Positions 1 through 64,000 of a DNA stretch of 64,000 bases are shown here, piece after piece (the first letter of the stretch is position 1; every line of letters begins with the position of its first letter). The DNA lies in contig CANQXS010000011.1 of the NCBI GenBank assembly GCA_947627875.1, forward strand, positions 1 through 64,000, written 5' to 3'. A program made the position numbers and the translations under genes. Below the pieces are notes generated by a model. The model was not told where the DNA came from. It did not search any database and saw only the letters and a program-made list of their open reading frames with translations. Source of the DNA: an uncultured Clostridia bacterium (GTDB taxonomy: Bacteria; Bacillota; Clostridia; Oscillospirales; Ruminococcaceae).

Positions 1-1038
1 TTCTGCTCCGCCTGCGATTTTGTGTTCAACCTTGCAGGCGTGAACCGACCAAAAGATCAGTCTGAATTTATGCAGGGTAATTTCGGATTTGCGTCCACTC
101 TTCTTGAAGCGCTCAAAAGGCACCACAACACCTGCCCTGTTATGCTGTCTTCGTCGATTCAAGCGACGCTGATTGGCAGATATGACAGCGAATACGGCAG
201 GAGCAAAAAAGCTGGTGAAGACCTGTTCTTCAACTACGCTGAGAAAACGGGTGCGAAGGTGCTTGTCTACCGCTTCCCGAATATGTTCGGCAAGTGGTGC
301 CGCCCGAATTACAACAGCGCTGTCGCGACGTTTTGCCACAACATCGCAAACGACCTGCCAATTCAGATAAATGACCGCTCAACCGGGCTTGAACTCGTCT
401 ATATTGATGATTTGGTCGATGAGATGATATGCGCACTTGCGGGAAAACAGCATAGGTGCGACTATGACGGTCTTACCCCGATTCCGAATGAAAGCGGCAA
501 ATTCTGCTATGTCCCCGTCACCCACAAAGCAACGCTCGGCGAGATTGCGGACCTGCTGTATAAATTCTACAACCAGCCACAGACGCTTTTGATGCCGGAA
601 ATCCCGAACGGCAACTTTGAGAAAAAGCTTTACAGCACCTATCTCAGCTACCTGCCGAAGGAGAAAATATGCTTTCCGCTCAAGATGAACACCGATGCGC
701 GCGGCAGTTTCACGGAGCTTCTGAAAACCGAAAACTGCGGGCAGTTCAGCGTGAACATCTCGAAGCCCGGCATTACAAAGGGGCAGCACTGGCACAATAC
801 AAAGTGGGAATTCTTCATAGTTGTATCTGGTCACGGGCTGATTCAGGAACGCATCATTGGTAAGGACGAGATCCTCGAATTTGAGGTCAGCGGCGATAAA
901 ATCGAGGCGGTGCATATGCTGCCGGGGTATACGCACAATATCATCAACCTTTCGGATACCGAGGATTTGGTGACCCTGATGTGGGCAAACGAGCAATTTG
1001 ATCCGGAAAAGCCGGATACGTTTGGGGAGAATATATAA
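1..1038 (+). CDS. CapF-like SDR/cupin bifunctional sugar enzyme (5' truncated by window)
   Basis: The frame is open to base 1, so the start lies outside the window; 345 residues are visible. The N-terminal part is a short-chain dehydrogenase/reductase fold (NLAGVNRP near the nucleotide site, YGRSKKAGE as the YxxxK catalytic pair). The C-terminal 110 residues are a cupin (GQHWHNTKWEFF, HNIINLS). This SDR-plus-cupin order is that of CapF, which reduces and epimerises a UDP-2-acetamido-2,6-dideoxy-hexulose on the way to UDP-N-acetyl-L-fucosamine. The companion genes CapE and CapG would be expected just to the left, which I cannot see. It is followed by a 167-base AT-rich gap, so the next gene may be a separate insertion. 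Family assignment is strong; the exact sugar is inference. Confidence 0.8.
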   Translation, partial: FCSACDFVFNLAGVNRPKDQSEFMQGNFGFASTLLEALKRHHNTCPVMLSSSIQATLIGRYDSEYGRSKKAGEDLFFNYAEKTGAKVLVYRFPNMFGKWCRPNYNSAVATFCHNIANDLPIQINDRSTGLELVYIDDLVDEMICALAGKQHRCDYDGLTPIPNESGKFCYVPVTHKATLGEIADLLYKFYNQPQTLLMPEIPNGNFEKKLYSTYLSYLPKEKICFPLKMNTDARGSFTELLKTENCGQFSVNISKPGITKGQHWHNTKWEFFIVVSGHGLIQERIIGKDEILEFEVSGDKIEAVHMLPGYTHNIINLSDTEDLVTLMWANEQFDPEKPDTFGENI

Positions 1039-1214
1039 ATAGGCGCAAAGAGAATTTGGGCAGACTTGAGCAGAGGAATTATAAAATATTAAATTATTAC
1101 GGAAAACGGCAATAAAAACCGCCTTTGAATATTAAATCCTCTAACATAGACCGCAAAAGTGCCATAGTATCAAGCAGACAAAACTAAGTTTATAATTTTA
1201 TTGGAGTGATTACT

Positions 1215-2333
1215 TTGTTTGAACGACTCAAAAAGGCAATAAAAAAGAATGATAAACTTTATGTTATGGCAAGGTGTATAAAAAACATAAACGATCCCGA
1301 ATATGTTCAATTAGTGAGAGGGTATTACGAGCCATATTATGGTGATGCATCTTCAGCTTTGATATATCATTATGGTGATAAGGAACCAAATAAGATTATT
1401 GTTGGTATTTGTCCATCTGACTATAACTGCGGATTTTGCGCTCTGTTGACACAAACATTGTATTCCTTGAATTTTGCCGATAATATTAATGCCATACCTT
1501 CAGTATATTGGTCAAAAGATACTCTCTATTATGAACTTGAATTTGATAGTGAAACTGATAATGTATTTGAGTATTACTTTCAACCTGTTTCAGATATAAA
1601 ATTCAGATATATTGATTCGTACAGGAATGTTATAAAAATATTAGGTCAGCACAATTATTTTAATGGTTTAGATTATGGATATGATGGGACTTTTCAAAGA
1701 GAATATGTATTCCCCAGGCTGGCTTATTTATATAAAAAATATGTACGCCTAAATTACAGAACTAATAAATATATATCTGAACAAAAAGCAAAGTTGTTTG
1801 ATGAGACCGACAGAGTTATTGGGGTTCATGTTAGAGGAACAGATTTTGGAGTAGGATTAATAGGTCATCCCAAAAAAATTCAACCTTCGGAACATATAAG
1901 AGAGGTAAAAGAGCTTTTAAAGTTGGGAAAGTATAACAAAATTTTTTTGGCTACCGAGGACTTAAATGCCATAGATCAATTTAAAAAAGAGTTTTCGGAT
2001 AACCTTGTATATTATAGTGATACATTCAGAACGAAAAACGATAGAGGTCCACATTGCACTCCAAATGATCGCTCGCTGCATCATTATAGATTGGGGTTAG
2101 AGGTATTAAGAGATGTTTACACATTGGCAAATTGCGATGCCCTTGTATGCGGGTTGTCTAATGTTTCTCTTGCAGCGAGGTATATTAATTTAGCATTAGA
2201 CAAAAAATTTGATAAAGTTATAGTTTTAAACAATGGTATAAATGAGGAAGACTCAAGGGCTGCAAAGATATTGAGCAGAGAAAACAAAAAGCGTATTGAA
2301 GAGTACAAACATGACCTCCACCAAAACCCTTAA
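1215..2333 (+). CDS. Fucosyltransferase-superfamily glycosyltransferase
   Basis: A 372-residue protein with a GVHVRGTDFG segment at mid-length, which resembles the donor-binding HxRxxD motif of alpha-1,2/alpha-1,6 fucosyltransferases (GT11/GT23/NodZ-like), and a later region (LANCDALVCGLSNVSLAARY) like the third conserved block of that fold. I prefer the TTG at 1215, preceded by GGAG at 1203-1206 with an 8-base gap; an in-frame GTG at 1206 overlaps that site. The gene is clearly more AT-rich than everything around it, which suggests recent transfer. With Gmd and an Fcl-like SDR downstream, a GDP-6-deoxy- or 3,6-dideoxy-hexose donor fits. Its 3' end overlaps the flippase gene by 23 bases. Substrate is not known. 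Confidence 0.65.
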   Translation: MFERLKKAIKKNDKLYVMARCIKNINDPEYVQLVRGYYEPYYGDASSALIYHYGDKEPNKIIVGICPSDYNCGFCALLTQTLYSLNFADNINAIPSVYWSKDTLYYELEFDSETDNVFEYYFQPVSDIKFRYIDSYRNVIKILGQHNYFNGLDYGYDGTFQREYVFPRLAYLYKKYVRLNYRTNKYISEQKAKLFDETDRVIGVHVRGTDFGVGLIGHPKKIQPSEHIREVKELLKLGKYNKIFLATEDLNAIDQFKKEFSDNLVYYSDTFRTKNDRGPHCTPNDRSLHHYRLGLEVLRDVYTLANCDALVCGLSNVSLAARYINLALDKKFDKVIVLNNGINEEDSRAAKILSRENKKRIEEYKHDLHQNP

Positions 2334-3855
2334 AAACAGCATAATCTCGGTCATCGGTCAAATTTTGACCCTTTTGCTGCAATTCGTCAACCGCCGCATA
2401 TTCGTAATGTTTTTAGACATCGAATATCTCGGCTACCAGAGCGTTTTTGGGAATATTTTCTCGATCCTTTCGGTCGCAGAGCTCGGCATCGGCGGTATCA
2501 TCTCCTTCCACCTCTACCGCGAGATCGTGACGGATAACAAGCAGGAAATCGGCAAACTGATGTACCTCTACAAGTGGATATATCGCATAATCGCGGCAAT
2601 CGTGACGGTGCTCGGGCTCGTATCTTGCATCTTCGTTCCGTATATCGTAAATGATTCGACCCGAAGCATAGGCTACCTTTACATAGTTTATTTTTTGCAG
2701 CTTGCAAGCATAGTCGCGGGGTATTTTCTGTCATACAGGCGCACTATTTATGCCGCCGACCAAAAGGAATATGTGACCGTTGAGATAGATTTTTTTGCAA
2801 ATTTGATCGTCCAGGTCGTTCAGCTCGGGTTGCTTGTTATCTTCAAAAATTATCTTCTGTATCTTGCGATCCAGCTCTCGATCACCCTATTTGCAAACGT
2901 CCTTATAATGCTTAAATCGAATAAGGATTATCCGTATTTGAAAGAGAAATACAAGATAACTCGCGAGGACATTGACCGGCGTAATATGATCCCCGACATC
3001 AAGAATTTCTTGGTGCACAAGATTTCCTACGCAGTCTATGGCGGAACGGATAATATTGTTATTTCAGCGTTGTGCGGGATAAAATATGTTGCGCTTTACG
3101 GTAATTATTTTCTCCTTCAAAAGGGAGTATTAAACGTTCTGTTTTACAGGCTTCTGAATCCCGTTCAAGCAGCTATCGGCAACATTGTCTACAGCGACCG
3201 CAACAAGGACGAGCTTTGGAATCAGTTTGAGATGTTCGATGTTTTCAGCTACTTCTTTGCGAGCTACATCAGCGCAGGATTTCTTGTTTTCTTCCAGCCT
3301 GTTATACAGGTCTGGCTCGGCAGCGCCGAATACCTTTTGCCGTATTCGTTTGTGATCGTTTTCTCGCTGACGATTTACCTCGGCGCAGTTTGGGAGATAG
3401 TCTATAAATACCGCAGTGTTTTCGGGGACTATAAACAGGACAGAAACTGTATGCTCCTGTCGGCAATCTTGAATATCATCGTTTCTGTCGCGCTTGCAAA
3501 GCCGCTCGGAGTGACAGGCGTTCAGATCGGCACGTTTGTAGCATTCCTTCCCATCGCCTACGGCAGAATAAGGTTTGTAGTCGGCGGATTCTTCGGGCAG
3601 TCGGTAAAAAAATATCTTCTCAAACACGCAGGGCTTTTCACGGTTGTATTGGCAGAAGGTGCAACGGTATATCTTCTCACAAGACGTATGCCCATTACTG
3701 TCGGCGGAATACTCCTGAGATTTTTGGTCTGGGGCACGGTGCCGCTGGCAATAAATCTTCTTATATATTTCCGCAACCCGCACTTTAAGGATATGTGTGG
3801 CTACTTCAAAAATCTGCTAAATATTCTTTTGAATAAAATAAAACCCAAGAAATGA
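2311..3855 (+). CDS. Wzx-like polysaccharide flippase
   Basis: A 514-residue very hydrophobic protein with about 12-14 predicted membrane segments and the MATE/MOP-type N-terminus (NSIISVIGQILTLLLQFVNRR). Members of this family flip undecaprenyl-linked repeat units across the membrane for capsule, teichuronic acid or exopolysaccharide assembly. The ATG at 2311 is chosen over an in-frame TTG at 2296 because it gives the usual N-terminus. It overlaps the end of the glycosyltransferase, so the two are probably translationally coupled. GC content returns to the level of the surrounding genes here, unlike the gene before it. Confidence 0.8.
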   Translation: MTSTKTLKNSIISVIGQILTLLLQFVNRRIFVMFLDIEYLGYQSVFGNIFSILSVAELGIGGIISFHLYREIVTDNKQEIGKLMYLYKWIYRIIAAIVTVLGLVSCIFVPYIVNDSTRSIGYLYIVYFLQLASIVAGYFLSYRRTIYAADQKEYVTVEIDFFANLIVQVVQLGLLVIFKNYLLYLAIQLSITLFANVLIMLKSNKDYPYLKEKYKITREDIDRRNMIPDIKNFLVHKISYAVYGGTDNIVISALCGIKYVALYGNYFLLQKGVLNVLFYRLLNPVQAAIGNIVYSDRNKDELWNQFEMFDVFSYFFASYISAGFLVFFQPVIQVWLGSAEYLLPYSFVIVFSLTIYLGAVWEIVYKYRSVFGDYKQDRNCMLLSAILNIIVSVALAKPLGVTGVQIGTFVAFLPIAYGRIRFVVGGFFGQSVKKYLLKHAGLFTVVLAEGATVYLLTRRMPITVGGILLRFLVWGTVPLAINLLIYFRNPHFKDMCGYFKNLLNILLNKIKPKK

Positions 3856-3864
3856 GGTCACCCC

Positions 3865-4911
3865 ATGAAAAAAGCGCTCATCACCGGCATTACCGGTCAG
3901 GACGGCAGCTATCTTGCCGAATTTTTACTTGAAAAAGGCTATGAGGTTCACGGTATAACACGCCGCGCGTCTATCTCGAACACAGGCCGTATCGACCATA
4001 TAAAGGACAAGCTCACCCTGCACGACGGCGATCTGTCGGATAGCTCGTCGCTCATCAGAATCATCAGCGAGGTTCAGCCTGACGAGATATACAATTTAGC
4101 CGCGCAGAGCCACGTTCAGGTCAGTTTTGATGTACCCGAATATTCGGGTGATGTAGACGCGCTTGGCACTCTTCGCGTTCTTGAAGCAGTCTGCATACTC
4201 GGTCTCACGAAGAAAACAAAGGTGTATCAGGCTTCGACTTCCGAGCTTTACGGCAAGGTAGAGGAAGTCCCGCAGTCGGAAACCACGCCGTTCCACCCAT
4301 ACAGCCCTTATGCCGTCGCAAAACAGTATGGCTTCTGGATAACTAAGGAATACCGCGAGGCTTACGGAATGTTCGCCTGCAACGGGATTTTGTTCAACCA
4401 TGAATCCGAGCGCCGCGGTGAGAACTTCGTCACCCGAAAGATAACGATTGCGGCAGGACGTATCGCTGAGGGTTTGCAGGATCACCTTGAACTCGGCAAC
4501 TTAGACAGCCTGCGCGACTGGGGCTATGCAAAGGATTACGTCGAATGTATGTGGCTCATAATGCAGCAGGACAAGCCCGATGATTTCGTCATCGCTACCG
4601 GCATTCAGCATACCGTCCGTGATTTCACCGAGAGAGCATTTGCCGCTAACGGTATACATATACGCTGGGAGGGCAAAGGTCTTGACGAAAAGGGTTATGA
4701 CGAAAATACAGGAAAAATGCTTGTATGCGTGAATCCTGCGTGGTTCCGCCCGACCGATGTGGACAACCTGTTGGGCGACCCCACCAAAGCGAAAACCGTC
4801 CTCGGCTGGAATCCTCAGAAGACAAGCTATGAGGAACTCGTAAAGATAATGGCGGAGCATGACAGAAAAACGGCAAAGCACGAAAAAGCAGTTCTTGAAT
4901 CGGAAAGGTGA
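3865..4911 (+). CDS. gmd: GDP-mannose 4,6-dehydratase
   Basis: A 348-residue extended SDR. It has the [19 protein letters not shown]-binding N-terminus, the RRAS segment typical of Gmd, a catalytic Thr-Ser-Glu region (STSELYGK) and YAVAKQYG (YxxxK), and [16 protein letters not shown], a signature of Gmd. It converts GDP-D-mannose to GDP-4-keto-6-deoxy-D-mannose, the branch point to GDP-L-fucose, GDP-perosamine, GDP-colitose and related sugars. GDP-mannose itself can be made by the ManA, phosphomutase and ManC genes at 11-15 kb. The stop overlaps the region of the next start, consistent with one operon. Confidence 0.95.
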
Positions 4912-4916
4912 GATAT

Positions 4917-6122
4917 ATGAATAAAATCGGAGTAGGATATGCGTCGGTCACGGAAATCGAAAAGAAGTATGTAATGGACGCTTTGGACAGCCAGCGGCTT
5001 TCACAGGGCAAATACGTTGCAAAGTTTGAAAAAATGTTCGCGAATATGCATGGGCACAAGTATGGTGTAATGTGCAACAGCGGCACCAGCGCGCTGCACC
5101 TTGCAATTCTGGCGCTCAAAGAGAAGTATAACTGGGAGGACGACGCCGAGATACTTGTTCCCGCGATCACATTTATTGCAACCTCAAACTCGGTTCTCCA
5201 TGCCGGTTTAAAGCCTGTTTTCGTAGATGTAGATATAAAATCCTACAATATGAATCCCGACGAAACAGAGAAGCACATCACAGAAAAGACAAGGTGCATT
5301 ATTCCCGTACACTGTTTCGGAATGCCATGCGAGATGGACAAAATCAGTGAGATTGCAGAGAAGCATAATTTGAGGATTATAGAGGACTGCGCCGAGGCGC
5401 ATTTTGCGAAGATAAACGGCAAAACCGTCGGCAGCTTCAGCGACATAATGGCGTGCAGTACCTATGTTGCGCATACCTTAACTACGGGCGTCGGCGGGGT
5501 AATGTGTACAAGCGACCCCGAACTTTCCGAAATTCTCCGTTCCCTTGTCGCTCACGGAAGAGCCTGCACCTGCGAGAGGTGCATAGCTTCCGACGGCAAT
5601 CAGGTGTGCCCGAAGCGTCTTAAGACGGATATGGACAGACGGTTTACTTTCGTAAGGCTCGGCTATAGCTATCGCGTCGGCGAACTGGAAGGCGCTTTGG
5701 GCCTCGGGCAGCTTGAAAGAGTAGACGAGATAATGGGAGCAAGGCATAAAAACGCGGATTACCTCATCAGGGGACTTGAGCCCGTAGAAAAGTACATACA
5801 GCTACCGAGGCACCCCGAGAACATCGAGCACACATATATGATGTTCCCGATCCTTGTTAAGCCCGAAAGCCCTAAGTCAAAGAACGAGATAGTCAAGTAT
5901 CTTGAATCCCAAAATATTGAAACAAGACCGATGCTGCCGCTATTGAATCAGCCTATTTATAAGGAGATTTTCGGCGATATTGAGAAGGATTACCCGAATG
6001 CAGAGTATATTGACAATAACGGATTCTACATCGGTTGCCACCATGGGCTTGGAAAAGAGGAACTTGACCGTGAGATTGAAGCGTTGACGGAAATTCTCAC
6101 GGGGGGGGGTACAGCTATTTGA
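4917..6122 (+). CDS. E1/RfbH-type PMP-dependent 3-dehydratase (DegT/DnrJ family)
   Basis: A 401-residue DegT/DnrJ/EryC1/StrS-fold protein. The usual PLP-binding lysine is replaced by histidine (His186 in VAHTLTTGVGG), as in CDP-6-deoxy-hexulose 3-dehydrase E1 and in ColD. Just after it is a cysteine cluster (C217, C219, C222, C231; CTCERC), at the place where E1 binds a [2Fe-2S] cluster. So it should remove the 3-hydroxyl of a 4-keto-6-deoxy sugar rather than transaminate. Next to gmd the likely substrate is GDP-4-keto-6-deoxymannose. E1 enzymes need a reductase partner, and none is visible in the window. ATG 4917 is preferred (GGTGAG upstream) over GTG 4908. The C-terminus is set by a nine-G tract at 6101-6109. 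Confidence 0.8.
   Translation: MNKIGVGYASVTEIEKKYVMDALDSQRLSQGKYVAKFEKMFANMHGHKYGVMCNSGTSALHLAILALKEKYNWEDDAEILVPAITFIATSNSVLHAGLKPVFVDVDIKSYNMNPDETEKHITEKTRCIIPVHCFGMPCEMDKISEIAEKHNLRIIEDCAEAHFAKINGKTVGSFSDIMACSTYVAHTLTTGVGGVMCTSDPELSEILRSLVAHGRACTCERCIASDGNQVCPKRLKTDMDRRFTFVRLGYSYRVGELEGALGLGQLERVDEIMGARHKNADYLIRGLEPVEKYIQLPRHPENIEHTYMMFPILVKPESPKSKNEIVKYLESQNIETRPMLPLLNQPIYKEIFGDIEKDYPNAEYIDNNGFYIGCHHGLGKEELDREIEALTEILTGGGTAI
6101..6109 (+). repeat. Nine-G homopolymer at the 3' end of the 3-dehydratase gene
   Basis: Nine consecutive G lie four codons before the stop at 6120-6122. With eight G the frame would run on to a TGA at 6178-6180 that overlaps the ATG of the cupin gene, adding about 20 residues and creating an ATGA coupling. 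With ten G it ends in TAA six codons after the tract. The tract is thus a possible slippage site, or a sequencing homopolymer error. Confidence 0.7.
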
Positions 6123-6176
6123 AATAAGGTTTGAAGCTGTCTTCGCACTCATTATGTTTGAAATGGAGTGTGTAAG

Positions 6177-6545
6177 ATGACAATTAAAACCTTATCTCCT
6201 GAATTTTTGCATACTGATGAGCGCGGAAGCCTTACTCAGCTTGTGAGCAGCGGATATTCGCAGATAAATATCTTGGTGTCCGAATCCGGGGTCACGCGCG
6301 GTGGGCATTTTCATAAGTACTGCCGTGAAGCTTTCTATGTTATAGAAGGTGCAGTGAGGGTCACTGCGGAAAGTGGCGGAGAATTTACCGAACAACTTTT
6401 TCGGCAGGGGGATTTCTTTGAGATATATCCCGGCACCGCTCATGAAATGTATTTCCCAGAGCGATGTATTATGGCGGTCTTGTATGACAGACCGGTAGAA
6501 ACGGAATTCGGAAAAGATATTTATGATCGAAAAATTATGAGGTGA
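6177..6545 (+). CDS. Cupin sugar-modifying protein (WxcM/FdtA-like)
   Basis: A 122-residue single cupin with GGHFHKYCREAFYVIEG and GTAHEMYF as the two metal/substrate-binding strands. It resembles small cupins of polysaccharide loci such as dTDP-sugar 3,4-ketoisomerases (FdtA, WxcM-like) and the CapF cupin half. The ATG at 6177 has GGAG at 6165-6168; a GTG at 6168 lies within that site. It sits between the 3-dehydratase and a GDP-fucose-synthase-like SDR, so action on a GDP-keto-deoxy sugar is plausible. The exact reaction cannot be told from sequence. Confidence 0.7.
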   Translation: MTIKTLSPEFLHTDERGSLTQLVSSGYSQINILVSESGVTRGGHFHKYCREAFYVIEGAVRVTAESGGEFTEQLFRQGDFFEIYPGTAHEMYFPERCIMAVLYDRPVETEFGKDIYDRKIMR

Positions 6546-6549
6546 AACC

Positions 6550-7482
6550 ATGCAGAAAAATTCAAAAATCTATGTTGCCGGACATCGCGGAATGGTTGGT
6601 TCGGCAATAGTCAGAGAGCTTGAAAGACAAGGATATACAAATATAGTCACAAGAACACATGCAGAACTTGACCTTTGCAGACAGGCTGATGTTGAGATAT
6701 TCTTTGAAGATGAAAGACCCGAATATGTCATAGACGCGGCAGCGCTTGTCGGAGGAATTAAAGCAAACAGCGAACGCCCTGCGGAATTTATGTACATAAA
6801 TATGCAGATCCAGCAAAACCTCATCTGGATGGCGTTCAAAAGCGATGTCAAAAAATTTCTGTTCCTCGGGAGCGCGTGTATGTATCCGAAAGAATGCCCC
6901 CAGCCGATGAAAGAGGAATATCTGCTTACAGGGCTGCCCGAAGTCACAAACGAAGGTTATGCGCTTGCAAAGGTCTGCGGAAGCCGTCTTTGCAGCTATA
7001 TAAGCCGCGAGTACGGCAGGAAATTTATCTCGGCGATACCCGCAAACTCTTACGGCATCGGTGACAGCTTCGATCCCGAACACAGCCACGTCATTCCTGC
7101 GCTCTTGATGAAGTATCACAAGGCAAAGGAAAACGGCGATAAAGAGGTTGTTCTCTGGGGAACAGGAGCCGCTAAGCGCGAGTTTATAAACAATAGGGAT
7201 ATTGCCTCGGCGTGCATTTTCCTGATGAACAATTATTCGTCTTCCGAGCCTATAAACGTTGGGACGGGCGAAGAAGTATCAATTATGGAGCTTTCGCAGA
7301 TGATTAAGCGGATCACCGGCTTTGAAGGCGAGATCGTCACCGACCCCACCAAGCCCGACGGCATGATGAGAAGAATCTGCGATAATTCAAAGATTTATGC
7401 TCTCGGGTGGAAGACGGAGGTTTCCCTGGAAGAGGGGATAAAGGAATTGAACGAATTATACTTAAAAACAATGGTGAAATGA
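6550..7482 (+). CDS. GDP-L-fucose synthase / GDP-L-colitose synthase-like epimerase-reductase
   Basis: A 310-residue extended SDR closely like Fcl/WcaG: GHRGMVGSAIVREL at the NADP site, GSACMYPKE with the epimerase cysteine, GYALAKVCG (YxxxK), and HSHVIPALL with the epimerase histidine. All residues for combined 3,5-epimerisation and 4-reduction appear intact. With only Gmd upstream, it would make GDP-L-fucose. After a 3-dehydratase, the homologous ColC makes GDP-L-colitose. The context here (gmd, 3-dehydratase, this gene) favours the dideoxy product but does not prove it. Confidence 0.85.
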   Translation: MQKNSKIYVAGHRGMVGSAIVRELERQGYTNIVTRTHAELDLCRQADVEIFFEDERPEYVIDAAALVGGIKANSERPAEFMYINMQIQQNLIWMAFKSDVKKFLFLGSACMYPKECPQPMKEEYLLTGLPEVTNEGYALAKVCGSRLCSYISREYGRKFISAIPANSYGIGDSFDPEHSHVIPALLMKYHKAKENGDKEVVLWGTGAAKREFINNRDIASACIFLMNNYSSSEPINVGTGEEVSIMELSQMIKRITGFEGEIVTDPTKPDGMMRRICDNSKIYALGWKTEVSLEEGIKELNELYLKTMVK

Positions 7483-7483
7483 A

Positions 7484-8335
7484 ATGAAAACAACGATCGA
7501 AGAATTGGAAAAAGCAGCATTTCAGATAAAGTGTGATTTACTTTATTTATGTTCTCAAAAAAGCATTCATATCGGCGGAGATTTGTCGATTGCGGATGTA
7601 ATGACGGTTCTCTGGCAATATCAAATAAAGTTTGACCCGAACAATTTAAAAGATGAGTCGAGAGATAGATTTATATTGTCAAAAGGACACGCGGCAGCCG
7701 TAACAAGCCTTAACCAATCTGCTATAGGCTGTTTTGACAAAAGCGATTTTTTTAATGAGTATGCAACTGACGGCGGACGCTTTTCTATGCATTCTTGTAA
7801 ATTAGTTAATCCATATGTAGAAGTTTCCACCGGAAGCCTTGGACATGGTTTATCGATCGGCTCAGGTATAGCAGAAGGATTGTACCGAAAGAATAATAGA
7901 AATAGCAGGGTTTATGTTGTTATGGGAGACGGCGAACAATGCGAGGGCTCCGTATGGGAAGCTGCTATGAATGCTGTACACTATAAGCTCGGGAATCTTA
8001 TAGGGATAATTGATCGCAACGGACTTGCCTCGGACGGGGGTATAGATGAGCTTACGGGTCTTGATGATATTGCCGAAAAGTACAGGACATTCGGGTGGAG
8101 AGTGGTTGAAATCAATGGCCATAACATCCAAGAAATTAAGAAGGCTTTTGACGAGCTGCCTCCGGCAGATTCGGAAAAGCCTACGGCTATTGTTTGTCAT
8201 ACCGTAAAAGGTCACGGCGTCAGCTTTATGGAAAACAACGTAAATTGGCATGCCGGTAAAATGAACGAGTCTCAATACGCGCAGGCAATGAGCGATATGA
8301 AAGGAGTGAAATGCCGTGGCCAAAAAATGGATTAG
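7484..8335 (+). CDS. Transketolase-like enzyme, N-terminal (TPP-binding) subunit
   Basis: A 283-residue protein matching the N-terminal third of transketolase: DRFILSKGHAAA, STGSLGHGLSIG and the TPP/Mg motif GDGEQCEGSVWEA followed by IDRNGL (DRNG where DNNG is common). It overlaps the C-terminal subunit gene by 20 bases, forming a split transketolase. Pairs like this inside polysaccharide loci are not needed for the pentose phosphate pathway. Here, between GDP-keto-deoxysugar enzymes and an SDR, it may transfer a two-carbon ketol unit to a sugar carbonyl to make a branched sugar; that is inference. Confidence 0.9.
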   Translation: MKTTIEELEKAAFQIKCDLLYLCSQKSIHIGGDLSIADVMTVLWQYQIKFDPNNLKDESRDRFILSKGHAAAVTSLNQSAIGCFDKSDFFNEYATDGGRFSMHSCKLVNPYVEVSTGSLGHGLSIGSGIAEGLYRKNNRNSRVYVVMGDGEQCEGSVWEAAMNAVHYKLGNLIGIIDRNGLASDGGIDELTGLDDIAEKYRTFGWRVVEINGHNIQEIKKAFDELPPADSEKPTAIVCHTVKGHGVSFMENNVNWHAGKMNESQYAQAMSDMKGVKCRGQKMD

Positions 8336-9263
8336 AGAAATCGTCGGGAATTATATGGTCAGGCTGGCAGAGCAAGACGCATCTATAGTTGCTATTTCTG
8401 CGGATCTTTTTCGTTCATGCAGGATGGAAAAGTTTATGGAAAAGTATCCCGACAGAATTTATAACGTAGGAATTGCCGAACAGAATATGGTCGGCTTTTC
8501 TGCGGGGCTTTGTCACGAAGGATATACCGCTTTTGCTTTTTCTATGGCCTCATTTTTAAGCATGCGCGCATGCGAACAGTGCCGCACCGATATAGCTTAT
8601 GCTGATCTGAAGGCAAGACTTATAGGGGTATATGCCGGAGTATCCGGCGGACTTGCAGGAGCGACGCATTGGAGCATTGAAGATTGCGGAATAATGTGTT
8701 CAATCCCGAATATGACGGTTTTGGAGCCGAGCGATGCAATTCAGGCGGAACACATGCTGCAGGCAACATTAAACTATAATAAACCGATATATATGCGTAT
8801 AAGCGTAGTTCCGTCGGAGGATATCTACAGCGATAACTATAAATATGAGATCGGAAAAGCGTCAGTTGCACGCGAAGGGAATGACGGCTGCATAATATCT
8901 TCAGGGGTAATAGTACAGTATGCGGTACAGGCGGCCGATGAAATATATAAAGAGTCCGGGAAAAAGATACGCGTCATTGATATGCACACAATTAAGCCCA
9001 TTGATAAAGAGGCGGTAATTGACGCCGCGCAAACCGGTAATGTTATAGTCGCACAAGATCACAATATAATAGGCGGGCTCGGCAGCATGGTTGCAACCGT
9101 CATTGCTGAAGAAAATCTTACTACAAAATTTGAAATAGCCGGCGTTAATGACGTGTTTGTTTCAATGGCAAGACCCGCTTACTTATATAATAAGTTTGGA
9201 CTAGATACAGAAGGTCTTAAAAAACGATTTTATAGGATGATTGGATATGCGGAGGGCATATGA
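8316..9263 (+). CDS. Transketolase-like enzyme, C-terminal subunit
   Basis: A 315-residue protein with the pyrimidine-binding and C-terminal transketolase domains: NVGIAEQNMVGFSAGL (the conserved TPP-activating Glu in AEQ), THWSIEDCGIM, EPSDAIQAE and AQDHNIIGGLGSMVA. The start is GTG at 8316. It overlaps both neighbours (20 bases with the N-terminal subunit, 4 bases ATGA with the next SDR), so the three genes are probably co-translated and act in one step of sugar synthesis. Confidence 0.9.
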   Translation: MAKKWIREIVGNYMVRLAEQDASIVAISADLFRSCRMEKFMEKYPDRIYNVGIAEQNMVGFSAGLCHEGYTAFAFSMASFLSMRACEQCRTDIAYADLKARLIGVYAGVSGGLAGATHWSIEDCGIMCSIPNMTVLEPSDAIQAEHMLQATLNYNKPIYMRISVVPSEDIYSDNYKYEIGKASVAREGNDGCIISSGVIVQYAVQAADEIYKESGKKIRVIDMHTIKPIDKEAVIDAAQTGNVIVAQDHNIIGGLGSMVATVIAEENLTTKFEIAGVNDVFVSMARPAYLYNKFGLDTEGLKKRFYRMIGYAEGI

Positions 9264-10336
9264 ATAAAGTATTGCTTGAAGATTTTGGAATTTTGATGTG
9301 CGAATACCCCGAATTGTTTGATTCCCTTAGAAACAAAACTGTTTTAGTCACGGGAGCAACAGGTCTTTTAACTACATATCTCTGCAAATGCATTTTGTCA
9401 TGCGCAAAAAAATACAATATACGACTGTATATGCAATGCCGCAGTCGGGAAAAAGCCGAGAAAATCTATAAAGACTATCTTGGCGGTGCTTATGCAGAAA
9501 TTCTTACATTCGACCTGATAAACGGGGATCTGCCCGATATAAAGTTTGACTATATAATTCATGCGGCAAGTATGGCAAGCACAAAGTTTTTTGTCGAAAC
9601 GCCTGTCGATGTCATTCTTCCGAACGTCGTTGGGACATACAGACTTTTAGAGCTTGCTAAGAAAACGGGGACGGACAAGTTTCTTTTCTTCAGCTCCAAC
9701 TCGATTTACGGTGAAGGAGGAACGGATAAAGAGGTCCTTTCCGAAAATGACTACGGGATCGTAGACCCGTTGGGCGATAGGGCAAGTTATATAGAATCCA
9801 AGAGGCTTGCCGAGCAGATGTGCAGAGCTTTCAATAAACAACATGGTGTTAATACCGATATCATAAGGATAACCCATACATACGGTCCCACGTTTGACAT
9901 TGAACATGATATGAGGATTCTGCCGAGGGTCATAAAGAATCTTTTATCCGAAAAAGAGATGGTAATGTATAAAGACCCTTCAGCCTCGGCGCAATATACA
10001 TATATCGCAGACATGATAGCGGCAGTTCTGTTTGTTCTTGTAAAAGGGGTTCCGGGAGAAGTATATAATGCCGGCGCGGACGAGCTTGTGAAGATTGACG
10101 ACGCCGTATCATGGATGATCAACGCCTCAGGGAAGACCAATCCGACGGTCAAACAGATAGATATTGATGAAAACTACAGCTTTTCAAAGGGAAAAGGCGT
10201 AAACGATAAAAAGGTATCAAACGAGAAGCTGAAGGCTCTCGGCTGGCGCCAACTTTATACCCCGAAAGATGGTTTTGAGAGAATGGTAAGGTGTTACTTG
10301 GAAGATAATAAAATTTCCGCGGGGGGGGGTATATAG
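9260..10336 (+). CDS. NAD-dependent epimerase/dehydratase-family SDR
   Basis: A 358-residue extended SDR: TVLVTGATGLLTTYL near residue 30, HAASMAS, FFSSNSIYGE and SYIESKRLAE (YxxxK). A 25-residue leader precedes the Rossmann fold. It does not match the Gmd or Fcl signatures and most resembles nucleotide-sugar epimerase/dehydratases found beside split transketolases. It could reduce or epimerise the product of the transketolase step. The last codons run through a nine-G tract and stop at 10334-10336; with eight G the frame would continue straight into the aldo/keto reductase. Confidence 0.8.
   Translation: MNKVLLEDFGILMCEYPELFDSLRNKTVLVTGATGLLTTYLCKCILSCAKKYNIRLYMQCRSREKAEKIYKDYLGGAYAEILTFDLINGDLPDIKFDYIIHAASMASTKFFVETPVDVILPNVVGTYRLLELAKKTGTDKFLFFSSNSIYGEGGTDKEVLSENDYGIVDPLGDRASYIESKRLAEQMCRAFNKQHGVNTDIIRITHTYGPTFDIEHDMRILPRVIKNLLSEKEMVMYKDPSASAQYTYIADMIAAVLFVLVKGVPGEVYNAGADELVKIDDAVSWMINASGKTNPTVKQIDIDENYSFSKGKGVNDKKVSNEKLKALGWRQLYTPKDGFERMVRCYLEDNKISAGGGI
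10321..10329 (+). repeat. Nine-G homopolymer joining SDR and aldo/keto reductase frames
   Basis: Nine G end the SDR gene (codons GCG GGG GGG GGT ATA TAG). Losing one G would read GCG GGG GGG GTA TAT AGT ATA GGC and continue into the conserved aldo/keto reductase N-terminus YSIGLGTGDL. The tract is therefore in a position to switch expression of, or fuse, the downstream enzyme. It could also be an assembly error in a homopolymer. Confidence 0.75.
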
Positions 10337-10382
10337 TATAGGCTTAGGAACGGGTGATCTGGATAAAGACCGTCCCGAAGAA

Positions 10383-11159
10383 ATGGCAGCACTTTTGGTT
10401 CAGGCGATCCTCATCGGCTATCGCTTTATAGATACCGCCTATTCATACGGTACGGAGAAAATCGTCGGGGCCGCGCTTAAACTTCTTTTTGATGCAGGAA
10501 TGCGAAGAGATGAGGTGTTTATTCAGACAAAGTTCTATCCCGTAATGCCGTATGACGGCGAATCAGTTCGTAAGCAGTTAGAAGAAAGCTTGCAAAATCT
10601 GGGACTTGATTATGTAGACAGCTATCTGATTCACCAACCCGTTCCGAGATATTCAGAGCTTGAATATACCGAGAGAAATATTTCCGTATGGAAAGAGATG
10701 GAGAAATTACGCGCGGAGGGAAAAGTGAAGCACATCGGAGTTTCAAATTTCCTCGAGAGGCATATTCTTCAGCTCACCGAAGCCTGCAACACCGTACCTG
10801 AGATAAATCAGCTTGAAATTAATCCCCAATTTCAGCAGAGAGGTTTGGCGGAATTTTGCAGGAAAAAGGGAATAGCTGTGCAAAGCTGGGGTCCGCTTTC
10901 CGTAACAGATGAAGATGTACAATCCGCACTACAGTTAATTGCAGATAAATACAGCGTGTCAAAAGCACAGGTTGCACTTAAATGGAATATACAGATCGGC
11001 AACACACCTATTTGCTTTTCAAAGAATATTCATCATCTGATCGAGAACCGAAAGCTTGATTTTGAGCTTTCAGATGAGGACTTGGAGGCAATACGGATGT
11101 GTAACAGTGCTGATGCTCATAGAAAAACGTGGTGGTATCCACGCCAACAGATGTATTAA
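10383..11159 (+). CDS. Aldo/keto reductase lacking a start codon in frame before its first motif
   Basis: From the first in-frame ATG, 258 residues match the aldo/keto reductase barrel: GYRFIDTAYSYGTE with catalytic Asp and Tyr, the catalytic-Lys strand (VFIQTKFYP), the His strand (SYLIHQPVP), and GVSNF. The family N-terminus, IGLGTGDLDKDRPEE, is encoded just upstream in the same frame (10338-10382), so the true protein begins earlier. That frame is open back to 10290 but has no ATG, GTG or TTG. It is one base out of register with the preceding SDR and with a TTG at 10298, across the nine-G tract. The gene is thus silent, truncated, or expressed only after a one-base slip. Its likely role is carbonyl reduction in the polysaccharide sugar pathway. 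Confidence 0.75.
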   Translation: MAALLVQAILIGYRFIDTAYSYGTEKIVGAALKLLFDAGMRRDEVFIQTKFYPVMPYDGESVRKQLEESLQNLGLDYVDSYLIHQPVPRYSELEYTERNISVWKEMEKLRAEGKVKHIGVSNFLERHILQLTEACNTVPEINQLEINPQFQQRGLAEFCRKKGIAVQSWGPLSVTDEDVQSALQLIADKYSVSKAQVALKWNIQIGNTPICFSKNIHHLIENRKLDFELSDEDLEAIRMCNSADAHRKTWWYPRQQMY

Positions 11160-11179
11160 ATAATAGTGGGTGAAAACAT

Positions 11180-12889
11180 ATGGAAATTGCTGATGCGTTT
11201 CATTTTTGGAAAACTGATAAATTTTTTGACATTGCAACACGTTCGGAATTGTCTGCGCTGGATTCCGTTAAGGACTCCGCAGAGATAGAAGACCGCTTCT
11301 ACCGCGACCTTGAATTCGGCACTGGCGGTCTGCGCGGAGTTATGGGCGCGGGGACGAACCGTATGAATAAATACACCGTCGGGAAGGCGACTCAAGGTCT
11401 CGGCAGATATCTTCTTGATACGTTCGGCGCGGACGAATGCCGCTCGCGCGGCGTTGTCGTAGGCTATGATACCCGAAACAACAGCAAATTCTTTGCCGAT
11501 GTGACGGCTTCTGTTCTGAGCGGTATGGGCATACGCGTTTGCGTTCACTCGAGCGCAAGACCGACCCCGCAGCTCAGCTTCTCGGTAAAGTATTTGAATG
11601 CCTTAGCCGGCGTCGTCATAACGGCGTCGCATAATCCGAAGGAATATAACGGCTATAAGGTATATGACGAATACGGTTGCCAGCTTGTGCCGGACAAGGC
11701 GGAGCGCGTCATAGAGTATGTGAATGCGGTAGATGATTACGGCAAAATCGGCTTTAACGGTGATAAATCTCTTATTGAAACGGTCGATGTGACCGATGAA
11801 TTCGTAAACGCCGCTCTCGGGCAAAGCCGCTATGGCGACGCTGCCGCAAAAGCCGCTTTGCGAGTCGTATATACACCGCTTCACGGAACGGGAAATGTTC
11901 CGGTTGCGGCTGTTCTTGAACGCGACGGATTTGTAAATACGGATAAAGTTGCAGAACAGACCGTTCCCGACGGCAGTTTCCCGACGGTCGTGTCTCCGAA
12001 TCCCGAGGATAGGCGCGCGCTCGAAATGGGCATCGCTCAAGCGGCGAAAACCGATGCGGATATTGTGCTCGGCACCGACCCGGACTGCGACCGCGTGGGT
12101 ATAGCAGTGAGAACGGATAAGGGTAATTACCGTCTTATGACCGGAAATCAGGTCGGCGCGCTGCTTATGAATTTTATTCTTAGGCATACGGATCTAAGCA
12201 AATATGACCGACCCGCAGTCGTAAAGACAGTCGTAACTTCTGAGCTCGGCGCTGAAATTGCGCGAAAAAACGGCATTTCTGTTTTTTCAACGCTTACCGG
12301 TTTCAAATTTATCGGGGAGAAGATAACGCAGTTTGAGCAGGCAAAACAAGGCCCCGAAAAAGAGCGCGACTATGATTTTCTGTTCGGATATGAGGAATCG
12401 TACGGATATCTTGCAGGCACTCACGCGCGCGACAAGGACGCGGTCGTCGCTTCCGTTCTTATATGCGAAATGGCTGCGGAGGCAAAGCGGGGCGGCAAGA
12501 CTCTCGTTGACGAGATCAATGAAATATACGCAGAATACGGATATTACCTTGACGCGCTGGACAGCTTTACCTTAAAGGGCAAGGACGGTCTTGAAAGGAT
12601 CGCGTCTATGATGAGGCAGCTTCGCAGCGGCGGCAAGCCTTTTGAGGATATAAAGTGCGTTATCGACTACAGCGTTCCCGTTTCTGCGGAAGCCGGCTTC
12701 GGCGAATTGCCGGCGTCGGATGTCCTCAAATATATCCTGAGCGACGGCTCATGGATAGCAATACGCCCTTCCGGAACGGAGCCGAAGATAAAGATATATT
12801 ACAGCATAAAAGGAAAGGACCACGGCGCCGCGGAAGAAAAGCTCGAAGAAATTCGTCGCATATTGAAGGCAGCGCTGAATCTGAATTGA
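11180..12889 (+). CDS. Alpha-phosphohexomutase (phosphoglucomutase/phosphomannomutase)
   Basis: A 569-residue phosphohexomutase: GTGGLRGVMGAG at the N-terminus, the phosphoserine loop VVITASHNPKEYNGYKVY, the metal loop GTDPDCDRVGIA, the sugar-specificity loop FGYEESYGYL and the phosphate loop RPSGTEPKIK. Length and motifs fit the PgcA-type phosphoglucomutase class of Firmicutes. Its place directly before manC and manA suggests it supplies mannose-1-phosphate, although glucose-1-phosphate is equally possible. It starts 20 bases after the aldo/keto reductase. Confidence 0.9.
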   Translation: MEIADAFHFWKTDKFFDIATRSELSALDSVKDSAEIEDRFYRDLEFGTGGLRGVMGAGTNRMNKYTVGKATQGLGRYLLDTFGADECRSRGVVVGYDTRNNSKFFADVTASVLSGMGIRVCVHSSARPTPQLSFSVKYLNALAGVVITASHNPKEYNGYKVYDEYGCQLVPDKAERVIEYVNAVDDYGKIGFNGDKSLIETVDVTDEFVNAALGQSRYGDAAAKAALRVVYTPLHGTGNVPVAAVLERDGFVNTDKVAEQTVPDGSFPTVVSPNPEDRRALEMGIAQAAKTDADIVLGTDPDCDRVGIAVRTDKGNYRLMTGNQVGALLMNFILRHTDLSKYDRPAVVKTVVTSELGAEIARKNGISVFSTLTGFKFIGEKITQFEQAKQGPEKERDYDFLFGYEESYGYLAGTHARDKDAVVASVLICEMAAEAKRGGKTLVDEINEIYAEYGYYLDALDSFTLKGKDGLERIASMMRQLRSGGKPFEDIKCVIDYSVPVSAEAGFGELPASDVLKYILSDGSWIAIRPSGTEPKIKIYYSIKGKDHGAAEEKLEEIRRILKAALNLN

Positions 12890-12903
12890 AGAGGGGCAGG
12901 CAT

Positions 12904-14214
12904 ATGAATATAGTTTTACTTTCGGGAGGCAGCGGAAAACGCCTATGGCCTCTATCCAACGACATACGCAGCAAGCAGTTCATCAAGCTGTTCAAAAACG
13001 GAGAAGAGTATGAGTCGATGGTTCAGCGCGTTTACAGGCAGATAACTACCGTCGATCCGAATGCCAACGTAACGATAGCTACAAGTAAATCACAGGCGAG
13101 CGCGATTAAGAATCAACTCGGCGAGAAGGTATCTATATGCGTTGAGCCCTGCCGCCGCGATACTTTTCCGGCGATAGTCCTTGCTGCCGCATATCTGCAC
13201 GACGAGCTCGGCGTAAATGGGAACGAATCGGTCGTCGTGTGTCCGGTCGATCCGTATGTTGACAACACATACTATGAAGCAGTCGGCAAGCTGCAAAAGC
13301 TGGCAGAGCAGGGGAACGCAAACATAACGCTTATGGGCATTGAGCCAACATACCCGAGTGAGAAATACGGGTACATAATCCCCGAAAGCGGAGAAAATGT
13401 CAGCAAGGTTCGCGAATTCAAGGAAAAGCCCGACGTTGAGACGGCGAAAAAGTATATAGCGCAAAACGCCCTTTGGAATGCCGGCATTTTTGCGATGAAG
13501 CTCGGATATCTACTCGAAAAAGCTCATGGCTTGATAGAATTCGACGATTACCGCGACCTTTTCGGAAAGTACGATACGCTTGAAAAAATAAGCTTCGACT
13601 ATGCCGTGGTCGAGAATGAGCAGTCGATACAGGTCCTTCGCTACGGCGGCTCCTGGAAGGACGTCGGAACCTGGAATATGATGGCTGAGGTAATGGCGGA
13701 TCCCGCAAAGGGGAATGTTATCCTCGACGAAACGTGTGTGAACACGAACGTAGTAAACGAGCTGAACATACCGGTGCTTTGCATAGGGTGCAAAGATATG
13801 ATAATAGCGGCAAGCGGCGACGGGATACTTATTTCCGACAAAGAGCGCAGCGCTTATATGAAGCCTTATGTTGAAAAAATCGAAACTGCGGCTATGTATG
13901 CCGAAAAATCGTGGGGCACATATACGGTCATAGACGTTCAGCCGGGCTCGATGACTGTCAAAGTCTCAATGAGAGCGGGAGAGCATATGAGCTATCATAT
14001 GCACAACTACCGCGAAGAGGTCTGGACGGTCGTTTCGGGCGAAGGCAAAGCCGTTGTCGACGGAATGGAGCAGTATCTCCGCACCGGCGACGTTATCACG
14101 ATCGCCGCCGGTTGCAAGCATATGGTAGAGGCCGTAACTGCGCTCGATATAGTTGAAGTACAGCTCGGGGACGAGATAAGCGTAAGCGACAAGATAAAGT
14201 TCGATGCGGAGTGA
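12904..14214 (+). CDS. manC: Mannose-1-phosphate guanylyltransferase with C-terminal cupin
   Basis: A 436-residue protein. The nucleotidyltransferase signature LSGGSGKRLWPLSN is at the very N-terminus, with QFIKLF and FKEKPDVETAKKY later; a ManC/type II mannose-6-phosphate isomerase-like cupin (GEHMSYHMHNYREEVWTV) fills the last 120 residues. It makes GDP-mannose from mannose-1-phosphate and GTP. The frame is open upstream to 12655, but ATG 12904 is the start: GAGGGGC lies just before it and the GSGKR loop must be N-terminal. It feeds Gmd at 3.9 kb. Confidence 0.9.
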   Translation: MNIVLLSGGSGKRLWPLSNDIRSKQFIKLFKNGEEYESMVQRVYRQITTVDPNANVTIATSKSQASAIKNQLGEKVSICVEPCRRDTFPAIVLAAAYLHDELGVNGNESVVVCPVDPYVDNTYYEAVGKLQKLAEQGNANITLMGIEPTYPSEKYGYIIPESGENVSKVREFKEKPDVETAKKYIAQNALWNAGIFAMKLGYLLEKAHGLIEFDDYRDLFGKYDTLEKISFDYAVVENEQSIQVLRYGGSWKDVGTWNMMAEVMADPAKGNVILDETCVNTNVVNELNIPVLCIGCKDMIIAASGDGILISDKERSAYMKPYVEKIETAAMYAEKSWGTYTVIDVQPGSMTVKVSMRAGEHMSYHMHNYREEVWTVVSGEGKAVVDGMEQYLRTGDVITIAAGCKHMVEAVTALDIVEVQLGDEISVSDKIKFDAE

Positions 14215-14218
14215 TTGA

Positions 14219-15187
14219 ATGGAGATCCTTAAGCTCATACCCACAGGCAAGGATTACCTTTGGGGCGGCACAAAGCTGAAAGAGGAATACGGTAAAAAGT
14301 TTGATTTAACGCCTCTTGCTGAGACTTGGGAATGCTCGGCTCACCCCGACGGACCGAATACGGTGGCGAACGGTACATATAAGGGCAAAACTCTTGCGGA
14401 GGTGCTGAAGCTTGATCCCGAATATCTCGGAAGCAAGTGCAAAAGCGGAGAGCTTCCCATTTTGGTTAAGTTTATCGACGCAAAAAAAGACCTCTCCATA
14501 CAGGTACACCCCGACGACGGGTTTGCAAAAGAGTATGAACATCAGAACGGCAAGACTGAAATGTGGTATGTGATCGAGGCGGAAGAAGGCTCCAGCCTGA
14601 TTTACGGCTTCAGACACAGAGTCACGGAGAAAATACTGAGACGCGCCATAGAGACAAATACGCTGGACAGGCAGCTTCAAAAGGTACCTGTAAGAAAAGG
14701 CGATGTCTATTATGTTCCCGCAGGAACGGTACACGGCATAGGCAGAGGGATACTTCTTGCAGAGGTTCAGGAAAGCTCTAACGTGACATACCGCGTTTAC
14801 GATTATAACCGCATAGACAAGAACGGAAAAAAGCGCGAGCTTCATTTTGACAAAGCCGTTAGGGTAATGAATATGGCGCCCTCGCCTGACGTTAAACAGT
14901 TACCGAGAACTGTCAGATATTACCCCGGCGGCTCGCGTGAACTGTTATGCAGATGCAGGTATTTTGAGGTCGAGCGGATACAGGTAACAAAAGGTTTTTC
15001 CTTTTTGGTAACTGACAGCTCTTTTCAGGTGCTGATGTGTCTCGACGGCTATGGGCAGGTAGAAGCGATGGACGATACGTCGCAGAAGCCCGTGAGGTTT
15101 ATGAAGGGTGAAACTATGTTTCTGCCGGCGGGAATTGGAAGATGTTTTGTTATAGGGGAAACGACGCTTCTGAAAATACGGTGCTGA
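14219..15187 (+). CDS. manA: Mannose-6-phosphate isomerase, class I
   Basis: A 322-residue type I phosphomannose isomerase with the zinc-binding motif VQVHPDDGFAKEYE, KTEMWYVIEAE, and the catalytic PAGTVHGIGRG strand. It interconverts fructose-6-phosphate and mannose-6-phosphate, the entry to GDP-mannose. It begins 4 bases after manC and ends the polysaccharide operon; a terminator hairpin follows at 15319. Confidence 0.93.
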   Translation: MEILKLIPTGKDYLWGGTKLKEEYGKKFDLTPLAETWECSAHPDGPNTVANGTYKGKTLAEVLKLDPEYLGSKCKSGELPILVKFIDAKKDLSIQVHPDDGFAKEYEHQNGKTEMWYVIEAEEGSSLIYGFRHRVTEKILRRAIETNTLDRQLQKVPVRKGDVYYVPAGTVHGIGRGILLAEVQESSNVTYRVYDYNRIDKNGKKRELHFDKAVRVMNMAPSPDVKQLPRTVRYYPGGSRELLCRCRYFEVERIQVTKGFSFLVTDSSFQVLMCLDGYGQVEAMDDTSQKPVRFMKGETMFLPAGIGRCFVIGETTLLKIRC

Positions 15188-15318
15188 AAAAGCTGTTTAG
15201 CTCCTTGCATAAGAACATAAGGTGTAATAAACAGCAGGAAAGGGAGCACGTTATGGATAAAAAGGAGAACATTTCCTAAGGCAAATATGCAGAAGCCTGA
15301 CAGAATACCCAAAATAAC

Positions 15319-15356
15319 CCCGCCCGTACTCGGCTGAGCGTGGGCGGGATATTTTT
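15319..15356 (+). terminator. Intrinsic terminator after manA
   Basis: CCCGCCC and GGGCGGG arms around a 16-base loop, followed by ATATTTTTA. It lies between two converging genes and could serve the minus-strand cotJ operon too. Confidence 0.7.
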
Positions 15357-15957
15357 ACTTTTTCACGTCAAAGCTCGGGTTGTAGGCATAGAAGTTCTTC
15401 GAGTCGAGCCTGTCGGTTACGAGGCGGAGCGCTTCGCCGAACCTCTGAAAATGCACTATCTCGCGCTCGCGGAGGAATTTTATAACGTCTCTTACGTCGG
15501 GGTCGTCTACGAGGCGGAGGATATTGTCGTAGGTCAGGCGGGCTTTCTGCTCCGCCCCCATATCCTCCGAGAGGTCGGCGATCGGGTCGCCGGTCGATTG
15601 GAACATATCCGCCGAGAATGGGGCTCCCGAGGCGGCGACGGGGTAGAGCCCGTTGGTGTGGTCGACGAAATAAACGTCGAAGCCGCTCTCCTTTATCTCC
15701 TTCGGAGTGAGGTCGCGGGTGAGCTGGTAGATGATCGAGCAGACCATCTCCATATGGCTGAGCTCTTCGGTGCCGATGTCGTTGAGTATCGCCTTTACCT
15801 CCGGCGTAGGAGCGGTGTAGCGCTGGCTGAGATATCTCATAGACGCGCCGAGCTCGCCGTCGGGACCGCCGAACTGAGAAACGATTATCTTAGCCGATGT
15901 CGCGTTCGGGGTCTTTATCTTTACGGGGTATTCAAGCTTTTTCTCATATTTCCACAT
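15355..15957 (-). CDS. cotJC: Spore coat protein CotJC (manganese catalase family)
   Basis: A 200-residue ferritin-like protein of the manganese-catalase family, matching CotJC: the N-terminus MWKYEKKLEYPVKI, IGTEELSHMEMV and EREIVHFQRFGEAL supply metal-binding Glu/His residues. CotJ proteins are assembled in the inner spore coat. It is the last gene of a cotJA-cotJB-cotJC operon read on the minus strand. Whether it has catalase activity cannot be told from sequence. Confidence 0.95.
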   Translation of the reverse strand: MWKYEKKLEYPVKIKTPNATSAKIIVSQFGGPDGELGASMRYLSQRYTAPTPEVKAILNDIGTEELSHMEMVCSIIYQLTRDLTPKEIKESGFDVYFVDHTNGLYPVAASGAPFSADMFQSTGDPIADLSEDMGAEQKARLTYDNILRLVDDPDVRDVIKFLREREIVHFQRFGEALRLVTDRLDSKNFYAYNPSFDVKK

Positions 15958-15971
15958 TGTGCGTTACCTCC

Positions 15972-16226
15972 TCAGTTTGCCGAAAGCTCCCACGGGAAGG
16001 GCGAATCTGCCCAAGCCCAGCGGGCGTCGTTCTGTTCCGACTCGATGCAAAGAGGTCCGTATGCCTGTTCATACTGCTTTTTTGCCTCTTCGCAGAGCTT
16101 TTTGTATTTGTTGTAATAAGCAAGAGCTTCGGCGCAGTCGGGGTGCGTATCCAAAAACAGAGCCGCGTCGGTGACTGCGAACGAATACATCTGAACTTTT
16201 TTCAGGAGCTTCTGTCTGTCGTTCAT
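15972..16226 (-). CDS. cotJB: Spore coat protein CotJB
   Basis: An 84-residue soluble helical protein (QKLLKKVQMYSFAVTDAALFLDTHP) typical of CotJB, which is required with CotJA and CotJC for coat assembly. Its start overlaps the end of cotJA by 4 bases and cotJC follows after 14 bases. Confidence 0.93.
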   Translation of the reverse strand: MNDRQKLLKKVQMYSFAVTDAALFLDTHPDCAEALAYYNKYKKLCEEAKKQYEQAYGPLCIESEQNDARWAWADSPFPWELSAN

Positions 16227-16447
16227 ATTGCCTTCTCCCCCAAAAAAGGTTTGTCGAGGTCTTCAAAGACCGTTCCTCTGTCGAGCGCCGCCGACGGCTC
16301 GTAAACATTCTTCCACCGCTGATACGGCACATAAGCCATACCTACCGGCGTCTCTGCTGGAAAAGCGCTCATAGTATTGTTGAGCGGGCAGCTCGTGCAG
16401 GGCTTTTCGCGATCCCCGACAAGCATATCCGTAAGATTCATCGTCAT
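16223..16447 (-). CDS. cotJA: Spore coat-associated protein CotJA
   Basis: A 74-residue protein with the CotJA core PVGMAYVPYQRW and a Cys pair (CTSC) in the N-terminal third. The ATG at 16447 is used, with AAAGGA six bases upstream; an in-frame TTG lies five codons earlier inside that region. First gene of the cotJ operon. Confidence 0.85.
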   Translation of the reverse strand: MTMNLTDMLVGDREKPCTSCPLNNTMSAFPAETPVGMAYVPYQRWKNVYEPSAALDRGTVFEDLDKPFLGEKAI

Positions 16448-16466
16448 AACCGTTCCTTTCAAAAAA

Positions 16467-16500
16467 ATTATCCCGAGGGAATTTTGTCCCCTCGGGATAT
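16467..16500 (-). terminator. Strong hairpin between the TPR gene and cotJA
   Basis: On the minus strand, CCCGAGGG and CCCTCGGG arms are followed by ATAATTTTTTT, a classical intrinsic terminator for the 16577-17548 gene. The cotJA ribosome-binding site begins right after the T run, so the same hairpin probably also forms the 5' end of the cotJ transcript. Confidence 0.8.
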
Positions 16501-16530
16501 ATTATGCTTATGAGCGCGGGCGTGTGACTG
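16500..16530 (-). promoter_or_regulatory. Possible sporulation (sigma-K/E type) promoter for cotJ
   Basis: On the minus strand, CATAATATA lies just upstream of the hairpin and fits the CATAnnnTA -10 form of mother-cell sigma factors. AC dinucleotides 15 and 17 bases before it could act as the -35. Weak motifs; inferred from position. Confidence 0.4.
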
Positions 16531-16576
16531 CGTCCGCGGTATTCATTGAAGGCAAGACCGAGCACGCACTCCGCCC

Positions 16577-17548
16577 TTAAACCGCCGCGCTGTCTGCGGG
16601 CTGGGGAGCCGGCGCGTCGGCGCCGTTTGCGGCTTCCGCCTGTTCTTCGGCTTCGAGGGCATAGGCGGTCTCGAGCTTTTTGAGCAGCTTTATCATATCC
16701 TCACTCTGGCGCGGAGTCTTCTTATACTTTCCGAGAAGCCCGACGAGCTTTCTTGCGTGCTCCTTTTTCTGGAGCCTGAGATAAACGAGCCCGAGATAAA
16801 GCCCCGCCCATACTCTTACCTCGGTCGGACGGCAGTTCAAAAGCTCCTTGAAGCCCGCTTTCGCACCCTCGTAGTCGCCGTCGGCATATTTGAGAAGCGC
16901 CGCGGTGAGCTTTTGCTCCGAGCGGTCGGCATATTTCGAGCAGAACGGCTTTCCGAGCTCTACCGTTGAGCGCGCGCTCTCAACGTCGCCGGTAAGCAGG
17001 AAGAGATATGTGTAGAGATTGTAGTATTCGGCAGCCATTTTTGCGTCGAAGCGGTCGAGGTCGATGTCGCGCAGGACCGAGAAGGCGTCGTCGTAGCGCC
17101 TGCCGTCGCAATAGGCTTTAGCGATGCAGAGGTCGTTGCGCGCTCCCAAAGAGGTCCCCGAGAGCTTGCGGCGCTTTTTTTCGAGAAGCTCGTAATATTC
17201 CTTAGAGTAACCCGTTTTGCGGAGTACCTTCGCGGCTTTTCTCCGCTGACCGCGGTAAACGTTGAGCACAAAGACGTAAACGATGTGCGCGGCAAGGGCA
17301 ATCGCGCCGATGACGCAGGCGAGAGAGCAGGCAAAGCTGAAATTGTCGGTCAGCCAAGAGGGGAGCTCCTTCCCGCCGATGCTTCCCGAAAGCGTTAAAT
17401 TAAAGTCGAGGAAGGGCAGAAGGCGGTAGAAGGAATCTGCGGAGTAAAAGCCGATGAGCCGCGCGGTTATAAGCACCGCCGCAGCAAATATGACGACGCA
17501 GAGAAGCCATATTCTCAGCGCTCTCGCTTCGAGTCTGCTTTTTATCAT
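16577..17548 (-). CDS. Membrane-anchored TPR-repeat protein
   Basis: A 323-residue protein. Two N-terminal membrane segments (about residues 11-32 and 72-94) are separated by an outside loop. A basic stretch and a cytoplasmic tetratricopeptide-like region (about 130-290; repeated A/L-x-Y-x-G-x-Y/D-x-A patterns such as GRRYDDAFSVLRDI and DGDYEGAKAGFKELL) follow, ending in an Ala/Pro-rich tail. TPR arrays bind other proteins; no partner is evident. It is monocistronic, with its own promoter and terminator. I do not recognise a named family. Confidence 0.75.
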   Translation of the reverse strand: MIKSRLEARALRIWLLCVVIFAAAVLITARLIGFYSADSFYRLLPFLDFNLTLSGSIGGKELPSWLTDNFSFACSLACVIGAIALAAHIVYVFVLNVYRGQRRKAAKVLRKTGYSKEYYELLEKKRRKLSGTSLGARNDLCIAKAYCDGRRYDDAFSVLRDIDLDRFDAKMAAEYYNLYTYLFLLTGDVESARSTVELGKPFCSKYADRSEQKLTAALLKYADGDYEGAKAGFKELLNCRPTEVRVWAGLYLGLVYLRLQKKEHARKLVGLLGKYKKTPRQSEDMIKLLKKLETAYALEAEEQAEAANGADAPAPQPADSAAV

Positions 17549-17607
17549 TCAGAACAACCCCTTTTTAGGCGCGGCGAAATGCCCCCGCTCTTTTCCATAT
17601 TAAGTTT

Positions 17608-17636
17608 ATTATATCATAGTCTATTGAAAATTACAA
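17608..17636 (-). promoter_or_regulatory. Sigma-A promoter of the TPR gene
   Basis: On the minus strand, TTGTAA, 17 bases, TATAAT. Confidence 0.7.
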
Positions 17637-18078
17637 TAGCGATTTTAAATGAAAGGAAATAAGATGAAAATACAGTTTTCGGATCTTCGGCGGCGCGCAG
17701 ACGTGTCGGAAAGAGCCGCCCGAATTCCAAACGCTGTACTGGTTTTCAAGGAACCCAAATACCCCTTTCCTCGAGGGGAAGGGGTCGGTCGTTCGCCGAA
17801 CGGTGAACGACCGTGCTCAAAATTCCGCTCGAGAGCGAAGCGAACGACACAGCGACGCCGACTATATTTTCCTTTACAACAAGGCTATGGCGTCGCTTGT
17901 CCCCCTCTTCCTCTCTGAGGGCAATCTGATTGCTTCGCAATCAGATGCGTGGCAGGGGGTATGGAAGCGAAAAACCTCGGCGCTCGCCGAAATTTCCCCG
18001 CCGACAGGCGGCAAGTTTTTATTACCTTGCTCGCCGCAACGTTCCGAAATTCAGCAAAAAACTTTCGTCATCTTACTT
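17637..18078 (+). repeat. Non-coding palindrome-rich spacer
   Basis: No convincing gene in this stretch. It holds perfect or near-perfect hairpins: GGTCGTTC/GAACGACC near 17786-17811 and ATCTGATTGC/GCAATCAGAT near 17924-17946. A 21-base module at 17829-17849 recurs exactly, inverted, at 47451-47471. A short ORF from 17649 runs across the hairpins and is not credible. Confidence 0.65.
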
Positions 18079-19593
18079 TCATTTTCCAGCAAATTCGCTG
18101 AGCTTTGAGGAATCGAGCTTGTCAAACCCTTCAAGGAACCCGCAGAGCTCACCCGCTATCTTTTTCACTCCGCCCGTTTCGTCAGATTCGATATTCAGCG
18201 GCATAAGCGGCTCGTGGAGCGATAGCCTGAGCAGGAACCAGCCGTTACCGTGATTTTTGTCGAGATTGACTCTTACGCCCTCGAAGTTTGAAGGCGCAAG
18301 GCTCCAGCCCTCTTGCCCCTTTGCGTATTCGGACAGTTTATCTATGATGTCCTGCCCGTAGGGCTTGAAGTCCTCAAGCTTAAGGTCCATTCTGAACTCG
18401 CTGCTCTCGGCGGGCTCCCTGAGCTCCTTTATCAGTGACGAGAGCTCGTAGCCGTTTTTCCTTCCGCGCGAAAGCTCGATTATAAGCTTCGTAACGATAT
18501 ATGCGCCGTCGTCTAAGAAGTAATTTTCTTTGAAGGCGCCGTGACCCGAAGTCTCTATCGCCAGCTGGCTGTCGATCCCTTCGGAATTAAGGCGTATGGA
18601 TTCGTTGATGACGTTCCTGTAGCCGCGTCTGAAGCGGTGGTGAACGCCGCCCTTCGCGGCAATAAACTCCGCAAGACCCGAAGAGGTGACCGAGTCGGTT
18701 ACGATGGTAGTGTGGGGGTGATCCCTTAAGAGCATAGCCGAGAGCATAGCTATCAGGCGGTTGCGGTTGAGCTCGCTTCCGTCCGAAAGGACCGCGCCCG
18801 CGCGGTCAACGTCGGTGTCAAAGATTATTCCGAGGTCGGCGCGTGATTCCTTTACCGCTTCGGTTATCGACTCCATAGCCTCTTTGTTTTCGGGGTTGGG
18901 AATGTGGTTCGGGAAGCTTCCGTCGGGGTCTAAGTAGCGGGAGCCGGTTATATCCGCTCCGAGGGGCTTAAGTACCTTTTCGGCGTAGAATCCGCCCGCG
19001 CCGTTGCCCGCGTCTACGACTATACGCAGTCCTTCGAGGGGGCGCTCAGAGCCGCAGGCGGCCCTTATCATATCCGCAAGGCGCTTTGAATAAACGTCCA
19101 TAAAGCTGTCTTTTACAATGTCGACCTTTTTGAGACCGGTATGCCCTTCGCTTTCGGCAAAGGCGACCATCTCTTTTATGTCAGAAGCCTCGACGCCTCC
19201 CTCGGGGGTGAAGAATTTATATCCGTTGCGGTTGTAGGGAAGGTGAGAAGCCGTTACCATAACCGCGCCGTCGAACATAAAGCCCTCGGTTTTTGTGGTC
19301 ATAAACATCGCCGGAGTGCTCGCAAGCCCCATATCGGTGACGGAAATGCCCTCCGAGGAGAGCTCGTCGGCGAGCCAGCCGAGGAGCTTTTCTCCCGAAA
19401 GCCTTGAATCCCTGCCGACGGCGACGCGAAGCTTTGTCCTACCGGTGCGCTGAATGAGCCATAGCGCGAAGCCGCGCGCAATATCGCGGCAGGCGGTTTC
19501 GGTGAGGTTTACCTCCTGCCCCGGGACGCCCGCGATGGCGATTCCGCGGATATCGCTTTCGTTTCTGAGCTTTGAATAATCCTTTGTTTTCAT
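18079..19593 (-). CDS. Phosphomannomutase/phosphoglucomutase family protein
   Basis: A 504-residue phosphohexomutase: DIRGIAI at the N-terminus, VGRDSRLSG, the phosphoserine loop VMVTASHLPYNRNGYKFF, the metal loop FDTDVDRAG and a sugar loop ETSGHGAF. The TASHLP form and the ESxG loop fit the ManB/PgmB-type mutases acting on several hexose phosphates. The start at 19593 has CGGAGG upstream and excludes 35 unrelated codons. It is the second of three phosphohexomutases in the window and stands alone with its own promoter, away from the polysaccharide locus. Confidence 0.88.
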   Translation of the reverse strand: MKTKDYSKLRNESDIRGIAIAGVPGQEVNLTETACRDIARGFALWLIQRTGRTKLRVAVGRDSRLSGEKLLGWLADELSSEGISVTDMGLASTPAMFMTTKTEGFMFDGAVMVTASHLPYNRNGYKFFTPEGGVEASDIKEMVAFAESEGHTGLKKVDIVKDSFMDVYSKRLADMIRAACGSERPLEGLRIVVDAGNGAGGFYAEKVLKPLGADITGSRYLDPDGSFPNHIPNPENKEAMESITEAVKESRADLGIIFDTDVDRAGAVLSDGSELNRNRLIAMLSAMLLRDHPHTTIVTDSVTSSGLAEFIAAKGGVHHRFRRGYRNVINESIRLNSEGIDSQLAIETSGHGAFKENYFLDDGAYIVTKLIIELSRGRKNGYELSSLIKELREPAESSEFRMDLKLEDFKPYGQDIIDKLSEYAKGQEGWSLAPSNFEGVRVNLDKNHGNGWFLLRLSLHEPLMPLNIESDETGGVKKIAGELCGFLEGFDKLDSSKLSEFAGK

Positions 19594-19623
19594 TTCAAAA
19601 CCTCCGTTTAAGGTATTTACTGT

Positions 19624-19652
19624 ATTATAATACCTGCGGGGCAAAAAATCAA
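19624..19652 (-). promoter_or_regulatory. Sigma-A promoter of the phosphohexomutase gene
   Basis: On the minus strand, TTGATT, 17 bases, TATAAT, about 30 bases before the start codon. Confidence 0.75.
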
Positions 19653-19730
19653 TAGAGGAGAAAGCATTTGAGGGGTATGTTTTGAGCCAAAAAAGCATAG
19701 ATTATTACGTCCCCGAATTTCTCCCTCGGC

Positions 19731-19759
19731 TTGACATTTTTCGCAGTATTTGATATTAT
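19731..19759 (+). promoter_or_regulatory. Sigma-A promoter of the kinase/alpha-galactosidase operon
   Basis: TTGACA, 17 bases, TATTAT, followed by GGAGGGAGGTGAT before the kinase start. Confidence 0.8.
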
Positions 19760-19801
19760 TTTTAATAACATTTTAAATCGGAGGGAGGTGATCCGAGCCG
19801 T

Positions 19802-21694
19802 ATGACGGACGTTGAAGAAAAGGCTCTGTTTTCTCTCGGGGAGGGCGCTGACATAGAGGTCATCGCCAAGCTCAAGGAGAGCGACAGCGGCTCGGTCTAT
19901 GTCCTCTACGACAGGATCTGCGGGCGCAGGCTTCTCTTAAAGACGGGCAGCCGTGAGGTCCTCGAAAACGAGGCAAAAATGCTCGCAAGGTTCGCGGGCA
20001 GGGGCGTTCCCGAAGTATATCTCTGCCTCGAGCGCGGCGGGCAGTGCTTCCTTCTGCGCAGATATATCGAGGGCGTGAGCCTTTCGGAATATATCGAGTC
20101 CGAAGGACCGATGCCGCCGAAAAAAGCCGTAGAAATTGCCGCCGAGCTCTGCCGCATCGTTTCAAGGCTCCATTCGGGCAACCCTCCGGTCATACACCGC
20201 GACATAAAATGCGGCAACGTTATTATGGATTCCGAGGGCGAGGTATTTCTTGTTGATTTCGGAATTTCGAGGGAGTATGACGACGGCTCCGAGCGCGATA
20301 CTCAGGTCCTCGGAACTCCGATGACCGCACCGCCCGAGCAGTTCGGCTATACCCAGACCGACGAGCGCTCCGACGTTTACGCGATAGGAGTTCTATTAAA
20401 CGAGCTCATCACCGGCTCGGTAAAGGTCGATACCTCCAAAATGCCGAGAAAGGTCGCGGCGGTAGTAAGGCGCTGCACCGAGTTTTCACCGTCGCACAGA
20501 TACGCCGACGCAGTTGAGCTCGAAAAGGCTCTTTCGGGGCTCTACGGCGGCAAAAAAGCGGGCTTATCCCGCGGAATAAAGGCGGCTGCAATTCTGGCGG
20601 TGTCGGCGGCTGTCATCGCGGGCGCTTCGCTGTCGATACCGAGGCTCGTCCACGGCAGCTTTGAGGATGATACTTCGGAATCGCTCGGCGCCGCCTACAG
20701 CTTTGCCGATAAAGCCGTCGAGCGCGAGGCAAGAAGGATTTTGGGCAAGGAGACCGGCGATATAACGCGGGCCGACCTCGAAAACATAACCGAGTTTATG
20801 CTCGTTGGCGAGGATAGCATATCCAACTCCGAAGATATAATCATTCACGGCGCAACGATAGATGTCGCGGGAAAGCAGGTAAAGAACTTCGGCAACGTAA
20901 GCTCTCTCGAAGACATAGCCAATATGCCCAACCTCACGACGCTCGTTCTCTGCAATCAGGACATTTCGGACCTTTCGCCGCTCGAAGGGCTTCATCCGGT
21001 CTCGCTTTATCTTCACGGCAACCGCATATCCGACCTCTCTCCGCTTAAGGATATGACCTCGCTTGAGACTCTCTATATAACCTCGAACCCGCTCAGCGAC
21101 CTTTCGCCTCTTTCGGGGCTTTTCAGACTCACCCGCCTCGGGATAGGCGCCACCGAAATAACCGATCTCGACGACGTTGCGAAGATATCCGGGCTTTCGA
21201 GGCTCGAAATCCACGACTGCCCCAATCTTGAAGACGTGAGCGCGCTTTCCGAGATGAAAAGCATAAGCTTTCTCGGCTTCCGCCCCGCGACGAGCGAGGT
21301 AATAGACGTTATATCCGAAATGACTTCTATTCAGCACCTTTACCTCTGGGAGGGCTACAGCCTCGGCAATCTCGACAGGCTCTCGAAGCTTGAGAATCTG
21401 CGCAACCTCGTCCTCGACGGCTGCGCCATACATTCGATAGATAACGTTGCGGAGTATTTCCCCGTGCTCGTCTATTTCACCATTAGATACGACAGCGTAT
21501 CCGACCTTTCGCCGCTCGCGGAATCAGAGAGCATTACCGACGTGGCTCTTACCGCCTGCACCGTAAAGGATTACGGCGCGCTGGCGCTGATGCCGAATTT
21601 AAAAAACGTATACTGCACCGAGGAGCAGGCGGAAGAAGTAAGAAAGGTCCTCGCCGGCAGGGAGGACGTAAACATAGTCATAGAGATCGCTTAG
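19802..21694 (+). CDS. Membrane Ser/Thr protein kinase with extracellular leucine-rich repeats
   Basis: A 630-residue protein. Residues 15-245 are a Hanks-type kinase with Lys47, Glu57, HRDIKCGNV (Asp134), DFG (152-154) and the activation-loop end APPEQFGY; all catalytic residues are present. A single membrane segment is at about 259-278. The outside part (about 340-610) is made of 22-residue internalin-like leucine-rich repeats (repeated DLSPLxxL with NxIS). Bacterial kinases of this class usually carry PASTA or other sensor domains, so an LRR sensor is unusual. It is followed after 10 bases by an alpha-galactosidase gene, hinting at sensing of a carbohydrate or wall-linked ligand; that link is inference. 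Confidence 0.88.
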   Translation: MTDVEEKALFSLGEGADIEVIAKLKESDSGSVYVLYDRICGRRLLLKTGSREVLENEAKMLARFAGRGVPEVYLCLERGGQCFLLRRYIEGVSLSEYIESEGPMPPKKAVEIAAELCRIVSRLHSGNPPVIHRDIKCGNVIMDSEGEVFLVDFGISREYDDGSERDTQVLGTPMTAPPEQFGYTQTDERSDVYAIGVLLNELITGSVKVDTSKMPRKVAAVVRRCTEFSPSHRYADAVELEKALSGLYGGKKAGLSRGIKAAAILAVSAAVIAGASLSIPRLVHGSFEDDTSESLGAAYSFADKAVEREARRILGKETGDITRADLENITEFMLVGEDSISNSEDIIIHGATIDVAGKQVKNFGNVSSLEDIANMPNLTTLVLCNQDISDLSPLEGLHPVSLYLHGNRISDLSPLKDMTSLETLYITSNPLSDLSPLSGLFRLTRLGIGATEITDLDDVAKISGLSRLEIHDCPNLEDVSALSEMKSISFLGFRPATSEVIDVISEMTSIQHLYLWEGYSLGNLDRLSKLENLRNLVLDGCAIHSIDNVAEYFPVLVYFTIRYDSVSDLSPLAESESITDVALTACTVKDYGALALMPNLKNVYCTEEQAEEVRKVLAGREDVNIVIEIA

Positions 21695-21704
21695 GAGGCG
21701 CGAT

Positions 21705-23540
21705 ATGGAATTTTACGCTGAATTGAAGCTGCGGGGAGACGGCTATGCGGGAGGATTTTCCTGCGGAGCAACGATGACCTCGAGCGACACCGCCGCAAGG
21801 CTAAAGAAGGTTTCGGAATCCGAGAGCAAAACCGTCTGGGAGACCCCCGAGGGAGTCAGGCTCACTCAGACAAAGGAGCAAAGAGGCGGCGCGGTGATAC
21901 TGTCTGCCGAGCTCTTTAACGGCTCCGACTGCGATATTACCGCCGAAATGCTCGCCTCGGTCGCGATAAGAAACATCGCGGCGGATAAGGTCCACAGGCT
22001 GCAATCCTTCTGGAGCGCCGAGGGCAAGCTCAGGACCGAGACGGTTAAAGAGCTTCACTTGGAGCCTTCGTGGAACCGCTGCGGCTTAAGGTTTGAAAAG
22101 TTCGGGAACGTAGGCTCTATGCCCGTCAGGAAATACTTCCCGTTTGTCGCGCTCGAAAACAGCGAAACCGGGGAGTTCGTCGGGATACAGCTTTACTGCG
22201 CGGCTTCCTGGCAGATAGAGCTTTTATGCAAAAACGACGACACCCTTTCGGCGGTAGGCGGTCTTGCCGACGCCGATTTCGGGCAGTGGAGCAAAACGCT
22301 CGCCCCGGGCGAAAGCTTCGAGGCTCCGAGGGCTGCTGTAGCCTTCGGAAATTCCCTCGAAGAGGTCTGCGACAGGCTCGTTAAGGCTCAGAAGCCGAAC
22401 ATCTCGCCCACAGATTCCGATATGGGGATAGTCTTCAACGAATACTGCACCACCTGGGGCAACCCGAGCTTTGAAAACGTAAAGAGGATATGCGACAAAA
22501 TTGCCGGAAAGGGGATAAAATATCTCGTAATAGATTCCGGCTGGTACGGGACCGAGCGCTGGTGGGAGAGCGTCGGCGACTGGAACGTAAACGAGAGCCG
22601 CTTCCCCGGCGGAATGAAGCCGATAGCCGATTATATCCGCTCTAAGGGAATGATACCCGGGCTTTGGTTCGAGCTCGAGGCGCTGGCTTGGGGCTGCGGG
22701 CATTTTAACGACCCCGCCCATCTGATGAAAAAATACGGCGTTCCGCTGACGGTAGGCGGCAGACGCTTTTGGGATATGGAAGACCCTTGGGTAAAGGACT
22801 ACCTCTTTGAAAAGGTCATAAAGCTCCTGCGCGACTGCGGCTTCGGATATGTAAAGATAGACTATAACGACACCGTCGGAACAGGCTGCGACGGCGCCGA
22901 GAGCCTCGGCGAAGGTCTCAGAAGAAAGGTCGAGGCTTCGCGGGAATTCTTCGCGCGGATAGCGAAGGAGATCCCCGGGATAGTTATAGAAAACTGCTCG
23001 AGCGGCGGACACAGGCTCGTCCCGCCGATGATGGAGCTTGCAAGCCAGGCGAGCTTTTCGGACGCCCACGAGACGAAGGCGATACCGATAATCGCGGCTA
23101 ATCTCCACCGCGTAATAAAGCCGGAGCAGTGCCAGATATGGGCTGTTCTCAGAAAGACCGACAACAGCGACAGGCTGCATTATTCCCTCGCCGCCGCGCT
23201 TCTGGGGAGAATGTGCCTCAGCGGAGACATCTACGACCTCTCCGATGAGCAGTGGGCAATAGTCGACGAAGGAATGAAATTCTACCGCCGCGCCGCCGAT
23301 ATAATAAAGAACGGCAGAACGGTTTTGATCGACTGCGCCGCCGAGAGCTATAACCGCCCGACGGGCTGCCAGCTCGTTCTGAGGGAATACGGCGGCGAAG
23401 GTCTTGCGGTTCTGCACAGGTTCGAGGATTCCCGCCTTCCCGAGAGGATACTCCCCGAGGGCGCGGAGGTCGTCGCGGAGTTCGGAGAAGCCGACCGCGA
23501 CTTCAGCGCAAAGGCGTGGATATACAGACGCAAAATTTAA
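21705..23540 (+). CDS. Alpha-galactosidase (GH36 family)
   Basis: A 611-residue protein with an N-terminal beta-domain and a (beta/alpha)8 barrel. Seen are WFELEALAWG, the nucleophile strand YVKIDYND (Asp near residue 386) and the acid/base region NCSSGGHR followed by FSDAHE, in the order typical of GH36. No signal peptide is present, so it should act in the cytoplasm on imported alpha-galactosides such as melibiose or raffinose products. It appears co-transcribed with the LRR kinase. Other GH36 activities (for example alpha-N-acetylgalactosaminidase) cannot be excluded. Confidence 0.88.
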   Translation: MEFYAELKLRGDGYAGGFSCGATMTSSDTAARLKKVSESESKTVWETPEGVRLTQTKEQRGGAVILSAELFNGSDCDITAEMLASVAIRNIAADKVHRLQSFWSAEGKLRTETVKELHLEPSWNRCGLRFEKFGNVGSMPVRKYFPFVALENSETGEFVGIQLYCAASWQIELLCKNDDTLSAVGGLADADFGQWSKTLAPGESFEAPRAAVAFGNSLEEVCDRLVKAQKPNISPTDSDMGIVFNEYCTTWGNPSFENVKRICDKIAGKGIKYLVIDSGWYGTERWWESVGDWNVNESRFPGGMKPIADYIRSKGMIPGLWFELEALAWGCGHFNDPAHLMKKYGVPLTVGGRRFWDMEDPWVKDYLFEKVIKLLRDCGFGYVKIDYNDTVGTGCDGAESLGEGLRRKVEASREFFARIAKEIPGIVIENCSSGGHRLVPPMMELASQASFSDAHETKAIPIIAANLHRVIKPEQCQIWAVLRKTDNSDRLHYSLAAALLGRMCLSGDIYDLSDEQWAIVDEGMKFYRRAADIIKNGRTVLIDCAAESYNRPTGCQLVLREYGGEGLAVLHRFEDSRLPERILPEGAEVVAEFGEADRDFSAKAWIYRRKI

Positions 23541-23858
23541 AAGTTTTCGGTCGAGCCTTTTCCAAAAGGCTCGCGAGAGTCCAGAGGCGAGTAGCCTCTG
23601 GTCGCAGCCCGCAGGCTGCGAAATCTCTTGCGCAGCGAAGCGCAGGAGGGTAGTCAAAACAGTCCGGTGGACTGTTTTGACATAGGGGACCCTCGCCGGG
23701 GGTCCCCTGATTTGACTCGCGACGAGCGAGGCAAATTATAATAGGCGTCCGAGAACTGTTGCTTCACGCCTTTCGGTGAAAGATATAACCCCTTCGCGAG
23801 GCGGGGTATTTGATTTCTCCGAAAACCTTTGGTTTTTCACTTCCCTGCTCTTCCTGTA
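23541..23858 (+). repeat. Non-coding string of perfect hairpins (dispersed repeat copy 1)
   Basis: Five back-to-back palindromes: GAGCCTTTT/AAAAGGCTC, CCAGAGGC/GCCTCTGG, CGCAGCC/GGCTGCG, GTCAAAACAGTCC/GGACTGTTTTGAC and GGGGACCC/GGGTCCCC. The two ends of the block match, in inverse order and orientation, modules at 47589-47616 and 47376-47401. The 26 bases at 23689-23714 are identical to the latter. No gene is seen. Confidence 0.75.
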
Positions 23859-23887
23859 TTGATTTTTTTGCGCAACGGTGGTAAAAT
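23859..23887 (+). promoter_or_regulatory. Sigma-A promoter of metA
   Basis: TTGATT, 17 bases, TAAAAT, ending 30 bases before the start codon. The leader is too short for an S-box or T-box riboswitch. Confidence 0.7.
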
Positions 23888-23917
23888 GGTCAATATAACA
23901 TCTTAAGGAGAACAGCT

Positions 23918-24835
23918 ATGCCTATTAAGATACCTAATTCCCTGCCCGCGGCAAAAACCCTCACCGATGAAAATATCTTCATTATGACCGAAACGCGGGC
24001 TCTCACTCAGGATATAAGACCGCTAAAAATCCTTATCCTAAATCTTATGCCGACAAAGATTGCCACCGAGACCCAGCTCGCGCGGCTTTTGGGCAATACC
24101 CCTCTTCAGGTCGAAATTGAGCTGATACATACAAAGAGCTATGAGTCGAAAAACACCTCTCAGGAGCATTTGCTTTCGTTCTACAAGACCTTTGACGACG
24201 TAAAGAGCTCCCGCTTCGACGGAATGATAATAACCGGCGCGCCGGTAGAGCACCTCGAATTCGAGGAGGTAGAATACTGGGACGAGCTCTGCGAGATATT
24301 CGAGTGGTCAAAGACCCACGTCCATTCTACGTTTCATATCTGCTGGGGAGCGCAGGCGGGGCTTTATTACCACTTCGGAGTGAAGAAGATACCTCTGCCC
24401 GAAAAGCTCTTCGGGGTCTTCCCTCACACCGTCGACTATAAAAACCCGATACTCTTCCGCGGCTTCGACGACGTGTTTTACGTCCCGCATTCCCGCAATT
24501 CAACTGTAGACCGCGCCGAGCTCGAGCGCATCCCAGAAATTAAGATACTCGCTTCGAGCAAGGAGGCGGGCGTTTATGCCTGTATGACTCGCGAGGGCAG
24601 GCAGATCTTCATTACAGGTCATTCGGAATACGAAGCGGGAACGCTCGCTCAGGAGTATTTCCGCGACAAAAACAAGGGGATAGATATAAAAGTCCCGAAG
24701 AACTACTTTCCCGACGACGACCCTACAAAGGCGCCCGTCGTGACCTGGAAGGCACACGCCAATCTTCTGTATTCCAACTGGCTCAACTACTTCGTCTATC
24801 AGACCACGCCTTATGACGTCGACGAAATAAAATAA
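23918..24835 (+). CDS. metA: Homoserine O-acetyltransferase (MetA/MetAA family)
   Basis: A 305-residue MetA-family acyltransferase with the catalytic Cys142 (HICWGAQ) and the His-x-Glu pair (TGHSEYE). Residue 111 is Glu (GAPVEHLEF). In this family Glu111 marks acetyl-CoA use while Gly111 marks succinyl-CoA use, so this enzyme should make O-acetyl-L-homoserine for methionine synthesis. The [12 protein letters not shown]-terminus is typical and full length. It stands alone with its own promoter. Confidence 0.95.
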
Positions 24836-24881
24836 AATTATACGCTTAAGCAAATACCGCCGAAAGGAGGAAGCCGCCCTT

Positions 24882-26414
24882 ATGAACGCCGGAGGCTCGC
24901 AGATAAAAGAAAAGCTCGCCGAAACCATTAAGGCGGTCTTCCCGATACTCGCGATAGTCCTTATTCTTTGCTTTACCGTCGCGCCCGTTTCGCCGAGCAT
25001 TCTTCTTACGTTCCTTGTCGGAGCGGTAATGCTCATTGTAGGAATGCTCCTGTTTTCGGTCGGAGTCGACCTCTCTATGACCAAAATGGGCGAGCGCGTC
25101 GGAACAGCTCTCACAAAAAGCAAGAACGCCTTTTTGATGTCGGCTCTCGGCTTTATTATGGGAATGATAATAACCGTCTCCGAGCCCGACCTTCAGGTCT
25201 TAGCGGGTCAGGTCCCTTCGGTCTCGAATACGGTCATAATCCTCGCTGTTTCGGCGGGAGTGGGGCTGTTTCTGGTGTTCGCGATTTTGAGAATGCTCTT
25301 TTCGGTATCGCTTTCCAAAATGCTCGCGGTGTTTTATATCGCGGTGTTCCTGCTCGCGCTGTTTGTCCCCGACGATTTTCTCGCCGTCGCCTTCGATTCC
25401 GGAGGAGTCACCACCGGACCTATGACCGTTCCCTTTATTATGGCTTTGGGCATAGGCATTTCCTCGATAAGAAGCGATAAACACGCCGCCGACGACAGCT
25501 TCGGGCTGATCTCCCTCTGCTCCGTCGGACCGATAATAGCAGTATTGATCCTCGGAATGATATACCGCCCCGACGGCGCCGAAACGGTCTCGGAGCAGAT
25601 ACCTATCGTCGACAACACCGTCGACCTAAGAAGGCTGTTTCAGAGCGGGCTGCCGGTATATATGAAGGAAATGGCGGTATCGCTCCTTCCGATAGCCCTG
25701 TTTTTCGGGATATTCCAGCTCTTTACCCGCGACATAACCAAAAAGGCGCTCATAAAGATAGGCGTCGGGCTCGCATATACATATATCGGGCTTGTTTTGT
25801 TCCTCACGGGGGTAAACGTAGGCTTTATGCCCGCGGGCAACTACCTCGGTCAGACTATAGCTTCGCTGCCCTACCGCTGGATAATCGTCCCGATAGGAAT
25901 GGTGATCGGATATTTCATCGTCCTTGCCGAGCCCGCCGTTTTCGTTCTGACCAAGCAGGTCGAGGAGCTCTCCTCGGGCGCTATTTCGGCTAAGGCTATG
26001 GGTTTAAGCCTTTCGGTCGGCGTTTCGCTGTCGATAGGGATAGCTATGCTCAGGGTTTTAACCGGTATCCCGATAATGTGGTTTATTCTTCCGTGCTACG
26101 CTGTTGCGCTGATTTTGAGCTTTTTTGTCCCGAAGCTCTTTACCGCAATAGCCTTCGACTCGGGCGGAGTCGCCTCGGGACCTATGACGGCAACTTTTTT
26201 GCTGCCGTTTGCTATGGGAGCCTGCAAGGTCGCGGGCGGAAACATAATCACCGACGCTTTCGGCGTTGTGGCGATGGTCGCGATGACCCCGCTTATAACC
26301 ATTCAGGCTATGGGGCTTGTTTTCAGGATAAAAGAGAGCCGTATGCACAAAGCCGCGCGCAGAGCAGGGCTTTCTATGCTTGACTACGGCGACGCCGAGA
26401 TAATCGAACTTTAA
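24882..26414 (+). CDS. DUF1538 membrane protein (probable transporter)
   Basis: A 510-residue integral membrane protein with about 12 segments, made of two homologous halves. Each half contains VAFDSGGVTTGPMT or its counterpart IAFDSGGVASGPMT, plus a conserved SEP/AEP segment (VSEPDLQV, LAEPAVFV). The twofold repeat with paired small-residue motifs is typical of inverted-topology transporters and of DUF1538. The substrate is not known. A tandem PII-like protein follows after 12 bases and is the likely regulator. Confidence 0.85.
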   Translation: MNAGGSQIKEKLAETIKAVFPILAIVLILCFTVAPVSPSILLTFLVGAVMLIVGMLLFSVGVDLSMTKMGERVGTALTKSKNAFLMSALGFIMGMIITVSEPDLQVLAGQVPSVSNTVIILAVSAGVGLFLVFAILRMLFSVSLSKMLAVFYIAVFLLALFVPDDFLAVAFDSGGVTTGPMTVPFIMALGIGISSIRSDKHAADDSFGLISLCSVGPIIAVLILGMIYRPDGAETVSEQIPIVDNTVDLRRLFQSGLPVYMKEMAVSLLPIALFFGIFQLFTRDITKKALIKIGVGLAYTYIGLVLFLTGVNVGFMPAGNYLGQTIASLPYRWIIVPIGMVIGYFIVLAEPAVFVLTKQVEELSSGAISAKAMGLSLSVGVSLSIGIAMLRVLTGIPIMWFILPCYAVALILSFFVPKLFTAIAFDSGGVASGPMTATFLLPFAMGACKVAGGNIITDAFGVVAMVAMTPLITIQAMGLVFRIKESRMHKAARRAGLSMLDYGDAEIIEL

Positions 26415-26426
26415 GGCGGTGAAATA

Positions 26427-27104
26427 ATGGGAAGGCTTTATCTGACCGCCACGGTGGTCGACAGGAAAAACGGTCCGCGCTACGAGCGGCTCTTTAAAGA
26501 CTGCGGAATAGCCGTTACATTTACCGCTCTCGGCGCAGGAACGGCACGCGGCGACGTTCTCGATTACCTCGGGCTCGAATCCGCCGAAAAAGAGGTCATC
26601 TTCTCGGTTTTAGAGGAGGAAGACTGGCTTTCGCTCAAAGGCGAGCTCCGCCGAAAGATGAAGATAGACGCCCCGGGTGGGGGAATAGCCTTTACGGTGC
26701 CGCTGAGCAGCATAGGCGGCAGGAGGGCGCTGCAATTTCTGCTTGCAAAGCAGGATTACAAAAAAGAGGAGGAATCGGTCTTGAAGGAGACTTCTCACGA
26801 GCTTATAATCGCGATAGCGAACCGAGGCTATACCGACCTCGTTATGGACGCCGCGCGCGCCGCCGGAGCCTACGGCGGAACGGTTATACAGGCAAAAGGC
26901 ACCGGAATGGCGCAGGCGGAGAAATTTATGGGCGTATCGCTCGCCGCCGAGAAGGAAATGGTGTTTATAGTAACCAAGACCGAGCAGAAAAACCCGATAA
27001 TGAAGGCGATAATGGAGCAGGTCGGCGTTGAGAGCAGGGCTCAGGCGATAGTTTTCTCGCTGCCGGTTACCGACACCGCGGGACTGAGGCTTATAGAGGA
27101 CTGA
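26427..27104 (+). CDS. Tandem PII-like regulatory protein
   Basis: A 225-residue protein with two PII-like ferredoxin folds (about residues 1-105 and 118-222). The second half has the PII strand-loop pattern ITYGGTVIQAKGTG-like (AAGAYGGTVIQAKGTGMAQ), the loop that in GlnB/GlnK binds nucleotide; the first half is more diverged. The uridylylation tyrosine region of classical GlnB is not evident. Paired with a DUF1538 membrane protein, it probably gates or senses that transporter, as GlnK does AmtB. That role is inference. Confidence 0.8.
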   Translation: MGRLYLTATVVDRKNGPRYERLFKDCGIAVTFTALGAGTARGDVLDYLGLESAEKEVIFSVLEEEDWLSLKGELRRKMKIDAPGGGIAFTVPLSSIGGRRALQFLLAKQDYKKEEESVLKETSHELIIAIANRGYTDLVMDAARAAGAYGGTVIQAKGTGMAQAEKFMGVSLAAEKEMVFIVTKTEQKNPIMKAIMEQVGVESRAQAIVFSLPVTDTAGLRLIED

Positions 27105-27112
27105 CATAAAAT

Positions 27113-27150
27113 TAAGCGGAGGACAGGATGTTCTCCGCTTTTGTTTTGTA
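27113..27150 (+). terminator. Terminator after the PII-like gene
   Basis: AGCGGAG and CTCCGCT arms followed by TTTGTTTTG; lies between converging genes. Confidence 0.7.
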
Positions 27151-29052
27151 TTAAATTCCCGCCTCGGGATGAGCCTCAAGGTACTGCGGGCTCACATATA
27201 CTATTGCGAATATCCCATCAGACTCCGAGTAGACCGTCCAGCCGGCGTCGGCAAGGAAGGGCAGCGCAAGCGAGGTCTTTTCGTCGGTCTTGAGGAATAC
27301 GCAGAAGTCGTATTTTTCGAGGTCTTTTATTCCCGTTGCTTTGCCGTTTTCGTCCTTTTCAAAGCATTCGAGGTTAAACTCGTAGATCTCGTCGCGGTTG
27401 GCGGCGTGGGGCAGAAGGAAGGTGTTCGCAAGGACCGAGCCGTCCTCCGGCACAGAGGCTATGCATTCCTCGGCGCTTTTGAATATCTCGGAATTGTCGA
27501 GGTAATAGTTGAAGTTAGAGAGCTTGCCCGAAGCGGTCGCGACGGTCGTTACAAGCGTTATGACTGCCGCCGCCGCGATAACGAGCCTTCTGCGGTCGGC
27601 TCTAAGGTCGCAGGCGTTTCTGAGGGCGGCGTATATCAGCAGACAGGCGGGACCGAGGATATATTGGAACCCTATATCTGCCGCATAGCCGTAGCCCGTC
27701 CCGATAACGAGGTTCATTATCACATAGGGGACGACAAGCAGGAATCGGCTGAGCTTTCTGCTAAGAAGCGGCAGGAACATAAGCGGCAGGAGAGTTTCGA
27801 GGACAAACAGCGCCGTTTTTTCGTTAAGAAACAGGCTGAAGAAATAGCCCGGGTCCGAGAGAACGGTTTTTATCACGCCCGCAATGCCGGCGCCCTGCTC
27901 GGGGATCAAAAGACCGAGACGCGACGAGGTCATATAGCTGCCGTCGCCGTGGGCTGTGAGCCAGTTCATTATAACGATGAAATACCCCGCCGAGAGCGCT
28001 GCGGCGATCAAGCCGTGCCAGCGCTTTACGCCTTTTTCCTCCGAGAACATAAACAGCGCTATGCATATGACGTAAAGCGGGGCGTCCTCCTTAACGGCGC
28101 AGGTCAGGACCGACATTATGTAAAACAGCGGAATGTTCCTGCGGTCGGCGGCGTAGATAAGCCACATAAGGATCGCGGGCAGCAGAGAGTTTTCGTGGAA
28201 CCAGAAGTAGCAGGGGAGAATAAGTCCGGCGCAGAGAGTGTAGAGCGCGCAGGCGGATATGAGCTCAAAGCCCTTAAGCCCGCGCCTTTTTGCGATGAGA
28301 TATAGCGGAATAACTCCTGCCTCTACAAAGATTGCCTGAATTATAAGGAGCGTTTCGGCTTTCGGGAAGAGCGCGTATATCGGAGTAAGAAGGTAGAATA
28401 TAAATGAGCCGTGGACCCTGAAATGCGACATCGCCTCGGCGCGTTCGCAGGTTATAACGGCGCTGAGGTGCTCCTTGAGGGAGTAAAACGTCTGAACGAA
28501 TATGCCCATATCGAAGCAGGGCGTGCCGAAGATCTTATGCGTTGCAATCGAGGTGACCGAGAGGAATACCGCGGCGCTTACCGCCGTAAGCAAAACCACC
28601 GCAAGCGCGGGCAGCGCAGGCAGCTTCGCGGAGTTTTCGGGAATTTTAGAGACGGCGTAGGCGGTGAATATTGCCGCGACTATCCCTACGGAAGCCCCGA
28701 GATAGAAGTCGTCGCACTGAAAAACGAGGAATACCGAGAAGAGAAGCGCGCCCGAAATCAGCGCGGCGGGATCGGAAAAGCGAAATTTTTCGGGCAGAAG
28801 GCGGTAGAGGATTGTCAAAAGCAGAAATACGGGGAGTATCCACAGGAATTTTATTATAAGCGGGAAATGCCGTGAAAAGTCCTGCCAGCCCGTTACGGGG
28901 CTGAGCCCGAGCCCGGGGGCGGAAATAACTTCATAAGCCGAAACGAGGAAATACGCGCCGAAGAACCGCAAAAACAGATTGTCGGGCAAGCCGCAGGCGT
29001 TAAGGAACGCGGAGGTCTTTCCGCAAAGCCCGCGCAAAAACGGTTTTTTCAA
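27151..29052 (-). CDS. DUF2079 multi-pass membrane protein
   Basis: A 633-residue protein with 12 or more hydrophobic segments and the DUF2079 pattern in the first half (HKIFGTPCFDMGIFVQ, ALFPKAETLLIIQA, FWFHENSLLPAI). The fold is GT-C-like and the family has no assigned function. The TTG at 29052 is preferred, with AAGGTGGT seven bases upstream; a longer frame to 29094 lacks a ribosome-binding site. A 378-codon antisense frame on the plus strand is a shadow. Confidence 0.75.
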   Translation of the reverse strand: MKKPFLRGLCGKTSAFLNACGLPDNLFLRFFGAYFLVSAYEVISAPGLGLSPVTGWQDFSRHFPLIIKFLWILPVFLLLTILYRLLPEKFRFSDPAALISGALLFSVFLVFQCDDFYLGASVGIVAAIFTAYAVSKIPENSAKLPALPALAVVLLTAVSAAVFLSVTSIATHKIFGTPCFDMGIFVQTFYSLKEHLSAVITCERAEAMSHFRVHGSFIFYLLTPIYALFPKAETLLIIQAIFVEAGVIPLYLIAKRRGLKGFELISACALYTLCAGLILPCYFWFHENSLLPAILMWLIYAADRRNIPLFYIMSVLTCAVKEDAPLYVICIALFMFSEEKGVKRWHGLIAAALSAGYFIVIMNWLTAHGDGSYMTSSRLGLLIPEQGAGIAGVIKTVLSDPGYFFSLFLNEKTALFVLETLLPLMFLPLLSRKLSRFLLVVPYVIMNLVIGTGYGYAADIGFQYILGPACLLIYAALRNACDLRADRRRLVIAAAAVITLVTTVATASGKLSNFNYYLDNSEIFKSAEECIASVPEDGSVLANTFLLPHAANRDEIYEFNLECFEKDENGKATGIKDLEKYDFCVFLKTDEKTSLALPFLADAGWTVYSESDGIFAIVYVSPQYLEAHPEAGI

Positions 29053-29085
29053 TAAAAACACCACCTTCTTATGCAACATATAAAA

Positions 29086-29114
29086 TATTAACATACCTGC
29101 CGCGGGGTGTCAAT
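29086..29114 (-). promoter_or_regulatory. Sigma-A promoter of the DUF2079 gene
   Basis: On the minus strand, TTGACA, 17 bases, TAATAT. Confidence 0.75.
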
Positions 29115-29157
29115 ATCAGAGAGGTTACAAATTGTTACGGAGAGATTACAGGGAGCA

Positions 29158-29193
29158 ACAAAAATCGGGAGACGCCCGCGGGCGCCTCCCTGA
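29158..29193 (-). terminator. Terminator of the VTC/DUF4956 operon
   Basis: On the minus strand, a GGGAG-GCGCCCGCGGGCG-TCTCCC hairpin followed by GATTTTTGTT. Confidence 0.75.
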
Positions 29194-29205
29194 TGTTATA
29201 TGCTG

Positions 29206-29901
29206 TTACTTCGTCGCCTTGCCGACGGTGTCGAACTCGCGGAGCGTTATCGTAACGTCGAGGTTGCCGTTGCGGGTTCTTATGCAGTCCATAAGCTCGC
29301 GCCTGTCGGCGTTTTTGTCGAGCGTTATGTGGTATCTCAGCTCGTAGAGCGAGCCGAAGTCGGTCGTCCTTATCTGGTTGAGCGACCACTGCTCGGTGTA
29401 TTTGTCGAGGAACTCGTCAAAAGCCCCTTCAAAATTGAGGTCCTCGGGAACGGTTATTTTAAGGGTGAACTGGTTCTTTTTCGGAACGCCGAAATTCGTC
29501 ACCGCAAGTATCACCATAACTGCGCAGATTATCAGCGTTATAACTATCGAAACGCCGTAGTAGCCCGTTCCGCAGCCGACGCCTATAACTATCGCGAACA
29601 ACAGGCTCGCTATGTCCATAGTGTCGCGCGGGTCGCTTCTTATGCGCAGAAGCGCGAGCGCTCCGCCCAACGATACCGCCGCCGCAACGCTTGAATTTAC
29701 CAAAAATATGACGCTCGCCATAAGCGGCGCAAGAATAACTATCGCCGCGGGGAAGTCTGAAGTATAGCCGCGCTTGCGCTTTGTGAAGAGATATACGGCG
29801 CTGAGTATTGCCCCGAGGACAAGCGCTATTCCTACGGAGGTCAGCACCCCCTGTGCGTTTAGCCTAACTCCTCCGGCGTCGGGAAATAAGAATTTTGTCA
29901 T
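29206..29901 (-). CDS. DUF4956 membrane protein
   Basis: A 231-residue protein with about four N-terminal membrane segments (GVALV..., DFPAAIVILAPLMASVIF, GGALALLRIRSDPRD, VSIVITLIICAVMV) and a cytoplasmic ferredoxin-like C-terminal domain. The GALALLRIRS segment is characteristic of DUF4956. These proteins are commonly paired with VTC-domain proteins, as here, where the two genes overlap by 4 bases. A joint role in polyphosphate or surface polymer metabolism is likely but unproven. Confidence 0.85.
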   Translation of the reverse strand: MTKFLFPDAGGVRLNAQGVLTSVGIALVLGAILSAVYLFTKRKRGYTSDFPAAIVILAPLMASVIFLVNSSVAAAVSLGGALALLRIRSDPRDTMDIASLLFAIVIGVGCGTGYYGVSIVITLIICAVMVILAVTNFGVPKKNQFTLKITVPEDLNFEGAFDEFLDKYTEQWSLNQIRTTDFGSLYELRYHITLDKNADRRELMDCIRTRNGNLDVTITLREFDTVGKATK

Positions 29902-30668
29902 AGCCTTTGATTCCTTTCAATGCGGCTGCGGTCGTCAAGGTGAAGAAAATCCCGTCCGCGGAACCGCGAGTATTCGTTTCCGTATTTCGAGAAGCGGGTC
30001 ATAAATATACGCTCCTCGGTGAGTATGTCGCAGAGCCATTTCGGGGGCGCGTGGATAAATTTTATCTCCATCAGGCGCTCGTCGGGCTTCAGCAGCGGTT
30101 CGCCTCCGCCGCCCTTCGCAAGGTCAACGTCGTATCTTCGGGTGAGGATGTTGCCGTCAAAAGTTATGCGCAACGTAGGGTCGAGCCTGTCCGTCAGGGC
30201 GATGCGCTCATAGCTTATAAACACCTTCGGCGATACCTTTTTAAGCCCCAAAAAATAGCGGAACTCCTCGAGCATTCTTGCGGCGGGGTAGTTTACCGCC
30301 TCGGGCATAACTCCGTCGCAGACAAACGCCAGCGCCGCCTTATATGGGAGTATCACCCTGCGCTTGGTCACGATCCCGTCGATTTTTCGCTTGAGCTCCA
30401 AAAAAACGGTCTCTTCGCCGGTCTCGGGGAAGGAATAGCCGCGAATTCTGAGCTTCTGCTTGAATTTCGGGCGCATAAGCGAGGCGTTGATGAGGGAATT
30501 AGAGTCGTCGTCGAAATAAATGTTGTAGATCCCGTAGACCTTTCCGCCCTCGTTGTATCTGTCGAATGCCATTCCGCGCTCGTTTACGAGCCGTTCAAGA
30601 AGCCGCTGCTGCTGCGAGGCGCTGATGAGGTATTTTTTTTCGTATCTTTCAAAGGTAAAAATTGCCAC
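29898..30668 (-). CDS. VTC-domain polyphosphate polymerase-like protein
   Basis: A 256-residue soluble VTC tunnel domain: ERYEKKYLI at the N-terminus, KQKLRIRGY and ELKRKIDG with basic residues lining the tunnel, SYERIAL and MEIKF with the metal-binding Glu. The yeast relative Vtc4 makes polyphosphate from ATP at the membrane. Here the membrane partner would be the DUF4956 protein. The key Lys/Arg/Glu residues of the fold appear present. Substrate is inferred from the family. Confidence 0.85.
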   Translation of the reverse strand: MAIFTFERYEKKYLISASQQQRLLERLVNERGMAFDRYNEGGKVYGIYNIYFDDDSNSLINASLMRPKFKQKLRIRGYSFPETGEETVFLELKRKIDGIVTKRRVILPYKAALAFVCDGVMPEAVNYPAARMLEEFRYFLGLKKVSPKVFISYERIALTDRLDPTLRITFDGNILTRRYDVDLAKGGGGEPLLKPDERLMEIKFIHAPPKWLCDILTEERIFMTRFSKYGNEYSRFRGRDFLHLDDRSRIERNQRL

Positions 30669-30708
30669 CGCTTCACCCCGCCGCGCTCAAAAATCATAAT
30701 ACCAATAT

Positions 30709-30737
30709 ATTGTATCAAAATATGTGTAAAATAGCAA
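30709..30737 (-). promoter_or_regulatory. Sigma-A promoter of the VTC/DUF4956 operon
   Basis: On the minus strand, TTGCTA, 17 bases, TACAAT. Confidence 0.6.
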
Positions 30738-30796
30738 TATCTATTTTTAAAAAAGCTGTGAATTCAAAGTGAATTTTTCCGAAAGCCGGCGGATAA

Positions 30797-30832
30797 AAAA
30801 GAAAAGCTCTCCGAAAAGGAGAGCTTTCGCGC
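30797..30832 (-). terminator. Terminator of the ferredoxin gene
   Basis: On the minus strand, AAAGCTCTCC and GGAGAGCTTT arms followed by TCTTTTTT. Confidence 0.85.
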
Positions 30833-30838
30833 CTAAGA

Positions 30839-31009
30839 TCAGTCCTCTTTGGGAGCTCCTACGGGGCAGGTAGCTTCGCAGTTGCCGCAGCTGATGCAGG
30901 TGTCGGGATCGATGACATACTTGTCGTCGCCCTCGCTGATAGCGCTGACAGGGCACTCGGCAGCGCAGGCGCCGCACTTGATGCATTCGTCGGAAATTTT
31001 ATAAGCCAT
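30839..31009 (-). CDS. 2[4Fe-4S] ferredoxin
   Basis: A 56-residue clostridial-type ferredoxin with two complete CxxCxxCxxxCP cluster motifs (CIKCGACAAECP and CISCGNCEATCP). It is an electron carrier for fermentative or biosynthetic redox enzymes. The start at 31009 has AGGAGG in front. It is monocistronic with its own promoter and terminator. It could also supply electrons to the Fe-S 3-dehydratase at 4.9 kb, but nothing in the sequence shows that. Confidence 0.95.
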   Translation of the reverse strand: MAYKISDECIKCGACAAECPVSAISEGDDKYVIDPDTCISCGNCEATCPVGAPKED

Positions 31010-31067
31010 GATGTATCCTCCTTCGGAAATGAAAATATGTATAAGAGCTTGATAATCTCTCAAAGAT

Positions 31068-31096
31068 ATTCTATCATATATTCCGAAATAAAGCAA
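31068..31096 (-). promoter_or_regulatory. Sigma-A promoter of the ferredoxin gene
   Basis: On the minus strand, TTGCTT, 17 bases, TAGAAT. Confidence 0.65.
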
Positions 31097-31144
31097 GTGT
31101 TTTTTCGCTTTTATTTTTTTTAGGAAATATCCGGCGCTTTGAGC

Positions 31145-31173
31145 TTGACAATTCCGCCTCGGGGTGGTATACT
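31145..31173 (+). promoter_or_regulatory. Sigma-A promoter of queT
   Basis: TTGACA, 17 bases, TATACT. Transcription should begin near 31180, just before the pseudoknot. Confidence 0.8.
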
Positions 31174-31180
31174 TTTGCTC

Positions 31181-31306
31181 GTTGGGGTGTCACCTTGAAA
31201 ACCACCCCGAAATAAAAAAACAAGGGGTATATGCTCATCTGCGCTCGTCGCTCTGAGCAGCGCGTTTACGCAAAATTCCCCGTATCCTTCGGATATGGGG
31301 TTTTTC
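31181..31306 (+). promoter_or_regulatory. preQ1-type riboswitch with intrinsic terminator upstream of queT
   Basis: The leader can fold as an H-type pseudoknot. Stem 1 is GGGGTG (31184-31189) with CACCCC (31203-31208). Stem 2 is CCTTG in the loop (31193-31197) with CAAGG (31221-31225), joined by the A-rich linker gaaataaaaaaa. A further hairpin (GCTCA/TGAGC, 31233-31258) follows, then a terminator: CCCCGTATCC, ttc, GGATATGGGG, TTTTT (31278-31305). This layout and the position before queT fit a preQ1 riboswitch, most likely the class III form known from Oscillospiraceae. The class assignment is from memory of architecture, not a search. Confidence 0.7.
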
Positions 31307-31334
31307 ATTGCCGCGCTTCCCGAAAGGAGAAATT

Positions 31335-31829
31335 ATGTCAGAAAAAAAACAACCCTCCGGCTTCCCGACTCTGAGGATCGTCAAGCTTGCGTTCGTCGCG
31401 GCGCTCTATGTCGCGCTCACCTACGCTCTCGGCTTTATGGCTTACGGAAATATTCAGTTCCGCGTCGCCGAGGCGCTTATGCTGCTCTGCTTTTATAAGA
31501 AGGACTACGGCATAGCCCTTACCGTCGGCTGCTTTATCGCGAATATGTTCAGCCCGATGGCGCTCGATATGGTCTTCGGGACCGCCGCGACCCTCATTGC
31601 CGTGCTTCTCATTTACATAAGCCCGAACGTCTTTGTCGCGTCGCTGGCGCCCGTTCTCACCAACGCCGTTATAGTCGGCGCGGAGCTCACATATTGCTTT
31701 GAAACGCCGTTTTGGCTCAACGCCGTCGAGGTCGCCTTCGGGGAATTCGTATGCGTTTCGGTCGTCGGAGTGATAATTTTCAAGCTTGTAGAGAAAAATT
31801 CCGCGGTTATGAAGCTTATTACGGAATAA
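31335..31829 (+). CDS. queT: QueT queuosine-precursor ECF transporter S component
   Basis: A 164-residue membrane protein with five to six segments and the QueT pattern: YGNIQFRVAEALMLLCF near the N-terminus and GCFIANMFSPM following. It is the substrate-binding S subunit for a queuosine precursor such as preQ1. It needs the shared EcfA1-EcfA2-EcfT module, which is encoded at 38.3-40.8 kb. The ATG at 31335 has AAAGGAGAA upstream; nine extra in-frame codons before it are discarded. A preQ1-like leader precedes it. Confidence 0.92.
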   Translation: MSEKKQPSGFPTLRIVKLAFVAALYVALTYALGFMAYGNIQFRVAEALMLLCFYKKDYGIALTVGCFIANMFSPMALDMVFGTAATLIAVLLIYISPNVFVASLAPVLTNAVIVGAELTYCFETPFWLNAVEVAFGEFVCVSVVGVIIFKLVEKNSAVMKLITE

Positions 31830-31921
31830 AATTTTTCATCGGTGCAATATTTGCCCTCGCTTATGCGTATTATAGGTGAGGACTTGGTCAGACTTCTGTC
31901 CTTTCCTGCAATACGTTTCAA

Positions 31922-31957
31922 GAGCTTCCCGGCATTTACTGTCGGGAAGCTCGTTTT
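31922..31957 (+). terminator. Terminator after queT
   Basis: GAGCTTCCCG and CGGGAAGCTC arms followed by GTTTTACT. Confidence 0.8.
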
Positions 31958-32621
31958 ACTCATAAGATTTCAGCGTCGTTATCTCGCTCTCGCTCATTAT
32001 AAAATACTCCTCGACTGAGGGGCAGACCGCTCTTACCGCCTTCATAAGCTTCTTTGCGTTTTCAAGCTCGTCGCGCCTTAGCGTTACTCCCGACGGGCGG
32101 TAATGCGCGACGATGCAGCGGCTGCCGCCGTTTTTCACTACCGTTGAGATTATCATTCTTTCGGCGGCCTCGCGCTGTAAAAGCGGGCTCTTATAGCCGA
32201 ATTTCTTCGTCAGGATAACCGAAAGCCCGTCGTCCAAGAGGGTGACGGCAAGCTGTTCGCCGTCTGAAGGTCTGAAAACGCTGCCGTAATAGGCGTCGAG
32301 GATAAATCGGTTGCTCAAAGCTATGCTCTTTTGCGAGGCCGTGCCGTATTCCGCATAAACCTCCGAAGCGGCTTTTATCAGGATAGCTGTGTTCCTGCCG
32401 ACTCCTTTTACGCTCATAAGCTCCTCGGGCGAGGCGTCGAGGACCGCGGAAAGGCTGCCGAAGCGGTTTATCAGCGAATGCGCGAGACCGTTTGTATCCT
32501 TTTGGGGAATGGCGTAAAACAGCAGCAGTTCGAGAAGCTGGTGAGGGTAGAGGCTGTCGGGACCGTTTTTCAGAAACTGCCCGCGCAGCCTTTGGCGGTG
32601 ACCCGCGTGTTCGTTGGTCAT
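31956..32621 (-). CDS. RadC/JAB-domain protein with degenerate metal motif
   Basis: A 221-residue RadC-family protein: N-terminal helix-hairpin-helix (SVKGVGRNTAILIKAASE) then an MPN/JAB-like domain. The JAMM signature, normally HNHPSG followed by Asp, reads AHYRPSG...RRDE here: the second His is Arg, so zinc binding is doubtful. Despite the name, no RadC-family member has a firmly established role in DNA repair. The start at 32621 follows GGGAGGGAG. Function unknown. Confidence 0.82.
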   Translation of the reverse strand: MTNEHAGHRQRLRGQFLKNGPDSLYPHQLLELLLFYAIPQKDTNGLAHSLINRFGSLSAVLDASPEELMSVKGVGRNTAILIKAASEVYAEYGTASQKSIALSNRFILDAYYGSVFRPSDGEQLAVTLLDDGLSVILTKKFGYKSPLLQREAAERMIISTVVKNGGSRCIVAHYRPSGVTLRRDELENAKKLMKAVRAVCPSVEEYFIMSESEITTLKSYE

Positions 32622-32651
32622 AGCTCTCCCTCCCCGATTTGTATCGTTATA

Positions 32652-32680
32652 ATTATCCGCGAAAAAGCGGGATTTGTCAA
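32652..32680 (-). promoter_or_regulatory. Sigma-A promoter of the RadC-like gene
   Basis: On the minus strand, TTGACA, 17 bases, GATAAT. Confidence 0.65.
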
Positions 32681-32758
32681 GAGGGGGCAGGCGCGGGCTT
32701 CCAACCCCTTTCGTTCCTTCCTTCAAGGCGTTTCTTTCAATAAAATGTCAGACTGTCT

Positions 32759-32787
32759 GCATAAAAATGAAAATCCCGCTAATACTT
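32759..32787 (+). promoter_or_regulatory. Possible forespore sigma-F/G promoter
   Basis: GCATA, 14 bases, GCTAATACTT fits the GyATA/GnnnAnAnT forms of forespore sigma factors. No sigma-A promoter is visible before the M23 gene, which agrees with a sporulation role. Confidence 0.45.
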
Positions 32788-32840
32788 AACTTGAACAGCA
32801 GAGTCTGTTATTTCTATCAAGTTTTTCCTTGGAGGTAGCT

Positions 32841-33593
32841 ATGAAAAAGGTTAAATTCAGAAGTCCCGGAAGCAAGGCGCTCTATATCACGCTTTGTGTG
32901 GGAATGCTCGCCGTAGGCGTCGCTTCGGTGGCAGGATACCGCGCAGCCGTCAATTCCATAACCGACGGTCTGATCACACCCTCTGACGAGGCGGATATAC
33001 CCGAGATCGACTATTCCGCGGTCGACGCCGTTCTCGAGGGTATCCAAAAGGACGCGGAGGAGAATGCCCTCGCATCAGCGGGCGAGACTCCCGCAGCAGA
33101 AGCCGCTCAGCCCGAAGAAAACGCCGCCGTCGGCGAGGCGATAGTTGACATCACCGACGAGCTCGAGGCGCTCTATTACGAGCAGGCGATAATGATGCCG
33201 GTAAACGGCGAGATAATCAACGCCTATTCCGACGGTGAGCTGGTCAAATCGTCGGGAGGGGTCTGGAAGACCCACGACGGCATAGACATAGCCGCCGAGG
33301 AGGGCACGGCGGTAAAGGCGATGACCTCGGGAACCGTAACTCAGGTTTATGACGACCCGCTCTGGGGGACCTGCGTGGTTATTGACCACGGCAACACGAT
33401 GTCGGGCTATTACTTCGGGCTCTCGGCTGCGCCCGCCGTCGCAGAGGGACAGACCGTGAACGCCGGCGATACCGTTGGCAGCGTCGGCAGCACCGCCGAC
33501 ATCGAATCCGACCTCGGCTCTCATATCCATTTCGCGCTGAGGTATCAGGACCAATGGATCGACCCGATAGGCTATATCGAGCCGATGAAGTAA
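32841..33593 (+). CDS. M23/LytM membrane protein, SpoIIQ-like
   Basis: A 250-residue protein with one N-terminal membrane segment (about 14-36), an acidic linker, and a LytM domain in the last 135 residues. The zinc motifs are present (HDGID and HIHF), unlike B. subtilis SpoIIQ but like clostridial SpoIIQ. The PVNGEI...WKTHDGIDIAA layout and the size match SpoIIQ, the forespore protein that pairs with SpoIIIAH to bridge the two sporulation membranes. A general cell-wall endopeptidase is the alternative. The possible sigma-F promoter supports SpoIIQ. Confidence 0.75.
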   Translation: MKKVKFRSPGSKALYITLCVGMLAVGVASVAGYRAAVNSITDGLITPSDEADIPEIDYSAVDAVLEGIQKDAEENALASAGETPAAEAAQPEENAAVGEAIVDITDELEALYYEQAIMMPVNGEIINAYSDGELVKSSGGVWKTHDGIDIAAEEGTAVKAMTSGTVTQVYDDPLWGTCVVIDHGNTMSGYYFGLSAAPAVAEGQTVNAGDTVGSVGSTADIESDLGSHIHFALRYQDQWIDPIGYIEPMK

Positions 33594-33602
33594 GCCGAAA
33601 AG

Positions 33603-33634
33603 AGAGCGTTTCCTTAAAGGAAGCGCTCTTTTTT
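33603..33634 (+). terminator. Terminator after the SpoIIQ-like gene
   Basis: AGAGCGTTTCC and GGAAGCGCTCT arms followed by TTTTTATTT. Confidence 0.88.
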
Positions 33635-33701
33635 ATTTGTCTTATAGGAAACGCCGAAAACGCTTACTGCCCCGCTTCTTCGATTTGCCTCTTCTTACCC
33701 C

Positions 33702-33730
33702 TTGATTATTTTCCGCGCCTGTGCTATAAT
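33702..33730 (+). promoter_or_regulatory. Sigma-A promoter of ruvCAB
   Basis: TTGATT, 17 bases, TATAAT. Confidence 0.75.
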
Positions 33731-33771
33731 ATACTGAATATTTTTGCCGGAGGGCTTAGGAGGCGGGGCTT

Positions 33772-34332
33772 TTGAGGATAATCGGCATTGACCCGGGCTA
33801 TGCGACTGTCGGCTTCGGCGTCGTGGATTACGACGGCAGGAGCTTCTCGGTCGTCAATTTCGGCGCGATAACTACCGCTCCCGACGTACCCTTCGCCGAG
33901 CGCCTGATGACCATTCACACCGATATGACCGAGATACTTAAGCTTTATAAGCCCGATGCGCTTTCGGTAGAAAAGCTCTTTTTCAACACCAACCACACCA
34001 CCGGCATAGACGTCGCTCAGGCGAGGGGAGTAATAATGCTCGCTTCGGTCCAATGCGGGGTAGAGATAAACGAATATACGCCGCTCCAGGTAAAAAACGC
34101 GGTCGTCGGCTACGGAAGAGCCGAAAAAAGGCAGGTCCAGGAGATGGTCCGCTCGATACTTCATTTAAAAGAGGTGCCGAAGCCCGACGATACCGCCGAC
34201 GCCCTCGCGCTCGCCGTCACCCACGGGCATTACGCGAGCTCGGCGGCATACGGAGAATACACAAAGCTCGCCTATAAAAGCGGCGATTACCAGAAATACA
34301 GAAACGCTCCCAAAGGAGGGTCGAGGCAGTGA
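33772..34332 (+). CDS. ruvC: Holliday junction resolvase RuvC
   Basis: A 186-residue endonuclease with all four acidic catalytic residues: Asp in IGIDPGYATVGF, Glu in VEKLFF and the Asp pair in DDTADALALA. It cuts four-way DNA junctions held by RuvAB. The TTG start at 33772 follows GGAGGCGGGG. It begins a ruvC-ruvA-ruvB operon, with ruvA overlapping by 4 bases. Confidence 0.96.
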   Translation: MRIIGIDPGYATVGFGVVDYDGRSFSVVNFGAITTAPDVPFAERLMTIHTDMTEILKLYKPDALSVEKLFFNTNHTTGIDVAQARGVIMLASVQCGVEINEYTPLQVKNAVVGYGRAEKRQVQEMVRSILHLKEVPKPDDTADALALAVTHGHYASSAAYGEYTKLAYKSGDYQKYRNAPKGGSRQ

Positions 34333-34937
34333 TATACAGTCTGACGGGAAGGGTCTTGAAAACGGCTCCCGATATGATAGTTATAGAATGCGGAGGAGTC
34401 GGCTACGCCTGCAAGACTACGCTCTATTCCGTGTCCGAGGTCCAGGGCAGGGAGACCGCCACGCTTTATACATATCTCGCGGTAAGGGAGGACGCCATAG
34501 ACCTCTTCGGCTTTGCGAGCGAGGAGGAGCTCGACTGCTTTAAGCTGCTTACATCCGTAAGCGGCGTCGGCTCGAAATATGCCCTCGCGATACTTTCGAG
34601 CCTCACGCCCGACCGCGCAGCTCTCGCTATAGCCTCAGAAGACGTAAAGGCGTTTACTCAGGTAAAGGGTGTAGGAACTAAAATCGCCCAGCGCATCGTT
34701 ATGGAGCTCAAGGATAAGATCGCCAAGGACTACGCCTATATAGGCGGCAGGAGCGCGCCGAACCTCGGCGGAATTTCAAAGCCGCCGTCAAACATAGCCG
34801 ACGCGATAGCTGCGCTCACAGTTTTGGGGTATTCCCAGTCTGAGGCGGCTTCCTGCCTCGGGAGAATGGACGCTTCTCTGCCGGTGGACGAGCTTATAAG
34901 GCGCGCGCTCAGAGAGCTTTCGGGCGGAAAATTTTAA
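34329..34937 (+). CDS. ruvA: Holliday junction DNA helicase subunit RuvA
   Basis: A 202-residue protein with the OB domain (MIYSLTGRVL...ECGGVGY), two helix-hairpin-helix motifs (SVSGVGSKYALAIL and VKGVGTKIAQRI) and the C-terminal domain III that contacts RuvB. It binds the junction as a tetramer. GTG start overlapping ruvC. Confidence 0.96.
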   Translation: MIYSLTGRVLKTAPDMIVIECGGVGYACKTTLYSVSEVQGRETATLYTYLAVREDAIDLFGFASEEELDCFKLLTSVSGVGSKYALAILSSLTPDRAALAIASEDVKAFTQVKGVGTKIAQRIVMELKDKIAKDYAYIGGRSAPNLGGISKPPSNIADAIAALTVLGYSQSEAASCLGRMDASLPVDELIRRALRELSGGKF

Positions 34938-34952
34938 CGACGGAGGGTCAAG

Positions 34953-36005
34953 ATGATAGAAACCGGCGAATTTGATTTTGAAAGCAGGATAGTGTCGCCC
35001 CAGGTCATAAACGGCGACGACTCGGATATCGATTATTCCCTCCGCCCCAAGACCCTGAGCGAATATATCGGTCAGGACAAGGTAAAAGAGAACATGTCGA
35101 TCTATATCGAGGCTGCTAAGAAGCGCGGAGAGCCGCTCGACCACGTTCTGCTCTACGGACCTCCGGGTCTCGGAAAGACCACTCTTTCAAACATTATTGC
35201 CCACGAAATGGGCGTAAACATCAGGGTCACCTCAGGACCCGCGATCGAAAAGGCGGGCGACCTTGCGGCGCTTTTGACGAGCCTTCAGGCGGGTGACGTT
35301 CTGTTTATCGACGAGATACACCGCCTCAGCCGCGCCATTGAGGAGATACTCTATCCCGCGCTCGAGGATTTCACCATCGACCTGATGATAGGAAACGGAC
35401 CCGCGGCGCGCTCGATAAGGATAGATTTGCCGAAATTCACGCTTATAGGCGCGACTACCCGTTCGGGGCAGCTCTCGGCTCCGCTCAGAGACAGGTTCGG
35501 GATAATCCAGCGGCTCGAGCTTTATTCCGCCGACGACCTCGCCGAAATAATACAGCGCTCGGCGGTAATTCTCGGCGTTGCAATAGACCGCGAAGGAGCT
35601 TATGAGCTCGCCTCCCGCTCGAGGGGGACCCCGCGAATCGCAAACCGCTTCTTAAAGCGCGTACGCGACTACGCCGACGTTATGGGCGACGGAAGGATAA
35701 CCAAGGACATAGCAAAAATCGCCCTCGACCGAATGGAGGTAGATTCCCTCGGGCTCGATTCTCTTGACAAGAGAATGCTCTCGATGATAATTTCGGGCTA
35801 TAACGGCGGACCCGTCGGGCTCGAGACCCTCGCCTCGGCTATCGGCGAGGAGGCGGTAACGCTCGAAGACGTATGCGAGCCGTTTTTGATGCAGCTCGGC
35901 TTTCTGGCAAGGACCCCGCGCGGCAGATGCGCCACCGACCTCGCCTATAAGCACCTCGGCATACCGAAGACCTCTTCGGACGACGGGCAGACCTCGCTGC
36001 TGTAA
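34953..36005 (+). CDS. ruvB: Holliday junction branch-migration ATPase RuvB
   Basis: A 350-residue AAA+ ATPase: [14 protein letters not shown], Walker [10 protein letters not shown], Walker B DEIHRL, sensor TRSG and arginine finger LRDRFG, and a winged-helix C-terminus (FLARTPRGR). It drives branch migration with RuvA. Full length for the family. Confidence 0.97.
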
Positions 36006-36032
36006 TTCTTTCTCAAAAGGGGAATTCATAAT

Positions 36033-37397
36033 ATGACAAAGCTGTTTACCGACGACGGCGTGAGCGGACGCGCCGTGACCGAGCTCAGCTGCGAGACCGC
36101 TATGGCGGTCGGCAGGGCGCTTTCGGTCATTATGCAGAACCGCAGCGGCAGACCCGCGAAGATACTTATAGGGCGCGACACGAGGATATCTGGCGAGATA
36201 CTCGCAGCTTCGCTTGCGGCGGGGTGCTGCTCTGCGGGAGCCGAAGCCCGCTTGCTGGGGGTTGTGCCTCTGCCGGCGGTCTCGTATCTCTGCGAAAAAT
36301 ATTCCGCCGACGCCGGCGTTATGATAAGCGCCTCGCGGCATTCCTTTGAATTCAACGGGATAAAGATCTTCGACGGCAGCGGCTATAACCTTTCTCAGCA
36401 GCTTTTAGCCGAAATAGAGCGCCTTGTAACGGAATCCCCCGATGAGATGACCTGTTCGGGCGGCGAGGCGATAGGAAACATCGTCTGCGAGAAAAACGCC
36501 GAGTGGGACTATGTAAGAGGGCTGATGAAGCGAATCGACGCCGACCTCGACAGAATGAGGATAGTAGTCGACTGCGCCAACGGAGCGGTAAGCGGCGCCG
36601 CCGAAAAATTCTTCCGCGGGATAGGCGCAAACGTTATACTTATAAACAGCGAGCCCGACGGGCTCAATATCAACAAAAACTGCGGCACCGAGGACCTCGA
36701 ACCTCTTCAGAAGAGCGTTGTCGACAACCGCGCACAGGCGGGTCTTGCCTTTGACGGCGACGGCGGGCGCTGCGTTATGGTCGACGAAAAGGGCAGAGTT
36801 ATGGACGGCGACAGAATGACCGCGCTTCTCGCCCTTTCGATGAAAACGGAGCAGAAGCTCAACGCCAACACCTGCGTTGTCTCCCAGGCTTCAAACCTCG
36901 GCTTCTTCCGCTGGGCAAAGGAAAACGGCATAGTCGTTTCCGCGGCGCCCGCGGCGGGGGTAAGGCATATCGTCGAGAGAATGCTCATCGGCGACTACAG
37001 CCTCGGCGGCAGCCCCTCTGGTCATATAATCCTTTCTGATTTCGCCAAGACCCCCGACGGTCAGCTCGCCGGCGCGAAGATACTCGAGATCCTCAAGAGA
37101 AGCGGGCGGAAGATGTCGGAGCTCTTTGAAATATACGAGCCCTATCCGCAGGTGCATCTGAACATAGAGCTCAGACCGGAATACGCCGGAAAATGGCAGG
37201 ATGTTCCCGCCGTTAAGGAGATAATAGATTTTTGCAGCCAGAAGCTCGAGGGCGACGGCAGGGTTTTCGTCCGCGAATCGTCGACGAGCCCGATGCTCAG
37301 AATAATCGCCGAGGGCAGAGACCGCGACACCGTCTGGCAGTATGCTCAGGCTATAGCCAAGGCGGTAAAAGACAACGTCGGATATCGGGAGGAGTAG
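36033..37397 (+). CDS. GlmM-like phosphoglucosamine mutase
   Basis: A 454-residue phosphohexomutase of the GlmM length class with N-terminus MTKLFTDDGVSGRAV, ILIGRDTRISG, metal loop FDGDGGRC and sugar loop GGSPSGHI. The active-site loop reads MISASRHSFEFNGIKIF where GlmM has ASHNP. The phosphoserine is kept but the following His-Asn-Pro is Arg-His-Ser, and the metal loop lacks the usual second Asp (GDGGRC for GDADR). It is the third phosphohexomutase in the window. It may make glucosamine-1-phosphate for peptidoglycan or be a diverged paralogue. Confidence 0.75.
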   Translation: MTKLFTDDGVSGRAVTELSCETAMAVGRALSVIMQNRSGRPAKILIGRDTRISGEILAASLAAGCCSAGAEARLLGVVPLPAVSYLCEKYSADAGVMISASRHSFEFNGIKIFDGSGYNLSQQLLAEIERLVTESPDEMTCSGGEAIGNIVCEKNAEWDYVRGLMKRIDADLDRMRIVVDCANGAVSGAAEKFFRGIGANVILINSEPDGLNINKNCGTEDLEPLQKSVVDNRAQAGLAFDGDGGRCVMVDEKGRVMDGDRMTALLALSMKTEQKLNANTCVVSQASNLGFFRWAKENGIVVSAAPAAGVRHIVERMLIGDYSLGGSPSGHIILSDFAKTPDGQLAGAKILEILKRSGRKMSELFEIYEPYPQVHLNIELRPEYAGKWQDVPAVKEIIDFCSQKLEGDGRVFVRESSTSPMLRIIAEGRDRDTVWQYAQAIAKAVKDNVGYREE

Positions 37398-37406
37398 AAA
37401 AGCCGA

Positions 37407-38273
37407 ATGAGAACCGCATCTGATTGGACGGACTACAGGCTTATCGACGCCTCCGACGGAATGAGGCTCGAAAGCTGGGCGGGAAAGACCCTTTCGCGCC
37501 CCGACCCGCAGGTGATCTGGAAGACCGAGCGCCGCAATCCCCTCTGGAACTGCTGCGACGCCGTTTATCACCGCTCCGACAGGGGCGGCGGGAGCTGGGA
37601 ATTCCGCAAAAAGCTCCCCGAGAGCTGGAAAGTGGGCTATAAGGGGCTTACCTTTATTATCCGCCCGACGGGCTTCAAGCATACGGGGCTCTTTCCCGAG
37701 CAGGCGGTCAACTGGGACCTTGCCCGCGAAATGATAAGCTCTGCCGGAAGACCGATAAGCGTTCTGAATCTCTTTGCCTATACCGGCGGGGCGACCCTTG
37801 CCTGTGCGAGCGCGGGCGCGAGCGTCTGCCACGTTGACGCCTCAAAGGGAATGGTTCAGTGGGCGAGGGACAACGCCGCGGCTTCGGGGCTATCGGATAA
37901 GCCGATACGCTGGATAGTCGACGACTGCGGAAAGTTCGTAGAGCGCGAAATAAGGCGCGGAAGGACCTACGACGCGATTATTATGGACCCTCCGAGCTAC
38001 GGAAGAGGACCTTCGGGCGAGGTCTGGAAGCTTGAAGACAGCATTTACGACCTTTTAACGCTCTGCGTAAAGCTTATGAGCGATAAGCCGCTCTTCTTCC
38101 TTCTCAACAGCTACACCGCCGGGCTCTCTCCGTCGGTAATGTCATATATGCTCGGGGCGCTTTTAAAGCCGAAGTTCGGCGGAAGCGTCAGCGCCGACGA
38201 GATAGGGCTTTTGGTCGAGGAAAAGAAGATGTCGCTTCCCGCGGGGAGCACGGCTGTCTGGACAAATGATTAG
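37407..38273 (+). CDS. SAM-dependent rRNA methyltransferase-like protein (RlmI/RlmK-type)
   Basis: A 288-residue class I methyltransferase: motif I VLNLFAYTGGATLA, the acidic residue in HVDASKG, and the catalytic loop MDPPSYGRG, a D-P-P-S form seen in rRNA methylases such as RlmI and RlmKL. It lacks the N-terminal PUA domain of RlmI. The first 90 residues recall the COG1092 N-terminal fold. Target nucleotide not known. Confidence 0.8.
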   Translation: MRTASDWTDYRLIDASDGMRLESWAGKTLSRPDPQVIWKTERRNPLWNCCDAVYHRSDRGGGSWEFRKKLPESWKVGYKGLTFIIRPTGFKHTGLFPEQAVNWDLAREMISSAGRPISVLNLFAYTGGATLACASAGASVCHVDASKGMVQWARDNAAASGLSDKPIRWIVDDCGKFVEREIRRGRTYDAIIMDPPSYGRGPSGEVWKLEDSIYDLLTLCVKLMSDKPLFFLLNSYTAGLSPSVMSYMLGALLKPKFGGSVSADEIGLLVEEKKMSLPAGSTAVWTND

Positions 38274-38290
38274 AGATTGGTGAATTTGAA

Positions 38291-39145
38291 TTGGATAAGT
38301 TTATTCGGATAAACAACGTGACGTTCAGCTATGTGAACGACTACGACGACCCGCCTACCAAAAACACCGTTTTGCGCGGGGTGTCCCTCGGGATAGACAG
38401 GGGCGAGTTCGTAGCGGTACTCGGGCATAACGGCTCGGGGAAATCCACCCTTGCGAAGCTTCTGAACGCGATAAACCTTCCCGAAACGGGCGAGGTTCTT
38501 GTAAACGGCATAAACACCGCCGACGAGCAGCGGCTTTACGATATAAGGCGGACCGTCGGAATGGTATTTCAGAATCCCGACAACCAGATAGTCGCGACGG
38601 TAGTCGAGGAAGACGTCGCATTCGCGCTCGAAAACATAGGCGTAGAGCCCTCCGAGATACGCAGGAGGGTCGACGAAGCGCTTAAAACCGTCGGGATGTA
38701 TGAATACCGCGAGCATGCCCCCCATAAGCTTTCGGGCGGGCAGAAGCAGCGTATCGCTATTGCCGGAGTGTTGGCTATGCAGCCCGAGTGCATCGTCCTC
38801 GACGAGCCGACGGCTATGCTCGACCCGATAGGGCGCCGCGAGATAATGAACACGATAAAAAAGCTCAATTCCGAGGGCGTTACGATAATTCTGATAACGC
38901 ATTATATGGAGGAAGCCGCGCAGGCGGGCAGAGTCGTAGTCATGGACGACGGAAAGGTGATCGCCGACGACGTTCCGAAAAAGGTATTTTCTCAGGCGGA
39001 GAAGCTCAAAGCCGTCGGGCTCGACGTCCCGGGAGTCACCGAGCTGACCCATTCGCTGATAAAGGCGGGGATAAAGCTCCCCGACGACGTCATAACCGAG
39101 GACGAGTGCGTCGACTGCCTCTATAACCTACTCAAGAAAGGCTGA
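38291..39145 (+). CDS. ecfA1: Energy-coupling factor transporter ATPase EcfA1
   Basis: A 284-residue ABC ATPase: Walker A GHNGSGKSTLAK, Q-loop MVFQNPDNQIVA (the ECF form), signature LSGGQKQR and Walker B CIVLDEPTAML. It is one of two ATPases of the shared ECF vitamin transporter and lies directly upstream of ecfA2 and ecfT. The TTG start at 38291 is used. S subunits in this window that could dock on it are QueT and the protein at 55.5-56.2 kb. Confidence 0.95.
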   Translation: MDKFIRINNVTFSYVNDYDDPPTKNTVLRGVSLGIDRGEFVAVLGHNGSGKSTLAKLLNAINLPETGEVLVNGINTADEQRLYDIRRTVGMVFQNPDNQIVATVVEEDVAFALENIGVEPSEIRRRVDEALKTVGMYEYREHAPHKLSGGQKQRIAIAGVLAMQPECIVLDEPTAMLDPIGRREIMNTIKKLNSEGVTIILITHYMEEAAQAGRVVVMDDGKVIADDVPKKVFSQAEKLKAVGLDVPGVTELTHSLIKAGIKLPDDVITEDECVDCLYNLLKKG

Positions 39146-39152
39146 CCGATTT

Positions 39153-40016
39153 TTGGGAATAATCAGGACAGAAGACCTTACCTATGTTTACGGCGAAGGA
39201 ACGCCGTTCCGCAAGGTCGCTATAGACAAAATAAATATAGATATCGACGAGGGCGAGATAGTCGGAGTTATAGGTCATACCGGCTCGGGCAAGTCCACTC
39301 TTATGCAGCACCTCAACGGGCTTTTAAAGCCGACCTCGGGGAAGGTATATATCGACGGCGAGGAGCTCTTTGCCGATAAATCGCGCCTAAAGGATATACG
39401 CTTTAAGGTCGGGCTGGTGTTCCAATACCCCGAGTATCAGCTCTTTGAGGAGACTGTTTATAAAGACATCGCTTTCGGACCTAAGAATATGGGTCTCGGC
39501 GAAGACGAGATAGACCGCAGAGTCCGCGAGACGGCAAGGCTCGTAGGTCTCGGGGAGGAGCTCCTCGAAAAATCGCCGTTCGAGCTTTCGGGCGGTCAGA
39601 AAAGGCGGGTCGCGATAGCGGGAGTTATGGCTATGGAGCCGAAGGTCCTTATACTCGACGAGCCTACGGCGGGTCTTGACCCGAGAGGCAGAGACCGCAT
39701 TCTGGGACTTATAAAGGAATACCACGCCGAAAAGGGAACGACGGTGCTTTTGGTCTCGCATTCTATGGAAGACGTAGCCAAAACCGTCTCGAAGATACTC
39801 GTTCTGAGCGACGCGAAGGTTTTTATGTATTCCGACCGCTCGAGCGTTTTTGCAAGAGCCGACGAGCTAACCTCGATGGGGCTTACCGTCCCGCAGGTAA
39901 CAAGGGTGTTCGACAGGCTCAGGGCTATGGGAATAGAGTTTGACGACGAGGTGTTCAGCGTAGATTACGCAAAGGACCTGGTCCTAAAGCTCTTGGAGGA
40001 AAAAAGGAGACATTGA
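39153..40016 (+). CDS. ecfA2: Energy-coupling factor transporter ATPase EcfA2
   Basis: A 287-residue ABC ATPase: Walker A GHTGSGKSTLMQ, Q-loop LVFQYPEYQLFE, signature LSGGQKRR and Walker B LILDEPTAGL. The YPEYQLFE form of the Q-loop marks EcfA2. TTG start at 39153. One base separates it from ecfT. Confidence 0.95.
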   Translation: MGIIRTEDLTYVYGEGTPFRKVAIDKINIDIDEGEIVGVIGHTGSGKSTLMQHLNGLLKPTSGKVYIDGEELFADKSRLKDIRFKVGLVFQYPEYQLFEETVYKDIAFGPKNMGLGEDEIDRRVRETARLVGLGEELLEKSPFELSGGQKRRVAIAGVMAMEPKVLILDEPTAGLDPRGRDRILGLIKEYHAEKGTTVLLVSHSMEDVAKTVSKILVLSDAKVFMYSDRSSVFARADELTSMGLTVPQVTRVFDRLRAMGIEFDDEVFSVDYAKDLVLKLLEEKRRH

Positions 40017-40017
40017 T

Positions 40018-40827
40018 TTGATCAAGGATATTACGATAGGTCAGTTCTTCCCCGGAAAGTCGGTTATCCACCGGCTCGACCCGCGGATAAAGCTTCTTCT
40101 GACCGTTATGTATATTGTTATGCTCTTTATCGCTAAGAGCTTTTCGGGGCTCGGGGTAGGGATAGTCTTTATGCTTATAAGCTTCCTGCTCTCGGGGATA
40201 CCGATAAAGATGATGCTGAAGTCGATAAAGCCGATCGTCCCGATAATTATTTTTACCGGAATACTCAACCTCTTTTTCATCTCGTCGGGAGACGTACTCT
40301 TTGAATGGAAGTTCATAAAGATAACGAGCGGCGGCGTCACTACTATGGTGTTTATGGCAGTGAGGATAATTCTGCTTATCTGCGGGACCTCGCTTCTGAC
40401 CTACACCACTTCCCCGATAACCCTTACCGACGCTATCGAGCGTATTCTCTCGCCCTTAAAGGTGATAAAGTTCCCCGCCCACGAAATAGCTATGATGATG
40501 ACGATAGCTCTCCGCTTTATCCCGACGCTTATAGAAGAGACCGACAAGATAATGTCTGCTCAAAAGGCGCGCGGAGCCGACCTCGAAACCGGAAGCCTCA
40601 TAAAGCGCGCAAAGGCGCTCATACCTATACTGATACCGCTCTTTGTTTCGGCTTTCAGAAGGGCAGAGGAGCTCGCTCTCGCGATGGAATGCCGCTGCTA
40701 TCACGGCGGAGAGGGCAGAACAAGGCTGAAGCAGCTCAAAACCGCCCCGCGCGACTATGTCGCGGTGGCAATAGGAGCCCTGTTCATCGCGGCGGTGATA
40801 CTTCTCAACAGGTTCTCGCCGATATGA
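40018..40827 (+). CDS. ecfT: Energy-coupling factor transporter transmembrane protein EcfT
   Basis: A 269-residue membrane protein with the N-terminal signature SVIHRLDPRIKLLLT and the two coupling-helix motifs ARG (QKARGADLE) and ERC-like (AMECRCY), which contact the two ATPases. It is the scaffold for interchangeable S subunits. TTG start with AAGGAGA upstream. Overlaps truA by an ATGA. Confidence 0.95.
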   Translation: MIKDITIGQFFPGKSVIHRLDPRIKLLLTVMYIVMLFIAKSFSGLGVGIVFMLISFLLSGIPIKMMLKSIKPIVPIIIFTGILNLFFISSGDVLFEWKFIKITSGGVTTMVFMAVRIILLICGTSLLTYTTSPITLTDAIERILSPLKVIKFPAHEIAMMMTIALRFIPTLIEETDKIMSAQKARGADLETGSLIKRAKALIPILIPLFVSAFRRAEELALAMECRCYHGGEGRTRLKQLKTAPRDYVAVAIGALFIAAVILLNRFSPI

Positions 40828-41561
40828 GAAACTTCAAGGTCACTATAGCCTTCCTCGGGACTGCTTACCACGGCTTTCAGCGCCAGGACGGCGGCTTAAG
40901 GACGGTCCAGGGGGAAATAGAGCGGGCGATAGAAAAGCTTTTGGGCGAAACCGTTTCGATAAACGGCTGCTCCCGCACCGATGCAGGCGTTCACGCCAAC
41001 AGCTTCGTTTTCAACGTGTTCCTTGAAAGCAGCATTGATCTGCGCGGGCTTAAATTTGGGCTCAACGGCGTTCTGCCGCCTGATATAGCCGTGCTCTCGG
41101 TCGAGAGCGCCCCCGAGGACTTTCATGCAAGATACTGCTGCAAGGGGAAGGAATATGTATATCTTATCCACAATTCCGAGACCAAATCGCCTTTTTTGGC
41201 GGACAGAATGTATCGTAGCTGGTATCCGATAGATGAAAAAAAGCTCGAACGCGCCTGCAAGGGCTTTATCGGCGAGCATGACTTTAAGGCGTTCTGCGCG
41301 GCCTCCTGCGACAAGGATATAACCGTCAGGGAGATATTCGACTATAAGGTCGAGCGCGAGGGCGACGTCGTAAAGTTCACCGTCAGCGGCGACGGATTCC
41401 TTTATAATATGGTGAGGATAACCGTCGGGACGCTTCTTTTCATCAACGACGGCAAGCTCCCCGAGGATTCGATACCTAAAATAATCGCTTCCCGCGACCG
41501 CACTCTCGCAGGGAAGACAGTCCCACCGCAGGGGCTTTATCTGAACAGGGTGTTTTACTGA
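40824..41561 (+). CDS. truA: tRNA pseudouridine synthase A
   Basis: A 245-residue TruA: AYHGFQRQ at the N-terminus, the catalytic Asp in SRTDAGVHA, and GDGFLYNMVR and PPQGLYL near the C-terminus. It modifies uridines 38-40 in the tRNA anticodon arm. The start is ATG 40824, overlapping the ecfT stop; the frame is open far upstream to 40305 but that part is antiframe to ecfT. The placement after ecfA1A2T is the usual Firmicutes order. Confidence 0.96.
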   Translation: MRNFKVTIAFLGTAYHGFQRQDGGLRTVQGEIERAIEKLLGETVSINGCSRTDAGVHANSFVFNVFLESSIDLRGLKFGLNGVLPPDIAVLSVESAPEDFHARYCCKGKEYVYLIHNSETKSPFLADRMYRSWYPIDEKKLERACKGFIGEHDFKAFCAASCDKDITVREIFDYKVEREGDVVKFTVSGDGFLYNMVRITVGTLLFINDGKLPEDSIPKIIASRDRTLAGKTVPPQGLYLNRVFY

Positions 41562-41583
41562 TTCGCAGCTAAGGGGTGAGAGA

Positions 41584-42768
41584 ATGTCATCGGTAAACGC
41601 ATTTGAGACCGATATGAAAAAGCTGCGGCGAAAGCGCCGCACAAAGCGGTATGTAAAGAATATCGCGTTTATAGCGGTTATAGTAGTGGTGTCGGGGCTG
41701 ATATATCTTAGCCGCGACGCCTGGCTGAGCTATTTCGACGGGATACTTGAGCGCGCTCAGGCTTCCAACTCCGCTGTTATGAACGACGGCGAGCTCTTGG
41801 GCGGCAACTACCCGATAGATATTTCAAAGAAAACCAACACAACGATAGGCAGGCTCCAGAAAAACTGGACGCTTTTTGCCGACACCACGTTTTACGTCTA
41901 CAACCCGTCGGGAGACATCGTTTATTCCGAGCAGGCGCCCTATACCAACCCCATTGTCGAGGAGTCGGAGAAGCGCGCGCTTATCTACGACCAAGGCGGC
42001 TATAACTTTACCGTCGCCGGTCCAAAGAACGAGATATATTCAAAGCGCCTGACCGACCAGATACTTTTGGGCGCCGTGGGTTCCGACGGCAGCGTTGCGA
42101 TAGTCACCGCCAACGACAAATTCGCGTCGTATTTAACGGTGTTCGATAAAAACGGCTCCGAGATATACCATTGGGCGGACGGAACGATGATAACCGCCGT
42201 TGCCGTCAATTCGTCGGGAAGGGGCTGCCTTATAGCAAGCACTTATGCCAGGGGAGGGACTTACCGCACTGTTGTAACGCGGCTCGATTTCAATTCGGAG
42301 GAGGTAGAAATGCAGACCTCGCCCATCGAGACTCTCGGCTTCGCGGTAGACTACTGCGACGACGGAATATGGCTCGTCGGGAGAGACGCGCTCTACCGCC
42401 TTACAGAAGAAGGAGAAGTCGCCCTGAGCTATGAATACAGCTTCGACCTCACCGATTTCAGCCTCAGCGAAAGGCTCGCGGCGCTCGCTTTTGAAAGCGT
42501 CGGCAGCAGCGGAAGCAGCATAGTTATAGCCCGCTCCGACGCTGAGGAAGTCTACGAGACCTCCTCGGATTCCGAGGTAAACGACGTTTACGTTTCGGAT
42601 ACGGCGGCGTATTTCTGCTATGATTCGAGGATCGACGCCCTCGACCGCACCGGCAGCCTTCTTGCGACTGCTCCGCTCGACACGGTTTACCGCGAATTTG
42701 CGGTCTTGGGAGACGATATATATCTTTTGGGTTACCATTCGGTGGAAAAAACCGAGTTTGCATTTTAA
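41584..42768 (+). CDS. DUF5711-type membrane-anchored beta-propeller-like protein
   Basis: A 394-residue protein: a basic cytoplasmic tail (KKLRRKRRTKRY), one membrane segment at about 28-46, and an outside domain with repeating beta-strand units (for example FVYNPSGDIVYSEQ-like, LTVFDKNGSEIYHW, LDRTGSLLAT) as in PQQ/WD propellers. It resembles DUF5711 proteins of Clostridia. Function unknown. It lies directly before a CvpA-family gene. Confidence 0.7.
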   Translation: MSSVNAFETDMKKLRRKRRTKRYVKNIAFIAVIVVVSGLIYLSRDAWLSYFDGILERAQASNSAVMNDGELLGGNYPIDISKKTNTTIGRLQKNWTLFADTTFYVYNPSGDIVYSEQAPYTNPIVEESEKRALIYDQGGYNFTVAGPKNEIYSKRLTDQILLGAVGSDGSVAIVTANDKFASYLTVFDKNGSEIYHWADGTMITAVAVNSSGRGCLIASTYARGGTYRTVVTRLDFNSEEVEMQTSPIETLGFAVDYCDDGIWLVGRDALYRLTEEGEVALSYEYSFDLTDFSLSERLAALAFESVGSSGSSIVIARSDAEEVYETSSDSEVNDVYVSDTAAYFCYDSRIDALDRTGSLLATAPLDTVYREFAVLGDDIYLLGYHSVEKTEFAF

Positions 42769-42783
42769 AAGGAGTGAATACAA

Positions 42784-43686
42784 ATGGCATCACATCTCTT
42801 TTGGTTTTACGACGCGCTTGTATTGGGAATAGCGCTGATATTCTTATACGTCGGCTCAAAGCGCGGCTTTATGCGCAGCGCGGTGCTTGTCGTGCTTACT
42901 GTTGCGTCCATAGCGCTGAGCTGGCTTATTTGCGAGGTCGCAACGCCGATAATCTACGAAAATCTCATAAAAGCTCCCGTGGCGGATTCTCTCAGCGAGG
43001 CTTCGGATAAGACCGACCCCGTCTCGGTGGTGTCGAAAGCCGTAAGCGGCGGCAACTACGGAGTTGAAATGACCGACGACGAGGTCTCGGGAGTGATTGA
43101 GCGCACCGGAGATTTCTTTAAAAACATCGCCGGAGAGATAAAGGGCAACGGCGCGGGCGAAAGCGAAGAAGCCATCGCCGGAAATATGGAGGAAAGCGTT
43201 ACGCAGTCGATGCTCAAGGCGCTTGTGGGCGACGTTGTTTCTCCCGCAACGCTTTCGGAGATACTCGATAACGTAGCCGACGCCGAGCAGAGCGCGCGTT
43301 CGGTAGTAGACGTCTTCCTCAACGGCGACAGGGCGGCGACCGCCGAAGCCGCCGAGAGCATTCTCGTTGCTCCCGCGGTAAAGGCTGTGCTCAAGGGGAT
43401 AATCTGGATAGTTTCGATGTTTATCCTTATGTTTATATCCAGAGCGATCGCCAACGCCTTCAAGGGGCTCAACAAGGTCCCGATAATCGGTCCGGTAAAC
43501 GTCCTTTTGGGCGCGATACTCGGGCTTGCCGAGGGCGCGGTGGTCATATATCTTATAGCTCAGACCGTAAGATTTGTCTGCTATTTCACGTCCGATTCCC
43601 TGATGTTCCTGAATACCGATACGGTTATGAACACATATATATTCAGACATCTGTTTTACTTTGACATAATGGCTCTCATAGGGTAA
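42784..43686 (+). CDS. CvpA-family membrane protein
   Basis: A 300-residue protein with four membrane segments in the CvpA arrangement: two near the N-terminus (ALVLGIALIFLYVGSKRGFMRSAVLVVLTVA) and two near the C-terminus (GIIWIVSMFILMFISRAIANAFKGLNKVPIIGPVNVLLGAILGL region), separated by a long acidic middle region of about 140 residues. CvpA proteins are linked to membrane stress and colicin production in other bacteria. Here the role is unknown. It is 8-15 bases from both neighbours, so one operon is likely. Confidence 0.8.
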   Translation: MASHLFWFYDALVLGIALIFLYVGSKRGFMRSAVLVVLTVASIALSWLICEVATPIIYENLIKAPVADSLSEASDKTDPVSVVSKAVSGGNYGVEMTDDEVSGVIERTGDFFKNIAGEIKGNGAGESEEAIAGNMEESVTQSMLKALVGDVVSPATLSEILDNVADAEQSARSVVDVFLNGDRAATAEAAESILVAPAVKAVLKGIIWIVSMFILMFISRAIANAFKGLNKVPIIGPVNVLLGAILGLAEGAVVIYLIAQTVRFVCYFTSDSLMFLNTDTVMNTYIFRHLFYFDIMALIG

Positions 43687-43700
43687 CAGGAGGAATGATA

Positions 43701-45953
43701 ATGATCTGTTCAAGATGCAAAAAAAGGCAAGCCGTCGTATTCATAACGACTATGAACGGCAATGAAAAGAAAAACGAAGGTCTATGCCTGATATGCGCGC
43801 GTCAGCTCGGAATTTCTCAGGTCGACGACTATATGAAGCAGATGGGCATTACCGACGAGGACTTAGAGGCTCTTTCTGAGCAGCTCGCCCCCGACGGGGA
43901 TTCCTTTGAGCCGGGCGGCTCGAACACTATGCCCAACTTCATCTCGAATATGCTCAACAAGATGAACGGCGCGCCGAAGCCCGAGGGCGGAGACCCTCAG
44001 CAAACAAAAGGACGCGAAAAAGGCAAAAAGCAGGAGCGCGAGCTCAGGTTTCTTTCGACATATTGCACCGACCTCAACGCGCGGGCAGCTGAGGGCAAGT
44101 TAGACAGAATAGTCGGGCGCGAGCGGGAGATAGGCAGAGTTATCCAGATCCTCTCGCGCCGCCAGAAAAACAACCCCTGCCTTATCGGCGAGCCGGGCGT
44201 CGGCAAAACCGCGATAGCCGAGGGAATAGCCCAGAAGATAGTCTCGGGCGACGTCCCTCACAGCATAAAAAACAAGAGGATATTCCTTCTCGACCTCACT
44301 GCGCTCGTCGCGGGAACTCAGTTCCGCGGGCAGTTTGAGAGCCGAATAAAGGGGCTTATAGAGGAGGTAAAGCGCGAGGGCAACGTTATCCTCTTTATCG
44401 ACGAAGTCCATTCCCTTGTCGGGACCGGCGACAGCGAAGGCTCGATGAACGCCGCGAACATCTTAAAGCCGGCTCTTTCGAGGGGCGAGGTCCAGGTCAT
44501 CGGCGCTACGACCTTCAAGGAATACCGCAAGTATATCGAGAAGGATTCCGCGCTCGAACGCCGCTTCCAGCCCGTCACCGTCACCGAGCCCACTGTCGAA
44601 GACACCGTTCAGGTGCTTATGGGCATACGCAAATACTACGAGGATTACCACCATGTAAAGATATCCGACGCCGCGCTTAGAATGTGCGCGGTCCTCTCGG
44701 AGAGATATATAAACGACCGCTTTCTGCCCGACAAGGCGATAGACCTTCTTGACGAAGCCTGTGCGAGCGCTTCTATCCGCAGCCCCGAAATAGGGGAATA
44801 CGCCGAGCTCACCGACGAGATAGACCGCCGCGAAAAGGAGATAGCCGAGAGCGAAAACGCCGAGAGCCCCGATTACGAAGCCATTGCCAACGAGCGGGCA
44901 GAGGTCTCGAGGCTGAGGCAGCGCGCCGACGAGCTCGAGCCGATAGCAAATTCGGTCACAGTAAACGAAGACGACCTCTCGAAGGTAATAGAGCTTTGGA
45001 CGGGTATCCCCGCGAATAAAATAGTCGAATCGGAATACGAGAAGATTCGCGGGCTCCACGACGCCCTTTCAAAGCGCATAGTCGGTCAGCCCGAGGCGGT
45101 AGACCTTGTTTGCGCCGCGATAAAGCGCTCAAGAGTACAGCTCACCGAGCGCAAGCGTCCGGCTTCGTTCATATTCGTCGGACCTACGGGCGTAGGAAAG
45201 ACCGAGCTTGCAAAAACGCTTGCCGCCGAGCTCTTCGACGCCACCGAGCCGCTTGTGAGGATAGACATGTCGGAATATATGGAGAAGCACACCGTTTCGA
45301 GGCTCATAGGCTCGCCTCCGGGATATGTCGGCTACGACGAAGCGGGTCAGCTCACCGAGAAGATACGCCGCAGACCTTATTCCGTCGTCTTGTTCGACGA
45401 GATAGAAAAGGCTCACCCCGACGTTATGAACATTCTGCTTCAAATCCTCGACGAAGGGCATATTAACGACGCCCAGGGCAGGAACGTTTCCTTTGAAAAT
45501 ACCGTCATAATTATGACGTCAAACGCCGGCTCAACCGATAAATCCTTCGGAATAGGCTTCGAGAAGACCGCCGCTCAGGTCTCGCGCGACCGTGCGATAA
45601 AAGGACTGCGCGAATTCTTAAGACCGGAATTTATCAGCCGCGTCGACGAGATAGTGGTCTTCAACCCGCTCACCAAGGACAACTACGCCGACATCGCCCA
45701 CATAATGCTCGGCGAAATGGTCGCCCCGCTCTCCGAGAAGCTTATAATGTTCACCTTTGACCGCGCGGCGGAGCTCGCCATCGCCGATATGGCCTACGAC
45801 GAGAAATACGGTGCGCGCGACATACGCAGGGTTCTGCAAAAAGAGGTCGAGGATAAGATCGCGACGATGATAGTTGACAGCGGGATAATAAAGCTCCGCA
45901 CGATAAATGTCACCGCCGAGGACGGCAAGATAAAGGTCGAGGGGCTTAAGTGA
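43701..45953 (+). CDS. Clp ATPase with N-terminal zinc finger (ClpE-like)
   Basis: A 750-residue Hsp100 ATPase. The N-terminal 30 residues form a CxxC...CxxC zinc finger (CSRC and CLIC), followed by a linker and two AAA+ modules (Walker [10 protein letters not shown] and GPTGVGKTE). A coiled-coil M region (about 365-415) lies between them, and the C-terminal D2-small domain is intact. The Clp-N repeats of ClpC are absent, so ClpE is the best fit. It would unfold substrates for ClpP, often in heat or redox stress. ATG 43701 fits AGGAGG better than ATG 43695. Confidence 0.85.
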
Positions 45954-46006
45954 CCGCTCAGACTTGCGGCTAATTGTAAACTTTCTGTTAATTTTTTGAG
46001 CCGAGG

Positions 46007-46035
46007 TTGCAATTTTACACCGAATGTGCTATATT
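46007..46035 (+). promoter_or_regulatory. Sigma-A promoter of rplU-prp-rpmA
   Basis: TTGCAA, 17 bases, TATATT. Confidence 0.75.
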
Positions 46036-46041
46036 GTTTAA

Positions 46042-46123
46042 GCCGCTTGTCAACGGCTCAAGAGGGCGTATTATGCCCCGCCGCATATCAGCGAGTTTTA
46101 TAGAAAAGGCAGGTGCCGCTATA
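46042..46123 (+). promoter_or_regulatory. Probable L21 leader (ribosomal protein autoregulatory RNA)
   Basis: The 80-base leader before rplU contains AGCCG/CGGCT and GGGC/GCCC hairpins in a row, the size and place of the L21 leader motif known in Firmicutes. A covariance-model search is needed to confirm it. Confidence 0.5.
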
Positions 46124-46435
46124 ATGTATGCAGTGATCGAAACCGGCGGAAAGCAGTATCAGGTTCGCGAAGGCGATATCGTCTTTGTTGAGAAGCTTCC
46201 CGTTGAGGCTGATGAAACCGTTTCTTTCGACAAGGTAATAGCCGTTTCCGACGGCGAAAGCGTCAACGTTGGCGCTCCCTATGTCGCAGGCGCCGTTGTT
46301 GAGGCAAAGGTCCTCAAAAACGGAAAGGCAAAGAAGATAACCGTTTTCACCTACAAGCCCAAGAAGGGTTCCGCCCGCAAGATGGGTCACAGACAGCCCT
46401 ATACGCAGGTAAGAATCGAATCCATAAAGGCGTAA
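46124..46435 (+). CDS. rplU: 50S ribosomal protein L21
   Basis: A 103-residue L21 with [18 protein letters not shown] and the C-terminal [15 protein letters not shown] signature. First gene of the conserved rplU-prp-rpmA operon. The ATG at 46124 gives the standard N-terminus; upstream in-frame codons belong to the leader. Confidence 0.97.
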
Positions 46436-46740
46436 TGATAAACGCTGAATTCAGAAGGTCCGGCGGAAGGCTTTGCGGCTTTTCGGTAAGCGGACATTCG
46501 GGGTATGCAAGCGCCGGCAGCGATATAGTCTGCGCAAGCGTTTCCTCCGCGGTAATGCTCGCCTGCAATCTGGCGACGGATATTTTTAAGCTCGACGCCG
46601 ACGTAAGCGTTGGCGCAAACGAAATATCCCTAAGCCTTAAAAGCGGCGATTCCGGCGTGATAGAAGGCTTATACGAGCATCTTAAAGCGCTCGGAGAGGA
46701 ATATCCCGAAAACATTTCAGTAAAAATTTCGGAGGTGTGA
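46435..46740 (+). CDS. prp: Ribosomal-processing cysteine protease Prp
   Basis: A 101-residue protease with the catalytic His in GFSVSGHSGYA and Cys in SDIVCASVSSA. It removes the N-terminal extension of L27 before ribosome assembly. The start overlaps the rplU stop (TAATG). The L27 next door carries the expected cleavage segment. Confidence 0.96.
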   Translation: MINAEFRRSGGRLCGFSVSGHSGYASAGSDIVCASVSSAVMLACNLATDIFKLDADVSVGANEISLSLKSGDSGVIEGLYEHLKALGEEYPENISVKISEV

Positions 46741-46743
46741 TAC

Positions 46744-47025
46744 ATGTTAAGAATCAGTATGCAGTTCTTCGCCCATAAAAAGGGCGTCAGCTCCACCAAG
46801 AACGGGCGCGAGTCGGAATCCAAGCGTCTCGGTGCCAAGAGAGCAGACGGTCAGGCGGTCCTCGCCGGCAACATTCTCTACCGTCAGCGCGGCACTCATA
46901 TTCACCCCGGCGTAAACGTCGGCATCGGTTCCGACGATACGCTTTACGCCAAGGTCGACGGCGTTGTTCGTTTTGAAAAGCTCGGTCGCGACCGCAAAAA
47001 GGTCAGCGTTTACCCCGCAGAGTAA
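46744..47025 (+). CDS. rpmA: 50S ribosomal protein L27 with cleavable N-terminal extension
   Basis: A 93-residue L27. The N-terminus [14 protein letters not shown] includes the QFF-A processing site cut by Prp to expose the mature AHKKG end that reaches the peptidyl transferase centre. The body ([27 protein letters not shown]) is standard. This arrangement is characteristic of Firmicutes and relatives. Confidence 0.97.
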
Positions 47026-47034
47026 AAGACATAA

Positions 47035-47063
47035 ATCCCGGGTCATTTCGGCTCGGGATTTTG
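47035..47063 (+). terminator. Terminator after rpmA
   Basis: ATCCCG and CGGGAT arms followed by TTTGATT. Confidence 0.65.
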
Positions 47064-48954
<1,891 letters not shown>

Positions 48955-48956
48955 CG

Positions 48957-49343
48957 ATGACAAATCGGGAAGCAAACCAATACGGCACCGCCGCGCTTGC
49001 CTTTTTGGGCGACGCCGTTTACGAGCAGTTCGTCAGGGAGATGATCGTCTGCCGCGCGAATATGCCGGCGGCGAAGCTCCATAACGAGGCGGTAAAATAC
49101 GTCTGCTGCGAATATCAGTCGGCAGCCGCCGAAAGGATATTCGACCGACTTTCGGAGGACGAACAGGCGGTCTATAAGCGGGGCAGGAACGCCGACGGGA
49201 TAACCCCGCCGAAGCATTCCACCGTTATCGACTACCGCCGCGCTACGGGGCTCGAATGTCTTTTCGGGTATCTTTATCTTATCGGAGAGAGCGCCCGCCT
49301 GCGCGAGATATTCGGAATGATAACTGAGGAGCAGGAAAAATAG
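48957..49343 (+). CDS. mrnC: Mini-ribonuclease III
   Basis: A 128-residue RNase III catalytic domain without a dsRNA-binding domain: LAFLGDAVYEQFVRE with catalytic Asp, KYVCCEYQSAAAE and the second acidic region ATGLECLFGYLYL. It processes 23S rRNA precursors. Two bases after obg. Confidence 0.93.
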   Translation: MTNREANQYGTAALAFLGDAVYEQFVREMIVCRANMPAAKLHNEAVKYVCCEYQSAAAERIFDRLSEDEQAVYKRGRNADGITPPKHSTVIDYRRATGLECLFGYLYLIGESARLREIFGMITEEQEK

Positions 49344-49398
49344 GAAGTGAATCTCGGAGAGGCGGCATTAAGCCCACGAAAACACTTTTTGGGAATTC

Positions 49399-50373
49399 TT
49401 ATCGCCTAAAAGCAATGCGCTCAACTTTTTCAATCTGTAAGTTTGTCAATGATCTTGTACAGTAAAAGAATTCAGTCGGAGAGAGAAAGAGCAAGGGACG
49501 CATAGGCCGATTATTGGATCTTGTTTGGTGCGCAGCGAGCTGCGCACCAAAATCGGCAAGAGAATAAAATCTATGCGTGTCATAAAAGCGCTTTTGATCC
49601 TCTCTGTGGCTTCTCTCAACCTTGCCGTTGTGCCGCGGAGTGTAAGGACGAATAAGCTTGTGCCTTATTCCGAGCTTCTTCGCAGTAAGCTCAAATCTTG
49701 TCGGTAAGTCGCGTTTGCTGTTTGAAAATTTATTCGTAAACTCAAAGCCGTTGTCGGTCTGAACGCATTCTACCGTCACGCCCTTTCTCTTGAACCACTT
49801 GTAGACCTTCTCCAGAAAATCAGCCGATGAATATGTACTCTGTTCCGCATAAGCGCCTAAATATCTAAGTCTTGTGTATTCGTCAATCGCTGTGAACTGA
49901 TACAGCCTTTCTTCGGGATTTGCAAGACACTTCAGAGGAACCACCTTGACGTCTATCTGAACACGCTCTCCGGGGTGTGTCATCTGCTCGTAAGGCTTTG
50001 ATTTTCGCTTTTGCTTAGGCTTTGGACCTTCAATCATTCCAAACTTTCGCATAACTCTGTAGAGACTCTCGGGACGGCGAGTGTAGCCTTTCTTTTTGAG
50101 TCTGTGCCAAAGCTCGGTAAGGCCTAAATCGGGGCTTCTGCGATGATAGCGCTTAATTAGAGCTATTTCTTCGGGAGTATGCTCGTTGGGGTGATGATGA
50201 GGTCTGCGGGACTGATTTACCAATGACGATTCCGTTCCGTCCCAGCGCGATTTCCAAAAGTAGATATATGACCGTGCCCTATTGTATTTCCTGCTTGCGC
50301 GTGATACTCCGTATTTCTCTGCATATTTCATCAGGGATTGACGATACCTTGCCTCTTGTGTTATACTGTTCAT
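49399..50373 (-). CDS. IS481-like transposase, copy 1 (3' end shifted into flanking DNA)
   Basis: A 324-residue transposase: N-terminal helix-turn-helix region (KYGVSRASRKYNRARSYIYFW) and a DDE integrase core with Asp in VQIDVKV, Asp in VQTDNGFEF and Glu in HNGKVERSHRE. Compared with copy 2 at 57.4 kb it has a 5-base deletion near the end (TTCTTTTACTG versus TTCTTTTCTTTCACTG). This removes the natural stop and adds about 20 residues encoded outside the element (to 49399). The catalytic core is intact. The shared AATTC and flanks make the two copies otherwise near-identical. Confidence 0.88.
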   Translation of the reverse strand: MNSITQEARYRQSLMKYAEKYGVSRASRKYNRARSYIYFWKSRWDGTESSLVNQSRRPHHHPNEHTPEEIALIKRYHRRSPDLGLTELWHRLKKKGYTRRPESLYRVMRKFGMIEGPKPKQKRKSKPYEQMTHPGERVQIDVKVVPLKCLANPEERLYQFTAIDEYTRLRYLGAYAEQSTYSSADFLEKVYKWFKRKGVTVECVQTDNGFEFTNKFSNSKRDLPTRFELTAKKLGIRHKLIRPYTPRHNGKVERSHREDQKRFYDTHRFYSLADFGAQLAAHQTRSNNRPMRPLLFLSPTEFFYCTRSLTNLQIEKVERIAFRR

Positions 50374-50486
50374 GAAGAATGTGCTTCCTTTCTGCGGTAG
50401 TGATTTGTGGGCAATCTTATCTTACCACACTTGGGCACATTCTTCTTTTTTTATTTTCTTTGTACAAGATGTATTGTACTCTAACA
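49436..50486 (-). mobile_element. IS481-like insertion sequence, copy 1
   Basis: About 1051 bases bounded by imperfect inverted ends of about 26 bases (TGTTAGAGTACAATACATC at the transposase 5' side, TGTAAGTTTGTCAATGATG at the other), both ending in TTGTACA inward. It lies in minus orientation, inverted relative to copy 2. Its immediate flanks do not repeat each other. Confidence 0.8.
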
Positions 50487-50516
50487 CAAAAGTTATCGCG
50501 CCGACCGTTTTCCTTC

Positions 50517-50545
50517 TTGACAACTCCCTCGGATTGGTCTAATAT
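50517..50545 (+). promoter_or_regulatory. Sigma-A promoter of the amidohydrolase gene
   Basis: TTGACA, 17 bases, TAATAT, 31 bases outside the IS end. Confidence 0.8.
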
Positions 50546-50573
50546 AGATAAAGCTTTGAAAGAGGAGATACTT

Positions 50574-51374
50574 ATGCAACCCATTATTGACTGTCACTGC
50601 CACATATACCCCGATAAGATTGCCGCAAAGGCGACCGAGAGCATCGGGAAATTCTACGACCTGCCTATGGCATACGGAGGCACCGCCGCCGAAATGCTCG
50701 AAAAGAGCCGCGAAGCCGGAATAACCCACAGCGTGGTCTTCTCCGTCGCGACAAAGCCCGCTCAGGTAGCGAGCATCAACGCCTTTATCGCCGACGAGGT
50801 GAAAAGGTTCCCGAACCTTGTCGGTCTCGGAGCCGTCCACCCCGAAAGCGCCGACCAGAAAGCCGACATCGACAGCATCGTCGCCCTCGGGCTCAAAGGG
50901 GTAAAGCTCCACCCCGATTTTCAGGGCTTCCCGATCGACGACCCCCGCTGCCTCGAAATTTACGAGCTCTGCCGCGAGCGCGGGCTTATCGTGCTCATAC
51001 ATATGGGCGACCTGCGCTACGATTATTCGCGCCCCGAGCGCCTGATACCGGTTCTGAAGCAATTCGACGGGCTTAAGGTCATCGGCGCTCACTTCGGCGG
51101 CTGGAGCCTCTGGAAAAAGGCTCAGGAGCAGCTCTGCGGCTTTAAGAATTTCAGGGTCGACTGCTCGAGCTCGCTCGCGTTTATGCCCCCCGAAGACGTC
51201 GTCGGGATAATCCGCGAATACGGCGCCGAGCGCGTACTCTTCGGGACCGACTACCCGATGTGGGACTTCAGGAAGGAGCTTGAGCGCTTCCATGCCCTCG
51301 GTCTGACCGATGAGGAAAACCAACTTATCCTATATAAAAATTCTGCGGAGCTTTTTGGCATAGATATTGCATAA
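50574..51374 (+). CDS. Amidohydrolase-family metal-dependent hydrolase
   Basis: A 266-residue amidohydrolase (PF04909 type) with the metal-binding DCHCHIYPD at the N-terminus, GVKLHPDFQG, IHMGD, GAHFGG and the late Asp in FGTDYPMWD. The set of His and Asp residues for a mononuclear or binuclear metal site is complete. Relatives include decarboxylases and lactonases, so the substrate is open. The ATG at 50574 follows AGAGGAGA; upstream codons in frame belong to the IS flank. Confidence 0.85.
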   Translation: MQPIIDCHCHIYPDKIAAKATESIGKFYDLPMAYGGTAAEMLEKSREAGITHSVVFSVATKPAQVASINAFIADEVKRFPNLVGLGAVHPESADQKADIDSIVALGLKGVKLHPDFQGFPIDDPRCLEIYELCRERGLIVLIHMGDLRYDYSRPERLIPVLKQFDGLKVIGAHFGGWSLWKKAQEQLCGFKNFRVDCSSSLAFMPPEDVVGIIREYGAERVLFGTDYPMWDFRKELERFHALGLTDEENQLILYKNSAELFGIDIA

Positions 51375-51429
51375 TCAAGGCTTAAGCAGTGCATAATACT
51401 GACATCTCAATGAAAAGGAAGTGTCAGTT

Positions 51430-51891
51430 ATGACTCTAACGCCAAAGGAAACCTCGCTGCTCAAGGACCTCAAAGGGCAGGAAAAGCTCTGCTGGGAGAA
51501 GTATGACAAATACAGCTGCGACGCCTGCTCCGACGAGCTGAAAAACCTGTTCGGTGAGATGGCTCAGACCGAAAGGCAGCACTACGACTCGATCAATCAG
51601 ATGCTTTCGGGAACGATCCCTCAGATGCCCACCGGCTTGCAGAACGAAAACAACAAGTGGTGCAAGAAGGTTCAGTATGCCGACGAGCAGTCGCGGGATA
51701 TCGACAAATTCCTCTGCACCGATATGCTCGCCTCGGAAAAACACGCCTCTTCGCTTTACGACGTGAGCGTGTTCGAGTTCACCGACCCCGCCGCAAGAAA
51801 GGCTCTGAACCACATTCAGGCTGAGGAGCAGCAGCACGGCGAAAAGCTCTGGGCGTATATGTCGCAGAACGGGATGTATCCCAACGAATGA
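51430..51891 (+). CDS. Coat F-type spore coat/ferritin-like protein
   Basis: A 153-residue helical protein with paired ExxH-like motifs (QTERQHYDSI and AEEQQHGEKLW) in a four-helix bundle, typical of the Coat F family found in spore coats. ATG 51430 follows AAGGAAG. No sigma-A promoter is obvious; GCATAATACT about 40 bases upstream could be a sporulation -10. A role in the spore coat is inferred from the family. Confidence 0.75.
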   Translation: MTLTPKETSLLKDLKGQEKLCWEKYDKYSCDACSDELKNLFGEMAQTERQHYDSINQMLSGTIPQMPTGLQNENNKWCKKVQYADEQSRDIDKFLCTDMLASEKHASSLYDVSVFEFTDPAARKALNHIQAEEQQHGEKLWAYMSQNGMYPNE

Positions 51892-51958
51892 CCAAGCCTT
51901 TTCCCCATTGACATAACACTTCTTATGCCCCCGCTCCGGCGGGGGTACATATTTTCCG

Positions 51959-51987
51959 TTGACTGCACCTCAAAAAAGTGTTATAAT
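51959..51987 (+). promoter_or_regulatory. Sigma-A promoter of the Rrf2-family gene
   Basis: TTGACT, 17 bases, TATAAT. Confidence 0.8.
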
Positions 51988-52008
51988 TCGGTAAAAGGGG
52001 GTGCCGAA

Positions 52009-52419
52009 TTGAAAATAACTTCAAGATTCACCGTTGCGGTGCATACGCTCCTCGCGATCTACACCTTTCAGGGAGAGCACAAGCTCACCTCTGACTTCAT
52101 CGCCTCGAGTACGGGCGTGAACCCCGTTATCGTGCGCAGAACGCTCCAAAGCCTCAAAGCTGCGGGGCTTGTAGACGTAAAAGCCGGAACCGGCGGAGCC
52201 GTACCCGTCAAGAAGGCGTCGGAGGTCACGCTGTATGACATCTATTCCGCTGTCGATTGCGTCGACGGGAACCTCTTTAACTTCCACGACAGCCCCAACC
52301 CCGACTGCCCTGTCGGCAGGAGCATTCACCGAGTCCTTGACCCGCGCCTTCAAAAGGCTCAGGAGGCTATGGAAAACGAGCTGAAAAGCGTCACTTTGGC
52401 TGAGCTCAGGATCGAATAG
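52009..52419 (+). CDS. Rrf2-family transcriptional regulator
   Basis: A 136-residue winged-helix regulator: SRFTVAVHTLLAIYTF at the N-terminus and the recognition helix NPVIVRRTLQSLKAAGLV, in the Rrf2 pattern. The three clustered cysteines of IscR/NsrR are absent; one Cys is in VDCVDGN and another in PDCPVGR, close to positions used by YwnA/CymR-like members. The TTG start follows GGGGGTG. It probably controls the cupin gene after it, whose promoter carries two inverted repeats. Confidence 0.88.
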   Translation: MKITSRFTVAVHTLLAIYTFQGEHKLTSDFIASSTGVNPVIVRRTLQSLKAAGLVDVKAGTGGAVPVKKASEVTLYDIYSAVDCVDGNLFNFHDSPNPDCPVGRSIHRVLDPRLQKAQEAMENELKSVTLAELRIE

Positions 52420-52429
52420 CGCGCTCGGA

Positions 52430-52511
52430 GGGCGGAGCCCGTCCCGCTTCGCGGGACGTCCGGCAGCGCAGCTGCCGGACCGCCGGTCGAAGACCGGCGG
52501 GGGCTCCGCCC
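52430..52511 (+). repeat. Perfect cloverleaf of stacked palindromes
   Basis: An 11-base closing stem (52430-52440 with 52501-52511, GGGCGGAGCCC/GGGCTCCGCCC) encloses three perfect hairpins without spacers: GTCCCGC-ttc-GCGGGAC (52441-52457), GTCCGGCAG-cgcag-CTGCCGGAC (52458-52480) and CGCCGGTC-gaa-GACCGGCG (52481-52499). Only one base is unpaired at the junction. There is no T run after it. It lies between the Rrf2 gene and the cupin promoter. Confidence 0.85.
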
Positions 52512-52546
52512 GAAGGCATTTGCAGCGCCTCTGCCGAAAAAAATTC

Positions 52547-52610
52547 GCTGTAACTATTGACATTACAGCAGCGCCGTGCTATAATATTGTTGTAATCGAA
52601 ACGGTTACAA
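52547..52610 (+). promoter_or_regulatory. Cupin promoter with two inverted-repeat operators
   Basis: TTGACA (52557-52562), 17 bases, TATAAT (52580-52585). An inverted repeat GCTGTAA/TTACAGC (52547-52569) covers the -35 and a second one, TTGTAA/TTACAA (52590-52610), covers the start of transcription. These are likely operator sites, possibly for the Rrf2 protein encoded just upstream. Confidence 0.7.
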
Positions 52611-52632
52611 TAATTTTACGGAGGTAAATGCT

Positions 52633-52983
52633 ATGGCAAACTATCAGAAATTAAACGTCACCGGAACCGAGCGCGTCGAGCTCCACGATAAAATCGGGCT
52701 CACCGGCGCCGAGATAAGCGTAAACGTGCTCCCCGCGGGAGCCTGCGTGCCTTTTGTTCACGCACATAAGCAAAACGAAGAGATCTATATCGTCCTCGAG
52801 GGCAGCGGAAAAATGGTCCTCGACGGCGAGAGCGTAGAGCTTTCGGCTAACGATTACCTCAGAGTCAGCCCCGCCGCAAAGAGGCAGATCTTCGCCGCCC
52901 AAGACAGCGCGATAAAATACGTCTGCATTCAGGTCAAGGAAAATTCCCTCGAGAATTACACCGCGACCGACGGAATTATGTAA
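52633..52983 (+). CDS. Small cupin-domain protein
   Basis: A 116-residue single cupin: PFVHAHKQNEEIYIVLEGSG as the first metal motif and a second strand (DYLRVSPAAKRQIFAA) in which the His is lost. It resembles small sensor or stress cupins of anaerobes. Its promoter is overlapped by two inverted repeats and it follows an Rrf2 regulator, so inducible expression is likely. Reaction unknown. Confidence 0.75.
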   Translation: MANYQKLNVTGTERVELHDKIGLTGAEISVNVLPAGACVPFVHAHKQNEEIYIVLEGSGKMVLDGESVELSANDYLRVSPAAKRQIFAAQDSAIKYVCIQVKENSLENYTATDGIM

Positions 52984-52996
52984 ATTTCCCCTCCCC

Positions 52997-53034
52997 GCTC
53001 AGAATTGTGCATCGTGCAGTTCTGAGCGATTTTT
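52997..53034 (+). terminator. Terminator after the cupin gene
   Basis: GCTCAGAA and TTCTGAGC arms with an inner TTGTGC/GCAG pairing, followed by GATTTTTTA. Confidence 0.8.
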
Positions 53035-53103
53035 TATGCCCTTTTGACGTTGTTCGCACCGAGAAAAATAACTATATGTCAATAATATATCACAATTTGC
53101 CTA

Positions 53104-53160
53104 TTGACATTTGTCTCAAGATGAATATAATAATATATGAACAGTTATTCATATGTTCAT
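53104..53160 (+). promoter_or_regulatory. Metal-operon promoter with ArsR-type operator
   Basis: TTGACA, 16 bases, TATAAT (53126-53131), followed by ATGAACA-10 bases-TGTTCAT (53137-53160), the spaced inverted repeat expected for an ArsR/SmtB-family repressor just ahead of its own gene. Confidence 0.75.
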
Positions 53161-53177
53161 TATGAGGAGGAGATATT

Positions 53178-53558
53178 ATGAACGAAGACAAAGAGCTTCA
53201 GTGCGCCGAATGCCCCCACCACATCGAATGCGGCGGCAAGAACATTGAGCTCGTAAAGCGCCTTGCCGACAAGATGATAACCGAGGAGGAGGCATATTTT
53301 GTCAGCGAGCTTTTCAAGGCTCTTTCTGATATGACCCGCGTGAGGATCCTTTTCTGCCTTCTGGGCGGAGAAATGTGCGTCTGCGACATACAGGAGCTCG
53401 TCGGCGTGAGCCAGTCCGCAGTCTCGCATCAGCTCCGCACACTAAAGCAGGCGGGGCTCGTGAAATACCGCCGCGAGGGGAAGTCGCTCTACTACTCCAT
53501 CGCCGACGGTCACGTCTCAACGATGCTCGCGACCGGTCTTGAGCACATCTCGGAATGA
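53178..53558 (+). CDS. ArsR/SmtB-family metal-responsive repressor (CadC/CmtR-like)
   Basis: A 126-residue winged-helix repressor. The N-terminus is Cys/His rich (CAECPHHIECGG), helix alpha-3 has the metal motif MCVCDIQELVG, and the recognition helix is SQSAVSHQLRTLKQAGLV. This pattern of N-terminal thiols plus CVCD resembles CadC, which senses Cd, Pb or Zn. It probably releases the operator at 53137-53160 when metal binds and controls the P-type ATPase that follows. Confidence 0.9.
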   Translation: MNEDKELQCAECPHHIECGGKNIELVKRLADKMITEEEAYFVSELFKALSDMTRVRILFCLLGGEMCVCDIQELVGVSQSAVSHQLRTLKQAGLVKYRREGKSLYYSIADGHVSTMLATGLEHISE

Positions 53559-53578
53559 TTCGAAAGAGAGGGTTTTAT

Positions 53579-55468
53579 ATGGAAAACGAAAAAATCTGCG
53601 AGCCCGAGCGCTGCGTCTGCGAACACGATCACGGCTGCTCCTGCTGCGAAGAAAAGCTCAGCGGCGAGCGCGAGGAAGGCTCGGTAAAAATTCAGATAAT
53701 AAAGATAGCCGCCGCAGGAGCGCTCTTTGCGGGTTCGTTCTTCGTACCGATTCCGGTCGTGAAGCTGCTTATGCTCGTCGCCGCATACCTCATAGTCGGC
53801 GCAGAAGTCATAATCGGCGCAGTCCGAGAGCTTTTCACCGAATTTTCTATCGACGAGGAATTTCTGATGACGATAGCAACCGTAGGCGCCTTTGCGATAG
53901 GCGAATCGACCGAAGCCGCGGCGGTAATGCTCTTTTATTCCGTCGGCGAGCTTTTGGAGGACATCGCCTGCGAGCGCTCGCGCCGCTCGGTCACTGCGCT
54001 TCTGGCTCTCAGGCCCGACAGCGTGACCGTTAAGCGCGGTTCGGAGCTCGTAAAGGTCCCCGTCGAGGAGGTCGTCCCGGGCGATATTGCCGTCGCGGTT
54101 GCGGGAGAGAGAATAGCCGCCGACGGAGTCATAATAAGCGGTGAGACCGCCATAGACAATTCCGCGCTGACCGGCGAATCCCTGCCGGTTCTCTGCGGGG
54201 TCGGCGATACGGTATACGGCGGAGGAATAAACACCTCCGGCACTATAGAGATAAAAGTCACAAAGCCCTACGGCGAATCCGGCGCGGCAAGGATACTCGA
54301 GCTCGTCGAAAACGCTCAGGAAAAGAAGGCAAAGACCGAGCGCTTCATCACCCGCTTTGCAAAAAAATACACCTTAGCCGTGGTCGCGCTCGCGCTCGTC
54401 ATAGCCTTTGTCTGCCCGATATTCACCGGCTACGCCGAAACCTTCACCGCTTGGTTCTACCGCGGGCTGACGCTGTTGGTGGTCTCCTGCCCCTGCGCGT
54501 TCGTGATCTCGGTCCCGCTGAGCTTCTTCGCGGGAATAGGCTGCGCCTCTCGCAACGGCATACTCATTAAAGGCACGTCTTCGATCGAAACGCTCTCAAA
54601 GCTCGGCTCGGTCGCGCTCGACAAGACCGGCACCCTCACTAAGGGCGACTTGAGCGTTATCTCGACCGAGGGAGGCAGCGAAGTCCTTAAGCTTGCGGCT
54701 TATGCCGAGAGCCGCTCGACCCACCCCATCGCAAAGGCAATAGTTAAGGCATACGGCGAAAAAATCGACGGCTCGCTCATCTCGGAGAGCGTCGAACTGG
54801 CGGGAAAGGGCATCTCCGCAAAAATAGGCGGCGACGAGGTCTCGGTCGAAAAGGGTGAGAACGGCAGTGTCACCGTTATCAAAAACGGCGAAAAAATCGG
54901 CAGCATTACCCTTGCCGACGAGCTCAAGCCCGACAGCCGCGACGCAGTAAAGGCTCTTGAAGCCCTCGGAATAGAGCGCATAACCGTTCTTTCGGGAGAC
55001 AGCAGAGCCGCCGCGGAAAAAATCGCGGAGCAGGCGGGAATAAGCGACGTAAGGGCTGACCTCACGCCGGAGGAAAAATGCGTCGAACTTGAAAAAATCA
55101 TCGCCGAAAGCCGCGGAAAGACCGCTTTCGTCGGCGACGGGATAAACGACGCGCCGGTTCTCGCTCAGGCTGATATCGGCGCGGCAATGGGTGGTCTCGG
55201 CTCGGACGCCGCAATAGAGACCGCCGACGTAGTCATCCTCGACGACAGGCTCTCAAGGCTCCCGCTCGCGGTGAAAATCTCCCGCAGGACGATGAAAATC
55301 GTTTACCAGTGCGTGGCGTTCGCGTTCATAACGAAGCTCGCGATAATAGCCCTCGAGCTCTGCGGCTTAGCGGGAATGTGGGCGGCGGTCTTCGCAGACG
55401 TCGGCGTTACCGTCCTTGCGATACTCAACTCGCTGAGAGCGCTTAACTATAAGGTCAAGGCAAAGTAA
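53579..55468 (+). CDS. Heavy-metal P1B-type ATPase (CadA/ZntA-like)
   Basis: A 629-residue metal exporter with the CPC membrane motif (VSCPCAFVIS), phosphorylation site DKTGTLTKG, TGES loop, SERSTHP-like HP locus (SRSTHPIAKA) and GDGINDAP. The usual N-terminal HMA ferredoxin fold is missing; instead there is a short cysteine-rich tail (CEPERCVCEHDHGCSCCEE). CPC plus the CadC-like repressor favours Zn/Cd/Pb export. The ATG at 53579 follows GAGAGGG; an ATG at 53555 overlapping the repressor stop is possible. Confidence 0.92.
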   Translation: MENEKICEPERCVCEHDHGCSCCEEKLSGEREEGSVKIQIIKIAAAGALFAGSFFVPIPVVKLLMLVAAYLIVGAEVIIGAVRELFTEFSIDEEFLMTIATVGAFAIGESTEAAAVMLFYSVGELLEDIACERSRRSVTALLALRPDSVTVKRGSELVKVPVEEVVPGDIAVAVAGERIAADGVIISGETAIDNSALTGESLPVLCGVGDTVYGGGINTSGTIEIKVTKPYGESGAARILELVENAQEKKAKTERFITRFAKKYTLAVVALALVIAFVCPIFTGYAETFTAWFYRGLTLLVVSCPCAFVISVPLSFFAGIGCASRNGILIKGTSSIETLSKLGSVALDKTGTLTKGDLSVISTEGGSEVLKLAAYAESRSTHPIAKAIVKAYGEKIDGSLISESVELAGKGISAKIGGDEVSVEKGENGSVTVIKNGEKIGSITLADELKPDSRDAVKALEALGIERITVLSGDSRAAAEKIAEQAGISDVRADLTPEEKCVELEKIIAESRGKTAFVGDGINDAPVLAQADIGAAMGGLGSDAAIETADVVILDDRLSRLPLAVKISRRTMKIVYQCVAFAFITKLAIIALELCGLAGMWAAVFADVGVTVLAILNSLRALNYKVKAK

Positions 55469-55475
55469 GCGGCAT

Positions 55476-55513
55476 AAAAAATCTCTCCTTCGGAAAGCGG
55501 AGGAGAGATTTTT
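55476..55513. terminator. Bidirectional terminator
   Basis: AAAAATCTCTCCT and AGGAGAGATTTTT arms lie between the converging ATPase and ECF S-component genes and provide T runs on both strands. Confidence 0.85.
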
Positions 55514-55525
55514 GCGTTAAGTTTG

Positions 55526-56191
55526 TTATTTGTTTGCAATGTAGAGCCATACCGCGAGCGCAGATATCACGAGGAACACTGCCGCGATAGCAAGGTTTAC
55601 ATACCATTTTCTCTCGTGAGAGTCGCGCTCGGAGATTATATCGCGGAAATAGGTCGCCTTGAGCGGCTTGAGCAGTGCGAAATAGAGCGGCACCGACACC
55701 GCGACGGCTATAATCGCGTTCACGGTAGAGGTCAAAAGGTTTGTAGCGGAAGCCGTTATCGCGGTCTGAACCGCCGAGTCGTAGGCAAGCCTCTGGACGA
55801 CGTAAGTCCTCGCGACATACAGGACAATGTATACCACCTGCCCGACTGCCGCGCTGACGGCGATATGAGCGGGCTCGCTGCCGAGCCTTTTCTCGCGCTT
55901 GGCAAGATATCCGCATATAAAGCCCATAGCGAATTTTGAAAGGAAGGTAAACGGCGCCGAGATTATATAAACAGGGTCGAGAAGGTCGTAGAGCCCTGCG
56001 CCTATCCCCGAGGCAAGCCCTCCCGCGAGCGGTCCGAAGAGAAGCCCAGCCAGCAGGCACATCGAGTTGCCGAAGTGGATACGCGTTATCAGAACGCCGT
56101 TCGGTATTTTTATCTGAAGGTAGTTTCCGACGAAGCAGAGCGCCGCCATAAGTCCGACGGCTACTATCGTCGCAAGTTTTTTGTTTTTCAT
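55526..56191 (-). CDS. ECF transporter S component (substrate unknown)
   Basis: A 221-residue membrane protein with six segments. KNKKLATIVAVGLMAALCFVGNYLQI and GNSMCLLAGLLFGPLAGGLASGIGAGLYDLLDP fit vitamin-type S subunits. It needs an EcfA-EcfA-EcfT module, available at 38.3-40.8 kb. The ATG at 56191 follows GAGGTGA. It is monocistronic. The substrate class cannot be set from sequence; pyridoxine- or thiamine-precursor-type S proteins look similar. Confidence 0.85.
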   Translation of the reverse strand: MKNKKLATIVAVGLMAALCFVGNYLQIKIPNGVLITRIHFGNSMCLLAGLLFGPLAGGLASGIGAGLYDLLDPVYIISAPFTFLSKFAMGFICGYLAKREKRLGSEPAHIAVSAAVGQVVYIVLYVARTYVVQRLAYDSAVQTAITASATNLLTSTVNAIIAVAVSVPLYFALLKPLKATYFRDIISERDSHERKWYVNLAIAAVFLVISALAVWLYIANK

Positions 56192-56220
56192 AAATGTCAC
56201 CTCGTTTATTTGATGACGCC

Positions 56221-56249
56221 ATTATAGTCTCCCGTCGGCGGAAATGCAA
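56221..56249 (-). promoter_or_regulatory. Sigma-A promoter of the ECF S-component gene
   Basis: On the minus strand, TTGCAT, 17 bases, TATAAT. The leader of about 25 bases leaves no room for a riboswitch. Confidence 0.7.
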
Positions 56250-56286
56250 ATTTTCAAAATGAGACTGTAAAATTTTTACTTTTATG

Positions 56287-56335
56287 CAAAATAACCGCTC
56301 CGAGCCCCGAAAATATCGGGCGGAACGGTTATTTT
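56287..56335 (-). terminator. Terminator after yebC
   Basis: A long palindrome (AAAATAACCG/CGGTTATTTT outer arms with paired inner segments CCGA/TCGG) downstream of yebC on the minus strand, ending in a T-rich tail. Confidence 0.75.
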
Positions 56336-56435
56336 CACAACAAATTCGGGCGGAGAAATTCTCGAAAATTCCCGCCGGAAAATTCGGCACAAAATCGAAA
56401 AACCGAGGTGCGGAATTTTTATGCAATAGGTAGAA

Positions 56436-57179
56436 TCAATCCTCTTCGGGCTCCTCGGGCATATCCCAGTTGTGGAAGACTTCCTGAACGTCGTCATCGT
56501 CGTCGAGAGTGTCAAGAAGGAGGTTCATAAAGCGGATCTGGTCGGGGTCGGTGAGGGTGGTGTAGGTGGAAGGCACCATAGCGTCTTCGGCGGAAACAAC
56601 GGAATAGCCCAGCGCCTTGAGCGCCTCGGCGACCTTGAATACGTCGTTGGGCTCTGCGGTGACCTCAACGGAATCCTCTTCGACATTGAAGTCGGTAGCG
56701 CCCGCCTCGAAGCAGTCTTCCATAAGCTTGTCTTCGTCGCAGCCGTCGTTTTCGAGGACGATAACGCCCTTGCGGGTGAACATAAACGAAACGCAGCCGG
56801 TGGTCCCCATATTGCCGCCGAACTTATCGAAATAGTGGCGGACGTTGCCCGCGGTGCGGTTCTTGTTGTCGGTCAGACACTCTACGATAACGGCGACGCC
56901 TCCCGCGCCGTAGCCCTCGTAGGTCATAGTCTCGTAGCTGTTCTTATCGGTATCGCCGGCAGCCTTTTTGATAACGCGCTCGATATTGTCGTTCGGGACG
57001 TTGTTTGCCTTTGCCTTCGAGATAAGGTCGCGCAGCTTAGAGTTGGAGGCAGGGTCTGCGCCGCCCTCCTTTACGCAAACGGTGATCTCTCTGCCTATGC
57101 GGGTGAAGATCTTGGCCTTCGCGCCGTCGGCAGCCTCTTTTTTTCTCTTGATATTATTCCATTTTGAATGTCCGGACAT
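56436..57179 (-). CDS. YebC/PmpR-family protein
   Basis: A 247-residue YebC-family protein: MSGHSKWNNIKRKK at the N-terminus, TRIGREITVCVKEGG and the acidic C-terminus. YebC proteins bind DNA or, in recent work on one subgroup, help ribosomes at proline stretches. The start at 57179 follows AGGAG. The 5' side abuts IS copy 2 by about 35 bases beyond its promoter, so regulation may have changed. Confidence 0.93.
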   Translation of the reverse strand: MSGHSKWNNIKRKKEAADGAKAKIFTRIGREITVCVKEGGADPASNSKLRDLISKAKANNVPNDNIERVIKKAAGDTDKNSYETMTYEGYGAGGVAVIVECLTDNKNRTAGNVRHYFDKFGGNMGTTGCVSFMFTRKGVIVLENDGCDEDKLMEDCFEAGATDFNVEEDSVEVTAEPNDVFKVAEALKALGYSVVSAEDAMVPSTYTTLTDPDQIRFMNLLLDTLDDDDDVQEVFHNWDMPEEPEED

Positions 57180-57213
57180 AAAAATTGCTCCTATCAAAAA
57201 TGATTACCGTATA

Positions 57214-57242
57214 ATTATAGCACACAATTCGTGACTGGTCAA
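57214..57242 (-). promoter_or_regulatory. Sigma-A promoter of yebC
   Basis: On the minus strand, TTGACC, 17 bases, TATAAT. The IS copy 2 end lies 31 bases upstream. Confidence 0.78.
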
Positions 57243-57272
57243 GAGCGATTGAAAAAGTTGGGGAACCGTATT

Positions 57273-58329
57273 TGTTAGAGTACAATACATCTTGTACAAA
57301 GAAAATAAAAAAAGAAGAATGTGTCCAAGTGTGGTAAGATAAGATTGCCCACAAATCACTACCGCAAGAAAGGAAGCACATTCTTCATGAACAGTATAAC
57401 ACAAGAGGCAAGGTATCGTCAATCCCTGATGAAATATGCAGAGAAATACGGAGTATCACGCGCAAGCAGGAAATACAATAGGGCACGGTCATATATCTAC
57501 TTTTGGAAATCGCGCTGGGACGGAACGGAATCGTCATTGGTAAATCAGTCCCGCAGACCTCATCATCACCCCAACGAGCATACTCCCGAAGAAATAGCTC
57601 TAATTAAGCGCTATCATCGCAGAAGCCCCGATTTAGGTCTTACCGAGCTTTGGCACAGGCTCAAAAAGAAAGGCTACTCTCGCCGTCCGGAGAGTCTTTA
57701 CAGAGTTATGCGAAAGCTTGGAATGATTGAAGGTCCAAAGCCTAAGCAAAAGCGAAAATCAAAGCCTTACGAGCAGATGACGCACCCCGGAGAGCGTGTT
57801 CAGATAGACGTAAAGGTGGTTCCTCTGAAGTGTCTTGCAAATCCCGAAGAAAGACTGTATCAGTATACAGCGATTGATGAATACACAAGACTTAGATATT
57901 TAGGTGCATATGCGGAACAGAGTACATATTCATCGGCGGATTTCTTAGAAAAAGTCTACAAGTGGTTCAAGAGAAAGGGAGTGACAATAGAATGCGTTCA
58001 GACCGACAACGGATTTGAGTTCACAAACAAATTTTCAAACAGCAAACGAGACTTACCGACAAGATTTGAGCTTACAGCGAAAAAACTCGGCATTCGGCAC
58101 AAGCTTATTCGTCCCTACACTCCGCGGCACAACGGCAAGGTTGAGAGAAGCCACAGAGAGGATCAAAAGCGATTTTATGATTCACACCGCTTTTATTCTC
58201 TCGCCGATTTTGGTGCGCAGCTCGCTGCGCACCAAACAAAATCCAATAATCGTCCTATGCGTCCGCTGCTCTTCCTCTCTCCTTCCGAATTCTTTTCTTT
58301 CACTGTACAACATCATTGACAAACTTACA
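57273..58329 (+). mobile_element. IS481-like insertion sequence, copy 2
   Basis: About 1057 bases with the same imperfect ends as copy 1, in plus orientation. The transposase leader contains a perfect 10-base stem, GAAGAATGTG (57314-57323) with CACATTCTTC (57377-57386), which ends at the start codon and holds the ribosome-binding site GAAAGGAAG in its loop and arm. The leader has one extra A relative to copy 1. Confidence 0.82.
57387..58319 (+). CDS. IS481-like transposase, copy 2 (intact)
   Basis: A 310-residue DDE transposase nearly identical to copy 1 over the first 290 residues, with the same catalytic Asp, Asp and Glu. It stops inside the element (SFTVQHH), which is presumably the native end. 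It should be functional and able to act on both copies' ends. Start ATG 57387, immediately after the leader stem. Confidence 0.9.
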   Translation: MNSITQEARYRQSLMKYAEKYGVSRASRKYNRARSYIYFWKSRWDGTESSLVNQSRRPHHHPNEHTPEEIALIKRYHRRSPDLGLTELWHRLKKKGYSRRPESLYRVMRKLGMIEGPKPKQKRKSKPYEQMTHPGERVQIDVKVVPLKCLANPEERLYQYTAIDEYTRLRYLGAYAEQSTYSSADFLEKVYKWFKRKGVTIECVQTDNGFEFTNKFSNSKRDLPTRFELTAKKLGIRHKLIRPYTPRHNGKVERSHREDQKRFYDSHRFYSLADFGAQLAAHQTKSNNRPMRPLLFLSPSEFFSFTVQHH

Positions 58330-58379
58330 GAAAGCGGTCTGCGCGATAACTTTTGATCTAATCTTCCTTCGCAAAGGAA

Positions 58380-58410
58380 AAGCAGCCGACCGCTGAGCGA
58401 TCGGCTGCCT
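58380..58410 (-). terminator. Terminator of the HtrA gene
   Basis: On the minus strand, GCAGCCGA and TCGGCTGC arms followed by TTTTCCTTT. A second perfect hairpin (GCGCCCGA/TCGGGCGC) lies at 58473-58500, upstream on the same strand. Confidence 0.65.
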
Positions 58411-58552
58411 TCCGAGAGGGAAAAAATGAAAACAGCGCACTAAAAAATGCTGGAAGTGGGCTAAGGGGTGTGCCGCGCCCGAAGCCCGTGACCTCGGGCG
58501 CGCAAAAAGAAAGGGAAAATATGAAAAAGCAAAACTGGATGTCGTAATTAAA

Positions 58553-60241
58553 TTATTCGGGAGTGGACTCGCCGAGAACAACGTCTACGTCAAAGCTTTC
58601 GCCCTTCGACCTTCCGCCCGAATCAGAACGCGGAGCTATCCTGTAGATAGTGAGCGTTACGGTGTCACCGACGGAATACTGGTTCTTGATGTTGTTCAGC
58701 TCGTTCATGTTGGTTATCGTTTCGCCCTGAATGCCGATTATAACGTCTTCGGGGAGAATGCCCGCGGCTTCGGCGCCCGAGCCCGGCGTTACCGAGTGAA
58801 CGAGAACTCCCTGGGGCAGCCTGAGATAGAGCGAGAGAAGCTCGCCTATATCCTGACCGGATATTCCTATGCTCGGTCTGCCGATAACATAGCCGTACTG
58901 AATGAGGTTTTCGATTATCGGAATGGCTTCGTCGATGGGTATCGCAAAGCCGAGGCTTTCGCCGTAGGTAGAATCGACTTTTGCCGAGGTTATCCCTATA
59001 ACCCTGCCGTAGGCGTCGATGAGCGGTCCGCCCGAGTTGCCGTGGTTAATGGAGGCGCTCGTCTGCAAAAGGTTCATCGTTATGTCGCTTATGGTGACGG
59101 AGCGGTCGAGCCCCGAGATAATGCCGGTGGTCATTGTTCCGTAAAGGTCGAAGCCGAGCGGGTTGCCGATAGCTATCGCGAGCTCGCCGATGCGCAGGTC
59201 TGCCGAGGTTCCGAGGTCGACCGCGATAAGCTCCTTATCGCTCGGGTCGATGCGCAGTACAGCGATATCCGACATCGTATCGTATCCGATGACCTCCGCC
59301 TCGTATTCGTTGAGGTCGTGGTCTACTATCATAACGCTTATATAGCCGTCGATAACGTGGGCGTTCGTTACGATATAGCCTTCCTCGCCGTCGATTATGA
59401 AGCCGGTGCCGGTCTGAGTTCCGCCCTCGACCGAGCAGGAGACCCCGACTACCGATTCTATTACTTTATCGTAAATGTCGGGCAGGCTCATAGCGTCTTC
59501 GGGCGCGGCGAGCTGCTCTAAAGAGGGGTAGTCGCGTATAGGCGTGTGGGTGACGGCGGTGTTCTGAGCCGGAGCGTCGCTTTCGGCGGGCTCGTCGTCT
59601 TCGTCGCCGCCTTCTATCTCGGTGTCGTTGCGGTGGTCGTCGATATGGTCATCGTCCTCGCCGACGGGGCTGCCGTCGCGGTCGGCAAAGAGATTGTCGG
59701 AAAAATCGTCGATGTTAAAATTGCGCCCCGCCGTTAAAACGGAATACAGTCCGACCGAGAACACGAACACGGTGAGAACGGCGGCTATGCATATCAGCGC
59801 TATCCTGCCGGCTTTGCTCTTTTTTGACGCCGGAGCGGGGCTGTAGATATATTCGTTGGTGTGGGGCTGGTAATAGCCCATCGAAGGCTGCTGAGCGCGG
59901 TACTGCTGCTGTTGGTTCTGCTGCTGATAGGGGTTCTGAACGTAAGACTGATACTGTGGATAGGTCTGCCTCGGCTGAGGATTTGCCGGCGGCTCGGGCT
60001 GCTTTCGGGAGCCGTCGCCCTCGTAGATTACTTCTCCCGCCGATTCCGAGGGAGCTTCCGCTATGGGTTCAGCGGGTTCAGCGGCTTCGACAGGGGGCTC
60101 GGCTGCGGGTTCTGCGGCTTCCGCGACCGGCTCCGAAGCTTCTGCTGCGGGCTCTGCGGGCTGCGCCTCGGGTTCCGCCGATTCCGGCTCTTTGGGCTCG
60201 GTTTCGTTCAAATCTTTATCGTTAAGATCGTATTCGCTCAT
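58553..60241 (-). CDS. HtrA/DegP-type membrane serine protease with PDZ domain
   Basis: A 562-residue protein: a long Glu/Pro/Ala-rich cytoplasmic part with repeats such as AEPAAEPPVEAAEPAEP (about residues 15-75), a Gln/Tyr-rich stretch, one membrane segment (146-168), an acidic linker, a trypsin-fold protease with His295, Asp325 and Ser403 (GNSGGPLID), and one C-terminal PDZ domain (about 470-550). It degrades misfolded proteins outside the membrane. The start at 60241 follows GGAGGTAA. Stand-alone gene. Confidence 0.93.
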   Translation of the reverse strand: MSEYDLNDKDLNETEPKEPESAEPEAQPAEPAAEASEPVAEAAEPAAEPPVEAAEPAEPIAEAPSESAGEVIYEGDGSRKQPEPPANPQPRQTYPQYQSYVQNPYQQQNQQQQYRAQQPSMGYYQPHTNEYIYSPAPASKKSKAGRIALICIAAVLTVFVFSVGLYSVLTAGRNFNIDDFSDNLFADRDGSPVGEDDDHIDDHRNDTEIEGGDEDDEPAESDAPAQNTAVTHTPIRDYPSLEQLAAPEDAMSLPDIYDKVIESVVGVSCSVEGGTQTGTGFIIDGEEGYIVTNAHVIDGYISVMIVDHDLNEYEAEVIGYDTMSDIAVLRIDPSDKELIAVDLGTSADLRIGELAIAIGNPLGFDLYGTMTTGIISGLDRSVTISDITMNLLQTSASINHGNSGGPLIDAYGRVIGITSAKVDSTYGESLGFAIPIDEAIPIIENLIQYGYVIGRPSIGISGQDIGELLSLYLRLPQGVLVHSVTPGSGAEAAGILPEDVIIGIQGETITNMNELNNIKNQYSVGDTVTLTIYRIAPRSDSGGRSKGESFDVDVVLGESTPE

Positions 60242-60476
60242 TGCGTTTACCTCCAAGAAGTAAAAGAAAATGCGTAAAATGCTGCTGCGGCGCACAGGAG
60301 CCGCTCGGAGTTTGTAATAATTATTATATCGGCGTATGTGAAAACTGTATGAAAGAAAGCGGAATTTTTGACGATTTGCACATTAAGATGTAATGTAAGG
60401 TTTATTCGCGGAATTTCACAAAGCCGCTTTTTCTGCGGTTCGGGCGCAATTATATGTCTTTATCGGCAAAAATTCA

Positions 60477-60505
60477 TTGACATAATCGAAAAGCTGAGTT
60501 ATACT
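60477..60505 (+). promoter_or_regulatory. Sigma-A promoter of the MBOAT-like operon
   Basis: TTGACA, 17 bases, TATACT. Confidence 0.8.
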
Positions 60506-60537
60506 ATTCAGAGATTGAACGGAAGGAGGAGCCGCGC

Positions 60538-61854
60538 TTGATATTCACCGACCTTATTTTTGTGTTCGCGTTTCTGCCGATATATCTTGTGGCGAGCTTC
60601 TGCTGCCGCGAGCCTTGGTCTAAAAACGCAGTTGCGGTTTTAGCCTCGCTTATATTCATTTCCTGGGGCAGAGCTCTGCCGCCGGTTTATTACCTTTTGA
60701 TTATGTTGCCCGTCGCGGTGATTTATATTCTCGGATTCCTTCCGCTCCGCAAAAACGGGTTTGTCTTTGAGATAATAGGCGACGCCGCCGCCGTTCTTAC
60801 CGCAGGATTTCTTGCCGCCGCCTCGGGAACGGGGCTTTCGTTGCGTTCGGCGCTCATATCCGTGGGCTTTATGCTCTTTGCCCTCAGATGCATACTTTAT
60901 AATAAAGACGTCTCCTCGGGAGCGGAGCCCGAAAAGGACTTCTTTGCGCTTGCGGCATACTTCATCTCGTTTGAAAATATGCTGATAGCTCCGCTTTCCG
61001 ACTACGCCTCCTCAAAAAAAGCCCTTCTTGAGCGCAAACCGACTCTTTCCAAGATGTCGGCGGGTCTCTCGGAATTCGCCAAGGGATTTGCCCTTGCCGC
61101 CGCGGTCGGGCTTTCGTTCGACAGGGTGCGCCTCGCAGCCGTTGAATACGAAGCCTTCCCCTGGGTGAACGCCCTTCTCCTCACGCTCGTAACGGTAGGG
61201 GAGATATATGCGGTCTCGGCGGGGATACTCGGGATGTCCTGCGGGATAGGGCTTATGAGCGGGCTTGCGCCGAGGCTCTATACACCCGCGTTCGTCCCTC
61301 GTTTCAGGATATCCGACCACGTTTCGGAGCTTTGGGAGGGCTTTTCGGGCTTTGTTAAAAGATGCTTCTTCGAGCGCTCAGCCGCAGGCTTGGCGGTGTC
61401 GCTCGCGGTGATATCCTCGGTCGCGGTCGGGGCTTTTATCGCGTTCGGAGCCTTTGCCGCGGCGTTCGTCGGGATACTCCTGCTCGCGTCGGTGCTCGAA
61501 TTTATGTCTGAGCGCAGAAGCCGCGCCGCCGATTCGGTTTTCACTGCCGTTCTTATGCTGCTCGCGTTCGCCGTTCCGATATTCGGGGCCGCAGGGGGAG
61601 TAGGGGAGTTCTTCTCGGCGTTTTCTGCCGATTACGGCTACGATATTACCTTCGCGCTCTATGACGAAATTATGCGAAGCCTTCCATGGCTCATCATTGG
61701 AGTGTTGGCGGTGTCGCCGCTCCGCAGAGCTCTCGGAGCCGACGTAAGGCGCAGAATGAGAGAAAGCGAAAAATTCTACGGCGCGGCAAGGATCGCCGAA
61801 ACGGTGATCTGCGCGCTTCTGATAGTTTTGGCGACCGCCGCGGCTTCGGTCTGA
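60538..61854 (+). CDS. MBOAT/AlgI-like membrane protein lacking the catalytic His
   Basis: A 438-residue membrane protein with about 10-12 segments. The N-terminus (FTDLIFVFAFLPIYL, ASLIFISWG) and the middle (IAPLSDYAS; SAGILGMSCGIGLMSGL) follow the AlgI/DltB-type MBOAT acyltransferase pattern. At the place of the family motif FWRRWHISLS it reads ELWEGFSGFV, so both the Trp-His pair and the catalytic histidine are lost. It therefore cannot work as a standard O-acyltransferase. The next gene keeps a trace of the DHHW partner protein that MBOATs usually need. A structural, transport or regulatory role is more likely. TTG start with GGAGGAG upstream. Confidence 0.65.
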   Translation: MIFTDLIFVFAFLPIYLVASFCCREPWSKNAVAVLASLIFISWGRALPPVYYLLIMLPVAVIYILGFLPLRKNGFVFEIIGDAAAVLTAGFLAAASGTGLSLRSALISVGFMLFALRCILYNKDVSSGAEPEKDFFALAAYFISFENMLIAPLSDYASSKKALLERKPTLSKMSAGLSEFAKGFALAAAVGLSFDRVRLAAVEYEAFPWVNALLLTLVTVGEIYAVSAGILGMSCGIGLMSGLAPRLYTPAFVPRFRISDHVSELWEGFSGFVKRCFFERSAAGLAVSLAVISSVAVGAFIAFGAFAAAFVGILLLASVLEFMSERRSRAADSVFTAVLMLLAFAVPIFGAAGGVGEFFSAFSADYGYDITFALYDEIMRSLPWLIIGVLAVSPLRRALGADVRRRMRESEKFYGAARIAETVICALLIVLATAAASV

Positions 61855-61888
61855 CGGCGCAGTATCATTAAAAAAGGGGGGAGACCTT

Positions 61889-63028
61889 ATGGCAAAAAAG
61901 CGCAGAAAAAAGAATCCCGCAGCAGCGGCTGAGGCTAAGCCTTTGCCGTCTGTTCCGAAGTTTGAAATAGGCGTAAAGGGCGACGAATTCGACCTCAAAT
62001 ATACCCGCGCCGCCGCCGCGAAGACCTCCGACGCCGACAGCCTTCTCAGAGGTCTCTCGAAGGAGACGAGGATATCGGGCTATAACCTTCTCAACTTCGC
62101 CGTCCTGCTGCTCGTTATGATAGCGCTCGCGCTGAGCTTTGCCTTCCTTTCGCGCGGGGATAATCCCCCGAAGCTGAGCACAGCCTCTCTCTTTAACGGC
62201 GACTACACCGCCGAGCTCAGCGAGTATTATAAGGATACCCTTCCCCTCGGCAGGGCGTTCCGCACTTTGGGCGCATACCTCGGTTTGGGCGAAATGCCCG
62301 AGCCCGAGCCTCCCGAGCCCGACGATTCATTCATTCCCGAGCCGCCTCCCGTGACTACCGCAGCGACGACCGTGACCGAGCCGCCCGTGACGACTGCCCC
62401 GCCCGAGACTACCCCGCCGCCGACCACTCCCGCGCCCGAGACAACGACCGTTATGACCGAGCCGCCCGAAACTCATATTATGTATGCCTCGCGGACCGCC
62501 GAAATAAGGCTCCTGCCCGACGAAAATTCGATGATAATGGGCTACTTCTCCCGCAACGACGAGGTAGAGGTCATAGAGACCGGCGACGACGGCTGGGCAA
62601 GCATCTGGTATAACGGGCTCGTGGCTTATGTTTCGTCCGACGATCTCGCCGAGAGAAAGACGAGAAGCCGCTCGACTACCGTTACCGACCCTCCCGAGAC
62701 CGAGCCTCCCGTTACCACCGCCGAGACCACAGCCCCTCCCGAGACCGAGGCGACAACCGAGCCGACCGCCGAGGCAACCTCCGCCGCAACTACGGAAGCG
62801 ACGACCTCGGAGACTACATATTATTATTCCGAAACCTGGGCGCCGCCGACTCAGTCGCCCGCGCCTCAGACCGAGCCGCCTACCCCTCCGCCCGAGACGG
62901 CTCCTCCCGAGACCGAACCTCCGGCGACTACGCCCGAGGAGACCGAGCCCCCTCAGTCCGAGCCGGAACAGTCCTCCGAAACGGAACCGGAGCAGTCCTC
63001 CGAGACTTCGGATTCTGAGCTTCAATAA
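61889..63028 (+). CDS. Membrane protein with DHHW-like stub, SH3b domain and Thr/Pro-rich linkers
   Basis: A 379-residue protein: a basic Lys/Arg start, one membrane segment at about 74-93, then NGDYTAELSEYYKDTLPLGRAF, which resembles the N-terminal stub of DHHW/AlgJ-like proteins. A first Thr/Pro/Glu-rich stretch (135-185), a bacterial SH3-like domain (about 190-252; AEIRLLPDENSMIMGYF, GDDGWASIWYNGLVAYV) and a long second Thr/Pro/Glu tail (253-379) follow. The catalytic DHHW domain is absent. SH3b domains often bind peptidoglycan and the linkers are suited to crossing the wall and to glycosylation. It follows the MBOAT-like gene after 34 bases. Confidence 0.7.
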   Translation: MAKKRRKKNPAAAAEAKPLPSVPKFEIGVKGDEFDLKYTRAAAAKTSDADSLLRGLSKETRISGYNLLNFAVLLLVMIALALSFAFLSRGDNPPKLSTASLFNGDYTAELSEYYKDTLPLGRAFRTLGAYLGLGEMPEPEPPEPDDSFIPEPPPVTTAATTVTEPPVTTAPPETTPPPTTPAPETTTVMTEPPETHIMYASRTAEIRLLPDENSMIMGYFSRNDEVEVIETGDDGWASIWYNGLVAYVSSDDLAERKTRSRSTTVTDPPETEPPVTTAETTAPPETEATTEPTAEATSAATTEATTSETTYYYSETWAPPTQSPAPQTEPPTPPPETAPPETEPPATTPEETEPPQSEPEQSSETEPEQSSETSDSELQ

Positions 63029-63039
63029 GTGAACATCAG

Positions 63040-63072
63040 TCGCACGGTTTGAATAAGCCGTGCGATTTTTGT
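63040..63072 (+). terminator. Terminator after the SH3b gene
   Basis: TCGCACGG and CCGTGCGA arms followed by TTTTTG. Confidence 0.85.
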
Positions 63073-63149
63073 TACCTATTATGACGGATTGTGAAACTCG
63101 GTTGATGAAATGTACAAAAAAGCCAATGCAGATTTGTGGCAACTGATAG

Positions 63150-63178
63150 TTGAAAGCTTTTTTACGGTGTGTTATAAT
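63150..63178 (+). promoter_or_regulatory. Sigma-A promoter of the lipoprotein gene
   Basis: TTGAAA, 17 bases, TATAAT. Confidence 0.8.
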
Positions 63179-63269
63179 ATTATTGTGAGTTTTCGGTAAT
63201 TTTAGTGCATAATGCGGTAGGCGTTGCCGAAAAAATGCCGTTGCCGAAACTGTTGAAAGGAGAATTTTT

Positions 63270-64000
63270 ATGTTAAAAAGGACATTGGCAGTGCTGCTGG
63301 CAGCAATTCTTGTCGTCGCGCTCGTCGGCTGCGGGTCTCAAAAACGTCAGCCCGTACAGCTCACCCTGAGCACCGAAGACGCCGAGGATATACTTGCCGC
63401 GGCAGGCGTAGTTCTGCCCGACTACGAAGAGGCGGTCGGCGCGGATACGACCATAACGTATCTCTATTACTACGACGATTTTCACAACTACTCCCAGGAC
63501 GAGCTGATACAGACCGGCTACTGGACCTTCCAGAACAAGTATAACGGAAACGTTGTCTGGAGCGAGACCACCTGGGCTGACCTCTCAAACGACCTCGCGC
63601 AAGCCGTTTTAGGCGGAACTCCTCCGGACTTCACGAGAGCCTGGGAGAGCAACTTCCCGACCTTCTTCACTCAGCAGATGCTCGCTCCCGTCGGCGACTA
63701 CATCGATTATAACGACCCGCTCTGGGCTGAGGTTAAGTATTTCTCCGATACCTTCTTCTCAATCGGCGGCGAGCCCTATATGTTCATAACCGATATCCAG
63801 AACAACAGCTGCGTTCTCTATAACCGCAGAGTGTTCAGCGAATACGGCTTCGACGACCCCGCCGAGCTCTTCTATAACGACGAGTGGACCTGGGATAAGA
63901 TGTTCGATATGGCGATGGACTTCAGCGATCCCGACGAAAACCGCTATGCCTTCAACAGCTGGCATACCGACGCTTCCTTCTTAAGCTCGACCGGTACATA
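63270..64000 (+). CDS. ABC transporter sugar-binding lipoprotein (3' truncated by window)
   Basis: 243 residues are visible before the right edge, all open in this frame. A lipoprotein signal peptide (MLKRTLAVLLAAILVVALVGCG, lipobox VGCG) is followed by an extracellular solute-binding domain of family 1 type: TYLYYYDDF, TWADLSNDLAQAVLGGTPPDF, and YNRRVFSEYGFDDP. It should capture a carbohydrate for an ABC importer whose permease genes would lie to the right. ATG 63270 follows AAAGGAGAA. Confidence 0.85.
   Translation, partial: MLKRTLAVLLAAILVVALVGCGSQKRQPVQLTLSTEDAEDILAAAGVVLPDYEEAVGADTTITYLYYYDDFHNYSQDELIQTGYWTFQNKYNGNVVWSETTWADLSNDLAQAVLGGTPPDFTRAWESNFPTFFTQQMLAPVGDYIDYNDPLWAEVKYFSDTFFSIGGEPYMFITDIQNNSCVLYNRRVFSEYGFDDPAELFYNDEWTWDKMFDMAMDFSDPDENRYAFNSWHTDASFLSSTGT

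Follow-up and report, generated by a model that had tools for sequence, protein, structure and literature searches.

Poly-G tracts as a means of phase variation are characteristic of Campylobacter, Helicobacter and Neisseria. The tract-bearing genes of C. jejuni act on surface sugars and in DNA modification, and similar kinds of genes carry the tracts described here; in Neisseria, poly-G also occupies promoter spacers, as at porA and others. Bifidobacterium breve is Gram-positive, and the cwpV switch of C. difficile is a DNA inversion. In reports on C. jejuni, this organism is described as carrying tens of G tracts per genome, both intragenic and intergenic (PMC4965091), and as being without functional mismatch repair; Campylobacter tracts are placed in ORFs, promoters and gene ends, and cj0045-cj0044 of C. 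jejuni is a suspected case of translational coupling (PMC8355987). In Helicobacter canadensis, homopolymer tracts inside genes, in promoters and at 3' ends are described as phase-variable; those near the gene end alter the C-terminus (nearly all of them poly-G in the table rows) and read data give ranges of tract length (PMC2823697). In other reports, the pili of Bifidobacterium breve are switched ON and OFF by replication slippage at an intragenic G tract, as measured by deep sequencing (PMC9187656), and phase variation in the Bacillota is represented by C. difficile cwpV (PMC2784873) and by S. aureus (PMC7911514). No poly-G contingency loci in Clostridia were found among the matches listed in a search of the open-access literature by title and abstract opening. 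This agrees with a preliminary description of the DNA analyzed here, which had called homopolymer switching unusual in Clostridia, but the genus concerned holds many such tracts. The type of switch proposed below is known, while its lineage, the enzyme fusion as its output and the oriented sequence context did not turn up in the open-access literature among the matches listed.

The DNA analyzed is a stretch of 64,000 nucleotides (the window), and all features with coordinates given below lie on its + strand. A run of nine Gs (10321-10329) is preceded by an A/T patch and a C (aaaatttccgc, 10310-10320), which fits the context common to such tracts, and is followed immediately by TA (10330-10331), as in 6/6 SDR-AKR tract loci. 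The run falls at the end of an ORF encoding an NAD-dependent epimerase/dehydratase (SDR; 9260-10336; PF01370, E-value: 2.4e-41) of 358 aa with the C-terminus ...EDNKISAGGGI*. With nine Gs (n = 9), the SDR stop codon is at 10334-10336 and begins four bases past the end of the tract. A second reading frame, that of an aldo/keto reductase (AKR), opens at 10290 directly after a TAA (10287-10289), encloses the tract and continues to 11159. None of its 31 codons between 10290 and the first ATG at 10383 is ATG, GTG or TTG. The ORF starting from that ATG (10383-11159) is without the first 22 positions of the PF00248 profile, the match beginning at position 23, and the conserved AKR N-terminus GLGTGDLDKDRPEE is encoded 5' of it (10341-10382). 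The preliminary description had reported the nine-G tract, the AKR lying out of frame, the absence of a start codon back to the stop at 10287 and the conserved N-terminus upstream of the first in-frame ATG, and direct reading of the tract and both frames bore out each of these. Its suggestion of an internal start at TTG 10298 found no support: the SDR frame simply reads through this TTG as one of its codons, and no sign of a start role was seen. Three of the 31 AKR-frame codons are ATA, and given these a rare non-standard AKR start is conceivable.

Runs of G or C in the window become rarer with length (285 of four bases, 46 of five, four of six and none of seven or eight), and then two of nine occur, which indicates that the G9 tracts exceed chance. 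Nine bases is far beyond the length predicted from this decay, as is expected at a simple-sequence-repeat locus. When the frames were read at varied n, the frame outcome changed at both tracts of the operon (10321-10329 and 6101-6109). A promoter reading of the tract at 10321-10329 was rejected because the best -35/-10 fit of this tract has 4 of 12 mismatches; unlike the promoter-spacer poly-G of Neisseria, the window tract is not promoter-like.

A search of a collection of genome contigs with the AKR as the query gave 13 loci, and the junction was compared in seven of these (L042-L048; L049-L054 were left out). In five of the seven (L042-L046), a G tract occupies the corresponding position, with lengths of G8, G7, G7, G7 and G7, every n here and below being taken from assemblies of a hard sequence with one genome per species. 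When the six tract loci (the window and L042-L046) were read at n = 6 to 12, SDR and AKR were in one frame solely at n = 8 and 11, and at other lengths the SDR stop fell 0 to 34 nt past the tract. The tract starts in codon phase 2 at three loci and in phase 0 at the remaining three. Across the six loci, 11, 2, 4, 4, 11 or 10 nt separate it from GLGTG, yet the joining length is still 8 modulo 3. As these loci are related, the shared n = 8 frame does not represent six independent events. L042, with G8, is in the joined state and encodes an SDR-AKR fusion, 628 to 638 aa long according to which start is used, in which both domains are near complete (PF01370 positions 1-239 of 240 and PF00248 positions 2-290 of 291). 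The expectation of the preliminary description that eight Gs would read the SDR into the AKR was therefore matched by a natural fusion, and the comparison of homologs that it had proposed, for tract length and for fused proteins, came out in its favor. It had also held that a switch would be contradicted by related strains in which the G run is missing and the AKR begins normally: five of the seven keep the tract, but the more distant L047 (with a 72% identical AKR) and L048 (57%) have no tract at the junction and have ATG codons well upstream of the conserved N-terminus. A separate AKR start is also possible in three of the tract loci, since the AKR frame contains an ATG or TTGs just 5' of the tract in L043 and L044, and a TTG inside the tract-to-ATG stretch in L046. 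The G run as a Shine-Dalgarno sequence for a non-AUG AKR start was rejected because the six loci share no start codon at a constant spacing downstream of the tract. The records of L042-L046 carry the names of uncultured Clostridia or Lachnospiraceae bacteria, isolates 'Lapin'. Among the matches listed for 396 family genomes, no AKR relative exceeded 43% identity, the window itself apart. Viral carriage of the AKR or of a sugar transferase discussed below was rejected, as a search of viral contigs found no relatives of either.

We consider it likely that the tract is a slipped-strand (phase-variable) switch at the DNA level in a nucleotide-sugar operon, ON at 8 or 11 Gs and with a fusion enzyme as its output. 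With 8 (or 11) Gs, the ribosome would pass from the SDR via the tract into the AKR and a single SDR-AKR protein would result; with 7, 9 or 10 Gs, the SDR would stop 4-9 bases beyond the tract and the AKR, having no standard start, would not be made. The window assembly would represent the OFF (G9) state at this junction. The output would be either one bifunctional enzyme or one enzyme and none of the other, and cells would differ in the sugar modifications that they produce. The changes in length presumably occur by DNA slippage in the living population, with the SDR-AKR fusion as the probable active form. The preliminary description had allowed the G run either to turn the AKR on or to make a fusion: the slippage-switch reading is supported by the homolog lengths and the L042 fusion, and the fusion is favored over a stand-alone AKR. 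Slippage at G7 should be slow, and G7 in four of the six loci could be a fixed state. The proposed switch would resemble that of Bifidobacterium breve, a gut commensal, in turning ON and OFF by slippage at an intragenic G tract (PMC9187656), and that of Helicobacter canadensis in that homopolymer tracts near gene ends change the C-terminus (PMC2823697). It differs from the former, which involves pilus genes in another phylum, in acting on sugar enzymes, and from the latter in that a complete second enzyme may form the alternative C-terminus.

Across 15 pairs among the six tract loci, substitutions in the 14 codons between the tract and the first ATG number 20, 15 and 113 for the first, second and third codon position, and those in the AKR body 572, 325 and 1927. 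The dominance of third-position change before the ATG (113/148, with 1927/2824 in the body) shows translation of this stretch in the AKR frame, its codons being under purifying selection. In the window and in L045, standard starts give the ribosome no access to the stretch except through the tract. The same pattern, together with an AKR C-terminus that is intact in 6/6 loci and a conserved tract, makes it very improbable that the AKR gene is decaying and the tract functionless, a reading to which the window copy might lend itself in having no standard start codon. A more serious alternative, though an unlikely one, is recoding at a fixed DNA length, in which one gene would yield the SDR as well as the SDR-AKR fusion because the RNA polymerase slips, or the ribosome shifts frame, at the G run. 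Slippage at the mRNA level would give the same joined or split appearance, the frame relation is maintained in six loci of which four are G7, and the SDR frame of L045 reads G-GGG-GGG, an ideal -1 slippery heptamer. This ideal phase is nevertheless found in only one of the four G7 loci, and the shift required is of the -1 type at n = 7, of the +1 type at n = 9 and none at n = 8, so that no single ribosomal signal fits; with these differing shifts and two tract phases, a gene with a programmed ribosomal frameshift was rejected. Recoding would also be meaningless for the promoter-spacer tracts found in the same lineage, and near-identical copies differ in tract length. Two-way RNA slippage could still be the source of both products.

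Homopolymers are error-prone, and G9 could be an assembly or sequencing error for a true G8 that encodes a constitutive fusion, as L042 does. In several contigs of relatives, a tract stands at the very start, from base 1 or 2 (G022:C33, G024:C19, G423:C192, G425:C130, and G252:C18 and C19), which fits mixed lengths or poor sequencing alike. We regard such an error as improbable because the tract itself is present in six assemblies and because errors would not yield the oriented flanks, the promoter-spacer placement or the early OFF-frame stops described below, but the exact n in the window may be wrong.

Returning to the slipped-strand switch, the operon context of the junction consists of a GDP-L-fucose synthase-like SDR (6550-7482; NF047922, 409.8 bits, below the cut-off of 500), a transketolase in two genes (7484-8335, PF00456; and 8316-9263, PF02779 and PF02780), a phosphoglucomutase/phosphomannomutase (11180-12889; PF02878-PF02880) and a mannose-1-phosphate guanylyltransferase-type gene (12895-14214; PF00483 and PF01050). 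This gene content suggests that the operon product is a surface sugar. The operon has a second G9 tract (6101-6109) near the 3' end of a DegT/DnrJ/EryC1 aminotransferase gene (4908-6122; PF01041, E-value: 6.6e-95), which is followed by a cupin gene from ATG 6177 (6177-6545; PF14667/PF07883; GTG 6168 in the ORF list). At n = 8 or 11, the aminotransferase TGA (6178-6180) overlaps the cupin ATG as ATGA, while at n = 9 or 10 the aminotransferase frame closes within 18 bases, its stop beginning 11 or 16 nt past the tract. The homologous tract in another genome (L091, G10) behaves in the same way, with ATGA at n = 8 or 11 despite a flank that is three bases longer. By a principle like that at the SDR-AKR junction, 8 or 11 Gs should create the ATGA overlap and switch on translational coupling of aminotransferase and cupin, a coupling that we presume to occur. 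At cj0045-cj0044, the tract is likewise at a gene 3' end and the long-frame ORF overlaps the next gene and may couple translation (PMC8355987); at the 6101 tract, the overlap differs in being an exact ATGA that is kept in a second genome.

Stop-start overlaps were surveyed at 28 tracts near gene ends, with 51 true ORF ends of the window for comparison. An offset -1 overlap with the next ORF was found in some frame at 12/28 of the 3'-end tracts, five of them in the assembled state, and at 4/51 true ORF ends. The apparent enrichment is no longer clear when three frames are allowed for the ORF ends as for the tracts (11/51; Fisher p = 0.07); enrichment is not established, and coupling as a general property of 3'-end tracts was rejected except as a lead. 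Among the 12 overlaps, that at L009 is with the remainder of the same gene, and L135 overlaps in two frames. Five overlap pairs were scanned with Pfam (DegT-RmlC type, SDR-SDR twice, cytidylyltransferase-cytidylyltransferase and HMGL-like-cytidylyltransferase), and these are mostly of the nucleotide-sugar type.

In the genome from which the window is taken (G000; 2.57 Mb in 50 contigs), 26 overlapping G9 matches resolve into 18 tracts of G9 to G12. Because no following TA was demanded in this search, these 18 tracts of at least nine Gs constitute the unbiased set; stretches from other genomes were picked by a pattern ending in TA, so that the TA fraction outside G000 and part of the fast-stop result are selected. 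When 20 pieces beside 15 of the other G000 tracts were compared with Pfam, 11 had a match and nine did not. One is a C5 cytosine DNA methylase, in which the piece 5' of the tract matches positions 1-110 of the 324 in the profile and the 3' piece has no match. The others include two subtilases, a LytTR response regulator, two acyltransferases, a LacAB/RpiB isomerase, a MurT ligase and a tandem pair of bacterial sugar transferases. Many of the G000 tracts sit in promoter spacers or in genes of kinds typical of phase variation (sugar transferases, acyltransferases, subtilases and a DNA methylase). Exposure to host or phage is usual, though not strictly required, for the products of phase-variable genes, and these tract genes may be of that sort, with nine of the 20 pieces lacking a Pfam match. 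At L015, a signal peptidase II-like frame lies on the strand opposite to the tract Gs, showing that these are not always on the coding strand. At L020, L099 and L142, a G tract lies between -35 and -10, as is reported for fHbp of Neisseria (PMC8553145).

Tract length differs between relatives or copies at several sites. In addition to the SDR-AKR junction (9/8/7), the sugar-transferase pair, with PF02397 on both sides of the tract, is G10 and in one frame in G000, while homologs with near-identical flanks (82.9-92.2% identity) are G9, G9 and G11 and are all split. An SDR-SDR junction is present as G8 and G9 within one genome at 95.7% identity, which may reflect two copies or two strains in one bin, and homologous DegT tracts are G9 and G10; several homologous tract pairs have equal n. 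Together with the SDR-AKR loci, seven sampled genomes gave 134 tracts of at least seven Gs, mostly chosen by TA. These were sorted into mid-gene or junction tracts (39), tracts close to a gene start (36) or a gene end (24), promoter-like tracts (15) and a remainder of 20. Where the frames were clear, the joined state was seen in 15/28 mid-gene or junction tracts (13 split), 12/32 at 5' ends and 6/21 at 3' ends, with one third expected at random. OFF frames close early, at a median of 11.5 nt as compared with 39 in the control (62 tracts, partly chosen by TA), and at a median of 8.5 nt in 11 G000 tracts picked without TA. Loss of mutS1 does not explain the tracts: the gene scores above the profile cut-off in 35/38 genomes, and its loss was not found in G000, where the cut-off is passed. 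The system is thus unlike that of C. jejuni in its Clostridia-like host, the presence of mutS1, the oriented flanks and the enzyme-enzyme fusion at a junction. G000 has 18 tracts of at least nine Gs and has kept mutS1; one of its tracts lies in a DNA methylase gene, and a single sugar operon contains two. Tracts that are flattened in assemblies and split by gene callers may thus determine how diverse a clone of such bacteria becomes.

The tracts have a common oriented context of an A/T patch, a C, the G run and TA, which short G runs do not have. In the 18 G000 tracts, the preceding base is C in 18/18, the next two bases are TA in 14/18 (TT in two, AT in one and AC in one), and the A/T content at -10 to -5 is 0.80; in short runs of 3 to 6 Gs, C precedes 41-48%, TA follows 0-7% and the A/T content is 0.40-0.46. 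In 31 genomes of the genus, GGGGGGGGTA gave 211 matches against 10 reversed, with a match in 26/31 (hand sums). With GGGGGGGTA, the ratios of forward to control matches in the genomes of L042-L046 and L048 were 18:1, 18:1, 22:5, 20:5, 22:2 and 30:3; the L048 genome is thus rich in oriented tracts although its AKR has a normal start, which counts against the switch, whereas the genome of L047 has no excess (2:6), which agrees with the ATG start and missing tract of that locus and counts in favor of the switch. In 247 genomes of the family, GGGGGGGGGTA gave 214 matches against 19, spread unevenly over 67 genomes with a match (hand sums), and in 248 other genomes of the phylum about 95 against about 57 in the control (hand tally), so that the orientation bias is weak outside the lineage. 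A phylum scan with CGGGGGGGGTA demanded exactly eight Gs, missing longer tracts, and its result was left unused.

The oriented flanks raise the question of what makes or maintains such tracts. Rapid closure of the OFF frames by the flanks explains this context in part. In the six SDR-AKR loci, the TA spans two codon phases (GTA in three and GGT-A in three), and protein sequence alone therefore does not explain it. We tentatively raise the possibility, itself a doubtful one, that an oriented element (A/T patch, a few bases, C, G8-12, TA) is read by a putative lineage factor that makes or maintains length changes. If so, the tracts would be more than passive repeats and would form a programmed local hypermutation system, with sites at promoters and gene starts as well as at enzyme junctions and gene ends. 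The preceding C is often absent outside the family (1/4 tracts with it in G451 and 0/3 in G485), and inside the family it is found in 2/6 in G199. A promoter fit with at most 3 mismatches was seen at 15/134 tracts and at 22/2584 short runs. In one further genus (G091 and G183), 11/12 tracts look by eye like plain promoters, with TTGACA or TTGACG, about six to nine bases, G9-11, and TATAAT or a close sequence.

In the window, the SDR-AKR pair, an epimerase/dehydratase gene and an aldo/keto reductase gene with a G tract at their junction, lies in a GDP-sugar type operon in which transketolase is encoded as two genes (7484-9263). The upstream neighbours of the pair at the homologous junctions of its relatives (L042-L046) differ from those in the window, and the pair therefore looks like a portable unit. 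In L044, a second gene that looks AKR-like by its sequence (1996-2862) is found immediately upstream of the SDR gene. A G7 tract at 2021 belongs to this gene; it lies just ahead of the gene's IGFGTFG motif and is preceded by a short leader rather than by an SDR.

Similar tracts are found elsewhere in the genome of the window. A G9 tract (L009, contig C2, near position 4001) breaks the frame of a C5 cytosine DNA methylase, and through it the methylome may be phase-variable. Another G9 tract lies within a MurT-type ligase gene (L014, contig C9, near position 4001), which appears split in the assembly. A tandem pair of bacterial sugar transferases (PF02397) occurs at L019 (near position 4001) and its homologs L090, L098 and L150, where a G tract of 10, 9, 9 or 11 leaves the two joined in one frame or split.

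In another genus of the family (genomes G183 and G091; L196-L200 and L210-L215), the G9-11 tracts seen mostly look like promoter spacers, with the layout TTGACA ... Gn TATAAT. Three similar consecutive units in genome G022 (L121; tracts at 2000, 3213 and 4766) each carry the same G9 tract and flank. In genome G131, the palindrome taccaaaatttggtac precedes the tracts and tactagtagatata follows them, almost identically at three places (L201-L203), forming a repeated element. In three genomes (G013, G007 and G014; L171-L173), a G7/G8 tract is followed by ta(c/g)acggctccgccgtaaaa, which is a small inverted repeat. Finally, contigs G022:C33, G024:C19, G252:C18, G252:C19, G423:C192 and G425:C130 have a G tract at base 1 or 2, as if assemblies break at such tracts.
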